NCBI RefSeq assembly: GCF_003097495.1 | Contig: NZ_QEOP01000002.1 | Coordinates: 1,240,001-1,304,000, forward strand | DNA length: 64,000 nucleotides | DNA from: Amnibacterium flavum | Lineage (GTDB): Bacteria > Actinomycetota > Actinomycetes > Actinomycetales > Microbacteriaceae | Direction: 5' to 3' | Shown: piece after piece, positions 1-64,000 of the stretch | How positions within the stretch are numbered: the first letter of the stretch is position 1 | Layout: the number at the start of each line of letters is the position of its first letter | Program-made: the position numbers and the translations under genes | The notes under the pieces: model-generated | Seen by the model: only the letters and a program-made list of their open reading frames with translations | The model's database searches: none | Told to the model about the DNA's origin: nothing

Positions 1-113
1 CCCCAGAATCTGCGGCCGTCGGGCAGGTCGACCCACTCGTCGCCGGAGCCGAGGGGACGGCGCGGGAGCGGAGGACGACCGGGAGATGCGGCAGCGTCGA
101 ATTGGGGGTCCAT
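1..113 (-). CDS. Start of a leftward gene, possibly NUDIX hydrolase (partial)
   Basis: The first 37 codons of a leftward gene whose body lies beyond the left edge. The ATG at 113 follows a strong GAGGAGGAG ribosome binding site and the frame is open to the edge. The visible end reads DEWVDLPDGRRFW, which resembles the lead-in to the WGRFGAAGLL-type strand opening NUDIX domains in actinobacteria. The NUDIX box itself is not in the window, so the family is an inference from a short match. It is divergent from the S4 gene. Confidence 0.45.
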   Translation of the reverse strand, partial: MDPQFDAAASPGRPPLPRRPLGSGDEWVDLPDGRRFW

Positions 114-183
114 GACTCCTCCTCGTCGGCGGCGCGGTGCCCGGACCGGCGCGCGATGCGCACGCCTCCCGGATGCAGACGTC

Positions 184-189
184 TAGTCT
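184..189 (+). promoter_or_regulatory. -10 element of a leaderless promoter (S4 gene)
   Basis: TAGTCT ends six bases before the ATG at 196 and no ribosome binding site is present, so transcription probably starts at or next to the start codon. No good -35 hexamer is visible. Confidence 0.5.
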
Positions 190-195
190 TCCACC

Positions 196-597
196 ATGCC
201 GCAGGACCCTTCGAACAGACCGGGCACCGGCGCCCCGACGACGGCCCGTGTGGACAGCTGGCTGTGGGCGGTGCGACTCGTCAAGACACGTGCGGCCGCC
301 ACCGCGGCCTGCCGGGCGGGCCACGTCCGGGTGCGCGGAGAGCGCGCCAAGGCGGCAGCGCCGGTGCGCATCGGCGACGAGGTGCGGATCAGGATGGACG
401 GCCGAGAACGGATCGTGGTCGTGCAGCGCATCGTCGCCAAACGGGTGAGCGCGGTCGTCGCGGCGGACTGCCTGACGGATCTGACCCCGCCTCCCCCGCC
501 GAAAGTCGAGTCCCCCCTCGAGGTCATCCGTGATCGAGGCGCGGGCCGCCCCACCAAACGCGAGAGGCGCGACATCGAGAAGTTCCGCGGGTACTGA
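196..597 (+). CDS. S4-domain RNA-binding protein, Hsp15-like
   Basis: A 133-residue basic protein with an S4 RNA-binding domain from about residue 19 to 80, opening with VDSWLWAVRLVKTR and followed by the G-x-V-R-V-x-G turn typical of Hsp15/HslR. Family members bind structured rRNA; Hsp15 binds stalled 50S subunits carrying peptidyl-tRNA. The C-terminal third is Arg/Lys rich (GRPTKRERRDIEKFRGY), again typical of the family. It stands alone and divergent from the NUDIX-like gene. The start at 196 is supported by the -10 hexamer six bases upstream, which suggests a leaderless mRNA. The family assignment is firm; whether it does the Hsp15 job here is inferred. Confidence 0.85.
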   Translation: MPQDPSNRPGTGAPTTARVDSWLWAVRLVKTRAAATAACRAGHVRVRGERAKAAAPVRIGDEVRIRMDGRERIVVVQRIVAKRVSAVVAADCLTDLTPPPPPKVESPLEVIRDRGAGRPTKRERRDIEKFRGY

Positions 598-648
598 CGA
601 GCGAGCACCTGCCCGGAACGCCGGCAGGTCGGATCGGCCGGCGAGCGG

Positions 649-1764
649 TCAGACCTCGCGCTCGTCGGGCCCCACGTACTCGGAGAGGGGCCTGATGAGG
701 GCGTTCGCCTCGAGCTGCTCCATGATGTGCGCGGTCCAGCCCGTGATCCGGGCGGCGACGAAGAGAGGCGTGAACAGCTCGGTCTCGAAACCCATGAGCG
801 CGTAGGCCGGGCCGCTCGGGTAGTCGAGGTTCGGCTTGATCTGCTTGCGGTCCTCCATCGCCGACTCGAGTCGCGTGTAGAGGTCGGCGAGATCGGCCCT
901 GTCGTAGTGCTCGACGAGGGTGTCGAGCGCCGTCTTCATCGTCGGGACCCGCGAATCGCCGTTCTTGTAGACGCGGTGGCCGAATCCCATGATCTTGCGC
1001 TTCTCCGCGAGCGCGGAATCGAGCCATTCCTCCGCTCTGTCGGCCTCGCCGATCTCGTCGAAGACGTGCATGACCGCCTCGTTGGCACCGCCGTGCAGCG
1101 GCCCCTTGAGCGCCCCGATGGCGCCGGTCACCGCCGAGTAGAGGTCGGCCAGCGTCGAGGTGATGACCCGGGCCGCGAAGGTGGAGGCGTTGAACGAGTG
1201 CTCGGCGTAGAGCACCATCGACACCCGGAACGCGTCGACGACGACCGCCGGCGGCACCTCGCCGAATGTCATCCACAGGAAATTGCTCGAATAATCGAGA
1301 TCGTCACGCGGCGCGATCGGCTGCTGACCCCTTCGGCGGCGCTGGATGGACGCCACGACGGTCGGGATCCGGGCGAAGAGGGCGATCGCGCGCTGCTCGT
1401 TGAGAGTCCGGTCGATGTCGCCGCCCTTCTCGAGCAGGGTCGGGTCGAGCGTGCCGAGGGCGCTGACGGCGGTGCGCACGAGGTCCATCGGGTGCGCGGT
1501 GACCGGCAGGGTGTCGAGGACTGCGACGATGCGGTCGTCGAGAGGGCGCAGCGAGCGCTCGAGCGCAACGAAGCCCGCCAGCTCGTCGGGGTTCGGGAGC
1601 TCGCCGTGCCAGAGCAGCCAGGCGACCTCCTCGAACGAGGCGCGTTCGGCCAGCTGCTGGACGGGATAGCCGCGGTAGAGCAGCGAGTTCGTCTCGGGAT
1701 TCACCTTCGAGATCGCGGTGCTGTCGACGACGACACCGGCCAATCCCTTGCGGATCTCAGTCAT
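649..1764 (-). CDS. prpC: 2-methylcitrate synthase (citrate synthase family)
   Basis: A 371-residue citrate-synthase-fold enzyme. It probably condenses propionyl-CoA with oxaloacetate to 2-methylcitrate in the cytosol, the first step of the methylcitrate cycle. Visible motifs are PLHGGANEAV and GFGHRVYKNGDSRV, which carry the two catalytic histidines, and PNLDYPSGPAY near the C-terminus. The length is that of the short PrpC-type enzymes, not of long hexameric citrate synthases. The ATG at 1764 overlaps the prpB stop as ATGA, so the genes are translationally coupled; a longer reading to 2343 runs through prpB and is not used. Its place as third gene of prpDBC favours methylcitrate over citrate synthase. 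Confidence 0.93.
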   Translation of the reverse strand: MTEIRKGLAGVVVDSTAISKVNPETNSLLYRGYPVQQLAERASFEEVAWLLWHGELPNPDELAGFVALERSLRPLDDRIVAVLDTLPVTAHPMDLVRTAVSALGTLDPTLLEKGGDIDRTLNEQRAIALFARIPTVVASIQRRRRGQQPIAPRDDLDYSSNFLWMTFGEVPPAVVVDAFRVSMVLYAEHSFNASTFAARVITSTLADLYSAVTGAIGALKGPLHGGANEAVMHVFDEIGEADRAEEWLDSALAEKRKIMGFGHRVYKNGDSRVPTMKTALDTLVEHYDRADLADLYTRLESAMEDRKQIKPNLDYPSGPAYALMGFETELFTPLFVAARITGWTAHIMEQLEANALIRPLSEYVGPDEREV

Positions 1765-2717
1765 GCCGATTCCTTTCCTGAGGTATCGGACTGCGGGGCG
1801 GCATCGCCCGGAAGACCGGTGGGTTCGAGCGTGAAGTCGAAGATGTCGGCGTCGAAGGCGGTGTAACCCTCGTAGTCGAGCAGGTCGTAGAGCTCGGCCC
1901 TCGTCTGCATCGCGGGCACCTGACTCGCCAGGCTGCCCTCGGCCAGGAGAGCATCGAGCGCCCGGTCGGCGGCCCCCATCGCCAGACGGAGAAGCGAGAC
2001 GGGGTAGATGACGATGTTGATGCCGACGGCCTCGAGCTGCGCCACCGTGAACAGCTCGCTCTTGCCGAACTCGGTCATGTTCGCCAGCACGGGCACATCC
2101 ACAGCAGCTCTGATCGCCTCGAACTCGCCGAGATCGCGCATGGCCTCGGGGAAGATCGCGTCGGCACCGGCGTCGACGAGGGCCTTGGCCCGATCCTTCG
2201 CCCCCTCGAGACCCTCGATCGCGCGGACGTCGGTGCGCGCCATGATCAGCAGGTCGGGATCGCGGCGTGCGTCGACGGCCGCTCTGATGCGCTGCAGGGC
2301 GGTGTCGAGTCCGACGACCTGCTTGCCGTCGAGATGACCGCATCTCTTCGGATTGACCTGGTCCTCGATGTGCAGACCCGAGACGCCGGCGTCCTCGAGG
2401 ATCTGCACCGTGCGTGCGACGTTCATGGGCTCGCCGAAGCCGGTGTCGGCGTCGATGAGCGTCGGCAGGTCGGTCACCCGGGCGATCTGGCCACCGCGTC
2501 CGGCCACTTCCGTGAGCGTGGTCAGGCCGATGTCGGGGAGCCCGAGATCGGCGGACAGGACGGCCCCCGAGATGTAGACGCCCTCGAACCCCTTGCGCTC
2601 GATGAGGCTCGCCGAGAGCGGGTTGAACGCGCCGGGGAACCGCAGGAGCCGACCGCTCGCGAGTTGCGCTCGGAGTGCCGAGCGCTTCCCCGACGCGGAG
2701 ACCTTCGAGTGCAACAT
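1761..2717 (-). CDS. prpB: Methylisocitrate lyase
   Basis: A 318-residue member of the isocitrate lyase/PEP mutase family. It cleaves 2-methylisocitrate to pyruvate and succinate, the last step of the methylcitrate cycle. The active-site loop KRCGH lies at residues 124-128, and DADTGFG at 89-95 supplies the metal-binding aspartates. The ATG at 2717 has a GCAGGAG ribosome binding site three bases upstream. The gene lies 106 bases after prpD and overlaps prpC by four bases. KRCGH, not the KKCGH common in isocitrate lyases, together with the short length and operon context, supports PrpB. Confidence 0.95.
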   Translation of the reverse strand: MLHSKVSASGKRSALRAQLASGRLLRFPGAFNPLSASLIERKGFEGVYISGAVLSADLGLPDIGLTTLTEVAGRGGQIARVTDLPTLIDADTGFGEPMNVARTVQILEDAGVSGLHIEDQVNPKRCGHLDGKQVVGLDTALQRIRAAVDARRDPDLLIMARTDVRAIEGLEGAKDRAKALVDAGADAIFPEAMRDLGEFEAIRAAVDVPVLANMTEFGKSELFTVAQLEAVGINIVIYPVSLLRLAMGAADRALDALLAEGSLASQVPAMQTRAELYDLLDYEGYTAFDADIFDFTLEPTGLPGDAAPQSDTSGKESA

Positions 2718-2823
2718 CAGCTCCTGCTCTCTGCGCAGATCGAGGGGATCCGGCGGCTTCTCAGCCTAATCCTGAGCCCGAGAGCCGGGGCCGACCGCGA
2801 ACTCCCCGCGTCGCCGACACGGG

Positions 2824-4350
2824 TCAGAACAGACCGGTCGGCAGGACGACGCCGTCGTAGAGCCCGGGACGGGCGGTGATAGTGAGCTCCGCCACCTCGG
2901 CGGGCGTGAGCTCGGGGAGGCGCTCGGCGAGCTCCAGGAATCGCTCGATCTCGGTCGGTTCGAGTGCCGGTTCGGCGAGTGCGCGGAACTTCTGCACGTA
3001 GTCCGCGCGGGCGAACGGGCGGGCACCGAGCGGATGGGCGTCGGCCACGGCGATCTCGTCGACGATCCGCGTGCCGTCGGTCAGCTCGATCTCGACTCGA
3101 CCGCCGAACGCCTTCTCACTCGGATCCTCCGAGTGGTAGCGCCGGGTCCACTCGGCGTCCTCGGTGGTGCTGACCTTGCGCCACAGCTCGACGGTATCGG
3201 GGCGCCCCGCGCGCTCGGGCGCGTAGGAGTCGACCTGATGCCACCGGCCGTCCTGGAGGGCGACGGTGAAGATGTAGGGCACCGAATGGTCGAGGGTCTC
3301 TCGGCTGGCGGTGGGGTCGTACTTCTGCGGGTCGCCCGCGCCGGAGCCGATGACGAAGTGCGTGTGGTGCGAGGTGTGCAGCACGATCGATGCGATGTTC
3401 GCCGGATCGCGCAGTTCGGGGTGTTCGGTACCGAGCCGGCGTGCGAGGTCGATCCAGGCCTGAGCCTGGTACTCGGCGGAGTGCTCCTTGGTGTAGCTGT
3501 CGAGGATGGCGCGCTTCGCCTCGCCGCGTGAGGGCAGGGGCACCTCGTAGCGGGCGTCGGGACCGCCGAGCAGCCAGGCGATGACCCCGTCCTCCCCCTC
3601 GTAGATGGGCACCGGGCTGGTCTCGCCTCGCATTGCGCGGTCGACGGCCTCGATCGCCATCTTGCCCGCGAAGGCGGGGGCGTGAGCCTTCCAGCTCGAG
3701 ATCTCGCCCTTGCGGGACTGCCGCGTCGCCGTCGTGGTGTGCAGAGCCTGTCCGACGGCCTGGAAGACGGTCTCGGGGTCGAGGTGGAGCAGCGTGCCGA
3801 TCCCGGCGGCCGCACTGGGACCGAGGTGCGCGACGTGGTCGATCTTGTGCCGATGCAGGCTGATGGCGCGCACGAGGTCGATCTGGATCTCGTAACCGGT
3901 GGCGATGGCGCGCACGAGGTCGGCTCCGCCGCGACCGGTGTGCTGCGCGACCGCGAGGATCGGCGGGATGTTGTCGGCGGGGTGCGAGTACTCGGCGGCG
4001 AGGAACGTGTCGTGGAAGTCCAGCTCGCGCACCGCGACCCCGTTCGCCCACGCCGCCCACTCGGGCGACACCCGAACCGTGGGCGCCTCGCCGAAGACGG
4101 TGGCGCCCGCTCCCCCGGTGCTCGCGGGGTGCGCCAGCGCCTGGGATCTGGCGGCGACGACGGGACGACGGGTGAGCGACGCCGCCGCGACAGCCGCGTT
4201 GTCGATGACGCGATTCACGATCATGTCGGCGACGTCGGCGTCGACCGGGACCGGGTCGACGGCGACCTGGGCTATCGCGGACGCGAGCTGCTGTTCGCGG
4301 GGCAGCTCTTCTTCGCTGCGGTGGGTGCGCACGCGCCAGATCTCGGTCAC
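2824..4350 (-). CDS. prpD: 2-methylcitrate dehydratase (MmgE/PrpD family)
   Basis: A 508-residue MmgE/PrpD-family protein that dehydrates 2-methylcitrate to 2-methyl-cis-aconitate. It begins [20 protein letters not shown], and the core has the family's LDFHDTF and [12 protein letters not shown] motifs near residues 105-125. I choose the GTG at 4350 because AGAGGA lies seven bases upstream; an ATG at 4383 has no ribosome binding site. It is the first gene of the leftward operon prpD-prpB-prpC. No prpR-type regulator is seen, but a tandem 19-bp repeat lies just upstream and could be the control region. Confidence 0.93.
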
Positions 4351-4435
4351 CGGTGTCCTCTCACGATCGGTGCCGTTCGGCACCTGCGTCGACCTCTACT
4401 CTGCTGCATCCCGTGGAGGGCGGACTACTCGAGAC

Positions 4436-4507
4436 CGGTCACGCGTCGACCGGTCATTCGTCGACGTGCCGGTCACTCGTCGACGTGCCGGTCATTCGTA
4501 GACGTGG
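4436..4507. repeat. Tandem 19-bp repeats upstream of the prp operon
   Basis: Three adjacent units at 4451-4469, 4470-4488 and 4489-4507 follow CGGTCAYTCGTMGACGTGS, and a shortened 15-base unit is at 4436-4450. Units contain the palindrome CGTCGACG. The array begins 86 bases upstream of the prpD start and its right end covers the last codons and stop of the neighbouring small gene. The 19-bp spacing is not a multiple of three, so it does not encode a peptide repeat. A multi-site operator is one possible reading; a neutral duplication is another. Confidence 0.7.
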
Positions 4508-4761
4508 ACGAGGCGCCAGCCTGTGCCGGCATCGACCTCGATCACGTCGAAGATGAGAGCGTGGCCACCCGAGGTGGTGCCCTGGAACCGCCAGCCGACG
4601 ACTCTGCGAGCCGCGTGGGTGAGTTCGGGCGCCCACGCCTCCTCGGTGAGCGGGGTCGGCGAGTCGGACACGCGGTAGCGCACGCCGTTCCACACGAGGC
4701 GCGCGGGCACGCCATCGACAAGCCACACCGCGACATCGGCGGCGATCGTTGCTGCAACCAT
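4492..4761 (-). CDS. Small SOS-controlled protein, DUF6504-like
   Basis: An 89-residue protein starting MVAATIAADVAVWLVDGVPAR. The pattern, a short beta-rich domain with 'vWlvdGvPArlvWnGvrYrV', resembles the DUF6504 family found in actinobacteria beside Y-family DNA polymerase genes. No enzymatic motif is visible. The ATG at 4761 has GGGAG eight bases upstream; another in-frame ATG at 4779 abuts the LexA box. A perfect LexA box sits 19 bases before the start, so it is very likely induced by DNA damage. No polymerase gene lies next to it here. The SOS link is strong; the molecular role is unknown. Confidence 0.7.
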   Translation of the reverse strand: MVAATIAADVAVWLVDGVPARLVWNGVRYRVSDSPTPLTEEAWAPELTHAARRVVGWRFQGTTSGGHALIFDVIEVDAGTGWRLVHVYE

Positions 4762-4779
4762 CAGGGACACTCCCGGCAT

Positions 4780-4795
4780 TCGAACGTATGTTCGA
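4780..4795. promoter_or_regulatory. LexA (SOS) box
   Basis: TCGAACGTATGTTCGA is a perfect palindrome matching the actinobacterial LexA consensus TCGAAC-N4-GTTCGA. In the leftward direction a TTGGCG at 4818-4823 and CATACT at 4796-4801, 16 bases apart, form a plausible promoter immediately upstream of the box, so LexA would block it. The box is 19 bases before the small leftward gene and about 60 before the rightward membrane gene. Confidence 0.9.
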
Positions 4796-4855
4796 GAGTA
4801 TGACGCGAGGTCCCGACACGCCAAGTGGGTGACCCTTCGCTATCGTCGAATGATC

Positions 4856-5626
4856 ATGGGGCTGCGGATCACGATCGGCACCCTCCGCCTGCTCGCCGCG
4901 GCGGTGGGAGTCGTCGCGCTCACCGCACGGTTCATCTACGGCCTGGGCTTCCGCAGCTTCGTCTCGGTCGACTTCTTCGGCTACCTGACGATGCAGAGCA
5001 ACATCGCCGCGGTGGTCGTCTTCACCGTCGCGGGCATCGCCGCCGTGCGCGGGCGCCCCGAATCCCGTCTGCTGTCGACGGCGCGGGCGCTCGTGACGTG
5101 CTTCCTCCTCGTCGCCGGCATCGTGTTCGCCATCCTCGTCAGCCAGGCCCCGCTCTTCGGGTACACGATCGAGGTGCCGTGGTCGGACCGGGTTCTGCAC
5201 TTCGTCCTGCCGGCCTACGCGCTCGCCGACTGGCTCATCGCGCCCCGGCGACGCAAGGTGCGCTGGCGGGCGATCCTGTTCGCGGTCGGCTACCCGGTCG
5301 TCTGGGGCATCGTGACGATCATCCGCGGGGAGTTCGTCGGCTGGTACCCGTACTTCTTCCTCGACCCGGCGCAGGCGGGATACCCGGTGCCCTTCATCGT
5401 CTACTCGGCGGCCGCCCTCGCGCTGTTCGCGCTCATCGAGACGGGACTCATCGCCGTGAGCAGGGTCGCGCCGCTCGGTCAGGGGTCACCCCCGGGTGCC
5501 GGCGCACGCCGGGCGACCCTCCGTGCCGGACGCCTGCGGCGGCTCGTGCACCTCAGACGTCGCCGGGGTCTCGTCGGCGGCGACGCTGTCAGGACTCGGC
5601 GAGGAAGGGCATCAGGCTCGAGCTGA
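4856..5626 (+). CDS. Pr6Pr family membrane protein
   Basis: A roughly 256-residue integral membrane protein with about six hydrophobic helices and the Pr6Pr family pattern (RFIYGLG, FGYLTMQSNIAAV, HFVLPAYALADWL, YPYFFLD). No biochemical function is established for bacterial members that I can name. The start is ATG 4856 or ATG 4850. From about residue 205 the membrane domain gives way to some 50 Arg/Gly-rich residues with no family look, and the end overlaps the convergent amine oxidase gene by 38 bases. The tail may be read-through after loss of the original stop. Confidence 0.75.
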   Translation: MGLRITIGTLRLLAAAVGVVALTARFIYGLGFRSFVSVDFFGYLTMQSNIAAVVVFTVAGIAAVRGRPESRLLSTARALVTCFLLVAGIVFAILVSQAPLFGYTIEVPWSDRVLHFVLPAYALADWLIAPRRRKVRWRAILFAVGYPVVWGIVTIIRGEFVGWYPYFFLDPAQAGYPVPFIVYSAAALALFALIETGLIAVSRVAPLGQGSPPGAGARRATLRAGRLRRLVHLRRRRGLVGGDAVRTRRGRASGSS

Positions 5627-6998
5627 GCTCGACCAGCACAGCATCGTCGTCGAGCCCGGCCAGAACAGCCGACTGACTGCCCGACAGCGCTCCGACGAGC
5701 ACGGCCTCGCCGGTGAGGGGTTCGAGGTTGACCCATTCCGTGATCGCCAGGTCACTGCCGATCACCGACCAGCGCACCGCGTCGGTATCCCAGAACTTCT
5801 CGTCGAAGCGCAGCCAGATCGTCTCGGTCGTGCCGAAGCCGAGGTCGGCGATCGCGGCACGGTGCTCGAACGGCAGGGCGGGGTCGAAGGTGATGCCCTG
5901 CTGCTTGAGAACACCGAGCGGCACCGTCACGATCGCGCGGTCGACACTGATTGATTCACCGGTCGCGAGCCGGATGCTGACCCCGTTGTCGCCGTAGCTC
6001 AGCGCCGTCACGGCGCTCGACAGCCAGACGTCCGTACCGTCGAGCTGATCGGTGATGTAGCGCGCGTAGCCGCCGAGAACCCGCTCCTCGGTGGGCGCGG
6101 CGGGAAGCGCGACCCCGTACCACGAGGAGATCTCGTCGGGGTAGGCACCGCGGTCGATGGCGATGTGCTCGAGGAGCGCGAGGTCGATGCGGTCTCGTGC
6201 GGTCGGCGGATCGCCGGAGTCGTCGGCATCGCCGGCACCGGACCCGTCGAGCGACTCGGTGATGGTCGAGTCCTCGGGGCGGTCGGCGGCCCAGTCGACG
6301 GCCGAGGTGATCGCCGCATCGCCGGAGTCCGATGGGTCGACGTCGGTGCCGTCGGCGAGGCGGAGCAGGCGGTCGCGCTCGAGGGCGACCGTCTCGATGC
6401 CGAGGGACGCCAGCCGCAGCGACACCGCCGAGCCGGATTCGGGTGCCCACGCGGCACCGAGTTCGACGGGGACCGGCCAGTCCTCGTCGTCGAGGGTGGC
6501 GATGCGGCCTCCGATGCGGTCGCGGGCCTCGATCACCGTGACGGTGAGCCCGCTGTCGACGAGCCGGGACGCCGCGGCGGCACCCGCCGCGCCGGCGCCG
6601 ATGATGGCGATGCGCTCACCCTCGGTGCTGTAGGCGAGGACCTCGCCGGCGGCGCTGAGACCCGACTGCGCGGCACCGTCGACGGTTGCGGGCTGCTCGA
6701 TCGAGGTCGCCTCTCCGGCGAAGAAGATGCGCCCGTCGAGGTGTTTGCCGAGGACCGCGCGCTGCTCGGGCGACGCGCCAGCTGCGACGAAGCTGTGACT
6801 GCCACGGGAGAACTCGTCTCCGAGCCAGTCGCTGCGGACGATGGCGGTCGGAGCGGGAACGGGGCCGACGGGATCGGGCGTCGGAGCGACCGTTCGAGTG
6901 GGAGTCGGCTTGGGAGCCTCGGGCGTGCAGGCCGTCAGAACGAGCACCGAGAAGCCTGTGGCGGCGCCGGTGAGGAAGGTGCGACGGGAGAAGCTCAT
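5589..6998 (-). CDS. Secreted flavin amine oxidase, circularly permuted
   Basis: A 469-residue FAD-dependent amine oxidase exported as a lipoprotein: twin-arginine motif SRRTFLTG at residues 4-11 and lipobox LTAC with Cys24. Residues 56-121 (SDWLGDEFSRGSHSF..., FFAGEATS, PATVDGAAQSG) are the block that normally ends flavin monoamine oxidases. Only after it comes the Rossmann motif IAIIGAGAAGAAAASRL at 130-146 with VIEARDRIGGR, the usual N-terminus. The protein then runs through the substrate domain and stops at 'LVELSSSLMPFLAES', where a normal enzyme would continue into SDW. The family is clear; the order is a circular permutation. The substrate is unknown. A hairpin separates it from the cold-shock gene upstream. 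Confidence 0.85.
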   Translation of the reverse strand: MSFSRRTFLTGAATGFSVLVLTACTPEAPKPTPTRTVAPTPDPVGPVPAPTAIVRSDWLGDEFSRGSHSFVAAGASPEQRAVLGKHLDGRIFFAGEATSIEQPATVDGAAQSGLSAAGEVLAYSTEGERIAIIGAGAAGAAAASRLVDSGLTVTVIEARDRIGGRIATLDDEDWPVPVELGAAWAPESGSAVSLRLASLGIETVALERDRLLRLADGTDVDPSDSGDAAITSAVDWAADRPEDSTITESLDGSGAGDADDSGDPPTARDRIDLALLEHIAIDRGAYPDEISSWYGVALPAAPTEERVLGGYARYITDQLDGTDVWLSSAVTALSYGDNGVSIRLATGESISVDRAIVTVPLGVLKQQGITFDPALPFEHRAAIADLGFGTTETIWLRFDEKFWDTDAVRWSVIGSDLAITEWVNLEPLTGEAVLVGALSGSQSAVLAGLDDDAVLVELSSSLMPFLAES

Positions 6999-7086
6999 CC
7001 TGCGTTCACCTTATCCGCCGCGGATGTCATCGTGCCAAAGCCGACGCTCGGGGAGCTCTGTCGCCGCGCCGCACAGCGGACACAAC

Positions 7087-7120
7087 GATGCCCACGTGCG
7101 GCGGACCGCACGTGGGCATC
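7087..7120. terminator. Perfect 15-bp hairpin after the cold-shock gene
   Basis: GATGCCCACGTGCGG (7087-7101) pairs without mismatch with 7106-7120 across the loop CGGA. It lies between the stop of the leftward cold-shock gene and the start of the amine oxidase. There is no U-tract in either direction, as is common for terminators in high-GC actinobacteria. Confidence 0.75.
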
Positions 7121-7193
7121 GGATGTAGCTGAGGGATGCACCGACCCGATCGAGTCGTCTCAGTGCATCGAGCGGGTCTCTCGACCCGCGACG

Positions 7194-7397
7194 TCAGATG
7201 ACGCGGATGTTGGAGGCCTGGGGACCCTTGTTGCCGGGGGTCACCTCGAACTCGACGCGCTGGTTCTCCTCGAGCGAGCGGAAGCCGCTCGCCGTGATGG
7301 CGGAGTAGTGCGCGAACAGGTCGGGTCCCTGGTCATCGGGAGCGATGAAGCCGAAGCCCTTTTCGGAGTTGAACCATTTGACGACGCCAGTAGGCAT
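7194..7397 (-). CDS. Cold-shock domain protein
   Basis: A 67-residue single cold-shock domain that binds single-stranded RNA and DNA and melts RNA structure. RNP1 (KGFGFI) and RNP2 (DLFAHYSAI) are intact. The ATG at 7397 ([14 protein letters not shown]) follows AAAGAGA. The region up to 7603 is AT-richer than its surroundings and is shared with the divergent FKBP gene, leaving room for a long 5' leader as in cspA-type genes; I cannot place the transcript start. A strong hairpin follows the gene. Confidence 0.95.
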
Positions 7398-7603
7398 ATT
7401 GATCTCTTTCGTATCTCTTGGACCACGCTTACGACTTCCGTAAGCGGGGGTGTCACGCTGATCTTCGCGTTCCAAGAAACGTCGCGCCTCGCGGCGGGAG
7501 TCCTAACGGTCCACATAATTCAACACAACTGCGGTTCCCACTCTACAGTGCAGGGAGTGCCGTAGGGTGAGCGAGTTTTGTCGCTGAACCTGAAAGTTGC
7601 CTC

Positions 7604-8578
7604 GTGCGTCTACGCCCCATCGTCTCCGCCTTCGCCGCGCTCGCCCTCGCGGCCGGTCTCGCCGCCTGCTCGGGCGACGCCCCCGACCCCACGGCATCGA
7701 CCGACGCGACGACCGTCGTCGACGTCTGCGCGACCCCGTCGGGCTCGGACTCCGACGCGGTGAAGGTGACCGGCGACCTCGGGACGGCTCCGACCGTCGA
7801 GTTCACGGCGGGCATCGACCCGAGCGAGACGCAGCGCACCGTGGTCATCGAGGGCGACGGCGCCGAGTTGACCGCCGGCGGCAGCGCGAAGGTCGCCTAT
7901 GCGATCTACAACGGGACCTCCGGCGACATCATCGAGGCCTACGGCTACGACGAGGGCCAGGACCAGGCGGTCTTCGCCGCTGACGTGAGCCAGCTGCTCC
8001 CCGGACTCGCCAAGGCGATCGGCTGCCTCAACGAGGGCACGCGGGTCGTCGCCGTCATCCCCGCCGCCGAGGCCTTCGGCGAGGAGGGCAACGCCGATAT
8101 CAACGTTGCAGGCACCGACTCCATCGTCGCGGTCATCGACATCCAGTCCGTCGTGCCCACCAAGGCCGACGGCGTCGATCAGCCCGCCACCGCGGGACTG
8201 CCCACCGTCGAGCTGGCCGATGACGGCACACCGACCGTGACCATTCCCGAGGGCGACGCCCCGACCGAGCTCGAGCTCGGCGTGCTGAAGAAGGGTTCGG
8301 GCGAGGTCGTTCCGGAAGGAGCGACCGTCACGGTGCAGTACCAGGGCGTGCTCTGGTCCACCGGCGAGGTCTTCGACCAGAGCTGGGGTCGCGGCCCGAC
8401 CTCGTTCTCGCTCGACGGGGTCGTCCCCGGCTTCGCCCAGGCGATCCAGGGTCAGACCGTCGGCTCGCAGGTCATCGCGGTGATCCCGCCCGCCCTCGGC
8501 TACGGCGACACCGCGCAGAGCGCGATCCCCGCGGGATCGACCCTCGTCTTCGTGGTCGACATCCTCGCGATCGGCTGA
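7604..8578 (+). CDS. FKBP-type peptidyl-prolyl isomerase lipoprotein
   Basis: A 324-residue lipoprotein (lipobox LAAC, Cys22) with two FKBP-like halves. The C-terminal half, about residues 225-324, has the FKBP core: VTVQYQGVLWSTGEVFDQSW, a GFAQAI helix and VIPPALGYGD. The N-terminal half, about 40-165, repeats the outline (VAYAIYNG, LLPGLAKAIG, VIPAAEAFG) but has lost most active-site aromatics, so it may be a binding or chaperone domain. It should act outside the membrane on secreted proteins. The start is GTG 7604; there is no clear ribosome binding site. Confidence 0.88.
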   Translation: MRLRPIVSAFAALALAAGLAACSGDAPDPTASTDATTVVDVCATPSGSDSDAVKVTGDLGTAPTVEFTAGIDPSETQRTVVIEGDGAELTAGGSAKVAYAIYNGTSGDIIEAYGYDEGQDQAVFAADVSQLLPGLAKAIGCLNEGTRVVAVIPAAEAFGEEGNADINVAGTDSIVAVIDIQSVVPTKADGVDQPATAGLPTVELADDGTPTVTIPEGDAPTELELGVLKKGSGEVVPEGATVTVQYQGVLWSTGEVFDQSWGRGPTSFSLDGVVPGFAQAIQGQTVGSQVIAVIPPALGYGDTAQSAIPAGSTLVFVVDILAIG

Positions 8579-8618
8579 CGCGAACCGTCCGGCGACGAAG
8601 CGGCAGGCCGGTCGCCGA

Positions 8619-9137
8619 TCAGCGGGATCGCTCGGCGCGCGCGATCGACGCCAGAGTCGCGCCGGTCACCTCGGCGAGGTCGGCGGGTGCGAGCTCGATC
8701 TCGAATCCGCGCAGGCCACCGGAGACGAAGACGGTGTCGTGGAGTTCGACGCTCTCGTCGAGCACCGTGGTGAGAGCGGTCTTCTGCCCCACCGGGCTGA
8801 TCCCCCCTGCCAGGTAGCCGGTCTTCCTCTCGGCCTCGCGCTGATCGGCCATCTCCGCGCGCTTGCCGCCGACCGCATGGGCCAGAGCCTTGAGGTCGAG
8901 CGTCGCGCTGACGGGCACGACGCCCACGACGAGTCGGGCGTCGACGGAGGCGACGAGGGTCTTGAAGACCCGGTCGGGCGAGACCGCCATGGCCTCTGCG
9001 GCCTCGAGTCCGTAGCTCGGGGCTGCCGGGTCGTGCTCGTAGCTGTGCGTCTCGAAGCGCACTCCCCTGCTCGTGAGGAGCGCCGTCGCGAGTGTCGCGG
9101 CCGTGCGGGCCTTGTCCGTCCGTCGTGCGCCGCTCAC
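8619..9137 (-). CDS. ybaK: Cys-tRNA(Pro) deacylase, YbaK/EbsC family
   Basis: A 172-residue YbaK-fold protein that hydrolyses Cys-tRNA(Pro) mischarged by prolyl-tRNA synthetase. Family signatures include FKTLVA, VVGVVPVSATLDLKALA, KTGYLAGGISPVGQK and FVSGGLRGFEIELAP. The start is GTG 9137, which overlaps the stop of the acyl-CoA ligase as GTGA, so the two are translationally coupled although functionally unrelated. Length and motifs are normal. Confidence 0.92.
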   Translation of the reverse strand: MSGARRTDKARTAATLATALLTSRGVRFETHSYEHDPAAPSYGLEAAEAMAVSPDRVFKTLVASVDARLVVGVVPVSATLDLKALAHAVGGKRAEMADQREAERKTGYLAGGISPVGQKTALTTVLDESVELHDTVFVSGGLRGFEIELAPADLAEVTGATLASIARAERSR

Positions 9138-10846
9138 CTCGCACGCTCCGCGATCAGCTCGTCGCGGACGCGCTTGCGCAGAACCTTGCCGATGAGCGAC
9201 CGGGGCAGTTCGTCTCGTTCGACGATGTGCTTGGGCACCTTGTACGCGGCGAGGTGCGACTTGGCGAAGTCCCGCACACCGGCGACGTCGAGACGTGCGC
9301 CCTCGCGGAGCACGACAGCCGCGGCGACGTCCTCGCCGCCGCTGGGTCTCGGCAGCCCGATGACGGCAGCTGCGTCGATGTCGGGATGAAGGAGGAGCAC
9401 GGACTCGACCTCGGACGGCGACACGTTGAAGCCTCCCGTGATGATCAGCTCCTTGCGGCGATCGACGATGGTCACGAATCCGTCGGCCGCGACCGTCACG
9501 ATGTCGCCGGTGCGCAGCCAGCCGCCCTCGAGGAGCGTCTCCGCCGTCTCGGTGGGGCGGTTCCAGTAGCCGCCGAAGACCTGAGGGCCCTTGAGAAGCA
9601 GTTCGCCCGGCTCGCCCGGTGCCACGTCGACATCGGGGTCGTCGGGGTCCACGACGCGGATATCGGTGCTCGGGAACGGCACGCCCACGGTTCCGGGCCG
9701 CCGGGAGGGCCCGATGGGGTTGCCGAGTGCGACGGGAGAGCTCTCGGTCATGCCGTACCCCTCGACCAGGAGGCCACCCGTGACCTGCTCCCATGCGGTG
9801 ACGGTCGACACGGGGAGGTTCATCGCGCCCGAGATCGCGAATCTGACGGTGGACAGGTCGGCGCCCCGGCGGCCGGCCGCTCTCGCGAGCTGGTCGTAGA
9901 TCGGCGGGACGGCGGGCAGGAACGTGGGCGGGGATTTGCGGGCGGCCGTGAGGACGAGGTCGATGTCGAATTTCGGGAACAGCACGAGGCGCGCACCGAT
10001 GCTCATGGCGAAGGTGAGGCACAGCGTCATCCCGTAGGCGTGGAAGAAGGGGAGCACCCCGTAGAAGACCTCGCGCCCGACCTCGAGCCCCGGGACCCAT
10101 GCCCGTCCCTGGATCGCATTGGCGAGCAGGTTGCGGTGGCTGAGGATGACGCCCTTCGGCGACCCCGTCGTCCCGCTCGTGTACTGCAGCAGGGCGGTGT
10201 CGGAGGCGGCGGGGAACGGGTGGCGGCGCGGGAGTCGCGAGGAGTCGGCCAGCTTCTCCCAGCTCAGAACGCCGCGAGCGGTCGGCTTCGCGGTCAGGGC
10301 GGTCCTGCTCGCGCGCGCCTTGGGCAGCGGCAGACGGAGGGCGAGTCGGGTGCTCGCCCGCATCGACCGCGTGATGTCGACGGCGATGATCCGGGCCGGC
10401 CGGACGTCGGCCGGGAACGCGGCCACCGTGTCCGCCGTCTTGTCCCACACGATCGCGACCTGCGCGCCGTGATCCTCGAACTGGTGGCGCAGCTCGCGCG
10501 CGGTGTACAGCGGATTGTGCTCGACGACGATCGCGCCGAGACGGAGCACGGCGTAGAAGGCGATCACGTGCTCGGGGCAGTTCGGCAGGACCAGCGCCAC
10601 TCTGTCGCCGGCGCGGACGCCGAGCCTGCGCAGTCCCCCGGCGACGCGGGCGATGCGCTCCCCCACTTCGCCGTAGGAGGTCTCCGCACCGAAGAACTCG
10701 AGCGCCGTCCGCTTGCGATGCTCGCGCACGGCGTCCTGCATCATCTCGGCGAGCGAGATGTCGGGGACGGCGACGTCGTCCGGCACCCCCTCCGCGTAGG
10801 CGGCGAGCCACGGACGGTCGGACAGGGGGCGGGGGTTCTCGGCCAT
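9134..10846 (-). CDS. fadD: Long-chain acyl-CoA ligase (AMP-dependent)
   Basis: A 570-residue ANL-superfamily ligase that activates fatty acids to acyl-CoA through an acyl-adenylate. The P-loop YTSGTTGSPKGV, the VEGYGMTESSPVA motif, the GDI...DRRKELIITGGFNVSPSE hinge and the catalytic lysine in SLIGKVLRKR are present in order. The ATG at 10846 follows a TAGGAT hexamer by eight bases with no ribosome binding site, so the message may be leaderless. It is followed by the overlapping ybaK gene. Fatty acid chain length cannot be read from sequence. Confidence 0.9.
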   Translation of the reverse strand: MAENPRPLSDRPWLAAYAEGVPDDVAVPDISLAEMMQDAVREHRKRTALEFFGAETSYGEVGERIARVAGGLRRLGVRAGDRVALVLPNCPEHVIAFYAVLRLGAIVVEHNPLYTARELRHQFEDHGAQVAIVWDKTADTVAAFPADVRPARIIAVDITRSMRASTRLALRLPLPKARASRTALTAKPTARGVLSWEKLADSSRLPRRHPFPAASDTALLQYTSGTTGSPKGVILSHRNLLANAIQGRAWVPGLEVGREVFYGVLPFFHAYGMTLCLTFAMSIGARLVLFPKFDIDLVLTAARKSPPTFLPAVPPIYDQLARAAGRRGADLSTVRFAISGAMNLPVSTVTAWEQVTGGLLVEGYGMTESSPVALGNPIGPSRRPGTVGVPFPSTDIRVVDPDDPDVDVAPGEPGELLLKGPQVFGGYWNRPTETAETLLEGGWLRTGDIVTVAADGFVTIVDRRKELIITGGFNVSPSEVESVLLLHPDIDAAAVIGLPRPSGGEDVAAAVVLREGARLDVAGVRDFAKSHLAAYKVPKHIVERDELPRSLIGKVLRKRVRDELIAERAR

Positions 10847-10918
10847 CGCGGCCGATCCTATGGCCGCGCGCCGGGTGGAGGATGACCGGTTCCTGGGGTT
10901 TACCCACGCTTCTGCACT

Positions 10919-10924
10919 TAGATT
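10919..10924 (+). promoter_or_regulatory. -10 element, leaderless promoter of the peptide-amide operon
   Basis: TAGATT ends six bases before the ATG at 10931, and there is no ribosome binding site. It would drive the ligase fusion, amidotransferase and peptidase genes as one transcript. Confidence 0.5.
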
Positions 10925-10930
10925 GAGCGC

Positions 10931-13471
10931 ATGGCCGCCGAGTTGACGCTGGGTGCCGAAGAAGAGCTGCACCTGATCGACCTCGAGAGCCTGCACCTGT
11001 CGGGCCGTGCGCCCCAGCTGCTCTCGAAGCTTCCCGGTGAGTTCTATTCGGCCGAGATACAACGCACCACCGTTGAGACGAACACCGCCGTCGTGAGGAC
11101 TCTGTCCGAGCTGCGCGCCGAGCTGCTGCGTCTGCGCAAGGGGATCATCGACATCGCGGATCCCGCCGGGCTGGGCATCGCCGCCGTCGGCACGGCGCCG
11201 CGGTCGAAGTTCGCCGACTTCGAGCTGACGACGACCGGTCGTTACGGCCGCATGCAGGAGCAGTACCGGGTACTCGTCGACGAGCAGCTCATCTGCGGAA
11301 CGCAGATCCACGTCGGGGTCTCCGACCGGGAGCTCGCCGTCGACATCGCCCAGCGGGTCTCCCGCGACCTGCCCGCCCTGCTCGCCCTCTCGGCGAGCTC
11401 CCCGTTCTGGAACGGCCACGACACCGGCTACTCGAGCATCAGAACCCTCGTCTGGCAGCGCTGGCCCAGCGCCGGAGCGACGGGCCCGATGGGCTCGGCG
11501 GCCGAGTACGACGAGCTGCTCGACGACCTCATCGCGAGCGGCGTGATCGCCGACGCGAAGATGGCCTATTTCGATGTGCGCCCGTCATCCCACGCGCCCA
11601 CCCTCGAACTGCGGGTCTGCGACGCGTGCCCTCTCGTCGACGACGCGGTCCTGATCGCTGGCCTATTCCGCGCCTCCGTGCGTTCCGCCGAACTCGACGT
11701 CGAAGCCGGTCGCACCTACCGCCCCCTCCCCGCACCTCTTCATCGCGCAGCGATCTGGCAGGCGGCGCGGGGAGGTCTCGCCGGAGAGCTGCTCGAGGGC
11801 GCCCAGCATCCCCGTCCCACTCCGGCGGCGACCGCGGTGCGGAACCTCGTCGGCCGGCTCCGACCCCAGCTGGAGGAGCTCGGCGACTGGGACGACGTCA
11901 ACGAGCTGGTCGAGCAGGTGCTGGCGCGCGGCAATTCCGCCGACCGGCAGCGCGCCGCCTTCGCGGAACGCGGCCAGCTCGACGACGTCATGCGCCTGGT
12001 GATCGACGAGACGCAGGGTCTCGCAGGCGGCCCCACCCCATCGGGCCCCGCACTGCGCGGCTACCCGGCCCGAGCGGGCGACGAGGCGATCGGGCTCGGC
12101 TCCCAACCGCGTCCCGCCTATCGCGCGATCACCGAGTTCTTCCGCGAGTCCGCCCCGAGCACCATCGCCACCCGCCAGAAACGGCGCGACGAGTGGGCGG
12201 AGCAGAACGGGGTCGCCTTCCGCGTCGGGGGCGTGGATCGTCCGTTCGAGGTCGACCTCGTTCCCCGCGTGATCACCGACTACGAATGGTCGGAGCTGTC
12301 CGCCGGCCTCGGCCAGCGAGCCCGCGCCATCGAGCTGTTCCTGCGCGATGTGTATTCCGATGCGCGCGTGCTGAACGACGGCATCATCCCCGCGGATCAG
12401 GTGCACACCGTGCCGGGTTGGCGCGACGAGGCGAGCCGCCTGCCCGCCGACGCCGTGCGCGCCCCGATCATCGGGTTCGATCTGGTGCGGAACGAGTTCG
12501 GCGGCTGGCGCGTGCTCGAGGACAACGTGCGGAATCCGAGCGGTATCGCCTACGGGGTCGCCGCACGGGAGCTGATGGACGCCGTCATGCCCGACCTCCC
12601 GCGACCCGACGGTCTCGTCGACCCGGCGCGCGCGTTCGCCGAACTGCGGGAGACCCTCGCGGCCGGCGGTCGCGACGGCACCGTCGTCCTGCTGACGAGC
12701 GGGCGCGAGAGCGCCGCCTGGTACGAGCACCGACGGCTGGCCGATGAGGCCGACCTCGTGCTCGCCGAGGCGAAGGACCTCGATATGCGCGACGGCCGCG
12801 TCGTCCTCCGCGACTCCGGGGAGCAGGTGGCGACGCTCTACCTCCGTCTGGACGGCGAACTGGCCGACCTCACCGGGTCCGACGGTCGGATGATCGGTGC
12901 CGAGATCATCGACATCGCGGCGGCGGGAGCCGTGTTCCTCGCGAACGCGCCGGGCAACGGCGTCGCCGACGACAAGGCCCTCTACTGCTACGTGCCCGAG
13001 CTCATCGCCTACTACCTCAAGGAGCGGCCGCTTCTCGAATCCGTCCCCACCTATCGCACCAGCGATGCAGCCGAACGGCGGATCGTGCTCGAGAGGGTGG
13101 GCGAGCTCGTCACCAAACCGGTCGACGGCTACGGCGGGAACGGCGTGCTGATCGGTCCTTCGGCGAGCGCCGCGGCCGTCGCGTCCCGTCGAGCCGAGAT
13201 CGCCGACAATCCGGGCAACTGGGTGGCTCAGGAGGTCGTGGCGCTGTCGTCGCATCCGACGCTCTCGGGCGGACGGCTCGAGCCGAGGCACGTCGACCTG
13301 AGGGTCTTCGCGTTCCTGACGGGAACCGGCGAGGGCGATGTGAGGCTCGCGGATCTCGCGCTGACGCGGATGGCGGGGCCGGGCAGTCTCGTGGTCAATT
13401 CGTCGCGGGGCGGCGGGGCGAAGGACACCTGGATCGTCGACAACGGCCGGAAGGCCGAAACGGGAGGCTGA
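10931..13471 (+). CDS. YbdK-type carboxylate-amine ligase fused to circularly permuted ATP-grasp ligase
   Basis: An 846-residue two-enzyme fusion. Residues 1 to about 370 are a YbdK/GCS2-family carboxylate-amine ligase (TLGAEEELHLID, CGTQIHVGV, LELRVCDACP), related to glutamate-cysteine ligase. From about residue 380 it is a circularly permuted type 2 ATP-grasp enzyme: DLVPRVITDYEWSEL, GQRARAIELFLRDVY, DLVRNEFGGWRVLEDNVRNPSG, KPVDGYGGNGVLIGPSA. Both halves form amide or peptide bonds with ATP. The next genes are an amidotransferase one base later and a peptidase. This suggests synthesis of a short peptide-like metabolite; the substrates are unknown. Confidence 0.88.
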   Translation: MAAELTLGAEEELHLIDLESLHLSGRAPQLLSKLPGEFYSAEIQRTTVETNTAVVRTLSELRAELLRLRKGIIDIADPAGLGIAAVGTAPRSKFADFELTTTGRYGRMQEQYRVLVDEQLICGTQIHVGVSDRELAVDIAQRVSRDLPALLALSASSPFWNGHDTGYSSIRTLVWQRWPSAGATGPMGSAAEYDELLDDLIASGVIADAKMAYFDVRPSSHAPTLELRVCDACPLVDDAVLIAGLFRASVRSAELDVEAGRTYRPLPAPLHRAAIWQAARGGLAGELLEGAQHPRPTPAATAVRNLVGRLRPQLEELGDWDDVNELVEQVLARGNSADRQRAAFAERGQLDDVMRLVIDETQGLAGGPTPSGPALRGYPARAGDEAIGLGSQPRPAYRAITEFFRESAPSTIATRQKRRDEWAEQNGVAFRVGGVDRPFEVDLVPRVITDYEWSELSAGLGQRARAIELFLRDVYSDARVLNDGIIPADQVHTVPGWRDEASRLPADAVRAPIIGFDLVRNEFGGWRVLEDNVRNPSGIAYGVAARELMDAVMPDLPRPDGLVDPARAFAELRETLAAGGRDGTVVLLTSGRESAAWYEHRRLADEADLVLAEAKDLDMRDGRVVLRDSGEQVATLYLRLDGELADLTGSDGRMIGAEIIDIAAAGAVFLANAPGNGVADDKALYCYVPELIAYYLKERPLLESVPTYRTSDAAERRIVLERVGELVTKPVDGYGGNGVLIGPSASAAAVASRRAEIADNPGNWVAQEVVALSSHPTLSGGRLEPRHVDLRVFAFLTGTGEGDVRLADLALTRMAGPGSLVVNSSRGGGAKDTWIVDNGRKAETGG

Positions 13472-13472
13472 C

Positions 13473-15257
13473 ATGTGCGGATTGGCGGGTGAACTGCGCT
13501 TCGACGGTGCGGCCGCCGACGTCGCGAGCCTGGGGCGGATGAACGACTGCCTCGTGCATCGCGGGCCCGATGGCTCGGGTGTGTGGGCGCGGGGTCCCAT
13601 CGCGCTGTCGCATCGTCGACTGTCGATCATCGATCTCAGCGCTGCGGGATCTCAGCCGATGGTCGATGCGCCACTGGGCATCACGGTGGCGTTCAACGGC
13701 TGCATCTACAACTACCGGCAGTTGCGGGCCGAGCTCGAGGCTGCGGGTCACCGGTTCTTCTCCGAGTCGGACACCGAGGTCGTCGGCAAGGCGTTCGCCG
13801 AGTGGGGCGGCTCCTGCGTGGAGCGCTTCTACGGGATGTTCGCCTTCGTGATCGTCGAGCACGCATCGGGTCGCGTGACCCTGGCGCGGGACCGGCTGGG
13901 CATCAAGCCCCTCTATCTCGACCAGACCTCGGCGCGGCTGCGCTTCGCGTCGACCCTCCCCGCACTGCTCGCGGGTGGCGGAACTGACACGTCGATCGAT
14001 CGCACCGCGCTGTCCTATTACATGACGTTCCACTCGGTCGTGCCCGCGCCGCGGACGATCCTGAACGGCGTGCGCAAGCTTCCGCCCGCCACCGTCCGCA
14101 CCATCGAGGCCGACGGCACGACGAGCGATCGCGTCTACTGGGATCCGCCGTTCGAGCGCGACCCCGAACGCGCCGACTGGTCGGCGACGGACTGGGAGCA
14201 GGCGGTGCTCACGAGTCTCCGCACCTCGGTGGAACGACGCATGGTCGCCGACGTTCCCGTCGGCGTGCTGCTGTCGGGCGGGATCGATTCGAGCCTCGTC
14301 GTCGCCCTGCTGGCCGAAGCGGGACAGCGCGACCTCAAGACCTTCAGCATCGGCTTCGAGTCGGCGGGCGGGGAGTCGGGCGACGAGTTCGAGTACTCCG
14401 ACATCGTCGCGAAGCATTTCGGCACCGACCACACCCGGATCCGCATCGAGGGATCGCGCCTCCTCCCCGGCGTCGACGCTGCGGTGGCCGCCATGAGCGA
14501 GCCGATGGTCAGTCACGACGCCGTCGCGTTCTACCTGCTGTCGGAGGACGTGTCGAAGTCGGTCAAGGTCGTCCAGTCCGGTCAGGGCGCCGACGAGGTG
14601 CTGGGCGGGTACGACTGGTATCCGCCTCTGGCGGGCGTGCCGCGCGACCAGGCGGCGGAGGCGTACTCGAAGGTGTTCTTCGACCGCCGCTGGCCCGAGC
14701 TGCAGCACCTGCTCGCCGCCGAATGGCAGGTCGAGCACGATGCGCCGAGCGCGTTCATCGAGGAGCGGTTCGCCCGGGCCGGCGCCGAGACGGCCGTCGA
14801 CGCCGCTCTCCGCAACGACACGACCATCATGCTCGTCGATGATCCGGTGAAGCGCGTCGACAACATGACGATGGCGTGGGGGCTCGAGGCGCGCGTCCCC
14901 TTCCTCGACCACGAGTTCGTCGAGCTGGCGGGTGCCATCCCGCCCGAGCTGAAGCTCGCCGACGGCGGCAAGGGCGTGCTCAAGCGCGCGAGCCGCGGCG
15001 TCATCCCCGACGCGATCATCGACCGCCGCAAGGGCTACTTCCCGGTTCCGGCGATCCGCCAGCTCGAAGGACCATTCCTCGGGCGCGTCCGCGAGGTGCT
15101 GACCGATCCCGTCGCCCGCGAACGCGGCCTGTTCGACACCGGCTCCGTCGAGCGTCTGCTCGCCGACCCGAACTCCACGCGCACGACCCTCGGCTCGAAT
15201 GCGCTCTGGCAGTTGGCCCTGCTCGAGATGTGGCTCCAGACGCAGGGTGTGCGGTGA
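13473..15257 (+). CDS. Asparagine-synthase-like amidotransferase (NAGGN amidotransferase family)
   Basis: A 594-residue protein like AsnB. Cys2 after Met1 (MCGLAGELRFDG) is the glutaminase nucleophile, and the synthase half has the PP-loop LLSGGIDSSLVVALLA around residue 268. The overall pattern and length fit the amidotransferases of the N-acetylglutaminylglutamine amide 'trio' cluster, which convert a peptide C-terminus to an amide, more than true asparagine synthetase. It starts one base after the ligase fusion and overlaps the peptidase by GTGA, so all three are coupled. The product identity is an inference. Confidence 0.85.
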   Translation: MCGLAGELRFDGAAADVASLGRMNDCLVHRGPDGSGVWARGPIALSHRRLSIIDLSAAGSQPMVDAPLGITVAFNGCIYNYRQLRAELEAAGHRFFSESDTEVVGKAFAEWGGSCVERFYGMFAFVIVEHASGRVTLARDRLGIKPLYLDQTSARLRFASTLPALLAGGGTDTSIDRTALSYYMTFHSVVPAPRTILNGVRKLPPATVRTIEADGTTSDRVYWDPPFERDPERADWSATDWEQAVLTSLRTSVERRMVADVPVGVLLSGGIDSSLVVALLAEAGQRDLKTFSIGFESAGGESGDEFEYSDIVAKHFGTDHTRIRIEGSRLLPGVDAAVAAMSEPMVSHDAVAFYLLSEDVSKSVKVVQSGQGADEVLGGYDWYPPLAGVPRDQAAEAYSKVFFDRRWPELQHLLAAEWQVEHDAPSAFIEERFARAGAETAVDAALRNDTTIMLVDDPVKRVDNMTMAWGLEARVPFLDHEFVELAGAIPPELKLADGGKGVLKRASRGVIPDAIIDRRKGYFPVPAIRQLEGPFLGRVREVLTDPVARERGLFDTGSVERLLADPNSTRTTLGSNALWQLALLEMWLQTQGVR

Positions 15258-17176
15258 CGGGCGCGCATCGGGGCGCCGCGGGACCCGGGATCGTGACCGG
15301 AGCGGTCGAGCACGCTGTCGAGCTCGGCGAGCGACTCGCGGGGGCATGGGGCAGCTGGAATCCCAGCATGACACCCGACGCCGCACGGGTGGCATTCGTC
15401 AGCGACCGGCGGGGCACGCCCGAGCTGTGGATCCAGGACGTGGTGCCCGGCGGCGAGTCGCCTCCCGCCCGGCGCATCCCGTTGAGCGACGACCCCGTGC
15501 TCTCCGTCTCCTGGTCGGCCGACGGCAATTGGCTCGCCTGCGCGGTCGCGACGGGCGGCGGGGTGCGCAGCCAGGTGTGGGTGGTGCGCCCCGACGGCTC
15601 GGATGCGCGACGCATCGCGGGGTCCGAGTCGCTTCACGCGGAGCTCGGCCCGTGGACCCGCAGCGGGCACCGCGTGGTCGTGACCTTCCCGCCCGGGTCG
15701 CCCGGCGACTCGACGCGGGCCCTTCTCGCGGATCCCGCCACCGGGGACCTGTACCCCCTCGCTCAAGGCGACCTCATCACCGTCCTCGACCTGTCCGTCG
15801 AGGAGCGCCTCGTGATCCTGCGCGACGGTCGCCGCGGTCACCAGTTCTGCGTCGTCGTCGACCGTGTGGCCGACCAGTCGGCGAGCCTCCTCCCCCACAC
15901 GCAGACCGGAGCGACCGACGTCGCGATCCTCCGGCCCGCACCGCACGGGAGTCCCACCCCGCTCATCGCCTACCTCGTCACTGAGGAGGGCCGGCCGAGA
16001 CGACAGCTCGTCTCCGTTCCCCTCGGCCCGGGAGGGGCCCGCGGACCGGTCGCGACACTCGCCGAGCGCGAGGACGCCGAACTCGAGGGCCTCGACGCCG
16101 ACGACGCCGGCGACCTCCTGCTGCTCGTCTGGAACGTCGCCGGCCGCAGCGAGCTCGAGCTCTTCGACACGGTCGGCGGGACCCGCACCCCGGTGCCGGC
16201 GCTGCCCGGCTACGTCGCGACCCACCCGGTGCTGAGCCGTGACGGACGAAGCGTCGTGCTCTCGATCGAGGGCCCCGAGCGGCCGCGCGAGCTGTGGCAC
16301 CTCGACACCGAGAGCCTCTCGTGGACCCGCATCTCCGAGGTGCCGGAACTGCCCGACGCCGTGCTCGTGCAACCCACCCTCGAGACGTTCACCGGGCATG
16401 ACGGCCTTCCGCTCACCGGGTGGCTCTACCGTCCGCCGGCGAACGACTCCGACGACGGAGCGCCCGCCGTCCACGGTGCCGCCATGCTGCACCTCCACGG
16501 CGGTCCCGAGGCCCAGGAGCGCCCCACTTTCAGCGCGCAGCATCAGGCCGTCGTCGCGGCGGGCATCACCGTGTTCGCACCCAATGTGCGCGGCTCGTCC
16601 GGGTTCGGACGGGAGTTCGTCCACGCGGACGACATCGAGAAGCGCTACGACGCATTCGCCGACGTGGTCTCCGCAGCGGAGCACCTCGTCGCCACCGGAG
16701 TCGCCGACCCGAACCGCATCGCGGTCACCGGACGCTCCTACGGTGGATACCTGACCTTCGCGACGCTCGCCTTCTCACCCGGGGTGTTCGCATCGGGCGT
16801 CGCCGTGTGCGGCATGTCCGACCTCCACGGCTTCTACCGGGAGACGGAGCCGTGGATCGCCTCGGCGGCGTTCTCGAAATACGGGCACCCTCAGCGCGAC
16901 CGCAAGCTCCTCCGCGACCTGTCACCCCTGCGGGCCGCCGGCCGGATCGAGGTCCCGCTCCTCGTCGCGCACGGCGATCTCGACACCAACGTCCCGGTCG
17001 GGGAGTCCCGCCGCATGGTCCGCGCCCTCACGAAACTCGGTCGGCCCGTCGAATACCTCGAACAGCCGGGCGAGGGACACGAGTACCGTCGCGTCGAGTC
17101 GCGGGCCTCCCTCGTGACCGCGATGGTTCGTTTCCTCGACCGCACTCTCGGGCGCCGTCCGGGGAGCATCCAGTAG
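15254..17176 (+). CDS. S9 family peptidase (prolyl oligopeptidase type)
   Basis: A 640-residue serine peptidase with an N-terminal beta-propeller (repeats such as PDAARVAFVSDRRGTPELW) and a C-terminal alpha/beta-hydrolase domain. The nucleophile is in GRSYGGY near residue 495, the acid in GDLDTNVP and the histidine in GEGHEYRR. No signal peptide, so cytosolic. The GTG start at 15254 overlaps the amidotransferase stop. In the classical NAGGN trio the third gene is an M42 peptidase; here an S9 enzyme takes that place and may process or degrade the peptide product. Confidence 0.9.
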   Translation: MTGAHRGAAGPGIVTGAVEHAVELGERLAGAWGSWNPSMTPDAARVAFVSDRRGTPELWIQDVVPGGESPPARRIPLSDDPVLSVSWSADGNWLACAVATGGGVRSQVWVVRPDGSDARRIAGSESLHAELGPWTRSGHRVVVTFPPGSPGDSTRALLADPATGDLYPLAQGDLITVLDLSVEERLVILRDGRRGHQFCVVVDRVADQSASLLPHTQTGATDVAILRPAPHGSPTPLIAYLVTEEGRPRRQLVSVPLGPGGARGPVATLAEREDAELEGLDADDAGDLLLLVWNVAGRSELELFDTVGGTRTPVPALPGYVATHPVLSRDGRSVVLSIEGPERPRELWHLDTESLSWTRISEVPELPDAVLVQPTLETFTGHDGLPLTGWLYRPPANDSDDGAPAVHGAAMLHLHGGPEAQERPTFSAQHQAVVAAGITVFAPNVRGSSGFGREFVHADDIEKRYDAFADVVSAAEHLVATGVADPNRIAVTGRSYGGYLTFATLAFSPGVFASGVAVCGMSDLHGFYRETEPWIASAAFSKYGHPQRDRKLLRDLSPLRAAGRIEVPLLVAHGDLDTNVPVGESRRMVRALTKLGRPVEYLEQPGEGHEYRRVESRASLVTAMVRFLDRTLGRRPGSIQ

Positions 17177-17184
17177 TCCGGCTC

Positions 17185-17190
17185 TAGAAT
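17185..17190 (+). promoter_or_regulatory. -10 element of a leaderless promoter (acetyltransferase gene)
   Basis: TAGAAT lies six bases before the GTG at 17197. It indicates that the acetyltransferase can be transcribed apart from the peptidase upstream. Confidence 0.5.
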
Positions 17191-17196
17191 CACGGT

Positions 17197-17481
17197 GTGG
17201 ATCTGACGTTCGAACATGAGCGCGACGCGCACCGGTACACCGTGCGGAACGGTCGCGAACTGCTGAGTGCCCTCGACTACGCGTTGAGCCCCACCGAGAT
17301 CTCCTTCACCCACACCTTCACTCCCCCGCCCCACCGCGGCCACGGCTATGCCGGGCAGCTCGTCGACTACGCCATCGACGACGTCGAGAACACGACGGAG
17401 CTGCGGGTGCGCCCGATGTGCTGGTACGTCGGCGAATGGTTCGACAAGCACCCCGAACGCGCTGGACTGCTCACGCGCTAG
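17197..17481 (+). CDS. Small GNAT N-acetyltransferase, YjdJ/YidJ type
   Basis: A 94-residue compact GNAT-fold protein. The acetyl-CoA loop is [20 protein letters not shown] (about residues 45-65), followed by [19 protein letters not shown], the ending of the short YidJ-like acetyltransferases. It lies 20 bases after the peptide-amide operon on the same strand but has its own -10 element. NAGGN-type clusters normally include an acetyltransferase domain, so a link is possible, but this small family is widespread and the acceptor is unknown. Confidence 0.8.
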
Positions 17482-17548
17482 CGGCGTTCCGCCCACCGGC
17501 GGTCCGCTCCGCGCGGTCGCCACTGTCCGACCGACGAGGAGCACCACC

Positions 17549-18004
17549 ATGCCGTTGACAGGCGAATACGCACCGAGCACATCGGAATGGGCTCGCAACC
17601 AGGCCGAGACCTACGAGCGCACCGACGGACGTGAGGGCAACCTCCTCCAGGGCAAGCCCGTCATCGTGCTCACCTCGGTCGGCGCCAAGTCGGGCATGCT
17701 GCGCAAGACGGCGCTCATGCGCGTCGAGCACGACGGCGAGTACGTCGTCGTCGCTTCCAAGGGCGGTGCGCCCGAGCATCCGGTCTGGTACCACAACCTC
17801 GTCGCCGAGCCGCACGTCGAGCTGCAGGACGGCGCGACGAAACGCGACTACACCGCCCGAGTCATCAGCGGTGACGAGCGGGCCCGGTGGTGGGAGCGCG
17901 CGGCCGAGGTGTGGCCCCAGTACAACGAGTACGCGAACAAGACGGATCGTGAGATCCCGCTCTTCCTGCTCACCCCGTTCGACGACGCCGCTGCGTCGGC
18001 CTGA
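17549..18004 (+). CDS. F420(deazaflavin)-dependent nitroreductase family protein
   Basis: A 151-residue protein of the Ddn/FDOR-A family, which use reduced coenzyme F420. Hallmarks are [29 protein letters not shown], then [29 protein letters not shown]. The ATG at 17549 follows GAGGAG. Its last base is one base before the GTG of the phosphatase gene, so the two are co-transcribed. The physiological substrate is unknown. Another F420-type protein is at 52632. Confidence 0.9.
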
Positions 18005-18005
18005 C

Positions 18006-18638
18006 GTGGCGGAGCCGTCCCCTCTCGTCCTCGGTGAGAGCACCCGTCCGCACATCGTCCTCGTCCGTCACGGCGAGACCGAATGGAGCAGAACCGGCCG
18101 GCACACCGGCCTCACCGACATCCCCCTGACCGAGAACGGTCGACACCAGGCCCGCATGGCCGGCGTCGTGCTCGGCGACCGCGAGTTCGGCGCGGTGCTG
18201 ACCTCTCCCCTGTCGCGCGCACGGGAGACCGCCGCTCTGGCCGGTCATCCCGAGGCGGTACCTGATCCGGATCTCGTCGAGTGGGACTACGGCGGATACG
18301 AGGGTCTGACGACGCCCGGGATCATCGAGGCGCTCGGCCACCCGTGGAGCGTGTGGACCGACGGAGTCATCCACGGCGAGAACACACCCGGCGAGACGGT
18401 CGACGCGGTTCGCCGCCGCGCCGCCGCGGTCATCGGGCGTGTCGCCCCCGTGCTGGATCGGGGTGAGGACGTCCTGATCTTCGCGCACGCCCACTACCTG
18501 CGGATCTTCGCCTCGGTGTGGCTCGCTCTCCCGGTCGCCGCGGAGCGCCTGTACCTCGGGACCGGCGCCGTCTCCGCCCTCGGCCACGAACACGGCACAC
18601 CGGTGGTCGTCGAATGGAACGTCGTCGCCCCCCGCTAG
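18006..18638 (+). CDS. Histidine phosphatase (phosphoglycerate mutase-like)
   Basis: A 210-residue branch-2-like histidine phosphatase. The catalytic RHGE box is in IVLVRHGETEWSRTGRHTGLTDIPL (about residues 18-42), LTSPLSRARETA and WDYGGYEGLTT follow, and the second histidine is in FAHAHYLRIFA. The start is GTG 18006, one base after the nitroreductase stop. Substrates in this family range from sugar phosphates to nucleotides and cannot be told here. It is followed by a repeat-rich stretch and a convergent aldolase. Confidence 0.88.
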   Translation: MAEPSPLVLGESTRPHIVLVRHGETEWSRTGRHTGLTDIPLTENGRHQARMAGVVLGDREFGAVLTSPLSRARETAALAGHPEAVPDPDLVEWDYGGYEGLTTPGIIEALGHPWSVWTDGVIHGENTPGETVDAVRRRAAAVIGRVAPVLDRGEDVLIFAHAHYLRIFASVWLALPVAAERLYLGTGAVSALGHEHGTPVVVEWNVVAPR

Positions 18639-18684
18639 TCCCCTCCCGAAGAGGGGCTGCACGCTACTCGACCTCCGAGGGAAG

Positions 18685-18860
18685 CCCGCCCACTGAGCCC
18701 GGCGAAGTGAAGGGGGCCTCGATACGCGCTGCGCGCTACTCGACCCCCGGGGGGACACCCGCCCACTGAGCGCAGCGAAGTGAAGGGGGTCTCGGTACGG
18801 CTTCGGCCCTTCGCCCCACCCGCCCACTGAGCGCAGCAAAGCGAAGGGGGGTCTCGGTAT
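18685..18860. repeat. Three copies of the GAGCGCAGCGAAG-type intergenic repeat
   Basis: Copies begin at 18685, 18758 and 18819 and share CCCGCCCACTGAGC-SSRGCRAAG-YGAAGGGGG followed by CTCGRTAYG. Between them are short hairpin-forming pieces such as CGCGCTGCGCG. They fill the 342-base gap between two convergent genes; no coding frame is credible there. Related copies are at 25.05, 38.4 and 53.4 kb. Confidence 0.85.
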
Positions 18861-18980
18861 GCCGCTCCGCGACTACTCGACCTCCAACACCCCCCGGAAC
18901 TCGAATACGCCCGAAGGGCCCTACCAAGGGGTTCTCGGACGGCACCTCGCCTCTCCCCGACGGAGCGGGATGCGCCGTCT

Positions 18981-19976
18981 CTAGAGGGCGGCGGGCTCGC
19001 GGAAGGGGACCGGGGTGTAGTCGGCGGTGCGACCGGCCTGGCCGAAGATGCGCATGCGCTCCGCGATCAGGTCGGACATGCCCTGTCGCCCGGCCTTCGC
19101 GGCGACCGCGGGGTCGACGGTGATCCGGTCCGCATCCAGCACGGTGCGCTGCGCCGCCATGAACGCCATGTGCGAATCCATGCCCTGGTTGATCTTCGTG
19201 ACCCCGAGCTTCGTCGAGCGCACCTTCTCGTCCTCGGGCACACCCCACGACTCGGGAAGCTCCCCGCCGTGGGCGTTGATCGTGTCCCGCAGGTCGGCGG
19301 GCAGCGACGACGAGCCGTGCATCACGAGATGGGTGCCGGGAATGGTCTCCGCGATCTCCGTGATCAGGTCCATGTGGAGCACCGAGTCGTCGGGCGGGCT
19401 GCTGAACTTGTAGGCGCCGTGCGAGGTGCCGATGGCGACGGCGAGTGCGTCGACACCGGTGCGGGCCACGAACTCGCCCGCTTCAGCAGGGTCCGCCAGC
19501 ACGATCGCGGCATGCGTCGAACCGTCCTTCGATCCGCCGATGGTGCCGAGCTCACCCTCGACCGACACACCCCGTTCCCGCGCGTACTCCACCACCTTCA
19601 GCGTGACCGCGACGTTCTGCTCGAACGTGTTCGGCTCATGCGTCTCCGGATCGAGGCTGCCGTCGATCATGACGCTCGAGAATCCGGCGTCGATCGCCCG
19701 GAAGCAGGTCTCGGCGTCGGGTCCGTGGTCGAGGTGCACGACGACGGGCACATCCGAGTAGTGGTCGACGGTGCGCATGATCAGATCCCAGTAGAGCTCG
19801 TCGGATGCGAACACCGAGGCACCGGCGATGGTCTGCACGATGACCGGCGATCCGGTGAGCCGCGCGGCGTCGAGCACCGCCTCGACCTGGGCGATGTCGG
19901 TCACGTTGAACGCCCCGATCCCGTATCCGCCCTCGCGGGCTCGATCCAGTGCCTGGCGCAGGGTGATCAATGTCAT
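18981..19976 (-). CDS. Class II fructose-bisphosphate aldolase, Calvin-cycle subtype
   Basis: A 331-residue zinc-dependent aldolase of the class II type most like the fructose-1,6-bisphosphate aldolases of the 'Calvin cycle' subtype: VVVHLDHGPDAETC (zinc histidine), GFSSVMIDGSLDPET, VSVEGELGTIGG, AIGTSHGAYKF and LVMHGSSSLP. The start is ATG 19976. It is divergent from a FGGY kinase over an AT-rich control region, and a second, different class II aldolase is at 24045. The pairing with a dedicated sugar kinase suggests a ketose-phosphate substrate from an imported sugar; a general glycolytic role is the alternative. Confidence 0.88.
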   Translation of the reverse strand: MTLITLRQALDRAREGGYGIGAFNVTDIAQVEAVLDAARLTGSPVIVQTIAGASVFASDELYWDLIMRTVDHYSDVPVVVHLDHGPDAETCFRAIDAGFSSVMIDGSLDPETHEPNTFEQNVAVTLKVVEYARERGVSVEGELGTIGGSKDGSTHAAIVLADPAEAGEFVARTGVDALAVAIGTSHGAYKFSSPPDDSVLHMDLITEIAETIPGTHLVMHGSSSLPADLRDTINAHGGELPESWGVPEDEKVRSTKLGVTKINQGMDSHMAFMAAQRTVLDADRITVDPAVAAKAGRQGMSDLIAERMRIFGQAGRTADYTPVPFREPAAL

Positions 19977-20081
19977 GCTCGCGGTTCGCCTCTCGTGCGG
20001 TGCGTGCGGCGGAGGCGCCTGATTGCCCCTGGCCGCATCGCCGGATAGTGTTCGGTGAGCATAACAGTTTGAATCCAATTG

Positions 20082-20104
20082 GGTTTGTTTTGGTTTCGTT
20101 TGGG
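20082..20104. promoter_or_regulatory. Candidate DeoR operator between aldolase and kinase
   Basis: Two direct 10-bp copies, GGTTTGTTTT (20082-20091) and GGTTTCGTTT (20092-20101), one helical turn apart and followed by GGG. The surroundings are far richer in T than the genome background. Similar CGTTT/GAAA motifs precede the DeoR gene and the solute-binding protein gene. Confidence 0.5.
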
Positions 20105-20134
20105 CAGTGTTGCCCGCCAATTCGAGGAAAGAGC

Positions 20135-21535
20135 ATGCGAACGGACGTCATCGTCGGAGTCGACTTCGGCAGCTCGCGGATCAAGGTCGCCGCCTACGAC
20201 GGCGAGGGTCGTCCCGTCGCCTCGGCCGAATCGCCCACGCCCAAGCGCTCCGGCACGGAGGGCGACGGCTTCCTCGTGCTCGCGATGATCGATGCGGCCA
20301 TCGACCTGGTGCGCTCCCTCGCACTCCCGCCCGGGTCGATCGCCGCTGTCGGGCTCAGCTCGATGGGCGAGGCGGGCACCCTGATCGACCACAGCGGGGC
20401 TCTCGTCGATCTCGCCTTCCCGACCTGGTACGACCCGCGTGGAGCCGACGTGATAGCCCGGATCGAGGACACCTTCGGGTCCGACGACCTCACCGTGCGG
20501 ACAGGCCACCACACGCATGTCGCGTCGACGCTCGCCAAGCTCGGACATGTCGCCGCGCAGACGGACTCCCCGCTCGAAGGATCGTTCGTCGGATTGTGCG
20601 CCGCACTCGCCTGGCGGCTGACCGGTGAGATCACCCAGGAGGCGGGACTGGCCGTGACGAGCGGCGTCTACGACTCGGCTCGGGGCGAGTACCTCGACGA
20701 CGTGTGGGCGGCCGCCGGACTCGGCGGGGTGGCGCTCCCCCGCGTCGCCCCGGCCGGATTCGGGCACCCCGCGCGGACACGGTTGGCGAAGGAGCTCGGA
20801 CTCGCCGAGGGAGCGCCGGTCGTGATCGCGGGTCACGACCACCCCGTCGCCGCCGTCGGGGCGGGGATGCGGGCGAACGAGGTCGGCGACTCGATGGGAA
20901 CCGGCGAGGCCCTGATCGCCGTCATGCGCTCCGATCTCGCCCGGGACGATGGGCACTGCGCGCGCGTCCTGCGCTCCGACCCCGACCTGACGTTCGAGGT
21001 CTGGCCGGCGACCGGTGAGCGGCTCGTCGTGTGGGAGAGGATGCGCCCGGGCCTCGCCATGCAGGCCTTCCTCGACCACAGCGGTCTTGACCGCAATACC
21101 GTCGACCGCGCGGCACCGCCGCCGCATCCGGTCGACAGGGTGGAGCACGCCACGGCGCGGATCCTCGAACTCGGCGGATCGGCCGATCTGCCACCGACAC
21201 CCGACTCGTGGGCGGCCATCATCGACCACTACGTCCTCGTCGCGAATGAGGGGCAGAAGGCCCTTCGCGACGCGACGGGAGCCGACGGCATCACTCTTCT
21301 CACCGGGGGCGGCTTGCGATCCGAGCGATGGCGCCGGTCCAAGGCCCTGCTGGCGACTCCGCCCCTGGCGGTCCCGACGGTCCGCGAGACCGCGACTCGC
21401 GGCGCCGCCGCGATCACGGGCGCGACGATCGGCTGGTGGCCCGACGCCGAATCCATGCCGGGAGCACAGCGGATCGACCTGCGCCCCGGGTCGCTCGGCG
21501 ACATGGACAGAGCCGTCGGCGGCATCTTCTCCTGA
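20135..21535 (+). CDS. FGGY family carbohydrate kinase
   Basis: A 466-residue sugar kinase of the FGGY/ASKHA fold, phosphorylating a sugar or polyol with ATP. It opens VIVGVDFGSSRIKVAAYDGEGRP (phosphate-1 loop) and has GHDHPVAAVGAG, GDSMGTGEAL and the adenosine loop LLTGGGLRSERW. The ATG at 20135 follows GAGGAAAGAGC. It is divergent from an aldolase and 68 bases upstream of the DeoR regulator. The specific sugar cannot be named from sequence. Confidence 0.88.
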   Translation: MRTDVIVGVDFGSSRIKVAAYDGEGRPVASAESPTPKRSGTEGDGFLVLAMIDAAIDLVRSLALPPGSIAAVGLSSMGEAGTLIDHSGALVDLAFPTWYDPRGADVIARIEDTFGSDDLTVRTGHHTHVASTLAKLGHVAAQTDSPLEGSFVGLCAALAWRLTGEITQEAGLAVTSGVYDSARGEYLDDVWAAAGLGGVALPRVAPAGFGHPARTRLAKELGLAEGAPVVIAGHDHPVAAVGAGMRANEVGDSMGTGEALIAVMRSDLARDDGHCARVLRSDPDLTFEVWPATGERLVVWERMRPGLAMQAFLDHSGLDRNTVDRAAPPPHPVDRVEHATARILELGGSADLPPTPDSWAAIIDHYVLVANEGQKALRDATGADGITLLTGGGLRSERWRRSKALLATPPLAVPTVRETATRGAAAITGATIGWWPDAESMPGAQRIDLRPGSLGDMDRAVGGIFS

Positions 21536-21559
21536 CACGCGGCGCGGGGGCGCCTCCTT

Positions 21560-21588
21560 CCGAAAATCTCCGTTTGCCTGCGTTTCGG
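21560..21588. promoter_or_regulatory. Candidate autoregulatory DeoR operator
   Basis: CCGAAA (21560-21565) and TTTCGG (21583-21588) form an inverted repeat 17 bases apart, with direct 10-bp copies CGTTTGCCTG and CGTTTCGGTG inside it. It immediately precedes the -10 element of the DeoR gene, so binding there would repress that gene. Confidence 0.5.
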
Positions 21589-21591
21589 TGC

Positions 21592-21597
21592 TAGTGT
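21592..21597 (+). promoter_or_regulatory. -10 element of a leaderless promoter (DeoR gene)
   Basis: TAGTGT ends six bases before the GTG at 21604, with no ribosome binding site between. Confidence 0.5.
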
Positions 21598-21603
21598 CGG
21601 CCC

Positions 21604-22359
21604 GTGTTCGCCTCTGAACGGCGCGAGGCGATCCTCGCCATGATCTTCGAGCAGGGCAAAGCCCGCACGATCGACCTGGCTCGCAGCCTGGGCGTCTCCG
21701 AGGTGACGATCCGCACCGACCTCGAGGTGCTCGAGGATCAGGGTCGCGTCTCGCGAGTGCACGGCGGCGCCACGATGCCCGAGGAGCCGCTCGTCGGCTT
21801 CGACCAGCGGAGCACGCAGCGCGTCGAGGCGAAGCAGCGCATCGCCGCGGCCGCCGTTCGACTGATCGAGGACGGCATGACGATCGTCCTCGACTCCGGT
21901 ACGACGAGCTTCGCACTGGCGAGGCAGCTCCCCACCGTGACGGACCTCGTCGTGCTGACACCGGGGGTCAACATCGCCCTGAGGCTCATGGACGTCGCGG
22001 GCGTCGATCTCCGTCTGCTCGGCGGCAAGCTGATGCCGCGCATCGCCGCCACCGTCGGCACCGCGCGCCAGCAGGGACTCGAGGGCGTCATCGCCCACGT
22101 CGCCTTCCTCGGCGCCGGCGGAGTGGATGCCGACAACGACATCGTCGAGGGCACATTCGACATCGCCGACTCGAAGCGCACCCTCGGCGCGGTCGCCCGA
22201 CGCAAGGTGCTGCTCGCGGACGCGTCCAAGTGGACGACGACCGATCACCACAAGGTTTTGAACGTCTCCGATTTCGACACGGTCATCACCGACGACACGA
22301 TGCCTCAGGCCATCCAGGATTCGATCCGGGCCTCGGGCTGCGAACTCATCGTCGTCTGA
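21604..22359 (+). CDS. DeoR/GlpR family transcriptional regulator
   Basis: A 251-residue repressor. The N-terminal DeoR helix-turn-helix covers about residues 6-57 (ERREAILAMIFEQGKARTIDLARSLGVSEVTIRTDL, then HGGA). The rest is the DeoRC sugar-phosphate sensor domain (IEDGMTIVLDSGTTSFALARQL, FLGAGGVDADNDI, LLADASKW). It probably senses a phosphorylated intermediate made by the neighbouring kinase and controls kinase, aldolases and binding protein. The GTG start is supported by the -10 element six bases upstream; the candidate operator overlaps its promoter. Confidence 0.92.
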   Translation: MFASERREAILAMIFEQGKARTIDLARSLGVSEVTIRTDLEVLEDQGRVSRVHGGATMPEEPLVGFDQRSTQRVEAKQRIAAAAVRLIEDGMTIVLDSGTTSFALARQLPTVTDLVVLTPGVNIALRLMDVAGVDLRLLGGKLMPRIAATVGTARQQGLEGVIAHVAFLGAGGVDADNDIVEGTFDIADSKRTLGAVARRKVLLADASKWTTTDHHKVLNVSDFDTVITDDTMPQAIQDSIRASGCELIVV

Positions 22360-22687
22360 CCCGAGCGTCACGTCGCCGCAGTGGTGGCGTCCGACCCGCG
22401 CGACACCGCGGCAGGGCGGAGGTTGCGGCATACCCGGCAGTCAGCACCGCCGAGCCCTCGGCTTCGGCGCGCCCGAAAGGTAACCGAGCAGTTACGTCGC
22501 TCTCTCCCGCGCTCGACTACCTAAGCGATGCAAAAAGAAAGTGTTCCGTTTTCGTATCTTGTCGAGTAGGTTGGCACTGCCGTCACCACGGCACCGCGAT
22601 CCCCCGGCGTGCACGGGTGCTCGCACACTCTCAGATCAGTGTCGAGACGAGAGTGCTGACGGATACATCTCATTGAGGAGAGGCATT
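22360..22687. other. Gene-free control region before the solute-binding protein
   Basis: No credible coding frame. It holds an inverted repeat GTAAC-N6-GTTAC at 22480-22495 and, further down, GAAA-N6-CGTTTTCG at 22537-22554 in an A/T-rich patch that resembles the DeoR-like motifs upstream of the kinase and DeoR genes. The last bases carry the ribosome binding site GAGGAGAGG. Confidence 0.5.
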
Positions 22688-23959
22688 ATGAAGCGCAGGA
22701 TTCTGACGATGGTCGGCATGGGGGCGGCCGCGTCGCTGCTTCTCGCCGGCTGCGCGGGCGGCGGAGCGGGCTCCGACGGGTCCGCGTCGGGCGACGTCAC
22801 CATCGAGTTCAGCCAGTGGTGGGAGGTCGAGCTCAAAGAAGGCGTCATGCGCGACCTCATGGACCGCTTCGAAGCCGACAACCCGGGCATCAAGGTCGAG
22901 CTCATCTCGAACCCCTACGCGGCGACCATGGAGCAGGAGATCGCAGGAGCGGCCACCGGCACACTCGCCGACGTCGTCTCGATCAACGGCACCACCGTGT
23001 ACGACCTCTACGAGCAGGGCGCGATCACCGACCTCAGCGCCCTCATGGAGGACGCCGACTTCGACACCGACACTCTCGTCAGCAACGATCAGATCGACGG
23101 TTCGACCTACCTCGTCCGCGCCCTGAACTTCACCTACCCCATGTACTACAACACCGACCTCCTCGAGGCGGCGGGCATCACCGAGATCCCATCGACCCGG
23201 TCCGAGTTCGTGGCCGCCGCCGAGGCGGTGACCAACCCCGACACGGGCACCTACGCCTGGTCGTTGCCGATCAACGTGCAGAGCCCGGCCGGCTTCGACC
23301 CGCAGTCGTGGCTGTGGGCTTCGGGCGGCCGCTTCCTCGACGACGGCACCCCCGACTTCGAGAGCGAAGACGTGAAGGACACCCTCGCGTTCCTGCAGGA
23401 CCAGTACCAGAGCGGCTTCATCACGCCGGGCGCGTTCACCCAGCAGGAGCAGGACAAGGTCGAGGAGTTCACCGCCGGTCGCAACGGGATGATGATCGGC
23501 TCGCTGGCCCACATCAACGGCATCCGCGAATCGAACCCCGACCTCAACTTCACCCTCGGCGCGGTCCCCGCCGAGGACGGCTACACCGGCACCCGCGGTC
23601 TCGCCGGCGCGACCTGGGGTCTCGGCATCGCCGAGAACAGCGAGCACAAGGCCGAGGCCTGGAAGCTGATCGAGTGGATCATGTCGACCGACGTCAACGC
23701 CGAACTGGCGACCGAGGCGATCGGATTCCCCGGAAACGTCGACTCCGTTCCCGGCTACCTCGACGGCGATGAGCTCTTCCAGCAGGCGTTCGACCTCTAC
23801 CAGGACAGCGAGCTGGTCACCGAGCTCGACGGCCTCCCCCTCGGCACCGATCTGCTGCGCAACCTCAACGAGAACCTCGTGAAGCTGCTCGACGGCGACG
23901 CCGACGTGGACACGACGGCGGCAGCGCTGCAGGAGTACTGGACCGACGTCCTCAAGTGA
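22688..23959 (+). CDS. Extracellular solute-binding lipoprotein of a sugar ABC importer
   Basis: A 423-residue type 1 extracellular binding protein of the MalE/UgpB kind, with signal peptide and lipobox LAGC (Cys22). Typical features are DVTIEFSQWWE, LMDRFEADNPGIKVE, PMYYNTDLLEAAGI and GLAGATWGLGIAENSEHK. It would capture a sugar for an ABC permease. Unusually, no permease genes follow: the next gene, 85 bases on, is a class II aldolase. Either the transporter is encoded elsewhere or those genes were lost. Confidence 0.9.
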   Translation: MKRRILTMVGMGAAASLLLAGCAGGGAGSDGSASGDVTIEFSQWWEVELKEGVMRDLMDRFEADNPGIKVELISNPYAATMEQEIAGAATGTLADVVSINGTTVYDLYEQGAITDLSALMEDADFDTDTLVSNDQIDGSTYLVRALNFTYPMYYNTDLLEAAGITEIPSTRSEFVAAAEAVTNPDTGTYAWSLPINVQSPAGFDPQSWLWASGGRFLDDGTPDFESEDVKDTLAFLQDQYQSGFITPGAFTQQEQDKVEEFTAGRNGMMIGSLAHINGIRESNPDLNFTLGAVPAEDGYTGTRGLAGATWGLGIAENSEHKAEAWKLIEWIMSTDVNAELATEAIGFPGNVDSVPGYLDGDELFQQAFDLYQDSELVTELDGLPLGTDLLRNLNENLVKLLDGDADVDTTAAALQEYWTDVLK

Positions 23960-24044
23960 TGACGGCGCCGGTGCGGGCGGTGGACACCGTCCCGCACCGG
24001 CGTCCTGTCCCTGCACCATTCGACAACGAAAGAGGTAGACACGA

Positions 24045-24968
24045 ATGCTCGTCAACGGAGTGCGGATCCTCGAGCCCGCATATGAGCGGGGCTTCGCGGT
24101 CCCTGCCTTCAACATCAGCGATTACGCGATGCTGCGAGGCTGTCTCGAAGCCTGCGAGGAGGTCCGCTCGCCGATGATCGTCTCGATCCATCCGTCCGAG
24201 TGGGAGCTGGTGGGCGACGAGTTCCTGGCCTCGGTTCTCGAGCTCGCGCGGTCCGCGACGATCCCCGTCGCGGTGCAGCTCGACCACGGGGCCACGTTCG
24301 AGCAGGTGATGGGCGCGATCCGTCTCGGTTTCACCTCGGTGATGATCGACGGCTCGCTCCTCCCCTACGACGAGAACGTCGCGATCTGCCGCAAGGTCGC
24401 CGAGGCCGCCCATGCGGTCGGCGTCTCGGTGGAGGGAGAGATCGGCACGATCGGCGCGCGGGACATCAAGTCGGCTGAGGAGATGGCCGACATCGTGTAC
24501 ACGACGCCGTCCGAGGCGCGCGACTTCGTCCGCGACACCGGCGTCGACTACCTCGCGGTCGCGGTCGGCACCTGCCACGGGGTCTACCCGGCCGGCGTCG
24601 AACCGAAGCTGAAGCTCGACCTGCTGCGCGAGATCAAGGACTCGACGCCTGTTCCGCTGGTCCTCCACGGCGGGTCGGGCACGCCTGACGCCGAGGTGTC
24701 CGAGGCGGTCACGCTCGGTATCGCGAAGGTCAACATCTCGGCCGACATCAAGGTGTCCTACTTCAATCGACTGCGCGAGGTTCTGCTGAACCCCGCCCAG
24801 CGCGAACCGCACGACATCTACCCGCTCGCACTCGAGACGATGATGGCGACGGTTCGGCACAAGGTCGAGGTTCTCGGCGCTGTCGGTTCGGCCGACTTCT
24901 ACCCGGAGTCCGCTGCCGCACGCGAGGCATCACCCTTGCGCGATCTCCAGGCCGCAGTCCAGGCCTGA
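24045..24968 (+). CDS. Class II ketose-bisphosphate aldolase, GatY/KbaY-like
   Basis: A 307-residue zinc aldolase of the shorter tagatose/ketose-bisphosphate type: VPAFNISDYAMLRG, VAVQLDHGATFEQV, GFTSVMIDGSLLPYDENV, VEGEIGTIG, AVGTCHGVYP and LVLHGGSGTP. Zinc-binding histidines are intact. It differs from the aldolase at 18981 by lacking the long insertion after the HGSSS/HGGSG motif. It probably cleaves a phosphorylated ketose made by the FGGY kinase and is co-transcribed with the binding-protein gene. A 13-bp hairpin follows. Confidence 0.85.
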   Translation: MLVNGVRILEPAYERGFAVPAFNISDYAMLRGCLEACEEVRSPMIVSIHPSEWELVGDEFLASVLELARSATIPVAVQLDHGATFEQVMGAIRLGFTSVMIDGSLLPYDENVAICRKVAEAAHAVGVSVEGEIGTIGARDIKSAEEMADIVYTTPSEARDFVRDTGVDYLAVAVGTCHGVYPAGVEPKLKLDLLREIKDSTPVPLVLHGGSGTPDAEVSEAVTLGIAKVNISADIKVSYFNRLREVLLNPAQREPHDIYPLALETMMATVRHKVEVLGAVGSADFYPESAAAREASPLRDLQAAVQA

Positions 24969-24988
24969 GACGCTTCCGCTGCAACTCT

Positions 24989-25018
24989 CGCGCCCGCCGG
25001 CCACAGCCGGCGGGCGCG
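24989..25018. terminator. 13-bp GC hairpin after the aldolase gene
   Basis: CGCGCCCGCCGGC (24989-25001) pairs perfectly with 25006-25018 over a CACA loop, 21 bases after the aldolase stop. No T-tract follows. Confidence 0.75.
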
Positions 25019-25045
25019 CTGCTGTGCGGGCCAGCGGGAAGCGGC

Positions 25046-25125
25046 CCCGCCCACCGAGCGCAGCGAAGCGCCCGCCCACCGAGCGCAGCGAAGCGCCCGC
25101 CCACTGAGCGCAGCGAAGTGAAGGG
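25046..25125. repeat. Three tandem 25-bp copies of the genome repeat
   Basis: CCCGCCCACYGAGCGCAGCGAAGYG starts at 25046, 25071 and 25096, exactly 25 bases apart, the last continuing with AAGGGCGCGG. It lies between convergent genes. Same family as the repeats at 18.7 and 38.4 kb, but with the spacer removed so that cores abut. There is no spacer variation and no cas gene, so it is not a CRISPR array. Confidence 0.85.
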
Positions 25126-25140
25126 CGCGGGTCGCCAGCT

Positions 25141-25407
25141 TCAGAGGTGCGCGGGGTGGGTGCTCGTCGGGGTTCGAGTCGGGTTCCTCGGTCGTGCTCT
25201 TCCGGCCAGCGACACGATCATCGCCCCCACCGCGGCCACGGCGAGGAGGCCGAGAGGAATCACGAACCACCACGAGACGGCCAAGGTCAGCGCCACCAGC
25301 CCTCCGAAGATCAGGAGGGCGGCCGCGAAGAACCGGCCGCGCCGATCCACCTCGATCTCGAGGTCGCGGTACAGCAGGCCCACCCGACGAAGTTCCTGCG
25401 GATCCAT
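25141..25407 (-). CDS. Small two-helix membrane protein
   Basis: An 88-residue protein: a charged N-terminus (MDPQELRRVGLLYRDLEIEVDRRGR), two hydrophobic helices at about residues 27-45 and 48-68, then a Pro/Arg tail. I do not recognise a named family. It is convergent with the aldolase gene across the tandem repeat. Confidence 0.65.
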   Translation of the reverse strand: MDPQELRRVGLLYRDLEIEVDRRGRFFAAALLIFGGLVALTLAVSWWFVIPLGLLAVAAVGAMIVSLAGRARPRNPTRTPTSTHPAHL

Positions 25408-25505
25408 GGCTCAATAGTGCGCCGCTCCGCCGATGCCCGCCACCCTGCCGTCTCTCACTGGGGCGCGTTTACGCTGGTGGGACGCGTTCCGGGAGGTGTT
25501 CAGGC

Positions 25506-26093
25506 GTGAGTGACGATGCACGGCTGCGAGCGGCCCGCTACCAGCTCGACCCCTCCACTGCCGGGAACGGAGCAGCCGATGGGGACGAGGCGCCACCTGC
25601 GCCCAACGCCGAGCAGCGGGCCGCTTACGTCGAGACGGCGATCCAGCAGGCCATGCGTCGCGGTGACTTCGACAACCTCCCCGGGAAGGGCAAACCGCTT
25701 CCCGAGCTGGGCGCCACCCACGATCCCGACTGGTGGATCCGCCGCAAGATCCAGACGGAGCGTCTCACCGGCCTCGGTCCACCCGCGCTCACCCTGCGCA
25801 CCGAATCCGCCGAGCTGCAGGGCCGCCTGGACGCCCTTCACTCCGAACAAGACGTCCGCGACGTGATCGCCGACTTCAACCGGCGCGTGCGCGAGGCTCG
25901 ACGCCAGCTGCTCGGCGGCCCACCGGTCGTCACGCCGCTGCGCGATGAGGACGCGGAACTGGTCGGGTGGCGCGAACGCCGGCTTGCCCGCGCTGAAGCC
26001 CTCGATCGGGAGCGCCGAGCCGAAGCCGAGCGTCTCGCCGGGTTGACCAGGCGCGAACGCCGCAGACTGCGGCGATCCGGCGGAATAGTCTGA
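25506..26093 (+). CDS. DUF1992 (DnaJ-associated domain) protein
   Basis: A 195-residue cytosolic protein with the DUF1992 signature AIQQAMRRGDFDNLPGKGKPLPE at about residues 42-64, then WWIRRKIQTERLTG. Residues 150-190 are an Arg/Glu-rich coiled-coil-like helix. Some family members carry a J-domain; this one does not. The GTG at 25506 follows GGGAGG. No function is established. Confidence 0.85.
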   Translation: MSDDARLRAARYQLDPSTAGNGAADGDEAPPAPNAEQRAAYVETAIQQAMRRGDFDNLPGKGKPLPELGATHDPDWWIRRKIQTERLTGLGPPALTLRTESAELQGRLDALHSEQDVRDVIADFNRRVREARRQLLGGPPVVTPLRDEDAELVGWRERRLARAEALDRERRAEAERLAGLTRRERRRLRRSGGIV

Positions 26094-26110
26094 TCAGGGA
26101 AGCGGCCCTC

Positions 26111-26650
26111 TCAGATCTGCCAGAACTCCGCCGTGTAGTCCTTACGCTGCGGGCGCGGTTTCGCCGGCACACCCACGAGCAGCGAATGCTGCGGGGCATC
26201 CTCGAGGACGACAGCCCCGGCACCGACGACGGAGTCATGACCGATCACGATCGGGCCGAGCAGAGTCGCGCCAGCACCGACGACCACGCGGTCACCGACG
26301 GTCGGGTGCCGTTTCGTGGGGAAGCTGCTGGTGCCTCCGAGGGTGACGCCGTGGTACAGCATCACATCGTCGCCCACGATCGCGGTCTCACCGATCACGA
26401 CGCCCATACCGTGATCGATGAAGAAGCGTCTCCCGATGACCGCACCGGGATGGATCTCGACCCCGGTCAGAGAACGCGCGACCTGCGACACCACCCGTGC
26501 GGGCAGCCGCAGACCCGCACCCCAGAGACGGTGCGCGAAGCGGTACCACCAGATGGCATGCAGACCCGAATAGGTCAGCCATACCTCGAACGAACTGCGG
26601 GCGGCGGGGTCTCGACGACGAGCCTCCGCGATGTCCTCGCGAACCGACAC
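26111..26650 (-). CDS. cysE: Serine O-acetyltransferase
   Basis: A 179-residue left-handed beta-helix acetyltransferase that makes O-acetylserine from serine and acetyl-CoA. The hexapeptide repeats start near residue 65, with the catalytic-site stretch [25 protein letters not shown] and the loop TKRHPTVGD. It is of the short actinobacterial type lacking the long N-terminal helical domain of the E. coli enzyme. The start is GTG 26650, seven bases after cysK on the same strand, so the two steps of cysteine synthesis form one operon. Confidence 0.93.
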
Positions 26651-26657
26651 CGACGCG

Positions 26658-27593
26658 TCAGACCTCGAGGTTCTCGTAGAGCACGGTCGACAGGTAGCGC
26701 TCGCCGTAGCTCGCGACGATGACGACGATGGTCTTGCCGGCGTTCTCGGGCCGCTTCGCCAACTCGAGAGCGGCGTGGACGGTGGCGCCCGACGAGATGC
26801 CGGCGAGGATGCCCTCCTCCGTCGCGAGACGGCGAGCGACCTCGACCGAGGTGGTGATGTTGACGTCGATCACCTCGTCGTAGACGGAGCGGTCCAGCAC
26901 GTCGGGGACGAAGTTGGCGCCGATGCCCTGGATCTTGTGCGGTCCGGGAGCGCCGCCGTTCAGGATCGGCGACTCCTCGGGTTCGACGGCGACGACCTGC
27001 AGGCCAGGCTTCTGCTGCTTGAGGTAATTGCCCGCACCCGTGATGGTGCCGCCGGTTCCGACGCCCGCGACGAAGATGTCGATGGAGCCGTCGGTGTCCT
27101 CCCAGATCTCGGGCCCTGTCGTGGCGAAGTGGATGGCGGGGTTCGCCTCGTTCTCGAACTGACGGGCCAGCACGGCACCCGGCGTCGACTCGGCGATCTC
27201 GGCCGCACGACTGACGGCACCCTTCATGCCCTCGCTGGGCGGGGTGAGAACGAGCTCGGCCCCGTAGGCCTTGAGCAACTTGCGCCGCTCGATGCTCATC
27301 GACTCGGGCATCGTGAGGATGACCTTGTAACCGCGGGCCGCACCCACCATGGCGAGTGCGATACCGGTGTTGCCGCTCGTGCCCTCGACGATCGTGCCGC
27401 CGGGATGCAGCGCACCCGACTTCTCGGCGGCGTCGACGATGGCGATGCCGAGACGGTCCTTCACGGACGCGGAGGGGTTGTAGAACTCGAGCTTGGCGAG
27501 AACCGTGGCGCCGGCGCCCTCGGTCACGCGGTTGAGCTTGACGAGAGGGGTCCGTCCGAACGCCTCGGTGATCGACGAGTGGATACGTGACAT
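26658..27593 (-). CDS. cysK: Cysteine synthase A (O-acetylserine sulfhydrylase)
   Basis: A 311-residue PLP enzyme making cysteine from O-acetylserine and sulfide. The PLP lysine is in [13 protein letters not shown] (near residue 43), the phosphate loop is [11 protein letters not shown], and [10 protein letters not shown] follows. The ATG at 27593 is preceded by GAAGG; a TAGAGT -10 element lies at 27634-27639, giving a leader of roughly 35 bases. First gene of cysK-cysE. Confidence 0.96.
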
Positions 27594-27736
27594 TCAAGTG
27601 CCTTCAACGGTAGAGAGGTGATGAACGAGCCAACTCTAGAGGGCGGGGACCCGAGAGCCCCTGGAGGCCCGGGCGCACGTTACGCCGAGTTGCGACGCGA
27701 CAGCGCCCGCCCGAGTCGGAACAGCGCCCGATCGGG

Positions 27737-27874
27737 TCAGAACGGTTCGAGCATGTACACGGCACCGTGCTCAGGACAGCGCAGTTCCATGGCGAGGTGA
27801 TGGTTCGAGGACACGGGCTGCGCGTCCAGCTCGGACTGGCAATCGGGGCATCGTTCCGCGGCGTCGTCGACCAT
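27737..27874 (-). CDS. 45-residue zinc-ribbon peptide
   Basis: A short leftward frame from ATG 27874 to TGA 27737 encoding a 45-residue acidic peptide. It has CPDCQSE at residues 9-15 and CPEHGAVYMLEP at 33-44. The Cys-x2-Cys and Cys-x2-His pairs are spaced as in a treble-clef or ribbon zinc site. It sits alone between cysK and the transporter gene. I do not recognise a named family; the paired metal ligands are the reason to call it a gene. Confidence 0.55.
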   Translation of the reverse strand: MVDDAAERCPDCQSELDAQPVSSNHHLAMELRCPEHGAVYMLEPF

Positions 27875-28008
27875 GGTTCAGACCCTACGCAGCCATGTTG
27901 TCGGCACGGTTTCGGTGAGCATCCGGTCTGCTGGGGGCCCGCTTTGAAGCGGCTGTGGATCTCGACCCGTCGGCCGCCCTCGTGCCTCGGCTGACAGTGG
28001 CGCTTCAA

Positions 28009-28014
28009 TAGAGT
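28009..28014 (+). promoter_or_regulatory. -10 element of a leaderless promoter (AI-2E transporter gene)
   Basis: TAGAGT ends six bases before the ATG at 28021; there is no ribosome binding site. Confidence 0.5.
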
Positions 28015-28020
28015 GGCGCA

Positions 28021-29178
28021 ATGAGACGACGCCCGATCGACCGCGCCGACGGCCCCTCGGGCCTCGACGCCCCGCCGCCCGCCTCGGCGTCCCGCCTCTG
28101 GTCCGATCACCTCGGCCGCTGGAGCACACGATCGCTGCAGATCCTGATCCTGCTAACCCTGGTCTCCGTCGTCATCTTCGCTCTCGTCCAGGTGAAGCTC
28201 GTCGTCATCCCCGTCCTCATCGCGACGATCCTCGCCGCCGCGCTCTCCCCCGTCGTGATGTGGCTGCGTCGCCATGGCATGAAGCCGATCATCGCGACCT
28301 GGATCACCCTCATCGCCGCTCTCGTCATCATCGGCGGCATCGTCACCCTGATCGTGTTCGCGGTGCGAGGCCAGTGGGATTCGCTGGCCACCGCCGCGGT
28401 CAGCGGTTTCGAGGACCTCCGCGACTACCTGTCCCACCTGCAGCTGCCCATCGACACCATCGACTGGGATTCCGTCGTCGCATCGGTGCAGGGCTTCCTG
28501 ACGAGCTCGCAGTTCGGGTCCGGCGCCATCGCCGGCGTCTCGGCCGCGGCCGAGGTGGTGACCGGCGCGCTCCTCGTCTTCGTCCTGCTGTTCTTCTTCC
28601 TGAAGGACGGCGATGTGATCTGGAACTTCTTCCTCCGTCCGTTCCGGGGCGAGCGCCTCGCTCGCGGCAAGCGAATCGGCCACACCGCGGTCCGCACCCT
28701 CGGCGGCTACGTGCGCGGCACCGCCATCGTCGCTCTCGTCGATGCGACCGGCATCGGCGTCGGCCTCGCCATCATCGGGGTACCCCTCGCGCTGCCCCTC
28801 GCGGTCATCGTGTTCTTCACCTCGTTCATCCCCCTCGTGGGCGCAACGCTCGCCGGCGTGCTCGCCGCACTGGTCGCGCTCTTCACGAACGGGATCGGGG
28901 CGGCCGTCTGGGTCGTCATCATCGTCGTCGCCGTGAACCAGCTCGAGGGCAACTTCCTGCAGCCGGTCGTGATGGCGCAGTCGCTGAAACTGCACCCTCT
29001 CGTGATCCTCGTCGCGTTGACCGTCGGCACCATCCTCGGCGGCATCGTGGGCGCCATCCTCTCCGTGCCCATCGCGGCCGTGGGCTGGGCGGTGCTCAAG
29101 ACCTGGAACCCGCCTCAGTCCCCCGCAGGACTCGGCAGAGGCGGACCACCGACCGCGACATCCACACCGGTCGCATGA
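28021..29178 (+). CDS. AI-2E family transporter (UPF0118/PerM)
   Basis: A 385-residue membrane protein with about eight helices in the AI-2E exporter/PerM arrangement: an N-terminal hydrophobic block from residue 40, a soluble central loop (about 125-170), and the conserved C-terminal part with IPLVGATLAG, NQLEGNFLQPVVMA and LHPLVILVAL. Members export autoinducer-2 or other small solutes, some are Na+/H+ antiporters; the substrate here is unknown. Monocistronic by appearance. Confidence 0.9.
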   Translation: MRRRPIDRADGPSGLDAPPPASASRLWSDHLGRWSTRSLQILILLTLVSVVIFALVQVKLVVIPVLIATILAAALSPVVMWLRRHGMKPIIATWITLIAALVIIGGIVTLIVFAVRGQWDSLATAAVSGFEDLRDYLSHLQLPIDTIDWDSVVASVQGFLTSSQFGSGAIAGVSAAAEVVTGALLVFVLLFFFLKDGDVIWNFFLRPFRGERLARGKRIGHTAVRTLGGYVRGTAIVALVDATGIGVGLAIIGVPLALPLAVIVFFTSFIPLVGATLAGVLAALVALFTNGIGAAVWVVIIVVAVNQLEGNFLQPVVMAQSLKLHPLVILVALTVGTILGGIVGAILSVPIAAVGWAVLKTWNPPQSPAGLGRGGPPTATSTPVA

Positions 29179-29310
29179 CGCGTCGGGCACCTGTGGCGTG
29201 ACACGGGTGGAACCGGTGTCAGGGCATACTGGCGTGACGAGCCGCGCAGCACGTCCCGTCAGACGGGTCAGTATCACGTCGGGCGAGAAGGCGAGCGAGG
29301 GGAATCCAGG

Positions 29311-29988
29311 GTGAGGGTCGTCAGCTACAACCTGCGCAAGAACGCGGCAGTCGGGGAGCTCGCTCAGATCACCGAGCGGCACGAGGTCGACGTCCTGTGC
29401 CTGCAGGAGGTCACGACCGGTGAACTGCCCGAGCGGCTCGAGCATCTCGTGCTCGCCGACGCGACGAGGAACAACCGCCTCGGCCTCGCGGTCTACGTCC
29501 GCGAGTCCCGGTTCGAGGTGCGCGCCACGAAACTGCTCGCCGTTCACAAGTCCCTGCACGACCGGGTCCTCGCGCCGGCGAATGAGCGGCTGCTCGCCGC
29601 CCACCTGTACGACCGTCAGCGCGAGTGCGAGGTTCTCGTCGGCTCGTTCCATGCGGCACCGCTGACCGCGTCGAATTCACTGCGCCGCAAGCAGATCGCG
29701 GCCGCCCACGAAGGCATGCGAGCACTGGCCGCGGGCGTGCCCGCCCTGATGGTCGGCGACTTCAACTATCCGTGGTTCATCAACGGTCTCGAACGCCGGC
29801 TCGACGCCGAGGGGTACCGGCTGACCCGCACCACCGAGAAGACCTACCTGCGCTACAAGGTGTTCACGGGCTACTTCGACTTCGTCACATCGACCGGTTT
29901 CGACATCGAACGCGTCGACGTCCTCCCCGCCGGCGCATCGGATCACCGCGCGATCAGCCTCGAAGCGCACCTCAGCCCGGCTCGCTGA
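29311..29988 (+). CDS. Endonuclease/exonuclease/phosphatase family protein
   Basis: A 225-residue EEP-fold metal hydrolase. Catalytic landmarks are YNLRKN at the start, LCLQEV (metal-binding Glu), VGDFNYPW (Asp/Asn) and GASDHRAI (Asp-His). No signal peptide. Substrates of this family are DNA, RNA or phosphoesters; none can be assigned. The start is GTG 29311. Its last codons overlap a perfect 13-bp terminator hairpin. Confidence 0.85.
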   Translation: MRVVSYNLRKNAAVGELAQITERHEVDVLCLQEVTTGELPERLEHLVLADATRNNRLGLAVYVRESRFEVRATKLLAVHKSLHDRVLAPANERLLAAHLYDRQRECEVLVGSFHAAPLTASNSLRRKQIAAAHEGMRALAAGVPALMVGDFNYPWFINGLERRLDAEGYRLTRTTEKTYLRYKVFTGYFDFVTSTGFDIERVDVLPAGASDHRAISLEAHLSPAR

Positions 29989-29999
29989 GCCGGGCTGAG
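29971..29999. terminator. 13-bp hairpin at the end of the EEP gene
   Basis: CTCAGCCCGGCTC (29971-29983) pairs perfectly with 29987-29999 around a GCT loop. It overlaps the stop codon and can serve both the rightward EEP gene and the leftward desaturase gene. Confidence 0.8.
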
Positions 30000-30043
30000 G
30001 TGGTCCGCCGATCCGGCGGTGCGGTGCCCCGCAGGGCGCATGA

Positions 30044-31147
30044 TCAGGCGGTGCGGTAGGAGGCTGCGGCCGGGCACTCGAACGGGTCGGCGCTGCCGAT
30101 GCCCACACGGTGCAGGTAGCGGACGACGATCGCGTAGGACCGCACCAGCGTGGTCTCGGTGTACGGGACGCCGAGCTTCTCGCAGTAGGCGATCACGACC
30201 GGACGCGCCTTGCGCAGGTTGATGCTGGGCATGTTCGGGAACAGGTGGTGCTCGATCTGGTAGTTGAGCCCGCCCATCGCGGTCGCGATGCCGTAGCGGC
30301 CGCTGATGTTGCGCGAGGTGAGGACCTGACGTCGCAGGTAGTCGACCTTCTGGTCCTCGGCGATGATCGGCATTCCCTTGTGGTTGGGAGCGAAGCTGCC
30401 GCCCATGTAGAGGCCGAAGGTGAAGAGCTGAGCGAGCATGAAGGCCGTGCCGAACACCGGTCCGAGGGCGATGAAGACGAGGACGGGGAAGCCGATGAGG
30501 CGGACCGCGAGGAGCGAGCCCTCGACCCAGCGGTGCTTGATCCCGTCGCCGCGCAGCACCGACTTGACGGCGGAGACGTGCAGGTCGATGCCCGAGAGCA
30601 TGAGGATCGGGAAGAAGTAGTAGCCCTGCTTGGCGGTCAGCCAGCGTGCCGCTCCGGTGCGGACGGCCGCGTCCTCCTTGACGAAGGCGATCGCGCCGGG
30701 GGTGATGTCGCCGTCCTTGCCGACCGTGTTCGGGTTGGCGTGGTGACGGGAGTGCTTGTTCATCCACCAGCCGTAGCTGAGCCCGACGAACAGGTTGCCG
30801 ACGACGCGGGAGAACCATTCGTTGCGCTTGCCCGATTCGAACATCTGACGGTGCGCGCTGTCGTGGGCGAGGAACGCCGACTGGGTGAAGACGATCGAGA
30901 AGTAGACGCCGACCGCGATCTGCCACCACGAGGGGCCGACCGCGAAGAGGAGCACGAAGCCGAGGGCGTATGCGGCGATGAGCAGCGTGCAGCGGATCGC
31001 GTACCAGATCGGCCGACGCTCGAGGAGACCCATCGCCTTGATCTGCTTGGCGAGGTCGGTGTAATCGCTCGCGTGCCCGGCTTGAGCGGTCCCGGGCTTC
31101 TTGCGGCGGGCTTCCGTCGGGCGGAACGTCGCTTCGGTGAGGGTCAT
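30044..31147 (-). CDS. Membrane fatty-acid desaturase
   Basis: A 367-residue di-iron acyl-lipid or acyl-CoA desaturase. The three histidine boxes are HDSAHRQ, HSRHHANPN and QIEHHLFPNMP, with four or more membrane helices between. It introduces a double bond into membrane fatty acids, keeping membranes fluid in the cold. A TACTGT -10 element at 31154-31159 lies six bases before the ATG, so it has its own leaderless promoter. The next genes upstream are a response regulator and a DesK-like histidine kinase on the same strand, as in the Bacillus des/desKR locus. Confidence 0.92.
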   Translation of the reverse strand: MTLTEATFRPTEARRKKPGTAQAGHASDYTDLAKQIKAMGLLERRPIWYAIRCTLLIAAYALGFVLLFAVGPSWWQIAVGVYFSIVFTQSAFLAHDSAHRQMFESGKRNEWFSRVVGNLFVGLSYGWWMNKHSRHHANPNTVGKDGDITPGAIAFVKEDAAVRTGAARWLTAKQGYYFFPILMLSGIDLHVSAVKSVLRGDGIKHRWVEGSLLAVRLIGFPVLVFIALGPVFGTAFMLAQLFTFGLYMGGSFAPNHKGMPIIAEDQKVDYLRRQVLTSRNISGRYGIATAMGGLNYQIEHHLFPNMPSINLRKARPVVIAYCEKLGVPYTETTLVRSYAIVVRYLHRVGIGSADPFECPAAASYRTA

Positions 31148-31153
31148 AATCCG

Positions 31154-31159
31154 ACAGTA
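31154..31159 (-). promoter_or_regulatory. -10 element of a leaderless promoter (desaturase gene)
   Basis: On the leftward strand TACTGT is followed by six bases and the ATG at 31147. Any DesR-type activator would be expected to bind in the 60 bases before it; I could not pick out a convincing operator. Confidence 0.5.
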
Positions 31160-31239
31160 CGAAACCGCCCGATCCGCCGCGTCACTCTGCGGAGCCCTTT
31201 AGCGCGTGCTACCGGGGTACGGGGCGGGCGGGGGCGCCG

Positions 31240-31911
31240 TCATTCGGGAGGAGCAGCGACGATGAGACCGGTCTCGTAGGCGGCGATCACGGCCTGCGCC
31301 CTGTCACGCGCTCCGAGCTTTCCGAGCACGCGGCTGACGTGGGTCTTGACCGTCTGCTCGGCGATGAAGAGGGTGCTCGCGATCTCGATGTTGGACAGTC
31401 CACGAGCCACCTCGACGAGCACTTCGAGCTCGCGCTCCGTCAGGTGCTCGAGCGAGACGGGCGTTCCGCGACGGGAGTCGGGCGCGGCCGCGAAACCCTC
31501 GATCACCCTCCGCGTGACGGCGGGCGCCAGGAGCGCGTCGCCCTGGGAGACGACCCTCACCGCGGCCACGAGCTCATCGGGCAGCGCATCCTTGAGCAGG
31601 AAGCCGCTCGCCCCCACGCGCAGGGCGGCGAACACGTAGTCGTCGATGTCGAACGTGGTCAGCATGATCACACGGGGTGTCCCGGACTCGGCGGCCCCGA
31701 CGATCTGCCGGGTGGCCTCGATCCCGTCCATCACGGGCATCCGGACGTCCATCAGCACGACATCGGGCCGCAGCCGAGTGACCATCTCGACCGCTTCGGC
31801 GCCGTCGCGGGCTCCGCCCAGCACCTCGATGTCGTCCTGAGCGGAGAGCAGTGCCGAGAACCCGGCCCGCACCATCGCCTGGTCGTCGGCGATCACCACG
31901 CTGATCGTCAT
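31240..31911 (-). CDS. NarL/LuxR family response regulator, DesR-like
   Basis: A 223-residue two-domain regulator. The receiver domain has IADDQAMVRAG, the phosphoacceptor in VVLMDVRMPVMDG, and TTFDIDD and LLKD for Thr/Lys. The C-terminal LuxR helix-turn-helix is LTERELEVLVEVARGLSNIEIASTLFIAEQTVKTHVS. The ATG at 31911 overlaps the kinase stop as ATGA. It lies 92 bases upstream of the desaturase gene on the same strand, which makes that gene the prime target candidate. Confidence 0.93.
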   Translation of the reverse strand: MTISVVIADDQAMVRAGFSALLSAQDDIEVLGGARDGAEAVEMVTRLRPDVVLMDVRMPVMDGIEATRQIVGAAESGTPRVIMLTTFDIDDYVFAALRVGASGFLLKDALPDELVAAVRVVSQGDALLAPAVTRRVIEGFAAAPDSRRGTPVSLEHLTERELEVLVEVARGLSNIEIASTLFIAEQTVKTHVSRVLGKLGARDRAQAVIAAYETGLIVAAPPE

Positions 31912-33182
31912 GACAGCACCACGCTCTCGTAGTCGGCCCCGCGCAGCGGCAAGATCGCGCGCACCACGAATCCGCCGTGTCCGTCCGCGTCCGCGGAGAC
32001 GGTTCCGGCGACGCTGGCCGCGCGCTCGGCCATCCCGACGAGACCGAAGCCCGGCTCCCCCGACGGGGGAAGCGCTCCCGAGGGCGCGGTATTGGTGACC
32101 GTGATGCTGAGCGAGCGCTCGTCGCGACTGCCCACCACCGTCACCGCCGTGCCCGGGGCATGCCGGATCGCATTGGACAGCGCCTCCTGCACGATGCGGT
32201 AGGCGGCGAGTCCCACGACTTCCGTCACGTCGTCCATCTCCTGAGGTTCGAGCCAATCGAGGGTCACGGCCATTCCGGCGCGTTCGGCGGAAGCGACGAG
32301 CTCGCCGACATCGGAGACGCGGGGCTGCGGCTTGACCCCGCTCGGCACGTCGTCGCGCAGCACTCCGAGGAGGGCGCGCATCTCGCCGAGCGCCTGCCGC
32401 GACGACGCCGCGATCTCCTGGAACTCCTGCGCGACACGCTCGTCGAGGCCGGGATTGCGGTACGGAGCGGTCGTGGACTGCACGTTGATGATGGACAGTC
32501 CGTGCGCGATCACGTCGTGCAGCTCCCGCGCGATACGGGCACGGTCCTCGACGAGGCGGCGGCGTGAGTACTCCTCGATGCTGACGGAGCGCTCGCGGAG
32601 CAGCTGTGCCCGGATCTCGCCCCACTGAGCGAGGACGATGCCGATGATGAGAGCCGCGCCGGAGATCGAGGAGAACACGACGAGGTTGATCGAACTCGGA
32701 TCGACGAGATCAGGACGCAGCACCCGCGACAGGACCGCCGACGACGCGACGGCGAGGATCCACGCGGACACGGCGACCAACCAGTTCGCGCGCACCGCGA
32801 CGACGAAGAGGGTGAGGGTCTGGCTGATGATCAGCGCCACCCACCAGGGCCACGGCCCGCCGATATCCGCGTCGCTCAGCCATTGCAGGGTGAGCGCGGC
32901 GACGACCGAGAGAACGGCTCCGAGGGTGGGGCGCACGACCGCGACGGGGATCGAGCCGGCCTGCACGATGACGAGACCGAACGCCACGACGAGGGGCACC
33001 CCGTAGTAGACGACGGCACTGGTCGTCTCGACGGCGACGAGCGAGATGGCGGCGACGACCGCGAGGGTGGCCATCACGCTCGTCATGCGCAGCCTGCTCA
33101 CCGCATCGAGGACGCGCGCCCAGAAACGCGCCGACGCCGGCTTCTCCGCCACGACGACGTCGGACCCGGCCGATGCTCGCAT
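31908..33182 (-). CDS. Sensor histidine kinase of the NarL/DesK (HisKA_3) type
   Basis: A 424-residue membrane kinase. Residues about 35-190 form five or six hydrophobic helices with almost no extracellular domain, the layout of membrane-sensing kinases such as DesK. The dimerisation helix carries the phospho-His in ARELHDVIAHGLSIINVQ, followed by a HATPase domain (YRIVQEALSNAIRHAPG, GFGLVGMAERA). It phosphorylates the coupled response regulator. That it senses membrane state is inferred from architecture and the nearby desaturase. Confidence 0.92.
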   Translation of the reverse strand: MRASAGSDVVVAEKPASARFWARVLDAVSRLRMTSVMATLAVVAAISLVAVETTSAVVYYGVPLVVAFGLVIVQAGSIPVAVVRPTLGAVLSVVAALTLQWLSDADIGGPWPWWVALIISQTLTLFVVAVRANWLVAVSAWILAVASSAVLSRVLRPDLVDPSSINLVVFSSISGAALIIGIVLAQWGEIRAQLLRERSVSIEEYSRRRLVEDRARIARELHDVIAHGLSIINVQSTTAPYRNPGLDERVAQEFQEIAASSRQALGEMRALLGVLRDDVPSGVKPQPRVSDVGELVASAERAGMAVTLDWLEPQEMDDVTEVVGLAAYRIVQEALSNAIRHAPGTAVTVVGSRDERSLSITVTNTAPSGALPPSGEPGFGLVGMAERAASVAGTVSADADGHGGFVVRAILPLRGADYESVVLS

Positions 33183-33264
33183 GTCTCAAGTATCCGGCAG
33201 GCGAGCGCTCCAGCGCTGAGAAGCTGCGTCGCCGCAGCCGGACGCGGAAGGCGGACGGTTCACA

Positions 33265-34563
33265 TCAGGAGATCGGCGCGAGCGGTCTGCGGGTGATGGA
33301 GACGCTGACGACCGCTGCGACAACGCACAACGCGGCAGCGCCGAACCAGGCGATCGTGTACTCCCCCGTGCTGTCGCGGATGAAACCGGCGACGGTCGCC
33401 GCGACGGCCGCGCCGATCTGGTGCGAGGCGAAAACCCAGCCGAAGACGATCGGACCGTCGGCACCGAAGAGCTCGCGGCAGAGCGCGACCGTCGGCGGAA
33501 CCGTCGCGACCCAGTCGAGCCCGTAGATGACGACGAAGACGATGATGGGCGGCTGCACCGTCGCGGACAGCAGGAACGGCAGCACGAGCAGACCGACGCC
33601 CCGGCCCGCGTAGTACACGGCGAGCAGGATCCGCGGGTTGACCCGGTCCGTGAGCCAGCCCGACGCGATCGTGCCGACGACGTCGAAGATCCCGACGACC
33701 GCGAGCAGGCCGGCGGCGGTCGTCTCCCCCATGCCGTGGTCGTGCGCACTGGGGATGAAGTGCGTGCCCACCAAGCCGTTCGTCGTCGCACCGCAGATCG
33801 CGAAACCCGCGACGAGAGCCCAGAAGGTGCGCACCTTCGCCGCCCGACCGAGGGTGCTCAGGGCCAGCCGGGCCGCGTTGCCCGACGAGCGCGGAGCGGG
33901 CCGCCAGTTCTCGGGGGCACCGAACGGTGTCACCTGCAGGTCCTCCGGCCGATTGCGGAGGAAGACGAGCACGAGAGGGACCACGGCGAGGGCGCATGCG
34001 GCTACGAGCAGCGTCGCGGGCCGCCACCCGTACGACTCGACCAGACCGGCGATGAGCGGCAGGAACACCAGCTGGCCGGTCGCGCCACCGGCGGTGAGGA
34101 TGCCGACGACGAGGCCCCGGCTCTTGATGAACCAGGTGTCGGCGACCGTGGCCGCGAAGACGAGCGCCATCGATCCCGTGCCGAGCCCGATGAGCACACC
34201 CCAGGTCAGGACGAGCATCCAGGGCGCGGTGGCGAAGATGCTGAGGGCAGCGCCCGCGGAGACCAACGCGAGTGCGCCGCTGGTGATCGCGCGGAGGCCG
34301 AACCGGTTCATCAGGGCCGCCGCGAACGGGGCGGTGAGGCCGTAGAGAAGAAGGTTGACGGTCACCGACACCGAGATCTCGGTACGGGACCAGCCGAACT
34401 CGCCCTCGAGCGGCAGCATCAGCGCACTCGGCGCCGCTCTGAAGCCGGCGGCGCCGACGAGGGCGAGGAAGGCGACGAGAGCCACGATCCACGCGGGGTG
34501 GATGCGGCGGCTCCGCGGTCCCGACGCGCCCGTACCGGTTTCGGCGGTCTCGCGGCTGGTCAC
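33265..34563 (-). CDS. MFS transporter, oxalate/formate antiporter-like
   Basis: A 432-residue major facilitator with about twelve helices. The pattern EGEFGWSRTEISVSVTVN in the first loop and ADTWFIKSRGLVVGILTAGGATGQL in helix 5 resembles the OFA/monocarboxylate branch. The substrate is unknown. The start is GTG 34563; an adjacent Gfo/Idh/MocA gene runs the same way but is separated by 84 bases. Confidence 0.85.
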   Translation of the reverse strand: MTSRETAETGTGASGPRSRRIHPAWIVALVAFLALVGAAGFRAAPSALMLPLEGEFGWSRTEISVSVTVNLLLYGLTAPFAAALMNRFGLRAITSGALALVSAGAALSIFATAPWMLVLTWGVLIGLGTGSMALVFAATVADTWFIKSRGLVVGILTAGGATGQLVFLPLIAGLVESYGWRPATLLVAACALAVVPLVLVFLRNRPEDLQVTPFGAPENWRPAPRSSGNAARLALSTLGRAAKVRTFWALVAGFAICGATTNGLVGTHFIPSAHDHGMGETTAAGLLAVVGIFDVVGTIASGWLTDRVNPRILLAVYYAGRGVGLLVLPFLLSATVQPPIIVFVVIYGLDWVATVPPTVALCRELFGADGPIVFGWVFASHQIGAAVAATVAGFIRDSTGEYTIAWFGAAALCVVAAVVSVSITRRPLAPIS

Positions 34564-34647
34564 GACACGAGTATGGACGAGGTCAGGATCCCGGGTGCGA
34601 CATCGGACGACGCGATTCGGCCATTGTCCGCCGACGCACCGTCCGAC

Positions 34648-35745
34648 TCACCAGGTATCGGGCGTCGCTCCGAGAGGCACCGCCGCGGGACGCTCGACGG
34701 TGCTCTCGAGCGTCACCACCGAGTGCGTCTCCCCGGCACGGACGATGGCGTCCATGATCTCGAGCACGTGGAAGGCGAGTTCGCCGGAGGCCCGGTGCGG
34801 CCGATCCGTCGCGATGGCGTGAGCCATGTCGGCGAGCCCCACTCCACGGCCGGCGTCCTCGTACCCACCCGCGGTCGGGGCGAGCGTCCACTCCGGAGCG
34901 TCCTGGGTGTAGATCTCGACGGAGTCGGAGAACCGGTTGGGGTCGGGCACGGCGATCGTTCCCGCCGTGCCGTACAGCTCGATCGGGGGTGTGCGCGAAG
35001 CCCAGACCTCGAAGCTCACGGTGATGGTCGAGGCGAGACCACTCCGATGCTCGAGGACGGCGGTGACGTGGGTGTCGATGTCGACGTCGATGGGGGTGCC
35101 CTCGAGCGGTCCGGTCCAGACGCTCCGCTCGCGCGAGGAGCGGTAGGCGACGCCCGAGACCCGCACCACCGGGCCGAGGAGGCTGACCAGGGTGGTCAGG
35201 TAGTACGGGCCCATGTCGAAGAGGGGACCGCCGCCGGCCTGGTAGTAGAACTGGGGCGCGGGATGCCATCTCTCGTGTCCCGGTGCCGTCCAGTGCGCCG
35301 CGGCGCCGACGGGATCGCCGATGCGCCCCTCTTCGAGGAGGGCGAGCGCGGTCTGGATGCCCGTGCCCAGCACGGTGTCGGGCGCCGAACCGATGCGCAG
35401 TCCGCGCGATGCCGCGAGAGCGAGCATCGCCTCGGCGTCCGCGGGCGCGAGGGCCAGCGGCTTCTCGCCGTACACGTGCTTGCCGGCGAGGAGGGCCCGG
35501 GTGCCGATCTCCACGTGAGCCGCGGGGATCGTGAGGTTCAGGACGACGTCGATATCGGGCGAATCGAGCAGCTCGTCGACGGTGAGGGCCTTCACCCCCT
35601 GCTCGGCCGCGACGGCCTCGGCCCTCTCCCTGTTAACGTCGGAGACGGCGACGAGGCGGAGCCCGGGGAGCAGCGGGAACTGCGCGAAGTACTGCTCGCT
35701 GATCTTTCCGACGCCCACGACGCCGACCCTCATTGGTTCAGTCAC
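34648..35745 (-). CDS. Gfo/Idh/MocA family oxidoreductase
   Basis: A 365-residue NAD(P)-dependent sugar or polyol dehydrogenase. The Rossmann motif is VGVVGVGKISEQY at the start, the conserved EKPLA around residue 95, and DMGPYYLTTLVSLLG in the substrate domain. The GTG at 35745 or ATG at 35733 could start it. Just upstream on the same strand is the remnant of a sugar ABC permease, so it was probably the last gene of a sugar uptake and oxidation operon whose transport genes decayed. Confidence 0.9.
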   Translation of the reverse strand: MTEPMRVGVVGVGKISEQYFAQFPLLPGLRLVAVSDVNRERAEAVAAEQGVKALTVDELLDSPDIDVVLNLTIPAAHVEIGTRALLAGKHVYGEKPLALAPADAEAMLALAASRGLRIGSAPDTVLGTGIQTALALLEEGRIGDPVGAAAHWTAPGHERWHPAPQFYYQAGGGPLFDMGPYYLTTLVSLLGPVVRVSGVAYRSSRERSVWTGPLEGTPIDVDIDTHVTAVLEHRSGLASTITVSFEVWASRTPPIELYGTAGTIAVPDPNRFSDSVEIYTQDAPEWTLAPTAGGYEDAGRGVGLADMAHAIATDRPHRASGELAFHVLEIMDAIVRAGETHSVVTLESTVERPAAVPLGATPDTW

Positions 35746-35794
35746 GAAACCGATACTGCCATGTCGTATTCGAGGACGCGCCGCATCCGCCCCG

Positions 35795-35968
35795 TCACCT
35801 GCCGAATCCCGCCGTCAGTCCGGTGACGAGCTGGCGCCGGCCGACCATGTACAGGACGACGATCGGCAGGGCGACGATCGGAACTCCCGACAGGCCGACT
35901 GCCGCGAGAAAGGCGGGGATGCTGATCGTGAGGCGAGACCAGGTCCGGTGGACGCGAACAGGAGACAT
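35795..35968 (-). pseudogene. C-terminal remnant of a carbohydrate ABC transporter permease
   Basis: A leftward frame ending at TGA 35795 encodes ...GVPIVALPIVVLYMVGRRQ followed by LVTGLTAGFGR, the hallmark end of MalG/UgpE-type sugar permeases (P-x-hydrophobic-Y-x-x-x-RR-x-V-x-G-L-T-A-G). Only about 45 codons keep the family look; upstream of roughly 35935 the frame turns into unrelated basic sequence with no permease helices or EAA loop. The rest of the gene is gone. It precedes the Gfo/Idh/MocA gene. Confidence 0.7.
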
Positions 35969-36014
35969 CTCGAAGCGTCGTCCGGAACCTGGACGAAGCG
36001 CGCAGGACCGCGAC

Positions 36015-37037
36015 TCAGGCGGGCGAGACGTCGATCAGCACCTTGCCGACGACGTCGTCCTGGACGGCCGCATGCGCGTCCGCGGTCCGCTCGAGCGCGA
36101 AACGGTGGAGCGGCAAGCCGGCGCTCTCGCCGACCGGCAAGGCGCCGTCCCTCACAGCGGCGGTGACGTCTTCCGCGGCAGCCGCGAGTGCTTCACGGCC
36201 GACCGTGTAGAGCAGGATGAACTGGAATCGGGTGTTGAGCCCCATGTGGGCGCGCAGCGGCAGAGTGACCTCGTTGCCGCCCGTGTTCGCGTAGATCGAG
36301 ACGACTGCGCGGGGCCTGATCACCTTGGCGATCAGGTCGGCGTTCGCGATGATCGCGACGTCGACGACGATGTCCACTCCGTCGGGTGCGATGCCGCGGA
36401 TGACTCCTGCCGGGTCGCCCTCGCGGTAGTTCACGACGTGCTGCGCACCGGCGGCCCGTGCGAGCTCGGCCTTCTCGGGTCCGCTCACGGTGGTGACGAC
36501 AGTCGCGCCGGCCCACCGGGCCAGTTGGATCGCCGCGTGGCCGACGGCACCCGCTCCACCGGTGACGAGGACGACGAGTCCGTCGAGCGCTCCGGGGTGG
36601 AGTCGACGGGGGCCGTCCTCCGCGACGGTGAGCGCGCGGTGCGCGGTCATGGCGGGCACACCGAGGCTCGCCCCCAGGTCGAACGACGCCGCGTCGGGCA
36701 GCGGCACCACACGGTCGGCGGGGAGCACGGTGAACTCCTGGGCTGTTCCCGTCGGGCGTTCGTGAGCGGACAGGTAGGTCCAGACGCGATCGCCGACGGA
36801 GATCCCCTCGACGCCCTCGCCGACGGCGTCCACGACACCGGAGCCGTCTTGGTTCGGCGTCACCTCCGGGAAGGGCAGCCCGTTCGGTGCGGCCGCACGG
36901 GATTTCCAGTCCGTCGGGTTCACGCCGGAGACGACCACGCGGACTCTGACCTCGCCGAGACCCGGCTCGGGAACGGGACGCTCGACCAGTTCGAGGACCG
37001 ACGGGTCGCCGGGACGGGAGTAGACGATCGACTTCAT
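36015..37037 (-). CDS. NADPH:quinone oxidoreductase (zinc-less MDR family)
   Basis: A 340-residue medium-chain dehydrogenase/reductase, quinone reductase or enoyl reductase type. GVNPTDWKSRAA, TPNQDGSGVVDAVGEGV and the nucleotide-binding VLVTGGAGAVGHAAIQLARW are visible. The catalytic zinc cysteines of alcohol dehydrogenases are absent. The ATG at 37037 overlaps the stop of the acetyltransferase gene as ATGA, so the two are coupled. Substrate unknown. Confidence 0.88.
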   Translation of the reverse strand: MKSIVYSRPGDPSVLELVERPVPEPGLGEVRVRVVVSGVNPTDWKSRAAAPNGLPFPEVTPNQDGSGVVDAVGEGVEGISVGDRVWTYLSAHERPTGTAQEFTVLPADRVVPLPDAASFDLGASLGVPAMTAHRALTVAEDGPRRLHPGALDGLVVLVTGGAGAVGHAAIQLARWAGATVVTTVSGPEKAELARAAGAQHVVNYREGDPAGVIRGIAPDGVDIVVDVAIIANADLIAKVIRPRAVVSIYANTGGNEVTLPLRAHMGLNTRFQFILLYTVGREALAAAAEDVTAAVRDGALPVGESAGLPLHRFALERTADAHAAVQDDVVGKVLIDVSPA

Positions 37038-37606
37038 GTGGTCTCCAATGCTCGGATGACTCGTGCGGGATTTCCCGCCGCGAGCACGCCCGCGGGGATG
37101 TCCTGGGTGACGACGGAACCGGCGGCGACGACGCTGCCCGCACCGATCGAGACGCCCGGGCAGACGACGACGCTTCCGCCGATCCAGACATCGTCTCCGA
37201 TGCTGATGGGAAGCACCCGCTCCCACCTGTCGCGACGGGTTCGGACATCGAGCGGGTGGGTCGGCGTGTAGAGGCGGGCGCTCGGCCCGATGAGCACGCG
37301 CTCGCCGATGCGGATCTCACCGCCGCCGAGGGCGAGGAAGTCGGCGTTGAGGAACGAGCCGGCGCCGACGTGCAACCGGGATCCGTAGTCGAGGTAGAGC
37401 GGTGGACGGAATCCGACGCCGTCCCCGACGCTCCCCACCGTTTCGGCGAAGAGGGCGGCCGCAGCATCCTGGTCGTCGTCGAAGAGGGCCGTGATCCGAC
37501 GGCAGGCGGCATGCGTCTCGGTCGTCATCGCGACGAGTTCAGGACCGACGCGGTACCAGTCCCCCGCAACCATCGCGTCGAAATCGGATGCTCCCTCGGT
37601 TGTCAC
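37034..37606 (-). CDS. Sugar O-acetyltransferase (maltose/galactoside type)
   Basis: A 190-residue hexapeptide-repeat acetyltransferase of the LacA/Maa/NodL group: an N-terminal helical piece (FDAMVAGDWYRVGPELVAM), then left-handed beta-helix repeats with YTPTHPLDVRTR (catalytic His) and GDDVWIGGSVVVCPGVSIG. It acetylates a sugar hydroxyl with acetyl-CoA. I use the GTG at 37606 (VTTEGASDF); an upstream ATG at 37669 overlaps the divergent gene start. Confidence 0.88.
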   Translation of the reverse strand: MTTEGASDFDAMVAGDWYRVGPELVAMTTETHAACRRITALFDDDQDAAAALFAETVGSVGDGVGFRPPLYLDYGSRLHVGAGSFLNADFLALGGGEIRIGERVLIGPSARLYTPTHPLDVRTRRDRWERVLPISIGDDVWIGGSVVVCPGVSIGAGSVVAAGSVVTQDIPAGVLAAGNPARVIRALETT

Positions 37607-37654
37607 AGTCGACCAGCCTAGAACCGCTCTCTCCGCACTCTCACGTTCTCTCCC

Positions 37655-37660
37655 TACCCT
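37655..37660 (+). promoter_or_regulatory. -10 element of a leaderless promoter (secreted protein gene)
   Basis: TACCCT lies seven bases before the ATG at 37668, without a ribosome binding site. Confidence 0.45.
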
Positions 37661-37667
37661 GGATGTC

Positions 37668-38330
37668 ATGCGTCACAGCGCCCGGCCGGTCGCCGCACCT
37701 CACCCTCGTCGCGTTCTCGCGCTCGTGGCAGCGGTCGGCGCCTTCCTCCTGGTGGCGACGTTCGCGCTCGCTCCGCCTCCTCGCTCCGACGACGCCTTCG
37801 CCGCGCCGGGCACCGCGAGCACGGTCGGTGCGCAGAACCTCGACCTGTCAGGCAACATTGCGGCGATCGGGGTGACCCGCGACGGGTACGGGGCGACGTC
37901 GGGAGAGGAGTCGTTCATCGCGAGCGGCACCAACCACGACTGGGCGGCGCTCGTGATGCTGTCCGCCGGGTGGCCCGCGAGCGAGTCGAACATCACGGTG
38001 TTCACGCGCTGGATGCGGCAGGAGAACGGCCCCGACGATTGGTGGAATCGAAACAATCCGCTCAACAACGGGTATGGATCCGGCGGTGGCGCCGGCCTCG
38101 GCAGCTACCCGAACCTCGTGGTCGCCGCGCAGATGGCCGCTGAGAACCTGCTCCAGCACTCGGGTTATGCCGATATCCGCGCGGGTTTCGCGGCGTCGGC
38201 ACCCACCGCGCAGATCGAGCAGGCGATCTGGGCCTCGCCCTGGGCGACGAGTCACTACGCCAACGGGTCGCACTGGGCGTACACCCCGGTGCCGGTCGTG
38301 AAGGCGCCCGCCGACGCCTGGGGCCAGTAG
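37668..38330 (+). CDS. Secreted protein of unknown function, possibly lysozyme-like
   Basis: A 220-residue exported protein: an Arg-rich start, a hydrophobic signal helix at about residues 15-36 and a likely AFA-A cleavage site near 47. The mature part has FTRWMRQENGPDDWWNRNNPLN, a Gly-rich loop, SYPNLVVAAQMAAENLL and IWASPWATSHYANG. The helix with an acidic residue followed by paired NN/NP and tyrosine loops recalls lysozyme-fold phage and tape-measure domains, but I cannot name the family. It ends next to repeat sequences. Confidence 0.75.
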   Translation: MRHSARPVAAPHPRRVLALVAAVGAFLLVATFALAPPPRSDDAFAAPGTASTVGAQNLDLSGNIAAIGVTRDGYGATSGEESFIASGTNHDWAALVMLSAGWPASESNITVFTRWMRQENGPDDWWNRNNPLNNGYGSGGGAGLGSYPNLVVAAQMAAENLLQHSGYADIRAGFAASAPTAQIEQAIWASPWATSHYANGSHWAYTPVPVVKAPADAWGQ

Positions 38331-38344
38331 GCGCCGTTCGCCGG

Positions 38345-38447
38345 CCCGCCCGCTGAGCGCAGCGAAGCGAAGGTTCCGGTCTCGGTACGCGCTGCGCCAC
38401 TCGCCCCCCGAAGACCGGCCCGCCCGCTGAGCGCAGCGAAGCGAAGG
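38345..38447. repeat. Two copies of the GAGCGCAGCGAAG repeat
   Basis: CCCGCCCGCTGAGCGCAGCG followed by AAGCGAAGG occurs at 38345-38373 and 38419-38447, 74 bases apart, with GGTCTCGGTACGCGCTGCGC between. This is the same family as at 18.7 and 25.05 kb, in the same strand orientation. Confidence 0.85.
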
Positions 38448-38551
38448 GCCTGCGCGGTCCCCGGGGAATAGCGTTGCCGCCGACACTGTCTATGACAGGG
38501 ACCGGCGACGCACATCGCGCCCGGTGACTTCGAGGTGAAGAGGGAGGCGCC

Positions 38552-39196
38552 ATGGCGCGCATCACGGTTCTGGGCGGCACGGGATATGCGGGCGGGCACA
38601 TCGTCCAGGAGGCGGCGGCACGCGGCCATCAGGTCACCTCGTACAGCCGGAACGCCCCCGAGAACCCCGTCGACGGCGTGACCTACGAGACCGGGTCCGT
38701 CCTCGAGCACGACGTGCTCGCTGCCGCCGTCGCGGACACCGACGCCGTCATCGACGCGCTGTCGCCCCGCGGCGACATGGCGGGCAAGCTGGAGGGGATC
38801 GTCAACGACCTCGTCAACCTGCTGGAGGGCACGTCGACGCGTCTCGGTGTCGTCGGCGGGGCCAGCTCACTCCTGGTGTCGGAGGGCGGGCCGCGCCTCA
38901 TCGACACCGCTCCCCCTGCACCCGAGGTCGCCGACGAGATCCAGACCGGCATCACCGTGCTCCAGCTGCTGAGCGACTACACCGGTCAGGTCGACTGGTT
39001 CTACGTGAGCCCCGCAGCCCTCTTCGGCTCCTGGGCGCCGGGCGAGGCGACGGGCACCTACCGCACGAGCGACGACATCCTCCTCGTCGACGACGAGGGG
39101 ATCTCGCAGATCTCCGGCGCCGATTTCGCGAAGGCAATCGTCGACGAGATCGAGACGCCGAGCCACCACCAGTCGCGGTTCCACGTCGCCAACTGA
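38552..39196 (+). CDS. NAD(P)H-binding short-chain-like oxidoreductase
   Basis: A 214-residue atypical SDR (NmrA/YwnB-like). The nucleotide loop is ITVLGGTGYAGGHIVQEAAARGH, then DAVIDALSPRGDM and VVGGASSLLV. The catalytic Tyr-x3-Lys of classical SDRs is not clear, so it may be a redox sensor or isomerase. An AGAGGGAGGC ribosome binding site precedes the ATG. It follows the repeat region and appears monocistronic. Confidence 0.85.
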   Translation: MARITVLGGTGYAGGHIVQEAAARGHQVTSYSRNAPENPVDGVTYETGSVLEHDVLAAAVADTDAVIDALSPRGDMAGKLEGIVNDLVNLLEGTSTRLGVVGGASSLLVSEGGPRLIDTAPPAPEVADEIQTGITVLQLLSDYTGQVDWFYVSPAALFGSWAPGEATGTYRTSDDILLVDDEGISQISGADFAKAIVDEIETPSHHQSRFHVAN

Positions 39197-39232
39197 GCCG
39201 TCGCATCCGGCAGGTCGGGGCTGAACGCTCGA

Positions 39233-39238
39233 TAGAGT
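39233..39238 (+). promoter_or_regulatory. -10 element of the esterase gene
   Basis: TAGAGT would place the transcript start near 39245, leaving a leader of about 22 bases that contains the ribosome binding site GGAGG. It rules out the GTG at 39237 as a start codon because that codon lies within the hexamer. Confidence 0.5.
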
Positions 39239-39266
39239 GGCGGCTCCGAACCTGCTGGAGGCGATG

Positions 39267-40190
39267 ATGCCGACGTTCCATCCCGATCTGCGATCCGGAC
39301 GCTTCATCCCCAACTTCTCCTGGGGACCGCGCACCACGAAGCTGGTGCGCAGCGCCGAGCTGACGCCGCGGGATCCGGGACCCGATGTGACGGTCCGCGA
39401 ATTAGTCGTGCCCGGTCCCGCCGGCGCGCCGCAAGTGACCCTGCGGGTGTACCAGCCGACAGGGCTGAGCGCACCGGCTCCCGCCCTGCTCTGGATCCAC
39501 GGCGGCGGACTGATCAGCGGGACCCCGTTGCAGGATGAGCGCACCAACCTCGCGTTCGTCCGGAACCTGGGCATCACGGTCGCCGCGGTGACGTATCGCC
39601 TCGCCCCCGACGCGCACGCTCCCGCCGCGGCGGAGGACGCGTACGCGGGCCTCGTCGGTCTCGTCGCCCGCGCGGATGAACTGAGGATCGACCCGACGCG
39701 CATCGCTGTAGGGGGTGCGAGCGCCGGAGGCGGTCTCGCGGCGGCCGTCGTGCTCCTCGCCCACGACCGCGGGGTCGTGACGCCTGCGTTCCAACTGCTC
39801 GTCTACCCGATGCTCGACGACCGCACCGTGACGCGCACCGACGTGGACCCTCGCAACGTGCGCGTCTGGACACCGGGCAGCAACCGCTTCGGCTGGACCT
39901 CGTACCTCGGCCAGGAACCGGGAGGCCCCGACGTGTCGCCTTACGCAGCTCCCGCCCGCCGCGGCGACCTCAGCGGCCTCCCTCCCGCCTGGATCGGGGT
40001 CGGGACACTCGACCTCTTCTACGACGAGGACATCGAGTACGCACGCCGACTCCAGGCGAGCGGGGTGGCGACGGAACTGGTCACGATCCCGGGTGCGTTC
40101 CACGGCTTCGACGCCCTGTACACGCGCAAGGAGATCTCGAAGGAGTTCTGGCGCATGCAGGCCCGAGCACTCCGCGCCGCGCTGCGCTGA
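39267..40190 (+). CDS. Alpha/beta hydrolase, hormone-sensitive-lipase-like esterase
   Basis: A 307-residue carboxylesterase of family IV. The oxyanion motif HGGG is in LLWIHGGGLISG, the nucleophile in VGGASAGGGLA, the acid in TLDLFYDEDIEYA and the histidine in GAFHGFD. The ATG at 39267 has GGAGG six bases upstream; ATG 39264 is too close. Cytosolic. It probably hydrolyses short-chain esters. Confidence 0.9.
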   Translation: MPTFHPDLRSGRFIPNFSWGPRTTKLVRSAELTPRDPGPDVTVRELVVPGPAGAPQVTLRVYQPTGLSAPAPALLWIHGGGLISGTPLQDERTNLAFVRNLGITVAAVTYRLAPDAHAPAAAEDAYAGLVGLVARADELRIDPTRIAVGGASAGGGLAAAVVLLAHDRGVVTPAFQLLVYPMLDDRTVTRTDVDPRNVRVWTPGSNRFGWTSYLGQEPGGPDVSPYAAPARRGDLSGLPPAWIGVGTLDLFYDEDIEYARRLQASGVATELVTIPGAFHGFDALYTRKEISKEFWRMQARALRAALR

Positions 40191-40229
40191 GACGGGCCGG
40201 CCGGGAACAGGACGTGCTATCTCGGTCCG

Positions 40230-40235
40230 TACGAT
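40230..40235 (+). promoter_or_regulatory. -10 element of a leaderless promoter (RNase H gene)
   Basis: TACGAT ends six bases before the GTG at 40242. Confidence 0.5.
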
Positions 40236-40241
40236 GGAGCG

Positions 40242-40916
40242 GTGACGATCACCGCAGCAGCCGACGGTTCAGCTCTCGGAAACCCCGGCCCGTCCGGGTG
40301 GGCCTGGTACATCGACGACGACCGCTGGGCGGCGGGCGGATGGAAGCACGGCACCAACAACATGGGCGAGCTCAAGGCCGTGCTCGAACTGTTCCGGGCG
40401 ACCGAGCACACCGGCGAGGACCTGCTGATCCTGTGCGACAGCCAGTACGTCATCAATTCGGTGACGAAGTGGATGCCGGGCTGGAAGAAGAAGGGCTGGC
40501 GCAAGGGCGACGGCAAGCCGGTGATGAACCTCGACCTCCTACAGGAGATCGACGCGGCGATCGCGGGCCGCAGCTACCGGTTCGAGTGGGTCAAGGGTCA
40601 CGTCGGCCACGTGCTGAACGAGGCGGCCGACGTCCGTGCGCGCGCCGCCGCCGAGGCCTACCAGCGCGGAACCGACGTTCCGTCCGGTCCGGGGTTCGGC
40701 CCCGGGTCTGAGGCGACTGTCCGCGTCACCGTGCCGCCGACCTCCGCACCCGCCCCGACCGAGCCCGCCTCGCTCTTCGACTTCGAGGAGGAGATCGACG
40801 AGCCCGAGACCATCGAGGTCGCGCTGCACCTCACGCCCGACGAGCACTCGCGCCTCCTCCTCCGCGCACGCGCCGAGGGTCGCAGTCCCGAAGATCTGCT
40901 CCGCGACCTGATCTGA
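40242..40916 (+). CDS. rnhA: Ribonuclease HI with C-terminal extension
   Basis: A 224-residue protein; the first 145 residues are type 1 RNase H, which cuts RNA in RNA-DNA hybrids. The catalytic carboxylates are in AADGSALGNPGPSGWAW, NNMGELKAV, LCDSQYVIN and NEAADVRA, with a lysine-rich basic protrusion KKKGWRKGDGKP. A Pro/Ala linker joins it to a final segment, about residues 190-224 (EVALHLTPDEHSRLLLRARAEG), that looks like a ribbon-helix-helix-type DNA-binding unit and is not part of ordinary RNase HI. Confidence 0.88.
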   Translation: MTITAAADGSALGNPGPSGWAWYIDDDRWAAGGWKHGTNNMGELKAVLELFRATEHTGEDLLILCDSQYVINSVTKWMPGWKKKGWRKGDGKPVMNLDLLQEIDAAIAGRSYRFEWVKGHVGHVLNEAADVRARAAAEAYQRGTDVPSGPGFGPGSEATVRVTVPPTSAPAPTEPASLFDFEEEIDEPETIEVALHLTPDEHSRLLLRARAEGRSPEDLLRDLI

Positions 40917-41041
40917 GCGCTCGACTGACCTCAGACCGGGATCGGCGATCCCGGGATGACCGGGTCCTTGGCCCGATCCTCCGACGGATCGAGGCTTGAT
41001 CCGTGCCGCCTGGAGACTCCACGGCGCGGAAAGGTCCGATC

Positions 41042-41797
41042 ATGGCCACCACGATCTCTCTCATCACCGGCGGAAACCGGGGACTGGGCCGCGCGACAGC
41101 GCTCGCGCTCGCAGCCGACGGCTCCGACATCGTCATCACCTACCGCAGCAACCCCGACGAGGCGTCGGGCGTCGTCGCCAGCATCGAGGCGCTCGGTCGC
41201 CGCGCCGCCGCCCTGCAGCTCGACACGTCCGATGTCGCGTCCTTCGAGGCGTTCCGGGCTGCTTTCGCCGCGATCCTCGCGGGCTGGGGCCGCGACACGT
41301 TCGACAACCTCGTCAACAACGCCGGCCACGCCACCGCGACCCGCCTCGGATCGACGACCGTCGACGAGGTCGACCTGCTGTTCGCCGTGCACTTCCGCGG
41401 CCCCTACTTCCTCACCCAGACCCTCGCACCCCTGCTCGCCGACGGCGGCTCCATCGTCAACCTGTCGAGCGGGCTCTCCCGCTTCGCCGGCGACGGCTGG
41501 TCGATCTACGGCGCGATGAAGGGCGCGATCGACACCCTGACGCGGTACCTCGCGAAGGAGCTCGGCGCCCGCGGCATCCGCGTGAACGCCGTCGCCCCCG
41601 GCCCGATCGCCACCGATTTCGGCGGAGGCACCATGCGCGACAACGAGCAGGCCCGGGCCTTCATGTCGTCGCAGGCGGCGCTCGGTCGGGTCGGCGAGCC
41701 CGGTGAGATCGGCGACATCATCGCGACCGTTCTGTCCGATCGGGCTCGCTGGGTGACGGGTCAGCGCATCGAGGCTTCGGGTGGGACCCTTCTCTAG
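41042..41797 (+). CDS. Short-chain dehydrogenase/reductase
   Basis: A 251-residue classical SDR. The cofactor loop is LITGGNRGLGRATALALA, with NNAG, catalytic Ser in NLSSGLSRF and YGAMKGAID supplying Tyr-x3-Lys. A TYRSN after the second strand suggests NADP(H). The ATG at 41042 follows GGAAAGG. It is immediately followed by a helix-turn-helix regulator that may control it. Confidence 0.9.
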   Translation: MATTISLITGGNRGLGRATALALAADGSDIVITYRSNPDEASGVVASIEALGRRAAALQLDTSDVASFEAFRAAFAAILAGWGRDTFDNLVNNAGHATATRLGSTTVDEVDLLFAVHFRGPYFLTQTLAPLLADGGSIVNLSSGLSRFAGDGWSIYGAMKGAIDTLTRYLAKELGARGIRVNAVAPGPIATDFGGGTMRDNEQARAFMSSQAALGRVGEPGEIGDIIATVLSDRARWVTGQRIEASGGTLL

Positions 41798-41802
41798 TGA
41801 CG

Positions 41803-42720
41803 ATGGACCGCGCTCAGCTCGCCGACTTCCTCCGCACCCGGCGTGAAGCGCTGCAGCCCGAGGATGTGGGACTGGGTCGTGGACCCCGTCGCCGCACCTC
41901 GGGGCTGCGACGCGAGGAGGTCGCGTCTCTCAGCGGCATGTCGAGCGACTACTACAGCCGCCTCGAGCAGCAGCGCGGTCCGCAGCCGTCGGAGCAGATG
42001 CTCTCGGCGATCGCCCGCGGACTGCGTTTGAGCCTCGACGAACGGGATCACCTGTTCCGCATCGCCGGGCACAATGCGCCCTCGCGAACGGCCCGCACCG
42101 ACCACATCAGCCCCGGCATCATGCGGGTGCTGGACCGGCTGCAGGACACACCCGCCCAGGTGATCTCGGCGCTCGGCGAGACTCTCGTGCAGACCCCGCC
42201 CGCGGTGGCGCTCCTCGGCGATCAGACCTCGTTCACCGGTCTCCGTCGCAGCAGCATCTACCGCTGGTTCACCGATCCGCAGTCGCGTTCGGTGTATCCG
42301 GACGACGATCACGCCATGCATTCGCGCATCTACGCGTCGGACCTGCGAACCGCCCTGTCCCGGCTTCCGGGAGACACCCGCGTGCAGAGCATGGTCGAGG
42401 CGCTGCTCGTCGAGAGCTCCGAGTTCGCCACTCTCTGGGCAGACCACGTGATCGGCGACAGGCACGAGTTCAAACGCATCCAGCATCCCGAGCTCGGCGT
42501 GATCAACGTGCAGTGCCAGCTTCTGCACGACCACGATCGGTCGCAGGCGCTGCTCGTGTTCACGGCGACACCGGGCACCGAGGACGCCGAGAAGCTGAAC
42601 CTCCTGGCCGTCATCGGCGCGCAGACGCTCGAGAGTCCCTCCGTCCGTTCGCGGCCCCCGGCCGCGGCGTCGGGGAACGGCGGGACTGGCGGGGTGGGCG
42701 GACCAGCGTCAGGGTCCTGA
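41803..42720 (+). CDS. XRE-type regulator with MmyB-like ligand domain
   Basis: A 305-residue regulator. The N-terminal helix-turn-helix (ADFLRTRREALQPEDVGL, RTSGLRREEVASLSGMSSDYYSRLEQQRG) is the form usual in actinobacterial MmyB regulators, followed by a C-terminal ligand-binding domain with FRIAGH, RWFTDP and a fatty-acid-binding type core. The start is ATG 41803 (MDRAQLADF); a GTG at 41797 overlaps the SDR stop. It probably regulates the upstream SDR. The Gly/Pro-rich tail after residue 285 is low complexity. Confidence 0.87.
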   Translation: MDRAQLADFLRTRREALQPEDVGLGRGPRRRTSGLRREEVASLSGMSSDYYSRLEQQRGPQPSEQMLSAIARGLRLSLDERDHLFRIAGHNAPSRTARTDHISPGIMRVLDRLQDTPAQVISALGETLVQTPPAVALLGDQTSFTGLRRSSIYRWFTDPQSRSVYPDDDHAMHSRIYASDLRTALSRLPGDTRVQSMVEALLVESSEFATLWADHVIGDRHEFKRIQHPELGVINVQCQLLHDHDRSQALLVFTATPGTEDAEKLNLLAVIGAQTLESPSVRSRPPAAASGNGGTGGVGGPASGS

Positions 42721-43246
42721 TACGGCCTTCGGCCTACTCGACCGGTCTCGGGTTCCTGCGCCAGCTCGCCGCGTACAACCCGAGGCTCTACACCGGCACC
42801 GAGTCGGTGATGCAGAAGGCCAACGCGGAGAAGGCGTTCACCGCCCCCCACCTGGACCCTGCGGACCCGCAGGTTACAAAAAACAGCTCGACGAGCAGTG
42901 GCAATTGCTTATCATGTCGCTGCGATCGGGCGCCGGCGCCGACGGCCCGCAGAGGGTCGCATCGGTCGGTGTGTTCGCCGAGCTTCGACTAATCACCTCA
43001 GGTCCATGAGCAGGCCAACGGGGGATCCGCCGCGACAGGATGGGCGATGCACCCCCGGTCGCGCACTTCCTCGTCACCAAAGACGGCTCCGACCCGGCCC
43101 TGATGGAAGTCCTGGGCGTCAAGCGGCAGCAGTCCGAGCCCCTGATGTCGACGGATGGGTAGCTGCTAACGAACTCGACCGTCGATCCCGCGCGCGCCGG
43201 GAGGCTCGCGCGCCAAGTGCTCGGCCTTCTCGATGCATGAACATGG
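42721..43246 (+). pseudogene. Decayed coding fragments at the left edge of the island
   Basis: No intact gene. A fragment at 42730-42875 reads LGFLRQLAAYNPRLYTGTES and onward; one frame from 42875 reads YKKQLDEQWQLLIMSLRSGA to a TGA at 43007; after that stop the same frame continues from ATG 43040 as MGDAPPVAHFLVTKDGSDPA to TAG 43160. These stretches have protein-like composition but carry in-frame stops, as in a degraded gene. I cannot name the original family. Confidence 0.4.
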
Positions 43247-43247
43247 G

Positions 43248-43275
43248 TTGTGGGGAGCAACTTAGCCAGTAGTCT
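43248..43275 (+). promoter_or_regulatory. Promoter of the toxin-antitoxin-like cassette
   Basis: TTGTGG (43248-43253) and TAGTCT (43270-43275) are 16 bases apart, and a strong AAGGAGG lies further down at 43295-43301, giving an ordinary leadered transcript. Confidence 0.5.
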
Positions 43276-43304
43276 TTGATCCGCCGAACGCCACAAGGAG
43301 GAGC

Positions 43305-43808
43305 GTGTTCGATCTCGAGGTTGCGACCCCCGTAGGCACCCGTACGAGCGCTGACTTGCCGGCCAAGACTGGGAACGTCAGTCATCGGTGGCTCGAGGCA
43401 GATGTTCCTGAGTATGTCGCTGAGGATAGAGACGCTCAGAGCGGGAATTTAGACCCGAAGCTGACCCCGAGTCAGCATCTTGACGCTCTGGGGACTCTGC
43501 ACTCCCTCAAGAGACGGGCAGCTCGCGGCCTCGTGAGAGTCGGCAAGGATTCGTCCTTCGAGGCCAGAGTGATGACGATTGTGCCGCACGTCCTCGAGTT
43601 GCGCCCCAAACTGGGGAGTGGTCCTAGACCGCCTCGCCTATTCCGTTTGTACTACGCTGAGCCAGCGGTCTTGCAGGACGCTCTCCTACCATTGGCCCTT
43701 CAGACCAAGCCTGACGGCCCCGATCCTGCTGGCGAACAGAACGCCTCGGCGATCGACGCGAGAACCCGTGGTCGCACCTGGCATCTCTACAACCGGAAGG
43801 ACAAGTAG
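43305..43808 (+). CDS. Putative RelE/HigB-like toxin
   Basis: A 167-residue protein of uncertain family. Residues about 85-155 (RVMTIVPHVLELRPK..., RLFRLYYAEPAVLQDALLPLALQTKP, GEQNASAIDARTRGRTW) follow the outline of HigB/RelE mRNA interferases: a leading helix, an 'E-L-R...yR-lyY' strand pair, a 'llpL' strand and a terminal A-x2-R helix. Residues 1-80 are an extension not usual in HigB. The next gene, one base later, is a helix-turn-helix protein. The order toxin then antitoxin is typical of higBA. Start codon GTG 43305 lies close to AAGGAGG. The assignment is an inference from weak patterns. Confidence 0.5.
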   Translation: MFDLEVATPVGTRTSADLPAKTGNVSHRWLEADVPEYVAEDRDAQSGNLDPKLTPSQHLDALGTLHSLKRRAARGLVRVGKDSSFEARVMTIVPHVLELRPKLGSGPRPPRLFRLYYAEPAVLQDALLPLALQTKPDGPDPAGEQNASAIDARTRGRTWHLYNRKDK

Positions 43809-43809
43809 C

Positions 43810-44166
43810 GTGACCACCCCATCACCGTTCGGCCCCGAACGCGTCAGTCTCGCTGCTAGCAACTACGAGGCTCAAGAGTGGCTGAGTCGCCAGCTGGCTA
43901 TCGAGTTTCAGATGTCCGGCCGATCCGTCGGTGAGTTGGCGGACGAGTTGGGAGTCTCAGTTGCGGACGCAAAGAGTTGGATTGACGGTGGCAACGATCT
44001 CACTCTTAGCGAACTCCGCCAATTGGCCAATGCGGTCGACGCACATGTCACGTACAAGGTGAGCCCGCTGCGTACTCGCCACCGTCGGATGTTTGACGAC
44101 CTCGAGGACTTCACAGGGTGGGTCGACACCAACTGGGACGCGCATTCGTCCGCAGTCTCCGTATGA
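43810..44166 (+). CDS. Helix-turn-helix protein, putative HigA-like antitoxin
   Basis: A 118-residue protein with a helix-turn-helix at about residues 36-80 (SVGELADELGVSVADAKSWIDGG, LTLSELRQLANAVDAHVTY), the arrangement of XRE-type antitoxins. The acidic C-terminus (RRMFDDLEDFTGWVDTNWDAH, residues 92-112) is beyond the DNA-binding domain, where chaperone-addicted antitoxins carry their recognition tail. GTG 43810 starts it, one base after the upstream gene, and its stop overlaps the next ATG as ATGA. It probably represses the operon. Confidence 0.65.
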   Translation: MTTPSPFGPERVSLAASNYEAQEWLSRQLAIEFQMSGRSVGELADELGVSVADAKSWIDGGNDLTLSELRQLANAVDAHVTYKVSPLRTRHRRMFDDLEDFTGWVDTNWDAHSSAVSV

Positions 44167-44612
44167 CTGACGAAGCTAGGTTCTCGGTGATGCTTCACCG
44201 CTTGGAAACCCACGCCGGGCCCCACAACGAGGCCCTAGAGGAGCCGGTCTGGACCCTCACGGCGTTCCCCTCGGACGAGCTGTCGACGCCGGTGATCTGG
44301 GGTTACCTTCGGGCCGAGTCTCATGATGGGTTCGGGCAAGCGCAAGTGCTTGGCGTTGTGAGTGATCCGTCCCGCTCATGGCCAGCGATCGCTGCGAGCA
44401 ATTCCGGAGAGGCGGATTTCGCCAAGTGGGTGGCCGAGCATCTCGCGGAGGTCATGTACGACACCTGTCGGCGGGCGCTTCAGGCTCAGGCTGCGAACAT
44501 GGATTTCACCTTCCCTCTGGAGAAGGCCGCACCAAGCGCGACACTACAAATTGAGAAGCCGCGTGCTGCACAGCGGACCGCCCCCAAGAAGTCTCGTAAG
44601 GGTCGAGGCTAG
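44163..44612 (+). CDS. Unknown protein, possible SecB-like chaperone
   Basis: A 149-residue protein translationally coupled (ATGA) to the helix-turn-helix gene. Residues 87-125 (AKWVAEHLAEVMYDTCRRAL, then QAANMDFTFPLEKAAP) resemble the last helix and strand of SecB, where 'L-x-pYaRE...R-gG-x-p-l-LPP' is usual; the beta-rich first half (VWTLTAFPSDEL, VIWGYLRAES) would fit the SecB sheet. The C-terminus is Lys/Arg rich. A SecB-like third gene is the mark of toxin-antitoxin-chaperone modules such as Rv1955-Rv1957 of Mycobacterium tuberculosis. No named family is certain. Confidence 0.45.
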   Translation: MTDEARFSVMLHRLETHAGPHNEALEEPVWTLTAFPSDELSTPVIWGYLRAESHDGFGQAQVLGVVSDPSRSWPAIAASNSGEADFAKWVAEHLAEVMYDTCRRALQAQAANMDFTFPLEKAAPSATLQIEKPRAAQRTAPKKSRKGRG

Positions 44613-44682
44613 GCGCGGATTTCGCTGGCGAGATCTCTCGCAAAGCCGAGAGCGTCGGCGCTCGCCGCAGAAGGCTCGTCGA

Positions 44683-44688
44683 TAGGCT
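44683..44688 (+). promoter_or_regulatory. -10 element of a leaderless promoter
   Basis: TAGGCT ends six bases before the ATG at 44695, so this gene is transcribed apart from the toxin-antitoxin-like cassette. Confidence 0.5.
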
Positions 44689-44694
44689 CGCCGC

Positions 44695-45132
44695 ATGGAA
44701 TGGCTCGCAGCCCCTATCGTCGGCCTGCTTGGGGCGCTCGCTGGGGCCCTCATTCGTCCCATCGCAGATGATGCCTGGAACCTCGGGATCAAGAAGCGAT
44801 GGAGGCGTCGGGGATCCCGTTGGCAGCTCACGAAGGGGCGCGACGCGCTGTGGACCCTCCGATTTCTCGGCTCCCGCGAGGTGGTGGGGTGGCTCAGGTG
44901 GAAAGCGTGGGACGCAAACGGCTCGGTCATTGACTCCGGAGAGAGTTCTGTGGGTATGCCCGTATACGCCCGCGATGGCGTCGTTGTCGGCACGCTAGAG
45001 GGCTTTTCCAGCTTCCACGTCGACTGGATCGCCGATGGCCCCACCCATCAGAGAATCGAATTTCGACCGGGTGCTGAAGAGAATGTGATGTACCTCTTTC
45101 CCTACGGCAAGCGGTCGACTTTGATCGAATGA
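44695..45132 (+). CDS. Membrane-anchored protein of unknown function
   Basis: A 145-residue protein: an N-terminal hydrophobic, Ala/Gly-rich helix (EWLAAPIVGLLGALAGALIR), a basic patch (KKRWRRRGSRW), then a beta-rich cytoplasmic domain with repeated W and V residues (LWTLRFLGSREVVGWLRWKAW, VVVGTLEGFSSFHVDWI). No recognised family. Codon use and base composition differ from the core genome, in line with the accessory island. Confidence 0.6.
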   Translation: MEWLAAPIVGLLGALAGALIRPIADDAWNLGIKKRWRRRGSRWQLTKGRDALWTLRFLGSREVVGWLRWKAWDANGSVIDSGESSVGMPVYARDGVVVGTLEGFSSFHVDWIADGPTHQRIEFRPGAEENVMYLFPYGKRSTLIE

Positions 45133-45170
45133 CAGGCGGGTCGACCGTGCTGTGGGCGAGGCACTGGCCT

Positions 45171-45791
45171 CTACGGGCCAGGCGGTCTTAGGTCTACACC
45201 GCCAGGGCCCAGCTGACCAGGAGTCGCTCGTGCCCAGCGTCCTCGTCGCCGACGCGGCCAGATCCGCCACCTGTAGAGGCGCCACGTCGCGGGCGCTGTC
45301 CCGGGAAGTAGACCCCAGCGTACGCCGAAAACCTCAGGACGGTCATGACCTTCAGCTTCTAACCATTGGACGATGACCCACCTCTGACCGACAAACACTG
45401 TGGGGATTCCGACCGTCGTCTCAACCCACCCGGTACCTATCGACAGCGACGGGAGCTTCCAGAGCTCGACAGCATCCACCCCGTGGCCAACCAGGTAGGC
45501 GTGCACTTGATAGAGGGTCTTTGGCCCAATTGCCCGTACCCGGATGTCGACGTTCTCCATGCCGGGCTGGGGCGACGGGAAGTGCAACTGCGGGTTGAAC
45601 TGAAGTCCCGGAATTTCTCGACGGGTCGCCGTAACGATCTCGTAGATGCCGAAGAACGCAGCTGTCACGAGGGCGGCCAACGCGATCAGCCCGCCGACGC
45701 CAGCCCACCCCGGCCACTCAAGCCAGCTGAGAGGACCAGAGGCGGGGTCGACTGGCGCGGTGGTGATCACAACGGGAACTCTGGCATTCAC
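45171..45791 (-). CDS. Membrane-anchored protein of unknown function
   Basis: A roughly 206-residue leftward frame, convergent with the gene at 44695. One hydrophobic helix (GWAGVGGLIALAALVTAAFFGIY, about residues 25-50), then a beta-rich domain (VDIRVRAIGPKTLYQVHAYL, IPTVFVGQRWVIVQWLEAEG) and a basic Arg/Gly/Pro tail. AGGAGG lies just before GTG 45791. I do not recognise it. The layout, one helix plus a small beta domain, is like that of its neighbour. Confidence 0.5.
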   Translation of the reverse strand: MNARVPVVITTAPVDPASGPLSWLEWPGWAGVGGLIALAALVTAAFFGIYEIVTATRREIPGLQFNPQLHFPSPQPGMENVDIRVRAIGPKTLYQVHAYLVGHGVDAVELWKLPSLSIGTGWVETTVGIPTVFVGQRWVIVQWLEAEGHDRPEVFGVRWGLLPGTAPATWRLYRWRIWPRRRRGRWARATPGQLGPGGVDLRPPGP

Positions 45792-46598
45792 GCACCTCCT
45801 CAGCAAGCTTGGTGCGACACGCCGCTCGGGGTGTCAATGCGGAGGGTGCTTGACAACCGATATCACAGTTCCTCATAGGGTCTGGGACCCTATTCACCCG
45901 GATAACAATGATGGCCTCGCTCACGCGGGCCATTCTCATCTCTTCGTCGGGCCCGGGAAGGCTGTCGACGAATCGCGGCGGTTGTGCGCGCGGGCCGACG
46001 TCGCGCCGGTGTTGTCCCGTGCCGGAGCCCGGTAGCGACCCCCAGAAACTGCCTAGCAAACGGGACTCTCACTCTCGGCGACCACTGCACACGCACCTCA
46101 CTCGCATGGCCCGTCCCGCCGGTAACCCATCGACCTCCAGGCGCGGCACCGGTATGGGAGGCCGAAACGCCTACCAGTGGCAGCGAGTCGCCAAACCCCC
46201 TCGGCAAGGGCGCCCGGTTTGCTTGAGGAACCATAAGCCGTTCATCTACACCTCGCGAGCCTGGGCGAACATCGGCCGCTTCCTCCTGCAGCGCGAGCGG
46301 GGCGCCCGGCTGACCGTCGAGCACGTGCGACGTGGTCCTCGTCTGCGAAGAGTGCGGCGCTCAGGTGCTCGGCTCTCGCGACGCACAGTCACGCGCCCGA
46401 CGGGTCGCAAGCCCTCGAATGCAGGGCCCGTGCGCACACACTCATCTTCGCCTCACTGATTCTCGGCGCCGCACCAGCAAGCATCCAGTGAGACCGGTCG
46501 AATAGCGCGCCAGCGCGTATCGAGACCCCGAACTCGCGGGCCGGCGGGACGAGAGCCCAGAGCGAACACGGGCCGGGAATGTTTCGGGGTCCCGTACG
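45792..46598. other. Gene-poor stretch of the island
   Basis: About 800 bases with no gene I can support. It holds a plausible rightward promoter (TTGACA 45850-45855 and CATAGG 45874-45879, 18 bases apart) with no credible product downstream. Possible coding debris includes a VCEECGAQVLGS zinc-knuckle-like string near 46345, with a stop just upstream. It probably marks the right-hand decayed edge of the accessory island. Confidence 0.4.
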
Positions 46599-46602
46599 TT
46601 GA

Positions 46603-46623
46603 CTTGAGTCGAAGGCACTCAAG
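46603..46623. promoter_or_regulatory. HAIR element (HspR operator)
   Basis: CTTGAGT-CGAAGGC-ACTCAAG is an exact match to the HspR-associated inverted repeat CTTGAGT-N7-ACTCAAG. It overlaps a TTGACT -35 hexamer at 46599-46604, so HspR would repress transcription of the Clp gene until heat shock. Confidence 0.95.
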
Positions 46624-46640
46624 TTTTACAGGAGGTCTGA

Positions 46641-49184
<2,544 letters not shown>

Positions 49185-49201
49185 CCCGCGGCAACGAAAC
49201 G

Positions 49202-49236
49202 GAAGAAGGGCCGTCCCGATGGGGCGGCCCTTCTTC
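49202..49236 (+). terminator. Intrinsic terminator after the Clp gene
   Basis: GAAGAAGGGCCG (49202-49213) pairs with CGGCCCTTCTTC (49225-49236) with additional pairing inside the loop; the hairpin begins 17 bases after the stop. Confidence 0.85.
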
Positions 49237-49295
49237 GCGTACTGCCAGCGCCGTTGCTGCCAGACGTCCGCGGATTCGCCGACCCGCCGAGCCGA

Positions 49296-50237
49296 TCAGA
49301 CGACCAGCTCGGCGAGGACGGCACCCGGACGTTCGATCGCGGCGAAATGTCCGGCTCCGTGCAGAAGAGTCTCGTGGAAATCGGGGATCAGTGCGGCAAA
49401 CGTGTCCGAATCGTGCTCTCCGACGAAGACGTCGCGCTCCCCGCGGACCGAACGGACACGGCAGCCGATCGACCGCCACCGCTGCTGGTCGTACCGGGCG
49501 GCGGCACGGGCGGCGAGCACGAACGATTTCGGCCGGACCTCGACCGCGAGCGCTTCGATCACCGTCGGGTCGACGCTGCGCGGGTCGACGAAGAGCGGGG
49601 ACGCGAGCGGCGTCAGCGCACCGACGCGATGAAGAAGACGGACGAGCCCCGTTCCCGCGGGTCCGAGGAGACGCAGCACGCGCATCGCGACGAGCATCCC
49701 TGAGAACCAGGGAAGTCGGAGGCCGCCGCGGATCGGGCGCGTGATGGCGTCGATCTCGCCGGCTCCCGTTCCGGAGACGAGGCCGACCGACAGAGTCGCA
49801 GTGGGTTCGGCGACCGCGAGGTCGAGGGCGACGAAGCCGCCGAGGGAGTGGCCGAGCACATTCCAGGACTCGTAGCCGAGAGCGCGCGCCGCTTCGGCGA
49901 CGGCGGTGCTGAGCAGGCCGACGTCCGGGTCGGCTCGATCAGGCAGAGGCGACTCGCCCCATCCGGGGAGGTCGAACGCGATCACGTCGCGGAGCGGACG
50001 CTCCTCAAGATCGGACTCGGCGAGAAGCGGCGTCCAGGTCGTCCACGACCCGGCAGCACCGTGGAGGAGGATCGTGGCGGGACCACCGGTCTCCCGCCCG
50101 GTGCGGACGACGACGGGTCCCGCGATCGTGTCGATGACGACGCGGCGTAGACCGAGGAGAGCGGCAGCTCGAATGAGCGCCGCTCCCCCGGTCGCCGATC
50201 CGGGCCGATCGGCGCGAGTTCTCGCCACGCGCTCCAT
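49296..50237 (-). CDS. Alpha/beta hydrolase
   Basis: A 313-residue alpha/beta hydrolase. ILLHGAAGSWTTWTPLL is the oxyanion stretch, LGHSLGGFVALDLA carries the nucleophile, RGERDVFVGEHD the acid and LLHGAGHFAAIERP the histidine. The start is ATG 50237. Substrate unknown; the pattern is that of general esterases or epoxide hydrolase-like lyases. Confidence 0.87.
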   Translation of the reverse strand: MERVARTRADRPGSATGGAALIRAAALLGLRRVVIDTIAGPVVVRTGRETGGPATILLHGAAGSWTTWTPLLAESDLEERPLRDVIAFDLPGWGESPLPDRADPDVGLLSTAVAEAARALGYESWNVLGHSLGGFVALDLAVAEPTATLSVGLVSGTGAGEIDAITRPIRGGLRLPWFSGMLVAMRVLRLLGPAGTGLVRLLHRVGALTPLASPLFVDPRSVDPTVIEALAVEVRPKSFVLAARAAARYDQQRWRSIGCRVRSVRGERDVFVGEHDSDTFAALIPDFHETLLHGAGHFAAIERPGAVLAELVV

Positions 50238-50283
50238 GCTCGGAGTTCGTCGCGCCGCACGGGCCCGGATTGGGGAACGCCGG

Positions 50284-50514
50284 CTACCCGTTGGGGAAGA
50301 GTCCGGCGAGGATCGAGCAGACTCCGACGATGGCGAGGACTATCCCGCCGATCAGCATCATGGTCGGACTGAACACGGCGTTGGGGTTCGGATATACGCC
50401 GCTCTCACGACGGAGCGCGAGAGCCGAAAGGCGCCCGCGGGCGACGATGAAGGCGATGCCACCGGCAATCGCCGCGACACCCAGGATGAAGAACAACACG
50501 GTTGCAGCTGTCAT
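50284..50514 (-). CDS. Small two-helix membrane protein
   Basis: A 76-residue protein with hydrophobic helices at about residues 4-25 and 50-72 joined by a short loop (RLSALALRRESGVYPNPNAVFSP). I do not recognise a named family. It lies 46 bases upstream of the hydrolase on the same strand. Confidence 0.65.
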   Translation of the reverse strand: MTAATVLFFILGVAAIAGGIAFIVARGRLSALALRRESGVYPNPNAVFSPTMMLIGGIVLAIVGVCSILAGLFPNG

Positions 50515-50613
50515 GACTTCATGCTCCCGTGGGGCGGCAGGGGGTCACAATCACTCGTTCGGGGGCTAAACCGGTCCCGTTCGGGGGACGATCATCGCGA
50601 ACGCCCCCGGGGA

Positions 50614-51444
<831 letters not shown>

Positions 51445-51583
51445 GTGTGACCTTCCAGTCGTCGTCGATGAAGTCGCTACCCAGCGTAGGACCCGCCCGG
51501 GTCGCCGCCCTGTGCCGCTGAGCGAGGGCAGGTGGAGTGGGACTGGGCGACTCGACAGCTGGGACGCGAGACAATCAACTCAC

Positions 51584-52627
51584 ATGTCTACTGTGAAGGC
51601 CTACGCGGCCACCTCTGCCACCGAACCCCTCGTCCCCGTCACCATCGAACGCCGCGAGGTCGGCGCGAAAGACGTCATGATCGAGATCGCCTACGCGGGG
51701 ATCTGCCACTCCGACATCCACACCGTCCGCGGCGAGTGGGGTCCCGTGACCTACCCGCTGACGGTCGGCCACGAGATCGTCGGCACCGTGACCGAGGTGG
51801 GTTCGGAGGTGACCCTGCACCAGGTGGGCGATCGAGTCGGCGTCGGCTGCATGGTCAACTCCTGCCGCGAGTGCGTGAATTGCCTCGCGGGCGAGGAGCA
51901 GTACTGCATCCCCGGCAACACGGGCACCTACGCTTCCGTCGACCGCGACGGCAGCATCACGCAGGGCGGGTACTCGACCCACGTCGTCGTCGTCGAGGAC
52001 TTCGTGCTCAAGGTGCCCGAGTCGATCCCGTACGAGGCGGCCGCCCCCCTCCTCTGCGCGGGGATCACCACCTACTCGCCCCTGTCGCATTGGAACGCCG
52101 GTCCCGGAACACGGGTCGCCGTCGTCGGGATGGGTGGACTCGGGCACATGGCCGTCAAAATCGCCCACGCGATGGGCGCCGAGGTGACGGTGCTCTCCCA
52201 GACGCTCGGCAAGAAGGACGACGGGCTCCGCCTGGGTGCCGACCACTACTACGCCACGAGCGACCCGGCCACCTTCGACGAGCTCGCCAACTCGTTCGAC
52301 CTGGTCATCAACACGGTCAGCGCCGTGATCGACATGAGCGCCTACCTGTCGCTGCTGGCACTCGATGGAACGTTCGTCAGTGTCGGAGCACCGCCCGAGC
52401 CCCTCCCCGTGCAGGTGTTCTCGCTGTTCGGGAACCGTCGTTCGTTCGCCGGATCGGGTATCGGCAGCATCCGCGAGACGCAGGAGATGCTCGACTTCTG
52501 CGCCGAGCACGGGATCGCACCCGAGATCGAGCTCGTGAACGCCGACTACATCAACGAGGCGTACGAGCGGGTTCTGAAGTCGGACGTCCGCTACCGCTTC
52601 GTCATCGACATCAGCACTCTCGCCTGA
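51584..52627 (+). CDS. Zinc-dependent alcohol dehydrogenase, NADP type
   Basis: A 347-residue MDR of the cinnamyl alcohol dehydrogenase/YahK-like type. [15 protein letters not shown] carries the catalytic zinc Cys, GHEIVG the His, and the structural zinc cysteines are in [20 protein letters not shown]. The cofactor site is [20 protein letters not shown]. The ATG is at 51584. It is followed four bases later by a F420-type dehydrogenase gene, likely one operon. Confidence 0.92.
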
Positions 52628-52631
52628 TCGG

Positions 52632-53321
52632 ATGGCGGCGCAGCGGACCATCGGCATCCTGGGTGCCGGCAAGGTGGGGACGGTGCTCGCGCGCCTGGCG
52701 ATCGCGGCGGGCTACCGTGTGCTGATCGCCGGGTCCGGTGATCCGGAGCGGATCCGACTGATCGTCGACGTGCTCACCCCGGGGGCGGTGGCGGTCAGCT
52801 CCGAGGAGGCGGTGCGGGGTGCCGACGTCGTCGTCCTCGCCCTCCCGCTCGGCAAGTACCGGTCCATCCCGACCGGCGCTCTCGCCGGCAAGCTCGTCGT
52901 CGATGCGATGAACTACTGGTGGGAGGTCGACGGCATCCGGCCCGAGTTCACCGATCCGACGGTGTCGACGAGCGAACTGGTCCAGGAGTTCCTCCCCGAG
53001 TCCCGCGTCGTGAAGGCGTTCAACCACATGGGGTATCACGACCTCGATGAGGGACCGCGACCGGCGGGCGCCGCCGACCGGAAGGCGATCGCGCTCGCCG
53101 GCGACGACGCCGACGCGGTGGCCGAGGTCGCCGAGCTGATCGACGATCTCGGCTTCGACCCGGTCACCGCAGGGTCGCTCAGGGACAGCATCAGCATGCA
53201 GCCGTTCGCCGAGCTGTTCGGGGCGAACGAGGACGCACCCGAGGTCGCGGCCCTGCTGGAGCGCTTCCCGCAGACCGTCCGGGGCCGCGAGGTCGCCGCG
53301 GCGCGGACCGACGCCGAGTAG
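52632..53321 (+). CDS. NADPH-dependent F420 reductase-like protein
   Basis: A 229-residue Rossmann protein of the F420-dependent NADP oxidoreductase family: [52 protein letters not shown] and [14 protein letters not shown]. It may exchange hydride between NADPH and F420, although many members use other substrates. It lies four bases after the alcohol dehydrogenase. Its end is followed by repeats. Confidence 0.85.
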
Positions 53322-53690
53322 GCCTTCGTTTCGACGAGCTCAACGAGCGGCGGGGCGTCCCGCCCATTGAGCCCGTCGAAATGCGCGGGAACCCCTTACT
53401 CGCGGCCTTCGCTTCGCTGCGCTCAGCGGGCGGCGCCAACCCGCCCATTGAGCGAAGCGAAATGAGCGCCCCCTCTCGCCCACGGCCTTCGTTTCGACGA
53501 GCTCAACGAGCGGTCTCCGTGCGACTCACCTCCCGCGCGGCCTTCGCTTCGCTGCGCTCAGCGGGCGGCGCCACCCCGCCCATTGAGCGAAGCGAAATGA
53601 GCGCCCTCCTCTCGCCCACGGCCTCCGTTTCGACGAGCTCAACGAGCGGCCGGGCCGGCCGCCCATCGAGCCCGCCGAAATGAGCGGGAC
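53321..53690. repeat. Tandem ~135-bp repeat array of two interleaved elements
   Basis: Element B, GGCCTTCGTTTCGACGAGCT plus CAACGAGCGG, occurs at 53321, 53484 and 53620. Element A, GCGGCCTTCGCTTCGCTGCG plus CTCAGCGGGCGGCGCCA, occurs at 53402 and 53537, each followed by CCCGCCCATTGAGCGAAGCG. The A-B unit is duplicated with a 135-base period. Inverted partial copies let each unit fold. It fills the 433-base gap before the helicase; no coding frame is credible. Confidence 0.85.
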
Positions 53691-53742
53691 GCTCGCCCGC
53701 AGCCCCTGATTCCCGCGGCATCGGGCGGACGGGCGGGGCGAG

Positions 53743-53748
53743 TACCCT
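53743..53748 (+). promoter_or_regulatory. -10 element of a leaderless promoter (helicase gene)
   Basis: TACCCT ends six bases before the ATG at 53755. Confidence 0.5.
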
Positions 53749-53754
53749 TGGTGA

Positions 53755-55503
53755 ATGTCTTCACCTGATTCCAGCGCGCCCGAAGAGTCGGAAACGACCC
53801 CCGAGACGCAGACCTTCCAGGCGCTCGGACTCGGCGAACCCGTTCTCAAAGCGCTCAAGGACGTCGGCTACGAAACCCCGTCCGCGATCCAGGCGGCCAC
53901 CATCCCGCCGCTCCTCGCCGGCCGCGATGTCATCGGCCTCGCCCAGACCGGTACCGGCAAGACGGCCGCGTTCGCGCTGCCGATCCTGTCGCAGCTCGAC
54001 CTGACCCAGCAGACGCCCCAGGCTCTCGTGCTCGCACCCACGCGCGAACTCGCGCTGCAGGTCTGCGAAGCGTTCGAGAAGTACGCCGCCCACCTGCGCG
54101 GCGTCCGTGTGCTCCCCGTCTACGGCGGTCAGGGTTACGGCACCCAGCTCTCGGCCCTGCGTCGCGGAGTCCACGTGGTCGTCGGCACACCCGGCCGGAT
54201 CATGGACCACCTGGATAAGGGAACCCTCGACCTGACCGAGCTCAAGTTCCTCGTGCTCGACGAGGCCGACGAGATGCTCAAGATGGGCTTCGCGGAGGAT
54301 GTCGAGACGATCCTCGCCGACACCCCCGACAGCAAGCAGGTCGCCCTGTTCTCGGCGACGATGCCGGCGCAGATCCGCCGCATCTCGGCCAAGTACCTGC
54401 ACGACGCCGAAGAGATCACGGTCAAGAACAAGACGACCACCTCGGCCAACACCACCCAGCGCTACCTGGTGGTGTCGTACCCGCAGAAGGTCGATGCGCT
54501 CACCCGCATCCTCGAGGTCGAGAACTTCGAAGGGATGATCGTCTTCGTCCGCACGAAGAACGAGACCGAGACTCTCGCCGAGAAGCTCCGTGCCCGCGGT
54601 TACACGGCTGCCGCGATCAGCGGCGATGTCGCCCAGGCCCAGCGCGAGAAGACGGTCAACCAGCTGAAGTCGGGCAAGCTCGACATCCTCGTCGCGACCG
54701 ACGTCGCCGCCCGCGGACTCGACGTCGACCGGATCAGCCACGTCGTCAACTACGACCTCCCCATCGACACCGAGTCATACGTCCACCGCATCGGCCGCAC
54801 CGGTCGCGCAGGGCGTTCGGGAGACGCGATCAGCTTCGTGACCCCGCGCGAGCGGCGCATGCTCACCTCGATCGAGAAGGCCACCCGCCAGCCGCTGACC
54901 CAGATGCAGCTGCCGAGCACCGAGGACGTGAACGCCACCCGCTTGGCCCGCTTCGACGACGCCATCACGGCGGCGCTCGGACAGACGGAGCGCATCGAGC
55001 GCTTCCGCGACATCATCAATCACTACGTCGAGCACAACGACGTGCCCGAGGCCGATGTGGCCGCGGCGCTCGCCGTCGTCGCTCAGGGCGACACCCCCCT
55101 GCTGCTGTCCCCCGAGGACGAGCGCGCTCAGCGCTTCGATCGGGACGACCGCGACGGAGGGCGGCCCGAACGCGGCGAGCGGCCCGAGCGTCGTCCGCGC
55201 GGTGACTCCAACCTCATCAAGTACCGCATCGCCGTCGGTCGTCGACACAAGGTGGAGCCGCGTCAGATCGTCGGCGCGCTGGCCAACGAGGGCGGCTTGA
55301 AGCGCGAGGACTTCGGTTCGATCGACATCCGTCCCGACTTCTCGCTGGTCGAGCTGCCCGCCGATCTGTCGGACGACACACTCTCCCGCCTGAGCGGTAC
55401 CCGGATCAGTGGGAAACTCATCGAGCTGCGTCCCGACCGGGGTGCGCCGGGTGGACGACGCGACCGCGGCGACGACCGTCCGCCCCGCAAGCCCCGGCAC
55501 TGA
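53755..55503 (+). CDS. deaD: DEAD-box RNA helicase, DeaD/CsdA type
   Basis: A 582-residue ATP-dependent RNA helicase for ribosome assembly and mRNA decay. Motifs in order: FQALGLGEPVLKALKDVGYETPSAIQ (Q motif), AQTGTGKT, PTRELALQ, TPGR, DEAD, SAT, ARGLDVDRISHVVNYDLP, HRIGRTGR. The C-terminus has a basic linker (GGRPERGERPERRPRG) and a DbpA-type RNA-binding domain (YRIAVGRRHKVEPRQIVGAL), then an RG-rich tail. Confidence 0.95.
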   Translation: MSSPDSSAPEESETTPETQTFQALGLGEPVLKALKDVGYETPSAIQAATIPPLLAGRDVIGLAQTGTGKTAAFALPILSQLDLTQQTPQALVLAPTRELALQVCEAFEKYAAHLRGVRVLPVYGGQGYGTQLSALRRGVHVVVGTPGRIMDHLDKGTLDLTELKFLVLDEADEMLKMGFAEDVETILADTPDSKQVALFSATMPAQIRRISAKYLHDAEEITVKNKTTTSANTTQRYLVVSYPQKVDALTRILEVENFEGMIVFVRTKNETETLAEKLRARGYTAAAISGDVAQAQREKTVNQLKSGKLDILVATDVAARGLDVDRISHVVNYDLPIDTESYVHRIGRTGRAGRSGDAISFVTPRERRMLTSIEKATRQPLTQMQLPSTEDVNATRLARFDDAITAALGQTERIERFRDIINHYVEHNDVPEADVAAALAVVAQGDTPLLLSPEDERAQRFDRDDRDGGRPERGERPERRPRGDSNLIKYRIAVGRRHKVEPRQIVGALANEGGLKREDFGSIDIRPDFSLVELPADLSDDTLSRLSGTRISGKLIELRPDRGAPGGRRDRGDDRPPRKPRH

Positions 55504-55537
55504 TCGCACTCCGGCGCGGGCGTCGAGCCGACTCGGA

Positions 55538-55543
55538 TAGGCT
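55538..55543 (+). promoter_or_regulatory. -10 element of a leaderless promoter
   Basis: TAGGCT ends seven bases before the ATG at 55551. Confidence 0.45.
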
Positions 55544-55550
55544 CCGCCGA

Positions 55551-55751
55551 ATGGACGAGGACCAGCGCCGCCGGCGCGCCGCCGCGCAGGAGGCCGAGGC
55601 GCTGCACGCGCTCGAGGCGATCATGAACGGCGGCGACCTCACCGCGGAGTCGTCGCGACTGTCGAACGATTTCACGGATCGGCAGACGGGGGCGATCTCG
55701 GGCTGGTTCCGCCGGTTCAAGACTCCCCCGCGCGGCGACCAGACGGACTGA
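55551..55751 (+). CDS. Small charged protein of unknown function
   Basis: A 66-residue hydrophilic protein: an N-terminal helix rich in Arg, Ala and Glu (MDEDQRRRRAAAQEAEALHA), then a polar segment ending GWFRRFKTPP. No membrane helix or cysteine. Support comes from the leaderless promoter and from codon use; I do not recognise a family. Confidence 0.6.
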   Translation: MDEDQRRRRAAAQEAEALHALEAIMNGGDLTAESSRLSNDFTDRQTGAISGWFRRFKTPPRGDQTD

Positions 55752-55821
55752 TCACCGAACGGAAATCCGCGCCTCATCGGGCTCGCACAGAAGCTCAGCG
55801 GGGATGCACAGGGGCGGCCCC

Positions 55822-55827
55822 TACGTT
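55822..55827 (+). promoter_or_regulatory. -10 element of a leaderless promoter (acyltransferase gene)
   Basis: TACGTT ends six bases before the GTG at 55834. Confidence 0.45.
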
Positions 55828-55833
55828 TGAGCG

Positions 55834-56604
55834 GTGAAAACCCGCGAGCCGATCTACGCCGTCGCGATCGGCATCGGCCGGTCCCTCTTCGCTGCATGGC
55901 GACTCAAGCGCCGCGCGACCGGACTCGAGAACATCCCCGCCACCGGTGGCGCAGTCCTCGCCATGACGCATTTCGGCTACCTCGAATTCGCTCTCGTCGA
56001 ATGGCAGACCTGGCTGCACAACCGACGCCGGATCCGCTTCATGGCCACCAAGCGCGCCTTCGACAAGCCGGGTGTGGGCTGGCTCCTGCGCGGTATGCGC
56101 CACATCGAGGTCGACATGTCCTCCGGCGGCGCCGCGTACGCGAACGCCGTCGCCGCGCTCCGCCGGGGTGAGCTGATCGGCGTGTTCCCCGAAGCAGGAG
56201 TCAGCGCCAGCTTCACGGTGCGCGATCTCAAGACCGGAGCGGTCCGCCTCGCCGCCGAGGCGGGCGTCCCCGTCATCCCCGTTGCGGTCTGGGGCGGCCA
56301 GCGCCTGTTGACGAAGAACCGCAAGATCCGGCTCCGGGATCGCTTCGGGGTGAACGTCGATTTCGCGTTCGGCTCACCCATTCAGGTTCGGCCCGATGAT
56401 TCCGTCGCCCTGAGGACCGAGGAACTGCGCGACGAGCTCCAGTCGCTGACCGACCGGCTGCAGGCCGACTACCCGGTCGACGGGACGGGTGAGTGGTGGC
56501 AGCCCCGTCACCTCGGTGGAACAGCACCCACCGTAGAAGAGGCGGCGGCGGCGGAGACGGAACGCGCCCGCCGCCGGGCGCTCGCCGACGAGTCGACCGG
56601 CTGA
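55834..56604 (+). CDS. plsC: 1-acyl-sn-glycerol-3-phosphate acyltransferase family protein
   Basis: A 256-residue PlsC-type acyltransferase that adds the second acyl chain in phosphatidic acid synthesis or acylates a related lipid. The catalytic His is in THFGYLEF (His46), but the motif is H-x4-E (Glu51) instead of H-x4-D. The FPEG block reads VFPEAGVS, and VPVIPVAVWGGQ follows. Both changes are seen in some actinobacterial members. The C-terminal 50 residues are a Glu/Ala/Arg-rich helix. The GTG start is supported by the -10 element. Confidence 0.85.
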   Translation: MKTREPIYAVAIGIGRSLFAAWRLKRRATGLENIPATGGAVLAMTHFGYLEFALVEWQTWLHNRRRIRFMATKRAFDKPGVGWLLRGMRHIEVDMSSGGAAYANAVAALRRGELIGVFPEAGVSASFTVRDLKTGAVRLAAEAGVPVIPVAVWGGQRLLTKNRKIRLRDRFGVNVDFAFGSPIQVRPDDSVALRTEELRDELQSLTDRLQADYPVDGTGEWWQPRHLGGTAPTVEEAAAAETERARRRALADESTG

Positions 56605-56651
56605 TATCGGGTCGCGGCACCGCGCCCAGGATCTCTCCTGGTTCGTGCTCA

Positions 56652-56657
56652 TATCCT
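56652..56657 (+). promoter_or_regulatory. -10 element of a leaderless promoter (photolyase gene)
   Basis: TATCCT ends six bases before the ATG at 56664. Confidence 0.45.
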
Positions 56658-56663
56658 GACGCG

Positions 56664-58025
56664 ATGGCGTCACCTTCACTCGTCTGGTTCCGCGATGATC
56701 TGCGCGTTGCGGACCATCCCGCCCTCGCCGTCGCCGCCGAACGCGGCGAGCCGATCGTCGCGCTGTACGTGCTCGACGAGGAATCGCGAGGCATCCGGCC
56801 CCTCGGTGAGGCGGCCAAGTGGTGGCTGCATGCCTCCCTGCTCTCCCTGCAGGCGAAGCTGGACGAGTTGGGCGGGAAGCTCGTCCTCCGCAGGGGCGCC
56901 GCTGCCGACATCGTGCCGGCGCTCGCGGAGGAGCTCGACGCGGGTCTGGTCGTCTGGAACCGACGTTACGGCGGGCCCGAGCGGGACGTCGACACCGCGA
57001 TCAAGAGCGCGCTGAGGGAGGCGGGACGCGTCGTGCACAGCATGCCCGGGTCCCTCTTGATCGAGCCGTGGGAGGTCAGCACGGGAGAGGACAAGCCCTA
57101 TCGGGTGTACTCGCCGTTCTTCAACGCACTGACCGAGCGCTTCAAGCGCGAACCTCCCCGCGACCCGATCGCCGTCCCCGCGAAGCTGACGAAGCCCCGC
57201 GGTTCGGCGGTGCCGGCGAGCGACGAGCTCGACGACTGGGGCCTCCTCCCGACCCGGGACTGGGGTGAGGGCCTGGCCGAGATCTGGACCCCCGGGGAGG
57301 ACGCCGCGCACGAGCGGATGGAGCAGTTCCTCGCCGATGATGTGTCGGGCTACTCCGACGATCGCGACTTCCCCGGTCACGATGCGACGAGCCGGCTCAG
57401 TCCGCGTCTCCGGTGGGGCGAGCTGTCGTCCCCGCAGGTGTGGGCGGCCGCACGCGGACACACCGGGAAGGGCGCCTCGACGTTCCGGAACGAACTGGCC
57501 TGGCGCGACTTCGCCTGGCACACGCTCTTCTACTCCCCCGACCTGCACCGCGTGTCGTGGCGCGAGGAGTACGAGAAGTTCCCGTGGCCGCGACTCAAGC
57601 CGAGCCAGCTGAAAGCCTGGCAGCGCGGGGCTACCGGAATCCCCCTCGTCGATGCGGGGATGAGGCAGCTGTGGCATCACGGCTGGATGCACAACCGCAG
57701 CCGCATGGTCACGGCATCGTTCCTGATCAAGCACCTGCTCATCGACTGGCGTCACGGCGAGGAGTGGTTCTGGGACACCCTCGTCGACGCCGATGCCGCG
57801 AACAATCCCTTCAACTGGCAGTGGGTTGCCGGGTCCGGTGTCGACGCGGCCCCCTACTTCCGGATTTTCAACCCCGAGCGGCAGGCCGACAAGTTCGACC
57901 CCGAGGGCGCCTACGTGAAGCTCTGGGTCCCCGAGGCCGGCTCCGATGACTACCCCGACCCGATCGTCGACCTCAAGGAAGGACGCGAGCGTGCGCTCGC
58001 GGCGTGGGAGCAGGTTCGTCGCTGA
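56664..58025 (+). CDS. phr: Deoxyribodipyrimidine photolyase
   Basis: A 453-residue class I photolyase/cryptochrome that repairs UV pyrimidine dimers with blue light. The N-terminal antenna domain starts LVWFRDDLRVADHPAL; the FAD domain has SRLSPRLRWGELS, ELAWRDFAWHTLF and the diagnostic WMHNRSRMVTASFLIKHLL and DADAANNPFNWQWVAGSG. The ATG at 56664 has a TATCCT element six bases upstream. Confidence 0.95.
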   Translation: MASPSLVWFRDDLRVADHPALAVAAERGEPIVALYVLDEESRGIRPLGEAAKWWLHASLLSLQAKLDELGGKLVLRRGAAADIVPALAEELDAGLVVWNRRYGGPERDVDTAIKSALREAGRVVHSMPGSLLIEPWEVSTGEDKPYRVYSPFFNALTERFKREPPRDPIAVPAKLTKPRGSAVPASDELDDWGLLPTRDWGEGLAEIWTPGEDAAHERMEQFLADDVSGYSDDRDFPGHDATSRLSPRLRWGELSSPQVWAAARGHTGKGASTFRNELAWRDFAWHTLFYSPDLHRVSWREEYEKFPWPRLKPSQLKAWQRGATGIPLVDAGMRQLWHHGWMHNRSRMVTASFLIKHLLIDWRHGEEWFWDTLVDADAANNPFNWQWVAGSGVDAAPYFRIFNPERQADKFDPEGAYVKLWVPEAGSDDYPDPIVDLKEGRERALAAWEQVRR

Positions 58026-58109
58026 CGAGCGGGCTCGGGCTCGCGCTCGGGCATTCCCCGGACCGGGCGGCGCGCCGAGCCGGTAACGCGATGCTCCGGG
58101 AGACTCGAC

Positions 58110-59295
58110 TCAGAGGGTGACGACAAGTTTGCGCGCGGACACGCCCGCGCGAAGCAGGTCGAGGGCCGGCTGCAGCTGCTCGAGTCCCGACCCGACGACC
58201 TGCGGTTCCGGAAGAGCGAGGTAGCGGCCCTCGGCCAGCGCGCCGGGCAGGAATCGCTCCCACAGCATGGGGCCGACCTCGTTGTTCATCAGGGTGCTCC
58301 CCCACACGAATCTCGCCCGGATCCCGTGGCGTGCGCAGCGCGCCTGCAGGACCGCATTGCTCGCCACGAGGCGAGCCATGACACGGAGGAACTTCACGCT
58401 GAGTCCCGGGCGCCTCGGGATCGACTCGAACGACACCGGGGGCGACGCCATCATGACGCGCTTCGTGCCCGTGGCAGCGGCGATCGCGACGGCCTTCTCC
58501 GCGGATCCCGTTCCGACGGCAAAGATCCCGGCGACCGATTCGCCCGCGACGGCGGACGCGATGTCGGCGACCGCGGTCGCGCTTGTGTACTCGAAGACGC
58601 GACTCGCACCCAGGCGGCGCATGAGGTCGTGGTTCTTCTTCGATGCTGTTGCGACCACGTCGTAGCCCGCGGCGACGGCGAGCTGGATCGCGTTGCTGCC
58701 GACGCTCGTCGAGCCACCCCAAACGACGACGGTCTCTCCGGTGGGCGCGGCCCCGGGAACGGGGGGGGCGGAGGCCGAGACCGTCGTTCTGGAACAGAGC
58801 GGATGCCGCCGTCGAGATCGCCAGCGGGAGGACCGCAGCCTGCTCGAAACGCATGGAGTCGGGTACGGGCGCCGCGAGATCCTCGCGGACTACCGTGTAC
58901 TCCTGGAACCCGCCCTCGGCGGTGTGATTCCGCTTCTTCTCCATGCCGACCGCGTACGCCAGCACACGATCCCCCACCGCGAATCGTGTGACGCCGGCTC
59001 CGATCTCCACCACCTCGCCCGCGATGTCCTCGCCGAGCACGGAGGGATAGGGCAACCACCGATACATCAGATCCCCGCTCCACTGCTTGATCGAGTCGAG
59101 CGGGTTCACCGCGATCGCGCGGTTGCGGACGACGAGTTCGCCCGCGAGCGGTCGCGTGTAGGCGGCCGGCCCCACTCGGAGGTCGGCGCGACTGGACGGG
59201 AGCCACGCGGCCGAGTTGCGCGGAGTAGACTCCGCGGCGGCCTGGCTGCCACCAGCGGAATCGGGGGCGGGGATCGGCGCGGAGGGAACGGTCAT
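58110..59295 (-). pseudogene. Alcohol dehydrogenase-like gene with a homopolymer frameshift
   Basis: A zinc-binding dehydrogenase (MDR, quinone-reductase-like) split between two frames. The N-terminal part from ATG 59295 (MTVPSAPIPAPD) runs through VNPLDSIKQWSGDLMYRWLP and PSVLGEDIAGEVVEIGAGV up to ALFQNDGLGLRPP; the C-terminal part continues in another frame with TGETVVVWGGSTSVGSNAIQ and ends at 58110. The shift lies in a run of eight G at 58761-58768 (eight C on the coding strand); seven would restore one frame of about 395 residues. It may be a sequencing error, a real mutation or slippage. ATG 59331 is rejected because it lies in an operator. Confidence 0.85.
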
Positions 59296-59323
59296 GGGGG
59301 CTCCAGAGTCGAGGGCATGTCCT

Positions 59324-59342
59324 GATGACATGTTGTGTCATC
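59324..59342. promoter_or_regulatory. TetR-type operator 1
   Basis: GATGACA-TGTTG-TGTCATC is a palindrome with seven-base arms, 29 bases before the dehydrogenase start. Confidence 0.8.
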
Positions 59343-59354
59343 ACTCTAGTCGCT

Positions 59355-59371
59355 ATGACACGAAGTGTCAT
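59355..59371. promoter_or_regulatory. TetR-type operator 2
   Basis: ATGACA-CGAAG-TGTCAT repeats operator 1; the centres are 30 bases apart, about three helical turns. Its left arm coincides with the ATGACA -35 hexamer of the regulator gene, 17 bases before TAGAGT (59378-59383), so binding would block that promoter. Confidence 0.8.
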
Positions 59372-59390
59372 CACGGCTAGAGTCATCCGT

Positions 59391-59948
59391 ATGACCAGGT
59401 GGGCTCCCGATGCTCCGGCACGCCTCGAACAGGCGGCGATCGAGCTGTTCGCCTCTCGGGGCTACGCAGCGACGACGGTTCCCGAGATCGCCGAGCGCGC
59501 CGGGCTGACCACTCGCACGTTCTTCCGTCACTACACCGATAAGCGCGAGGTGCTGTTCCTGCGGGAGCGTGATTTCCCCCGCATCGTCAGTGAACTCCTC
59601 GCCGCCGCACCGCCTGCCCTCACCCCGTGGGGACTCGTCATGCACGGATTCGAGACGGTCGTCTCCCGAGACTTCGACGGCTGGCGCGAGGGGATGCGGC
59701 GTCGTCGCGCGATCATCCGCTCCGACCCGCACTTGCGGGAACGCGAGCTCCTCAAATCCTCGATGCTGTCGCGTGCCATCGAGGAAGCGCTCGTTGCACG
59801 CGGTGCGGAGGACGCCGAACTGCTGGCCCGGCTGGGATCGGCGGTTTTCGACACCGCGCTCGATGCCTGGCTCGACGACGATGCCGACCCGCCGCTGCTC
59901 CAGGTGCTCCGCGCAACCCGGGCTCGGATGCTCCGGCTCGTCGACTGA
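59391..59948 (+). CDS. TetR family transcriptional regulator
   Basis: A 185-residue TetR repressor. The helix-turn-helix spans about residues 10-55 (LEQAAIELFASRGYAATTVPEIAERAGLTTRTFFRHYTDKREVLF); the rest is an all-helical ligand domain. It is divergent from the dehydrogenase gene and most likely binds the twin ATGACA-N5-TGTCAT operators between them, controlling both. The ATG at 59391 is seven bases after TAGAGT, so it is probably leaderless. The ligand is unknown. Confidence 0.93.
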   Translation: MTRWAPDAPARLEQAAIELFASRGYAATTVPEIAERAGLTTRTFFRHYTDKREVLFLRERDFPRIVSELLAAAPPALTPWGLVMHGFETVVSRDFDGWREGMRRRRAIIRSDPHLRERELLKSSMLSRAIEEALVARGAEDAELLARLGSAVFDTALDAWLDDDADPPLLQVLRATRARMLRLVD

Positions 59949-59970
59949 CGCGAGTGCCGGCGGACTCCGC

Positions 59971-61134
59971 CTACCGGGTCGTGCGGTACGGGCGGAAGAA
60001 GTCGCGCAGTTCCTGCGCGTACAGCTCGGGCTCCTCGAACGGTGCGAAGTGGCCGCCCCGGGCCGGCTCGGTGGCGCGCGCCAGGTTGGTGGAGCGCTCG
60101 AGCCAGGGCAGCGGGGCGCGCACGATGTCGCCCTGGAAGATCGAGAATCCCGTCGGCACCTCGGTGCGGCGGGCGAGCTGCTCGGGCGGGATCCTGGAGT
60201 TCGCGTTGTACATCCGCATCGACGAGCCGATGGTCTGCGTCAACCAGTAGATGGTGACGTTGGTGAGGGTCTGGTCCTTCGTGAAGCGCGTCTCGACGTC
60301 GCCGTCGCAGTCGCTCCAGGCTCGCAGCTTCTCGACGATCCACGCCGCGAGACCGACCGGCGAGTCGTTCAGCGCCAGCGCCGCCGTCTGCGGTTTGGTG
60401 CGGTGCATCGCCGCGTAGGCGCCTTCGCTCGCATTCCAGTCGGCGGCTCCGGCGAGCCACGTCCGCTCGTCGGGCGTCAGCTCGCCGGGATCGAGTGCCG
60501 GCGACGGCAGGCCCGCGTCCATGCGATGCACCGCGATGAGACGGTCGGGGTAGTCGAGACCCAGGTAGCGCGTGACGTGCGACCCGATGTCACCGCCCGC
60601 GGCACCGAACCGGTCATAGCCCAGGACTGTCATGAGCTCTGCCCACAGGCCCGCGACCTCGATCGAATTCAGCGCCGGATCGGGATGATCGGAGTAGCCG
60701 AAGCCGGGTATGTCGGGCACGATCACATCGAACGCATCGGCGGGGTCGGCTCCGTGAGAGCCGGGGTCGGTGAGGAGCGGGAGGACCTCGGTGTAACGCC
60801 AGAAGGAATCGGGCCAGCCATGCGTCAGCACGAGAGGAAGCACGGGGCCGGACGGAGCTTCGGCCTTGGCGTGGAGGAAGTGGATTCCTCTGCCTGCCAC
60901 ATCGACCTGGAAGTGCGGGAACCGCTGAAGCTTCTCGCGCTGGGCCTCCCAGTCGAATCCGTCGATCCAGTAGGCGACCAGTTCGCGCAGGTAGTCGAGG
61001 TCGGTTCCGAGCGCCCACCCGGCGTCGGAAGGCGCGTCGGGCCAGCGGGTCGAGCGCAGTCGCGAGCGAAGGTCATCGAACTCGGCAGCGTGCGGCGGGA
61101 GTTCGAAGGGCTGGGGTGCAGCCCCTCTCGTCAT
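59971..61134 (-). CDS. Epoxide hydrolase (EHN domain family)
   Basis: A 387-residue epoxide hydrolase. The N-terminal EHN domain (ELPPHAAEFDDLRSRLRSTRWP) is followed by an alpha/beta hydrolase core with LTHGWPDSFWRYTEVLP, the nucleophilic Asp in GAAGGDIGSHVTRYL and the His in GGHFAPFEEPE. It hydrolyses epoxides to diols. The start ATG 61134 shares one base with the MFS gene stop (TAATG), so they are one operon; the transporter may export the related compound. Confidence 0.9.
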   Translation of the reverse strand: MTRGAAPQPFELPPHAAEFDDLRSRLRSTRWPDAPSDAGWALGTDLDYLRELVAYWIDGFDWEAQREKLQRFPHFQVDVAGRGIHFLHAKAEAPSGPVLPLVLTHGWPDSFWRYTEVLPLLTDPGSHGADPADAFDVIVPDIPGFGYSDHPDPALNSIEVAGLWAELMTVLGYDRFGAAGGDIGSHVTRYLGLDYPDRLIAVHRMDAGLPSPALDPGELTPDERTWLAGAADWNASEGAYAAMHRTKPQTAALALNDSPVGLAAWIVEKLRAWSDCDGDVETRFTKDQTLTNVTIYWLTQTIGSSMRMYNANSRIPPEQLARRTEVPTGFSIFQGDIVRAPLPWLERSTNLARATEPARGGHFAPFEEPELYAQELRDFFRPYRTTR

Positions 61135-62450
61135 TAGCGCGACACCTCCGACTCGGACGCCTCCCCGACGCCACCCGGTGCGGGAGGGTCGGCCTGCGTG
61201 GCCCGCGCCGCGGCGATCGCGGCACGCCCAGACGGAACCATGACGGCGATCACGAGGACGACGATCGTCAGCAGTCCGGCGCAGACGAGCAGCAGCTGCA
61301 CGCTGATCACGTCGGCCAGCGGTCCGAAGATCGTCATTCCGATCGGAGTCGCGAGCGCCATCACGATGCCGACGTAGCTGAAGACGCGTCCGTGCTTGTC
61401 GGGGGGAACGGTCTCCTGCACGAGCGTCATGAACGGGGTCGAGAAGAGCGGGACGAGAAGCCCGATCACGAACATGAATCCGTAGAAGACCCAGAGGTTG
61501 GGGCTGAGTCCCAGTGCGATGGTGAAGACGGCGAAGCCGAAGATGGAGAAGAGGATGAGCCCGATCCGGCTGCGCTTCGCGAGGACCGTCGACACGAGCG
61601 CACCGCCGAGGAGCATGCCGACACTGAATGCGACCTCGAGGACGGCGACCATCCACACCTCGGTGCCGAAACTGCGGGCGACCATGAGGGGTGTGATGAA
61701 CGAGGGCGCGACGGTGAGCAGGAAGATGATGGCGAACAGAACGAGCAGCCAGCGCACCACACCGTGGTTCCAGATGTACCGGAACCCCTCGACGAGGTCC
61801 TGGCGGTAGCTCGTGGTCTTCTCGGAGATGGAGGCCAGGGTCGGAACGGCGACGAGCGCGAGGAAACCGATGCCGATCGCCGCGGTGATCGTGTCGATAA
61901 AGAACAGCGGGATCAGCCCGAACAGGCCGAAGATCGCCCCAGCGGCCGCGGGTGCGAGCAGAGCCATCGCGGACTGGATCGTGCCGAAGATTCCGTTGAC
62001 CCGCATCAGCTGATCGGGCGGGGCGATCTGCGGGATCATCGCCTGGACGGCGGGGGTCTGGAACCCCGCGCCGACGGATCTCGCCGCGACGGCGAGCAGG
62101 ATGATCCAGAGATCGGTCACCCCGTTGAGCATGAGGAATGCCAGCACGAGGGTGACGACGGCGATGGTCCCGTCGGCCACCATGACGAGCACGCGGCGGT
62201 TCATGCGGTCGGCGATGACACCGCCGAAGATGGACACGATGCCCTGCGGGAGGAACGCGGCGAGTGCGTAGATCGCGACCGCGAGACCCGACCGCGTCTC
62301 GAACGTCACGTACCACATGACCGCGTACTGGACGAGCATCGAGCCGAACAGCGAGACCGTCTGCCCGCTGAGGAACAGGGTGACGTTGCGCTTCCAGTGC
62401 TCGCCCACCGGTGCCGTGCTCGAGGGCGCGGTGGGGTCGGACTCCGTCAT
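61134..62450 (-). CDS. MFS transporter, MFS_3/enterobactin-exporter-like
   Basis: A 438-residue major facilitator with about twelve helices; NVTLFLSGQTVSLFGSMLVQ and GGVIADRMNRRVLVMVADG are typical of the MFS_3 exporters of macrolides and siderophores. AAGGGTGAG precedes ATG 62450, preferred over ATG 62465. It is coupled to the epoxide hydrolase downstream. The substrate is not predictable. Confidence 0.9.
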   Translation of the reverse strand: MTESDPTAPSSTAPVGEHWKRNVTLFLSGQTVSLFGSMLVQYAVMWYVTFETRSGLAVAIYALAAFLPQGIVSIFGGVIADRMNRRVLVMVADGTIAVVTLVLAFLMLNGVTDLWIILLAVAARSVGAGFQTPAVQAMIPQIAPPDQLMRVNGIFGTIQSAMALLAPAAAGAIFGLFGLIPLFFIDTITAAIGIGFLALVAVPTLASISEKTTSYRQDLVEGFRYIWNHGVVRWLLVLFAIIFLLTVAPSFITPLMVARSFGTEVWMVAVLEVAFSVGMLLGGALVSTVLAKRSRIGLILFSIFGFAVFTIALGLSPNLWVFYGFMFVIGLLVPLFSTPFMTLVQETVPPDKHGRVFSYVGIVMALATPIGMTIFGPLADVISVQLLLVCAGLLTIVVLVIAVMVPSGRAAIAAARATQADPPAPGGVGEASESEVSR

Positions 62451-62653
62451 CTCACCCTTCTTCATCTCGTGGGGTGTGGATCGCGTATCCGCGCGCCGCG
62501 GAGATCGCGTCGACGCCTCTCCTCGATGCTGTCATGCGCCCGTTCCCGCTGAAAGCTGTTTCCGAAGATTCTGTTCGGGGCCACCGACACCGGCTCGGTC
62601 TCACATCGGCGACAGTCGGCGGACAGCCCATCGATGAAGACCGGGGGAACGCC

Positions 62654-62659
62654 CATAAT
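62654..62659 (+). promoter_or_regulatory. -10 element of a leaderless promoter (TMEM175-like gene)
   Basis: CATAAT ends six bases before the GTG at 62666. Confidence 0.5.
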
Positions 62660-62665
62660 GGCGGG

Positions 62666-63286
62666 GTGAACCGGGAACGCAGCCTTGATCGCCTGATCAC
62701 GTTCTGCGACGCGGTCGTCGCGATCGCCATCACTCTGCTCGGGCTGCCGCTCGTCGACCTCGCCGGCGACTTCGACTCGGACGGCTCGGAGACGGTCGGC
62801 GAGCTCCTCGCGTCGAACTGGCCGCGACTGTTCTCCTTCCTGCTCAGCTTCCTCGTCATCGCCGTGTTCTGGATGGGCCATCACCGCATCTACAACGGCG
62901 TCCGGACGGCGTCGCACGGACTGGTCTGGGTGAACGTGCTGTGGCTGATCCCGATCGTGTTCCTCCCATTCCCGACCGAGCTGCTCGCCACGACCGGCAC
63001 ACGCGATGTCGGGATCTCGGCCCTCTACATCGGGACGCTCCTGGTGATCGCGCTTCTGCTGCTGCTGCAGGTCGTCGTCATCAGACGATCTGCCGCGATC
63101 GTGACGGAAGAACCCGTCAGCGCGGTGCCCTCCATCGTCACGTCGACGCTGTTCGCAGTGGCACTCGTCATCGCGTTGCTCGTCCCGACGGTCAGTCTCT
63201 GGCCGCTGCTCATCCTGATCCCCGGAAACCTCATCAGCGGGGCCATCGAGAAGAGACTCGCGCGCCGTCGCGGTCAGGTGCGGTAG
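62666..63286 (+). CDS. TMEM175-like potassium channel family protein
   Basis: A 206-residue membrane protein with six hydrophobic helices. The family signature R-x3-F-S-D-G-x-x-AIAITLL appears in helix 1 as RLITFCDAVVAIAITLLGLPL (residues 9-29), with Cys-Asp-Ala replacing Ser-Asp-Gly. FWMGHHRIYNGV is the conserved loop. TMEM175 homologues are K+ channels; conductance here is an inference. The gene overlaps the convergent aminotransferase gene by 13 bases. Confidence 0.85.
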   Translation: MNRERSLDRLITFCDAVVAIAITLLGLPLVDLAGDFDSDGSETVGELLASNWPRLFSFLLSFLVIAVFWMGHHRIYNGVRTASHGLVWVNVLWLIPIVFLPFPTELLATTGTRDVGISALYIGTLLVIALLLLLQVVVIRRSAAIVTEEPVSAVPSIVTSTLFAVALVIALLVPTVSLWPLLILIPGNLISGAIEKRLARRRGQVR

Positions 63287-64000
63287 AGACGCACGGCCTC
63301 GCCCATGCGGGAGACCGCGTCGCGCAGGATGGGGCGGGGCATTGCGAAGACGAGGCGCACGAAGCCCTCGTATCCGCGCCCGCAGAGCGCCCCGTCGGTC
63401 AGAGCCACGCCGGCGTGCTCTCGGAAGAAGTCGGCCGGCGAGCCCGTGATGCCGAGGCGGCGGCAGTCGAGCCATGCGATGTAGGTCGCGTCGGGAGGCG
63501 TGTACCCGATCTCGGGAAGATGCTCGGCGAGCAGCCGCTCCAGCTCGCGCCGATTGCCGTCGAGGTATCCCACCGTGTCGAGGAGCCAATCGCGCCCCTC
63601 GGAGAAGGCGACGGTCGCCGCGATGACCCCCGGGGTGGATGCCCCGTGCACGACGGAGAAGCCGAAGTCCGCGTAGGCCGCTTCGTCCTCATCGTTCGAC
63701 GTGATCAGCTGCGCGGCTTTGAGCCCGGGGAGGTTCCAGGCCTTCGACGCCGAGGTGGCGGTGATGGTGTGGCTCGCTGTCGCGGGCGAGAGCGACGCGT
63801 ACGGGATGTGGCGACCGTCGTAGCGCAGCGCGGCGTGGATCTCGTCGGCGAATACCCTGCCGCCGTGCGCCTCGACGACCTCGGAGATGGCCTCGAGCTC
63901 GTCCCGGGTGAGTGCCGTGCCCGTCGGGTTGTGCGGATTGCAGAGCACGAGAGTCTCGGCGCCCGCGGCGAAAGCGGCGTCGACGGCTTCGAGATCGTGC
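63274..64000 (-). CDS. PatB/MalY-type PLP aminotransferase or C-S lyase (partial)
   Basis: The last 242 codons of a leftward class I/II PLP enzyme that continues beyond the right edge. LCNPHNPTGTALTRDEL, VFADEIHAALRYDG (PLP-binding Asp and partner), and the PLP lysine in ATSASKAWNLPGLKAAQ are seen, followed by the small domain. HNPTG and SKAWNLPGLK are characteristic of MalY/PatB cystathionine beta-lyases. It probably cleaves C-S bonds. Confidence 0.88.
   Translation of the reverse strand, partial: HDLEAVDAAFAAGAETLVLCNPHNPTGTALTRDELEAISEVVEAHGGRVFADEIHAALRYDGRHIPYASLSPATASHTITATSASKAWNLPGLKAAQLITSNDEDEAAYADFGFSVVHGASTPGVIAATVAFSEGRDWLLDTVGYLDGNRRELERLLAEHLPEIGYTPPDATYIAWLDCRRLGITGSPADFFREHAGVALTDGALCGRGYEGFVRLVFAMPRPILRDAVSRMGEAVRLYRT

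Follow-up and report, generated by a model that had tools for sequence, protein, structure and literature searches.

The best described counterparts of the protein analysed here are the LSD1/KDM1 proteins (PF01593; structures 4gu0 and 2iw5), to which its residues 47–464 align in two significant pieces and with which it shares the Rossmann segment, the FAD block and the motifs of the substrate domain. The order of these parts differs: whereas the block closes the LSD1B chain (residues 700–775), it opens the chain of our protein (query residues 47–122). Furthermore, two residues of LSD1, the lysine near flavin N5 and the GSYS tyrosine, are replaced by Thr and His, respectively. The Tat-exported flavin amine oxidoreductases, including the NicA2/Pnao dehydrogenases and periplasmic oxidases, resemble our protein in that a Tat signal precedes the FAD domain (PMC12224317, in the portion of the article available). 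According to the same text, NicA2-type dehydrogenases retain the lysine and have an adjacent cytochrome c gene, whereas the lysine is lost from the protein studied here. Neither ‘permut’ nor ‘circular’ occurs in the main text of that article. Natural circular permutation is documented in the DNA/RNA methyltransferases, where it leaves the structure of the domain and the binding of the cofactor practically undisturbed (PMC1282579, available text); these proteins are likewise Rossmann-like but are unrelated SAM enzymes and provide a precedent only. The permuted FMN-bind domains of multi-flavinylated proteins (PMC11334425, available text) offer another parallel, that of an extracytosolic flavoprotein with a permuted domain, although the domain is of another type and the FMN is covalently bound. 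For the PF01593 superfamily itself, to which MAO, LSD1 and the polyamine oxidases belong, the literature searched, which mostly excluded subscription journals, yielded no report of a naturally permuted member, and the permuted order provisionally appears to be undescribed.

The window, a stretch of 64,000 nucleotides from Amnibacterium flavum (Microbacteriaceae), carries on its minus strand an open reading frame that starts with ATG and encodes 469 amino acids without internal stops (5589–6998). The parts of this ORF and its convergent neighbour are as follows.

5589..6998, minus strand: whole ORF, permuted PF01593 protein, 469 aa plus stop
6927..6998, minus strand: Tat-type signal with lipobox, aa 1–24 (MSFSRRTFL...LTAC), recognized by eye
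6855..6926, minus strand: Pro/Thr-rich tether, aa 25–48, from the sequence
6633..6854, minus strand: moved C-terminal FAD block of PF01593, aa 49–122, from the PF01593 profile and the LSD1B alignment
6795..6797, minus strand: codon of His68, a position occupied by Tyr in 67/73 normal-order relatives, from the alignment
6615..6632, minus strand: junction linker between the old C-terminal end and the Rossmann strand, aa 123–128, from the alignments
6381..6614, minus strand: Rossmann FAD-binding segment (GAGAAG ... EARDRIGGR), aa 129–206, from the profile and the alignments
6078..6380, minus strand: variable part of the substrate domain, aa 207–307, from column conservation
5601..6077, minus strand: second half of the PF01593 domain, now C-terminal, aa 308–466, from the profile and the LSD1B alignment
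5820..5822, minus strand: codon of Thr393, at the flavin-N5 lysine position, from the alignment
4829..5626, plus strand: Pr6Pr family membrane protein, convergent neighbour with an uncertain start codon (NF038065, 117 bits)

The protein matches PF01593 (Amino_oxidase) with 170 bits, against a cut-off of 19.8, in three stretches. In the genome search, profile positions 369–443 correspond to window positions 6636–6860 (aa about 47–121) and come first along the protein, followed by profile positions 2–66 (6387–6587) and 206–358 (5622–6068), so that the C-terminal part of the profile stands first. The initial annotation had proposed from the letters alone that residues 56–121 are the C-terminal motif of this family, placed ahead of the Rossmann segment, and the swapped order of the profile segments agrees with that proposal. 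The moved block contains W58, D61, GSHSF, FFAGEAT and ATVDGAAQSG. In a phmmer comparison with LSD1B (4gu0), query residues 47–122 align with chain residues 700–775 of 776 (i-E 2e-7) and residues 123–464 with chain residues 332–693 (i-E 3.6e-22); therefore, the last ~75 residues of the ordinary domain stand in front. Chain residues 332–775 are covered except for six at the break, and one more is unmatched at the old C-terminus, which fits the earlier view of a clean permutation with both ends complete. A few linker residues connect what were the C- and N-termini, and the chain stops just short of where the closing block formerly began: query residue 464 corresponds to chain residue 693 and the block starts at chain residue 700, as had been described for the end of the protein. 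There is no second copy of the closing block at the end of the protein, which terminates at residue 469; the initial annotation had named such a copy as a finding that would undo its claim. The protein thus has the family-level score, the N-terminal FAD motif and the FAD-contacting closing block (GEAT ... TVxGAxxSG) of the PF01593 superfamily, but its order is closing block, Rossmann segment, substrate domain instead of the colinear Rossmann segment, substrate domain, closing block, and we accordingly classify it as a permuted offshoot rather than a regular member.

To follow the junction across genomes, we used a profile (A2) built from 23 of the 34 permuted sequences then collected. The contiguous permuted junction is present in 100/299 genomes of the family Microbacteriaceae (the window's own included), in 30/85 genera, at E ≤ 7.8e-44, a degree of conservation that excludes chance. 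The next match within the family, in G020, is partial (profile positions 5–111; 1.1e-31), and the later ones cover one half only. The PF01593 family as such is ubiquitous, with matches in 14/14 control genomes. The junction profile also matched 187 sequences of solved structures; in each of the 60 listed, the best-matching stretch is essentially confined to one half. An initial protein search gave some match in 54/60 genomes (own included); those that matched colinearly over the full length belong to seven genera of Microbacteriaceae, one of them the window's own. The initial annotation had named an assembly rearrangement as one way to undo its claim; the order recurs in the 100/299 same-family genomes, including ones assembled as a single contig (G014, G029, G065), and in other phyla, so that an artefact of assembly or annotation has virtually no chance of being the explanation. 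Two copies are themselves broken: the G006 gene is divided between two frames and the G030 gene contains an internal stop.

Collection from the genomes yielded 282 pattern-matching stretches, of which 226 encode a relative; 80 loci were retained. An early classification counted 39 permuted and 63 normal-order ORFs with the block and the Rossmann part, in a set that includes duplicates, the window's own gene being counted four times. With profiles, more loci and identical ORFs removed, all three segments are present in 61 permuted and 73 normal-order ORFs; ORFs without one of the segments were dropped from this set, and near-duplicates remain (e.g., the Okeania set). The normal-order ORFs were drawn from matches to the window protein and to the junction profile and are thus near relatives rather than a sample of the superfamily. 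No ORF in this classified set of 134 contains two copies of either the block or the Rossmann segment.

The initial annotation had suggested a search for the same order in Microbacteriaceae. Homologues with this order are indeed found there, as the 100/299 genomes with a contiguous junction attest, but the distribution is wider than had been guessed, extending outside the family. Within the class of an Acidimicrobiaceae MAG, the junction is found in 8/247 genomes at 4.3e-42 or better, with one weaker match (G1251, 1.3e-34). In G1215, one of these eight, the junction match begins at position 21 and lies at the end of a contig. In Pseudomonadota, searched around a Cognatishimia MAG, the junction was detected in 5/398 genomes, in the phylum of Okeania (Cyanobacteriota) in 1/292, namely the centre genome itself, and in the window's phylum in 8/296, four of them from the same family; G1358 and G1455 of the last search lie at the contig places of G1043 and G1075 of the class search and are probably the same genomes. 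These outside-family counts include the centre genomes, which were picked for having the gene, and are lower bounds because the first pass scores only the top candidates of each genome. No junction reached 1e-30 in the phylum of a Caldilineaceae MAG (0/166) or that of a Planctomycetota MAG (0/164), although, with no known positive in either set, these zeros show nothing. Among mobile elements, seven plasmid records matched and the four examined (one of four from Synechocystis, two from Haloarcula and one from Nostoc) all have the normal order; the phage records contained no match, and the nine IMG/VR loci each matched the junction query only in part. Retention of the layout in relatives and in a few distant bacteria suggests that a large enzyme family tolerates natural re-ordering of its chain.

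Whether the permutation arose once, followed by divergence and transfer, or several times independently is a question on which the trees pull in both directions, and we regard several origins as a serious possibility that falls a little short of an even chance. In a quick tree of 121 rows, the permuted label changes eight times and the starred branches force at least two changes. A careful tree of 69 rows (hand-picked, with the segments set in the normal order and L172 excluded) contains seven changes, and the permuted rows form one clade in 0% of 200 bootstrap trees; however, the starred branches of this tree force only one change, and the best tree with all 32 permuted rows together is not rejected by the AU test (p = 0.134). 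Several origins are also opposed by the position of the break, which is about the same in the lineages inspected, although the fold may dictate it, and by the poor support of the deep branches, with some rows being long. The careful tree provides 95/89 support for a permuted subgroup of 21 rows, which comprises 16 Microbacteriaceae, three members from the Acidimicrobiia class and L162/L163. Permuted proteins usually evolve by tandem duplication followed by trimming at both ends; no intermediate with two blocks is present among the 134 classified ORFs.

Conservation varies along the permuted chain. Columns conserved at 90% or more number 17/74 in the moved block and 16/78 in the Rossmann part, compared with 0/11 in the junction linker and 1/100 in the variable part of the substrate domain. 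Invariant in all 26 rows of an alignment of permuted proteins (A1) are W58, G95, E96 and G113 of the moved block as well as G134, G136, G139, E157, R161, G163, G164 and R165 of the GxGxxG and E...R.GGR motifs. This pattern is as expected of a block that continues to act at the FAD site and a linker that does no more than connect, but it falls short of proving that the block docks there. The permuted gene is under purifying selection in all pairs tested: in 12 hand-chosen pairs (Nei–Gojobori, our own script), dN/dS is below 1 in 12/12, ranging from 0.07 to 0.42. The values are 0.07–0.12 for five Agreia pairs, 0.13 for L022/L047, 0.17 for L056/L059, 0.23–0.30 for four Okeania-type pairs and 0.42 for the window gene versus that of G002.

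At the N-terminus, inspection by eye shows the twin arginine at residues 5–6 followed by the LTAC lipobox ending at Cys24, in keeping with the earlier designation of the protein as a Tat lipoprotein. The RR is aligned in the 26 proteins of A1, partly by construction, because most starts were chosen upstream of an RR. Permuted members mostly begin with an RR signal ahead of the block; among those inspected, it is absent from the Pseudomonadota proteins L162 and L163, the status of L172 is ambiguous, and the sequences of L018 and L170 are cut before the signal. A crude rule (RR plus a hydrophobic stretch), which also passes some spurious GC-rich stretches such as L026 and L087, is positive for 47/73 normal-order relatives, indicating that Tat export does not distinguish the permuted proteins from the others.

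Two positions of the active site set the family apart. By analogy with LSD1, and using the alignment, we take the column of Thr393, the last position of LGxGxxxK, to be that of the lysine at flavin N5, and the column of His68, where the LSD1 closing block has the tyrosine of its GSYS motif, to be that of the aromatic wall residue. In the window protein, both features of amine oxidases are absent, Thr393 standing at the lysine site and His68 at the Tyr site. The lysine site is basic in 73/73 normal-order relatives (K 58, R 15). Permuted proteins from outside the family (n = 26, with L178 and L179 probably repeating L164 and L165) have K 24, R 1 and H 1, whereas those of Microbacteriaceae (n = 42) have K 15, R 3, 23 non-basic residues and one gap, that is, the site is basic in 18/41 scored proteins and non-basic in 23/41. 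Similarly, the Tyr site is Tyr in 67/73 normal-order and 25/26 outside permuted proteins versus 3/41 scored Microbacteriaceae permuted proteins. The letters that replace these residues in Microbacteriaceae are T, V, A, S, L, Q and R at the lysine site and F, H, A, T, S, Q, N and I at the Tyr site, and the basic/non-basic state changes six times among the 35 labelled rows of the quick tree. Within this sample, the loss of the lysine and Tyr is concentrated in Microbacteriaceae and has been repeated there; given that permuted proteins outside the family mostly keep both residues, the permutation itself is not tied to the loss.

The available text of PMC12224317 describes the lysine near flavin N5 as nearly universal in the superfamily, including nearly all dehydrogenases identified, and as key to the reaction with O2; replacement by Glu gave the lowest O2 reactivity tested. 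The same text provides a precedent for superfamily members that do not use O2, in the form of the NicA2/Pnao-type dehydrogenases. The name amine oxidase given by the initial annotation holds as a family assignment, based on the 170-bit match, but is weakened as a statement of function by Thr393 and His68; the doubt extends to the family, where 23/41 proteins are non-basic at a site that is Lys or Arg in 73/73 normal-order relatives. Among the eight window proteins scanned besides the permuted one (Pr6Pr, cold-shock and FKBP proteins, a small ORF lacking any match and four more distant genes), there is no cytochrome c.

We consider it likely that the protein is a naturally circularly permuted member of PF01593, exported by the Tat pathway and tethered as a lipoprotein, which is predicted from its sequence to bind FAD and to work as a cell-surface FAD oxidoreductase. 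In such a protein, the old C-terminal helix would run directly into Rossmann strand 1, and the moved block would fold back onto the FAD of its own chain. The loop that links the substrate domain to the FAD block in the ordinary order would then hold the new termini, so that the lipid tether would leave from this hinge rather than from the Rossmann strand. The short linker between the block and the Rossmann strand could alternatively point to a domain-swapped dimer, in which the block completes the FAD site of the neighbouring subunit. In the normal chain, however, a single FAD-binding domain contains both of these ends, so that a short linker suffices for an intramolecular fit; we thus regard the swapped dimer as quite improbable.

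As for catalysis, loss of the flavin-N5 lysine makes it more likely that the members in the window's genus are slow-O2 enzymes, dehydrogenase-type or otherwise repurposed, than amine oxidases producing H2O2. An ordinary amine or polyamine oxidase, using O2 and differing only in its permutation, would agree with the best solved-structure matches, among which LSD1 proteins rank first and spermine and polyamine oxidases next, and with the permuted outside-family relatives, which keep Lys/Arg in 25/26 and Tyr in 25/26 cases. For the window protein, such an oxidase is improbable given Thr393 and His68, the more so as the K305M and K305S substitutions in MAO-A lower kcat about 200- and 100-fold, respectively (PMC8009472, available text). 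Loss of the lysine and Tyr could equally be read as loss of catalysis, and in our reading, a changed oxidative half-reaction is to be preferred, with its main rival being a catalytically dead FAD- or ligand-binding lipoprotein of which the fold is kept as a scaffold in Microbacteriaceae. The erosion of both sites to many letters, together with the six state changes, has the look of relaxed constraint, but the letters of the FAD motifs are invariant in the 26 aligned proteins, the low dN/dS argues for a retained function, and a basic residue is kept in 18/41 scored family members, all of which render the dead scaffold unlikely. Irrespective of the reaction catalysed, conservation of the permuted branch is evidence, tested by evolution, that this fold can accommodate new termini placed between its substrate domain and its FAD block. 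It could guide the engineering of biocatalysts from this superfamily and bears on the interplay of folding order, FAD loading and Tat export, and the repeated loss of the N5 lysine supplies natural variants for the question of how enzymes switch between O2 and other acceptors.

The Pr6Pr ORF lies tail-to-tail with the permuted gene, the two overlapping by 38 bases. A convergent Pr6Pr homologue adjoins the permuted gene in 36/39 Microbacteriaceae loci, five of the 36 having supplied the queries; in the three misses, the flanking sequence is limited to about 0.67 kb (two loci) or 32 bases (one locus). No such neighbour is found in the non-Microbacteriaceae permuted loci (0/22), 11 of which have less than 0.9 kb of flank, and no shared theme of gene neighbourhood emerged outside the family from ten ORFs at four loci plus two from L048. 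In hand-picked sets, a Pr6Pr match lies within 2.3 kb of the permuted gene in 28/30 carriers, and 30 carriers contain 70 Pr6Pr copies versus 38 in 30 non-carriers, suggesting that the two genes tend to come and go together. The Pr6Pr gene is also present in 27/30 non-carriers, and conservation of gene order within the family may be sufficient to explain the pairing. The term ‘Pr6Pr’ had no occurrence in the literature searched. A more far-reaching reading, which we find unlikely to hold as a whole, would combine these observations into an unrecognized permuted superfamily branch in at least three phyla that, in Microbacteriaceae, acquired the hinge tether, repeatedly lost the near-universal O2-activating lysine and became a surface FAD dehydrogenase or redox sensor coupled to an AIG1-like hydrolase, the latter being the membrane protein encoded tail-to-tail with the permuted gene. 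With 16.3 bits, the neighbour remains below the Pfam Far-17a_AIG1 cut-off of 24.5 bits and hence is not assigned to that family. Thr54 and His124 are invariant in 36/36 aligned Pr6Pr neighbours, and they may correspond to the dyad of the AIG1/ADTRP hydrolases. These hydrolases carry a Thr-His dyad (PMC13360439, available text), of which the invariant pair is reminiscent, a resemblance that we treat as a lead only.

Genes for the Pr6Pr membrane protein flank the permuted flavoprotein gene on both sides in two Microbacteriaceae genomes, G033 (contig C2) and G106 (contig C1). A genome from the same genus has its copy of the permuted gene split between two frames (locus L018; G006, contig C1, 3067565-3068964); the break, near residue 83-87, is a genuine frameshift or else an error in sequencing. 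The Agreia permuted proteins (loci L042-L045) carry a Pro/Ser/Ala-rich insertion of ~20-25 residues within the C-terminal substrate half, placed just ahead of the conserved W.NL motif. No Tat signal is visible ahead of the moved C-terminal FAD block in either of the two Pseudomonadota permuted proteins (L162 and L163), and these are possibly cytosolic forms.

Two further features were recorded in the window:

649-4383, minus strand: methylcitrate-cycle-like cluster
10931-13471, plus strand: 846-aa fusion ORF

The cluster includes a PrpD-type gene (PF03972 match), a PrpB-type gene (PEP_mutase/ICL match) and a third, citrate-synthase-like ORF recognized by eye from the sequence. In the fusion ORF, aa 7-282 match a carboxylate-amine ligase of the GCS2 type (PF04107) and aa 445-815 a circularly permuted ATP-grasp (PF14403); an asparagine synthase gene comes immediately after it.
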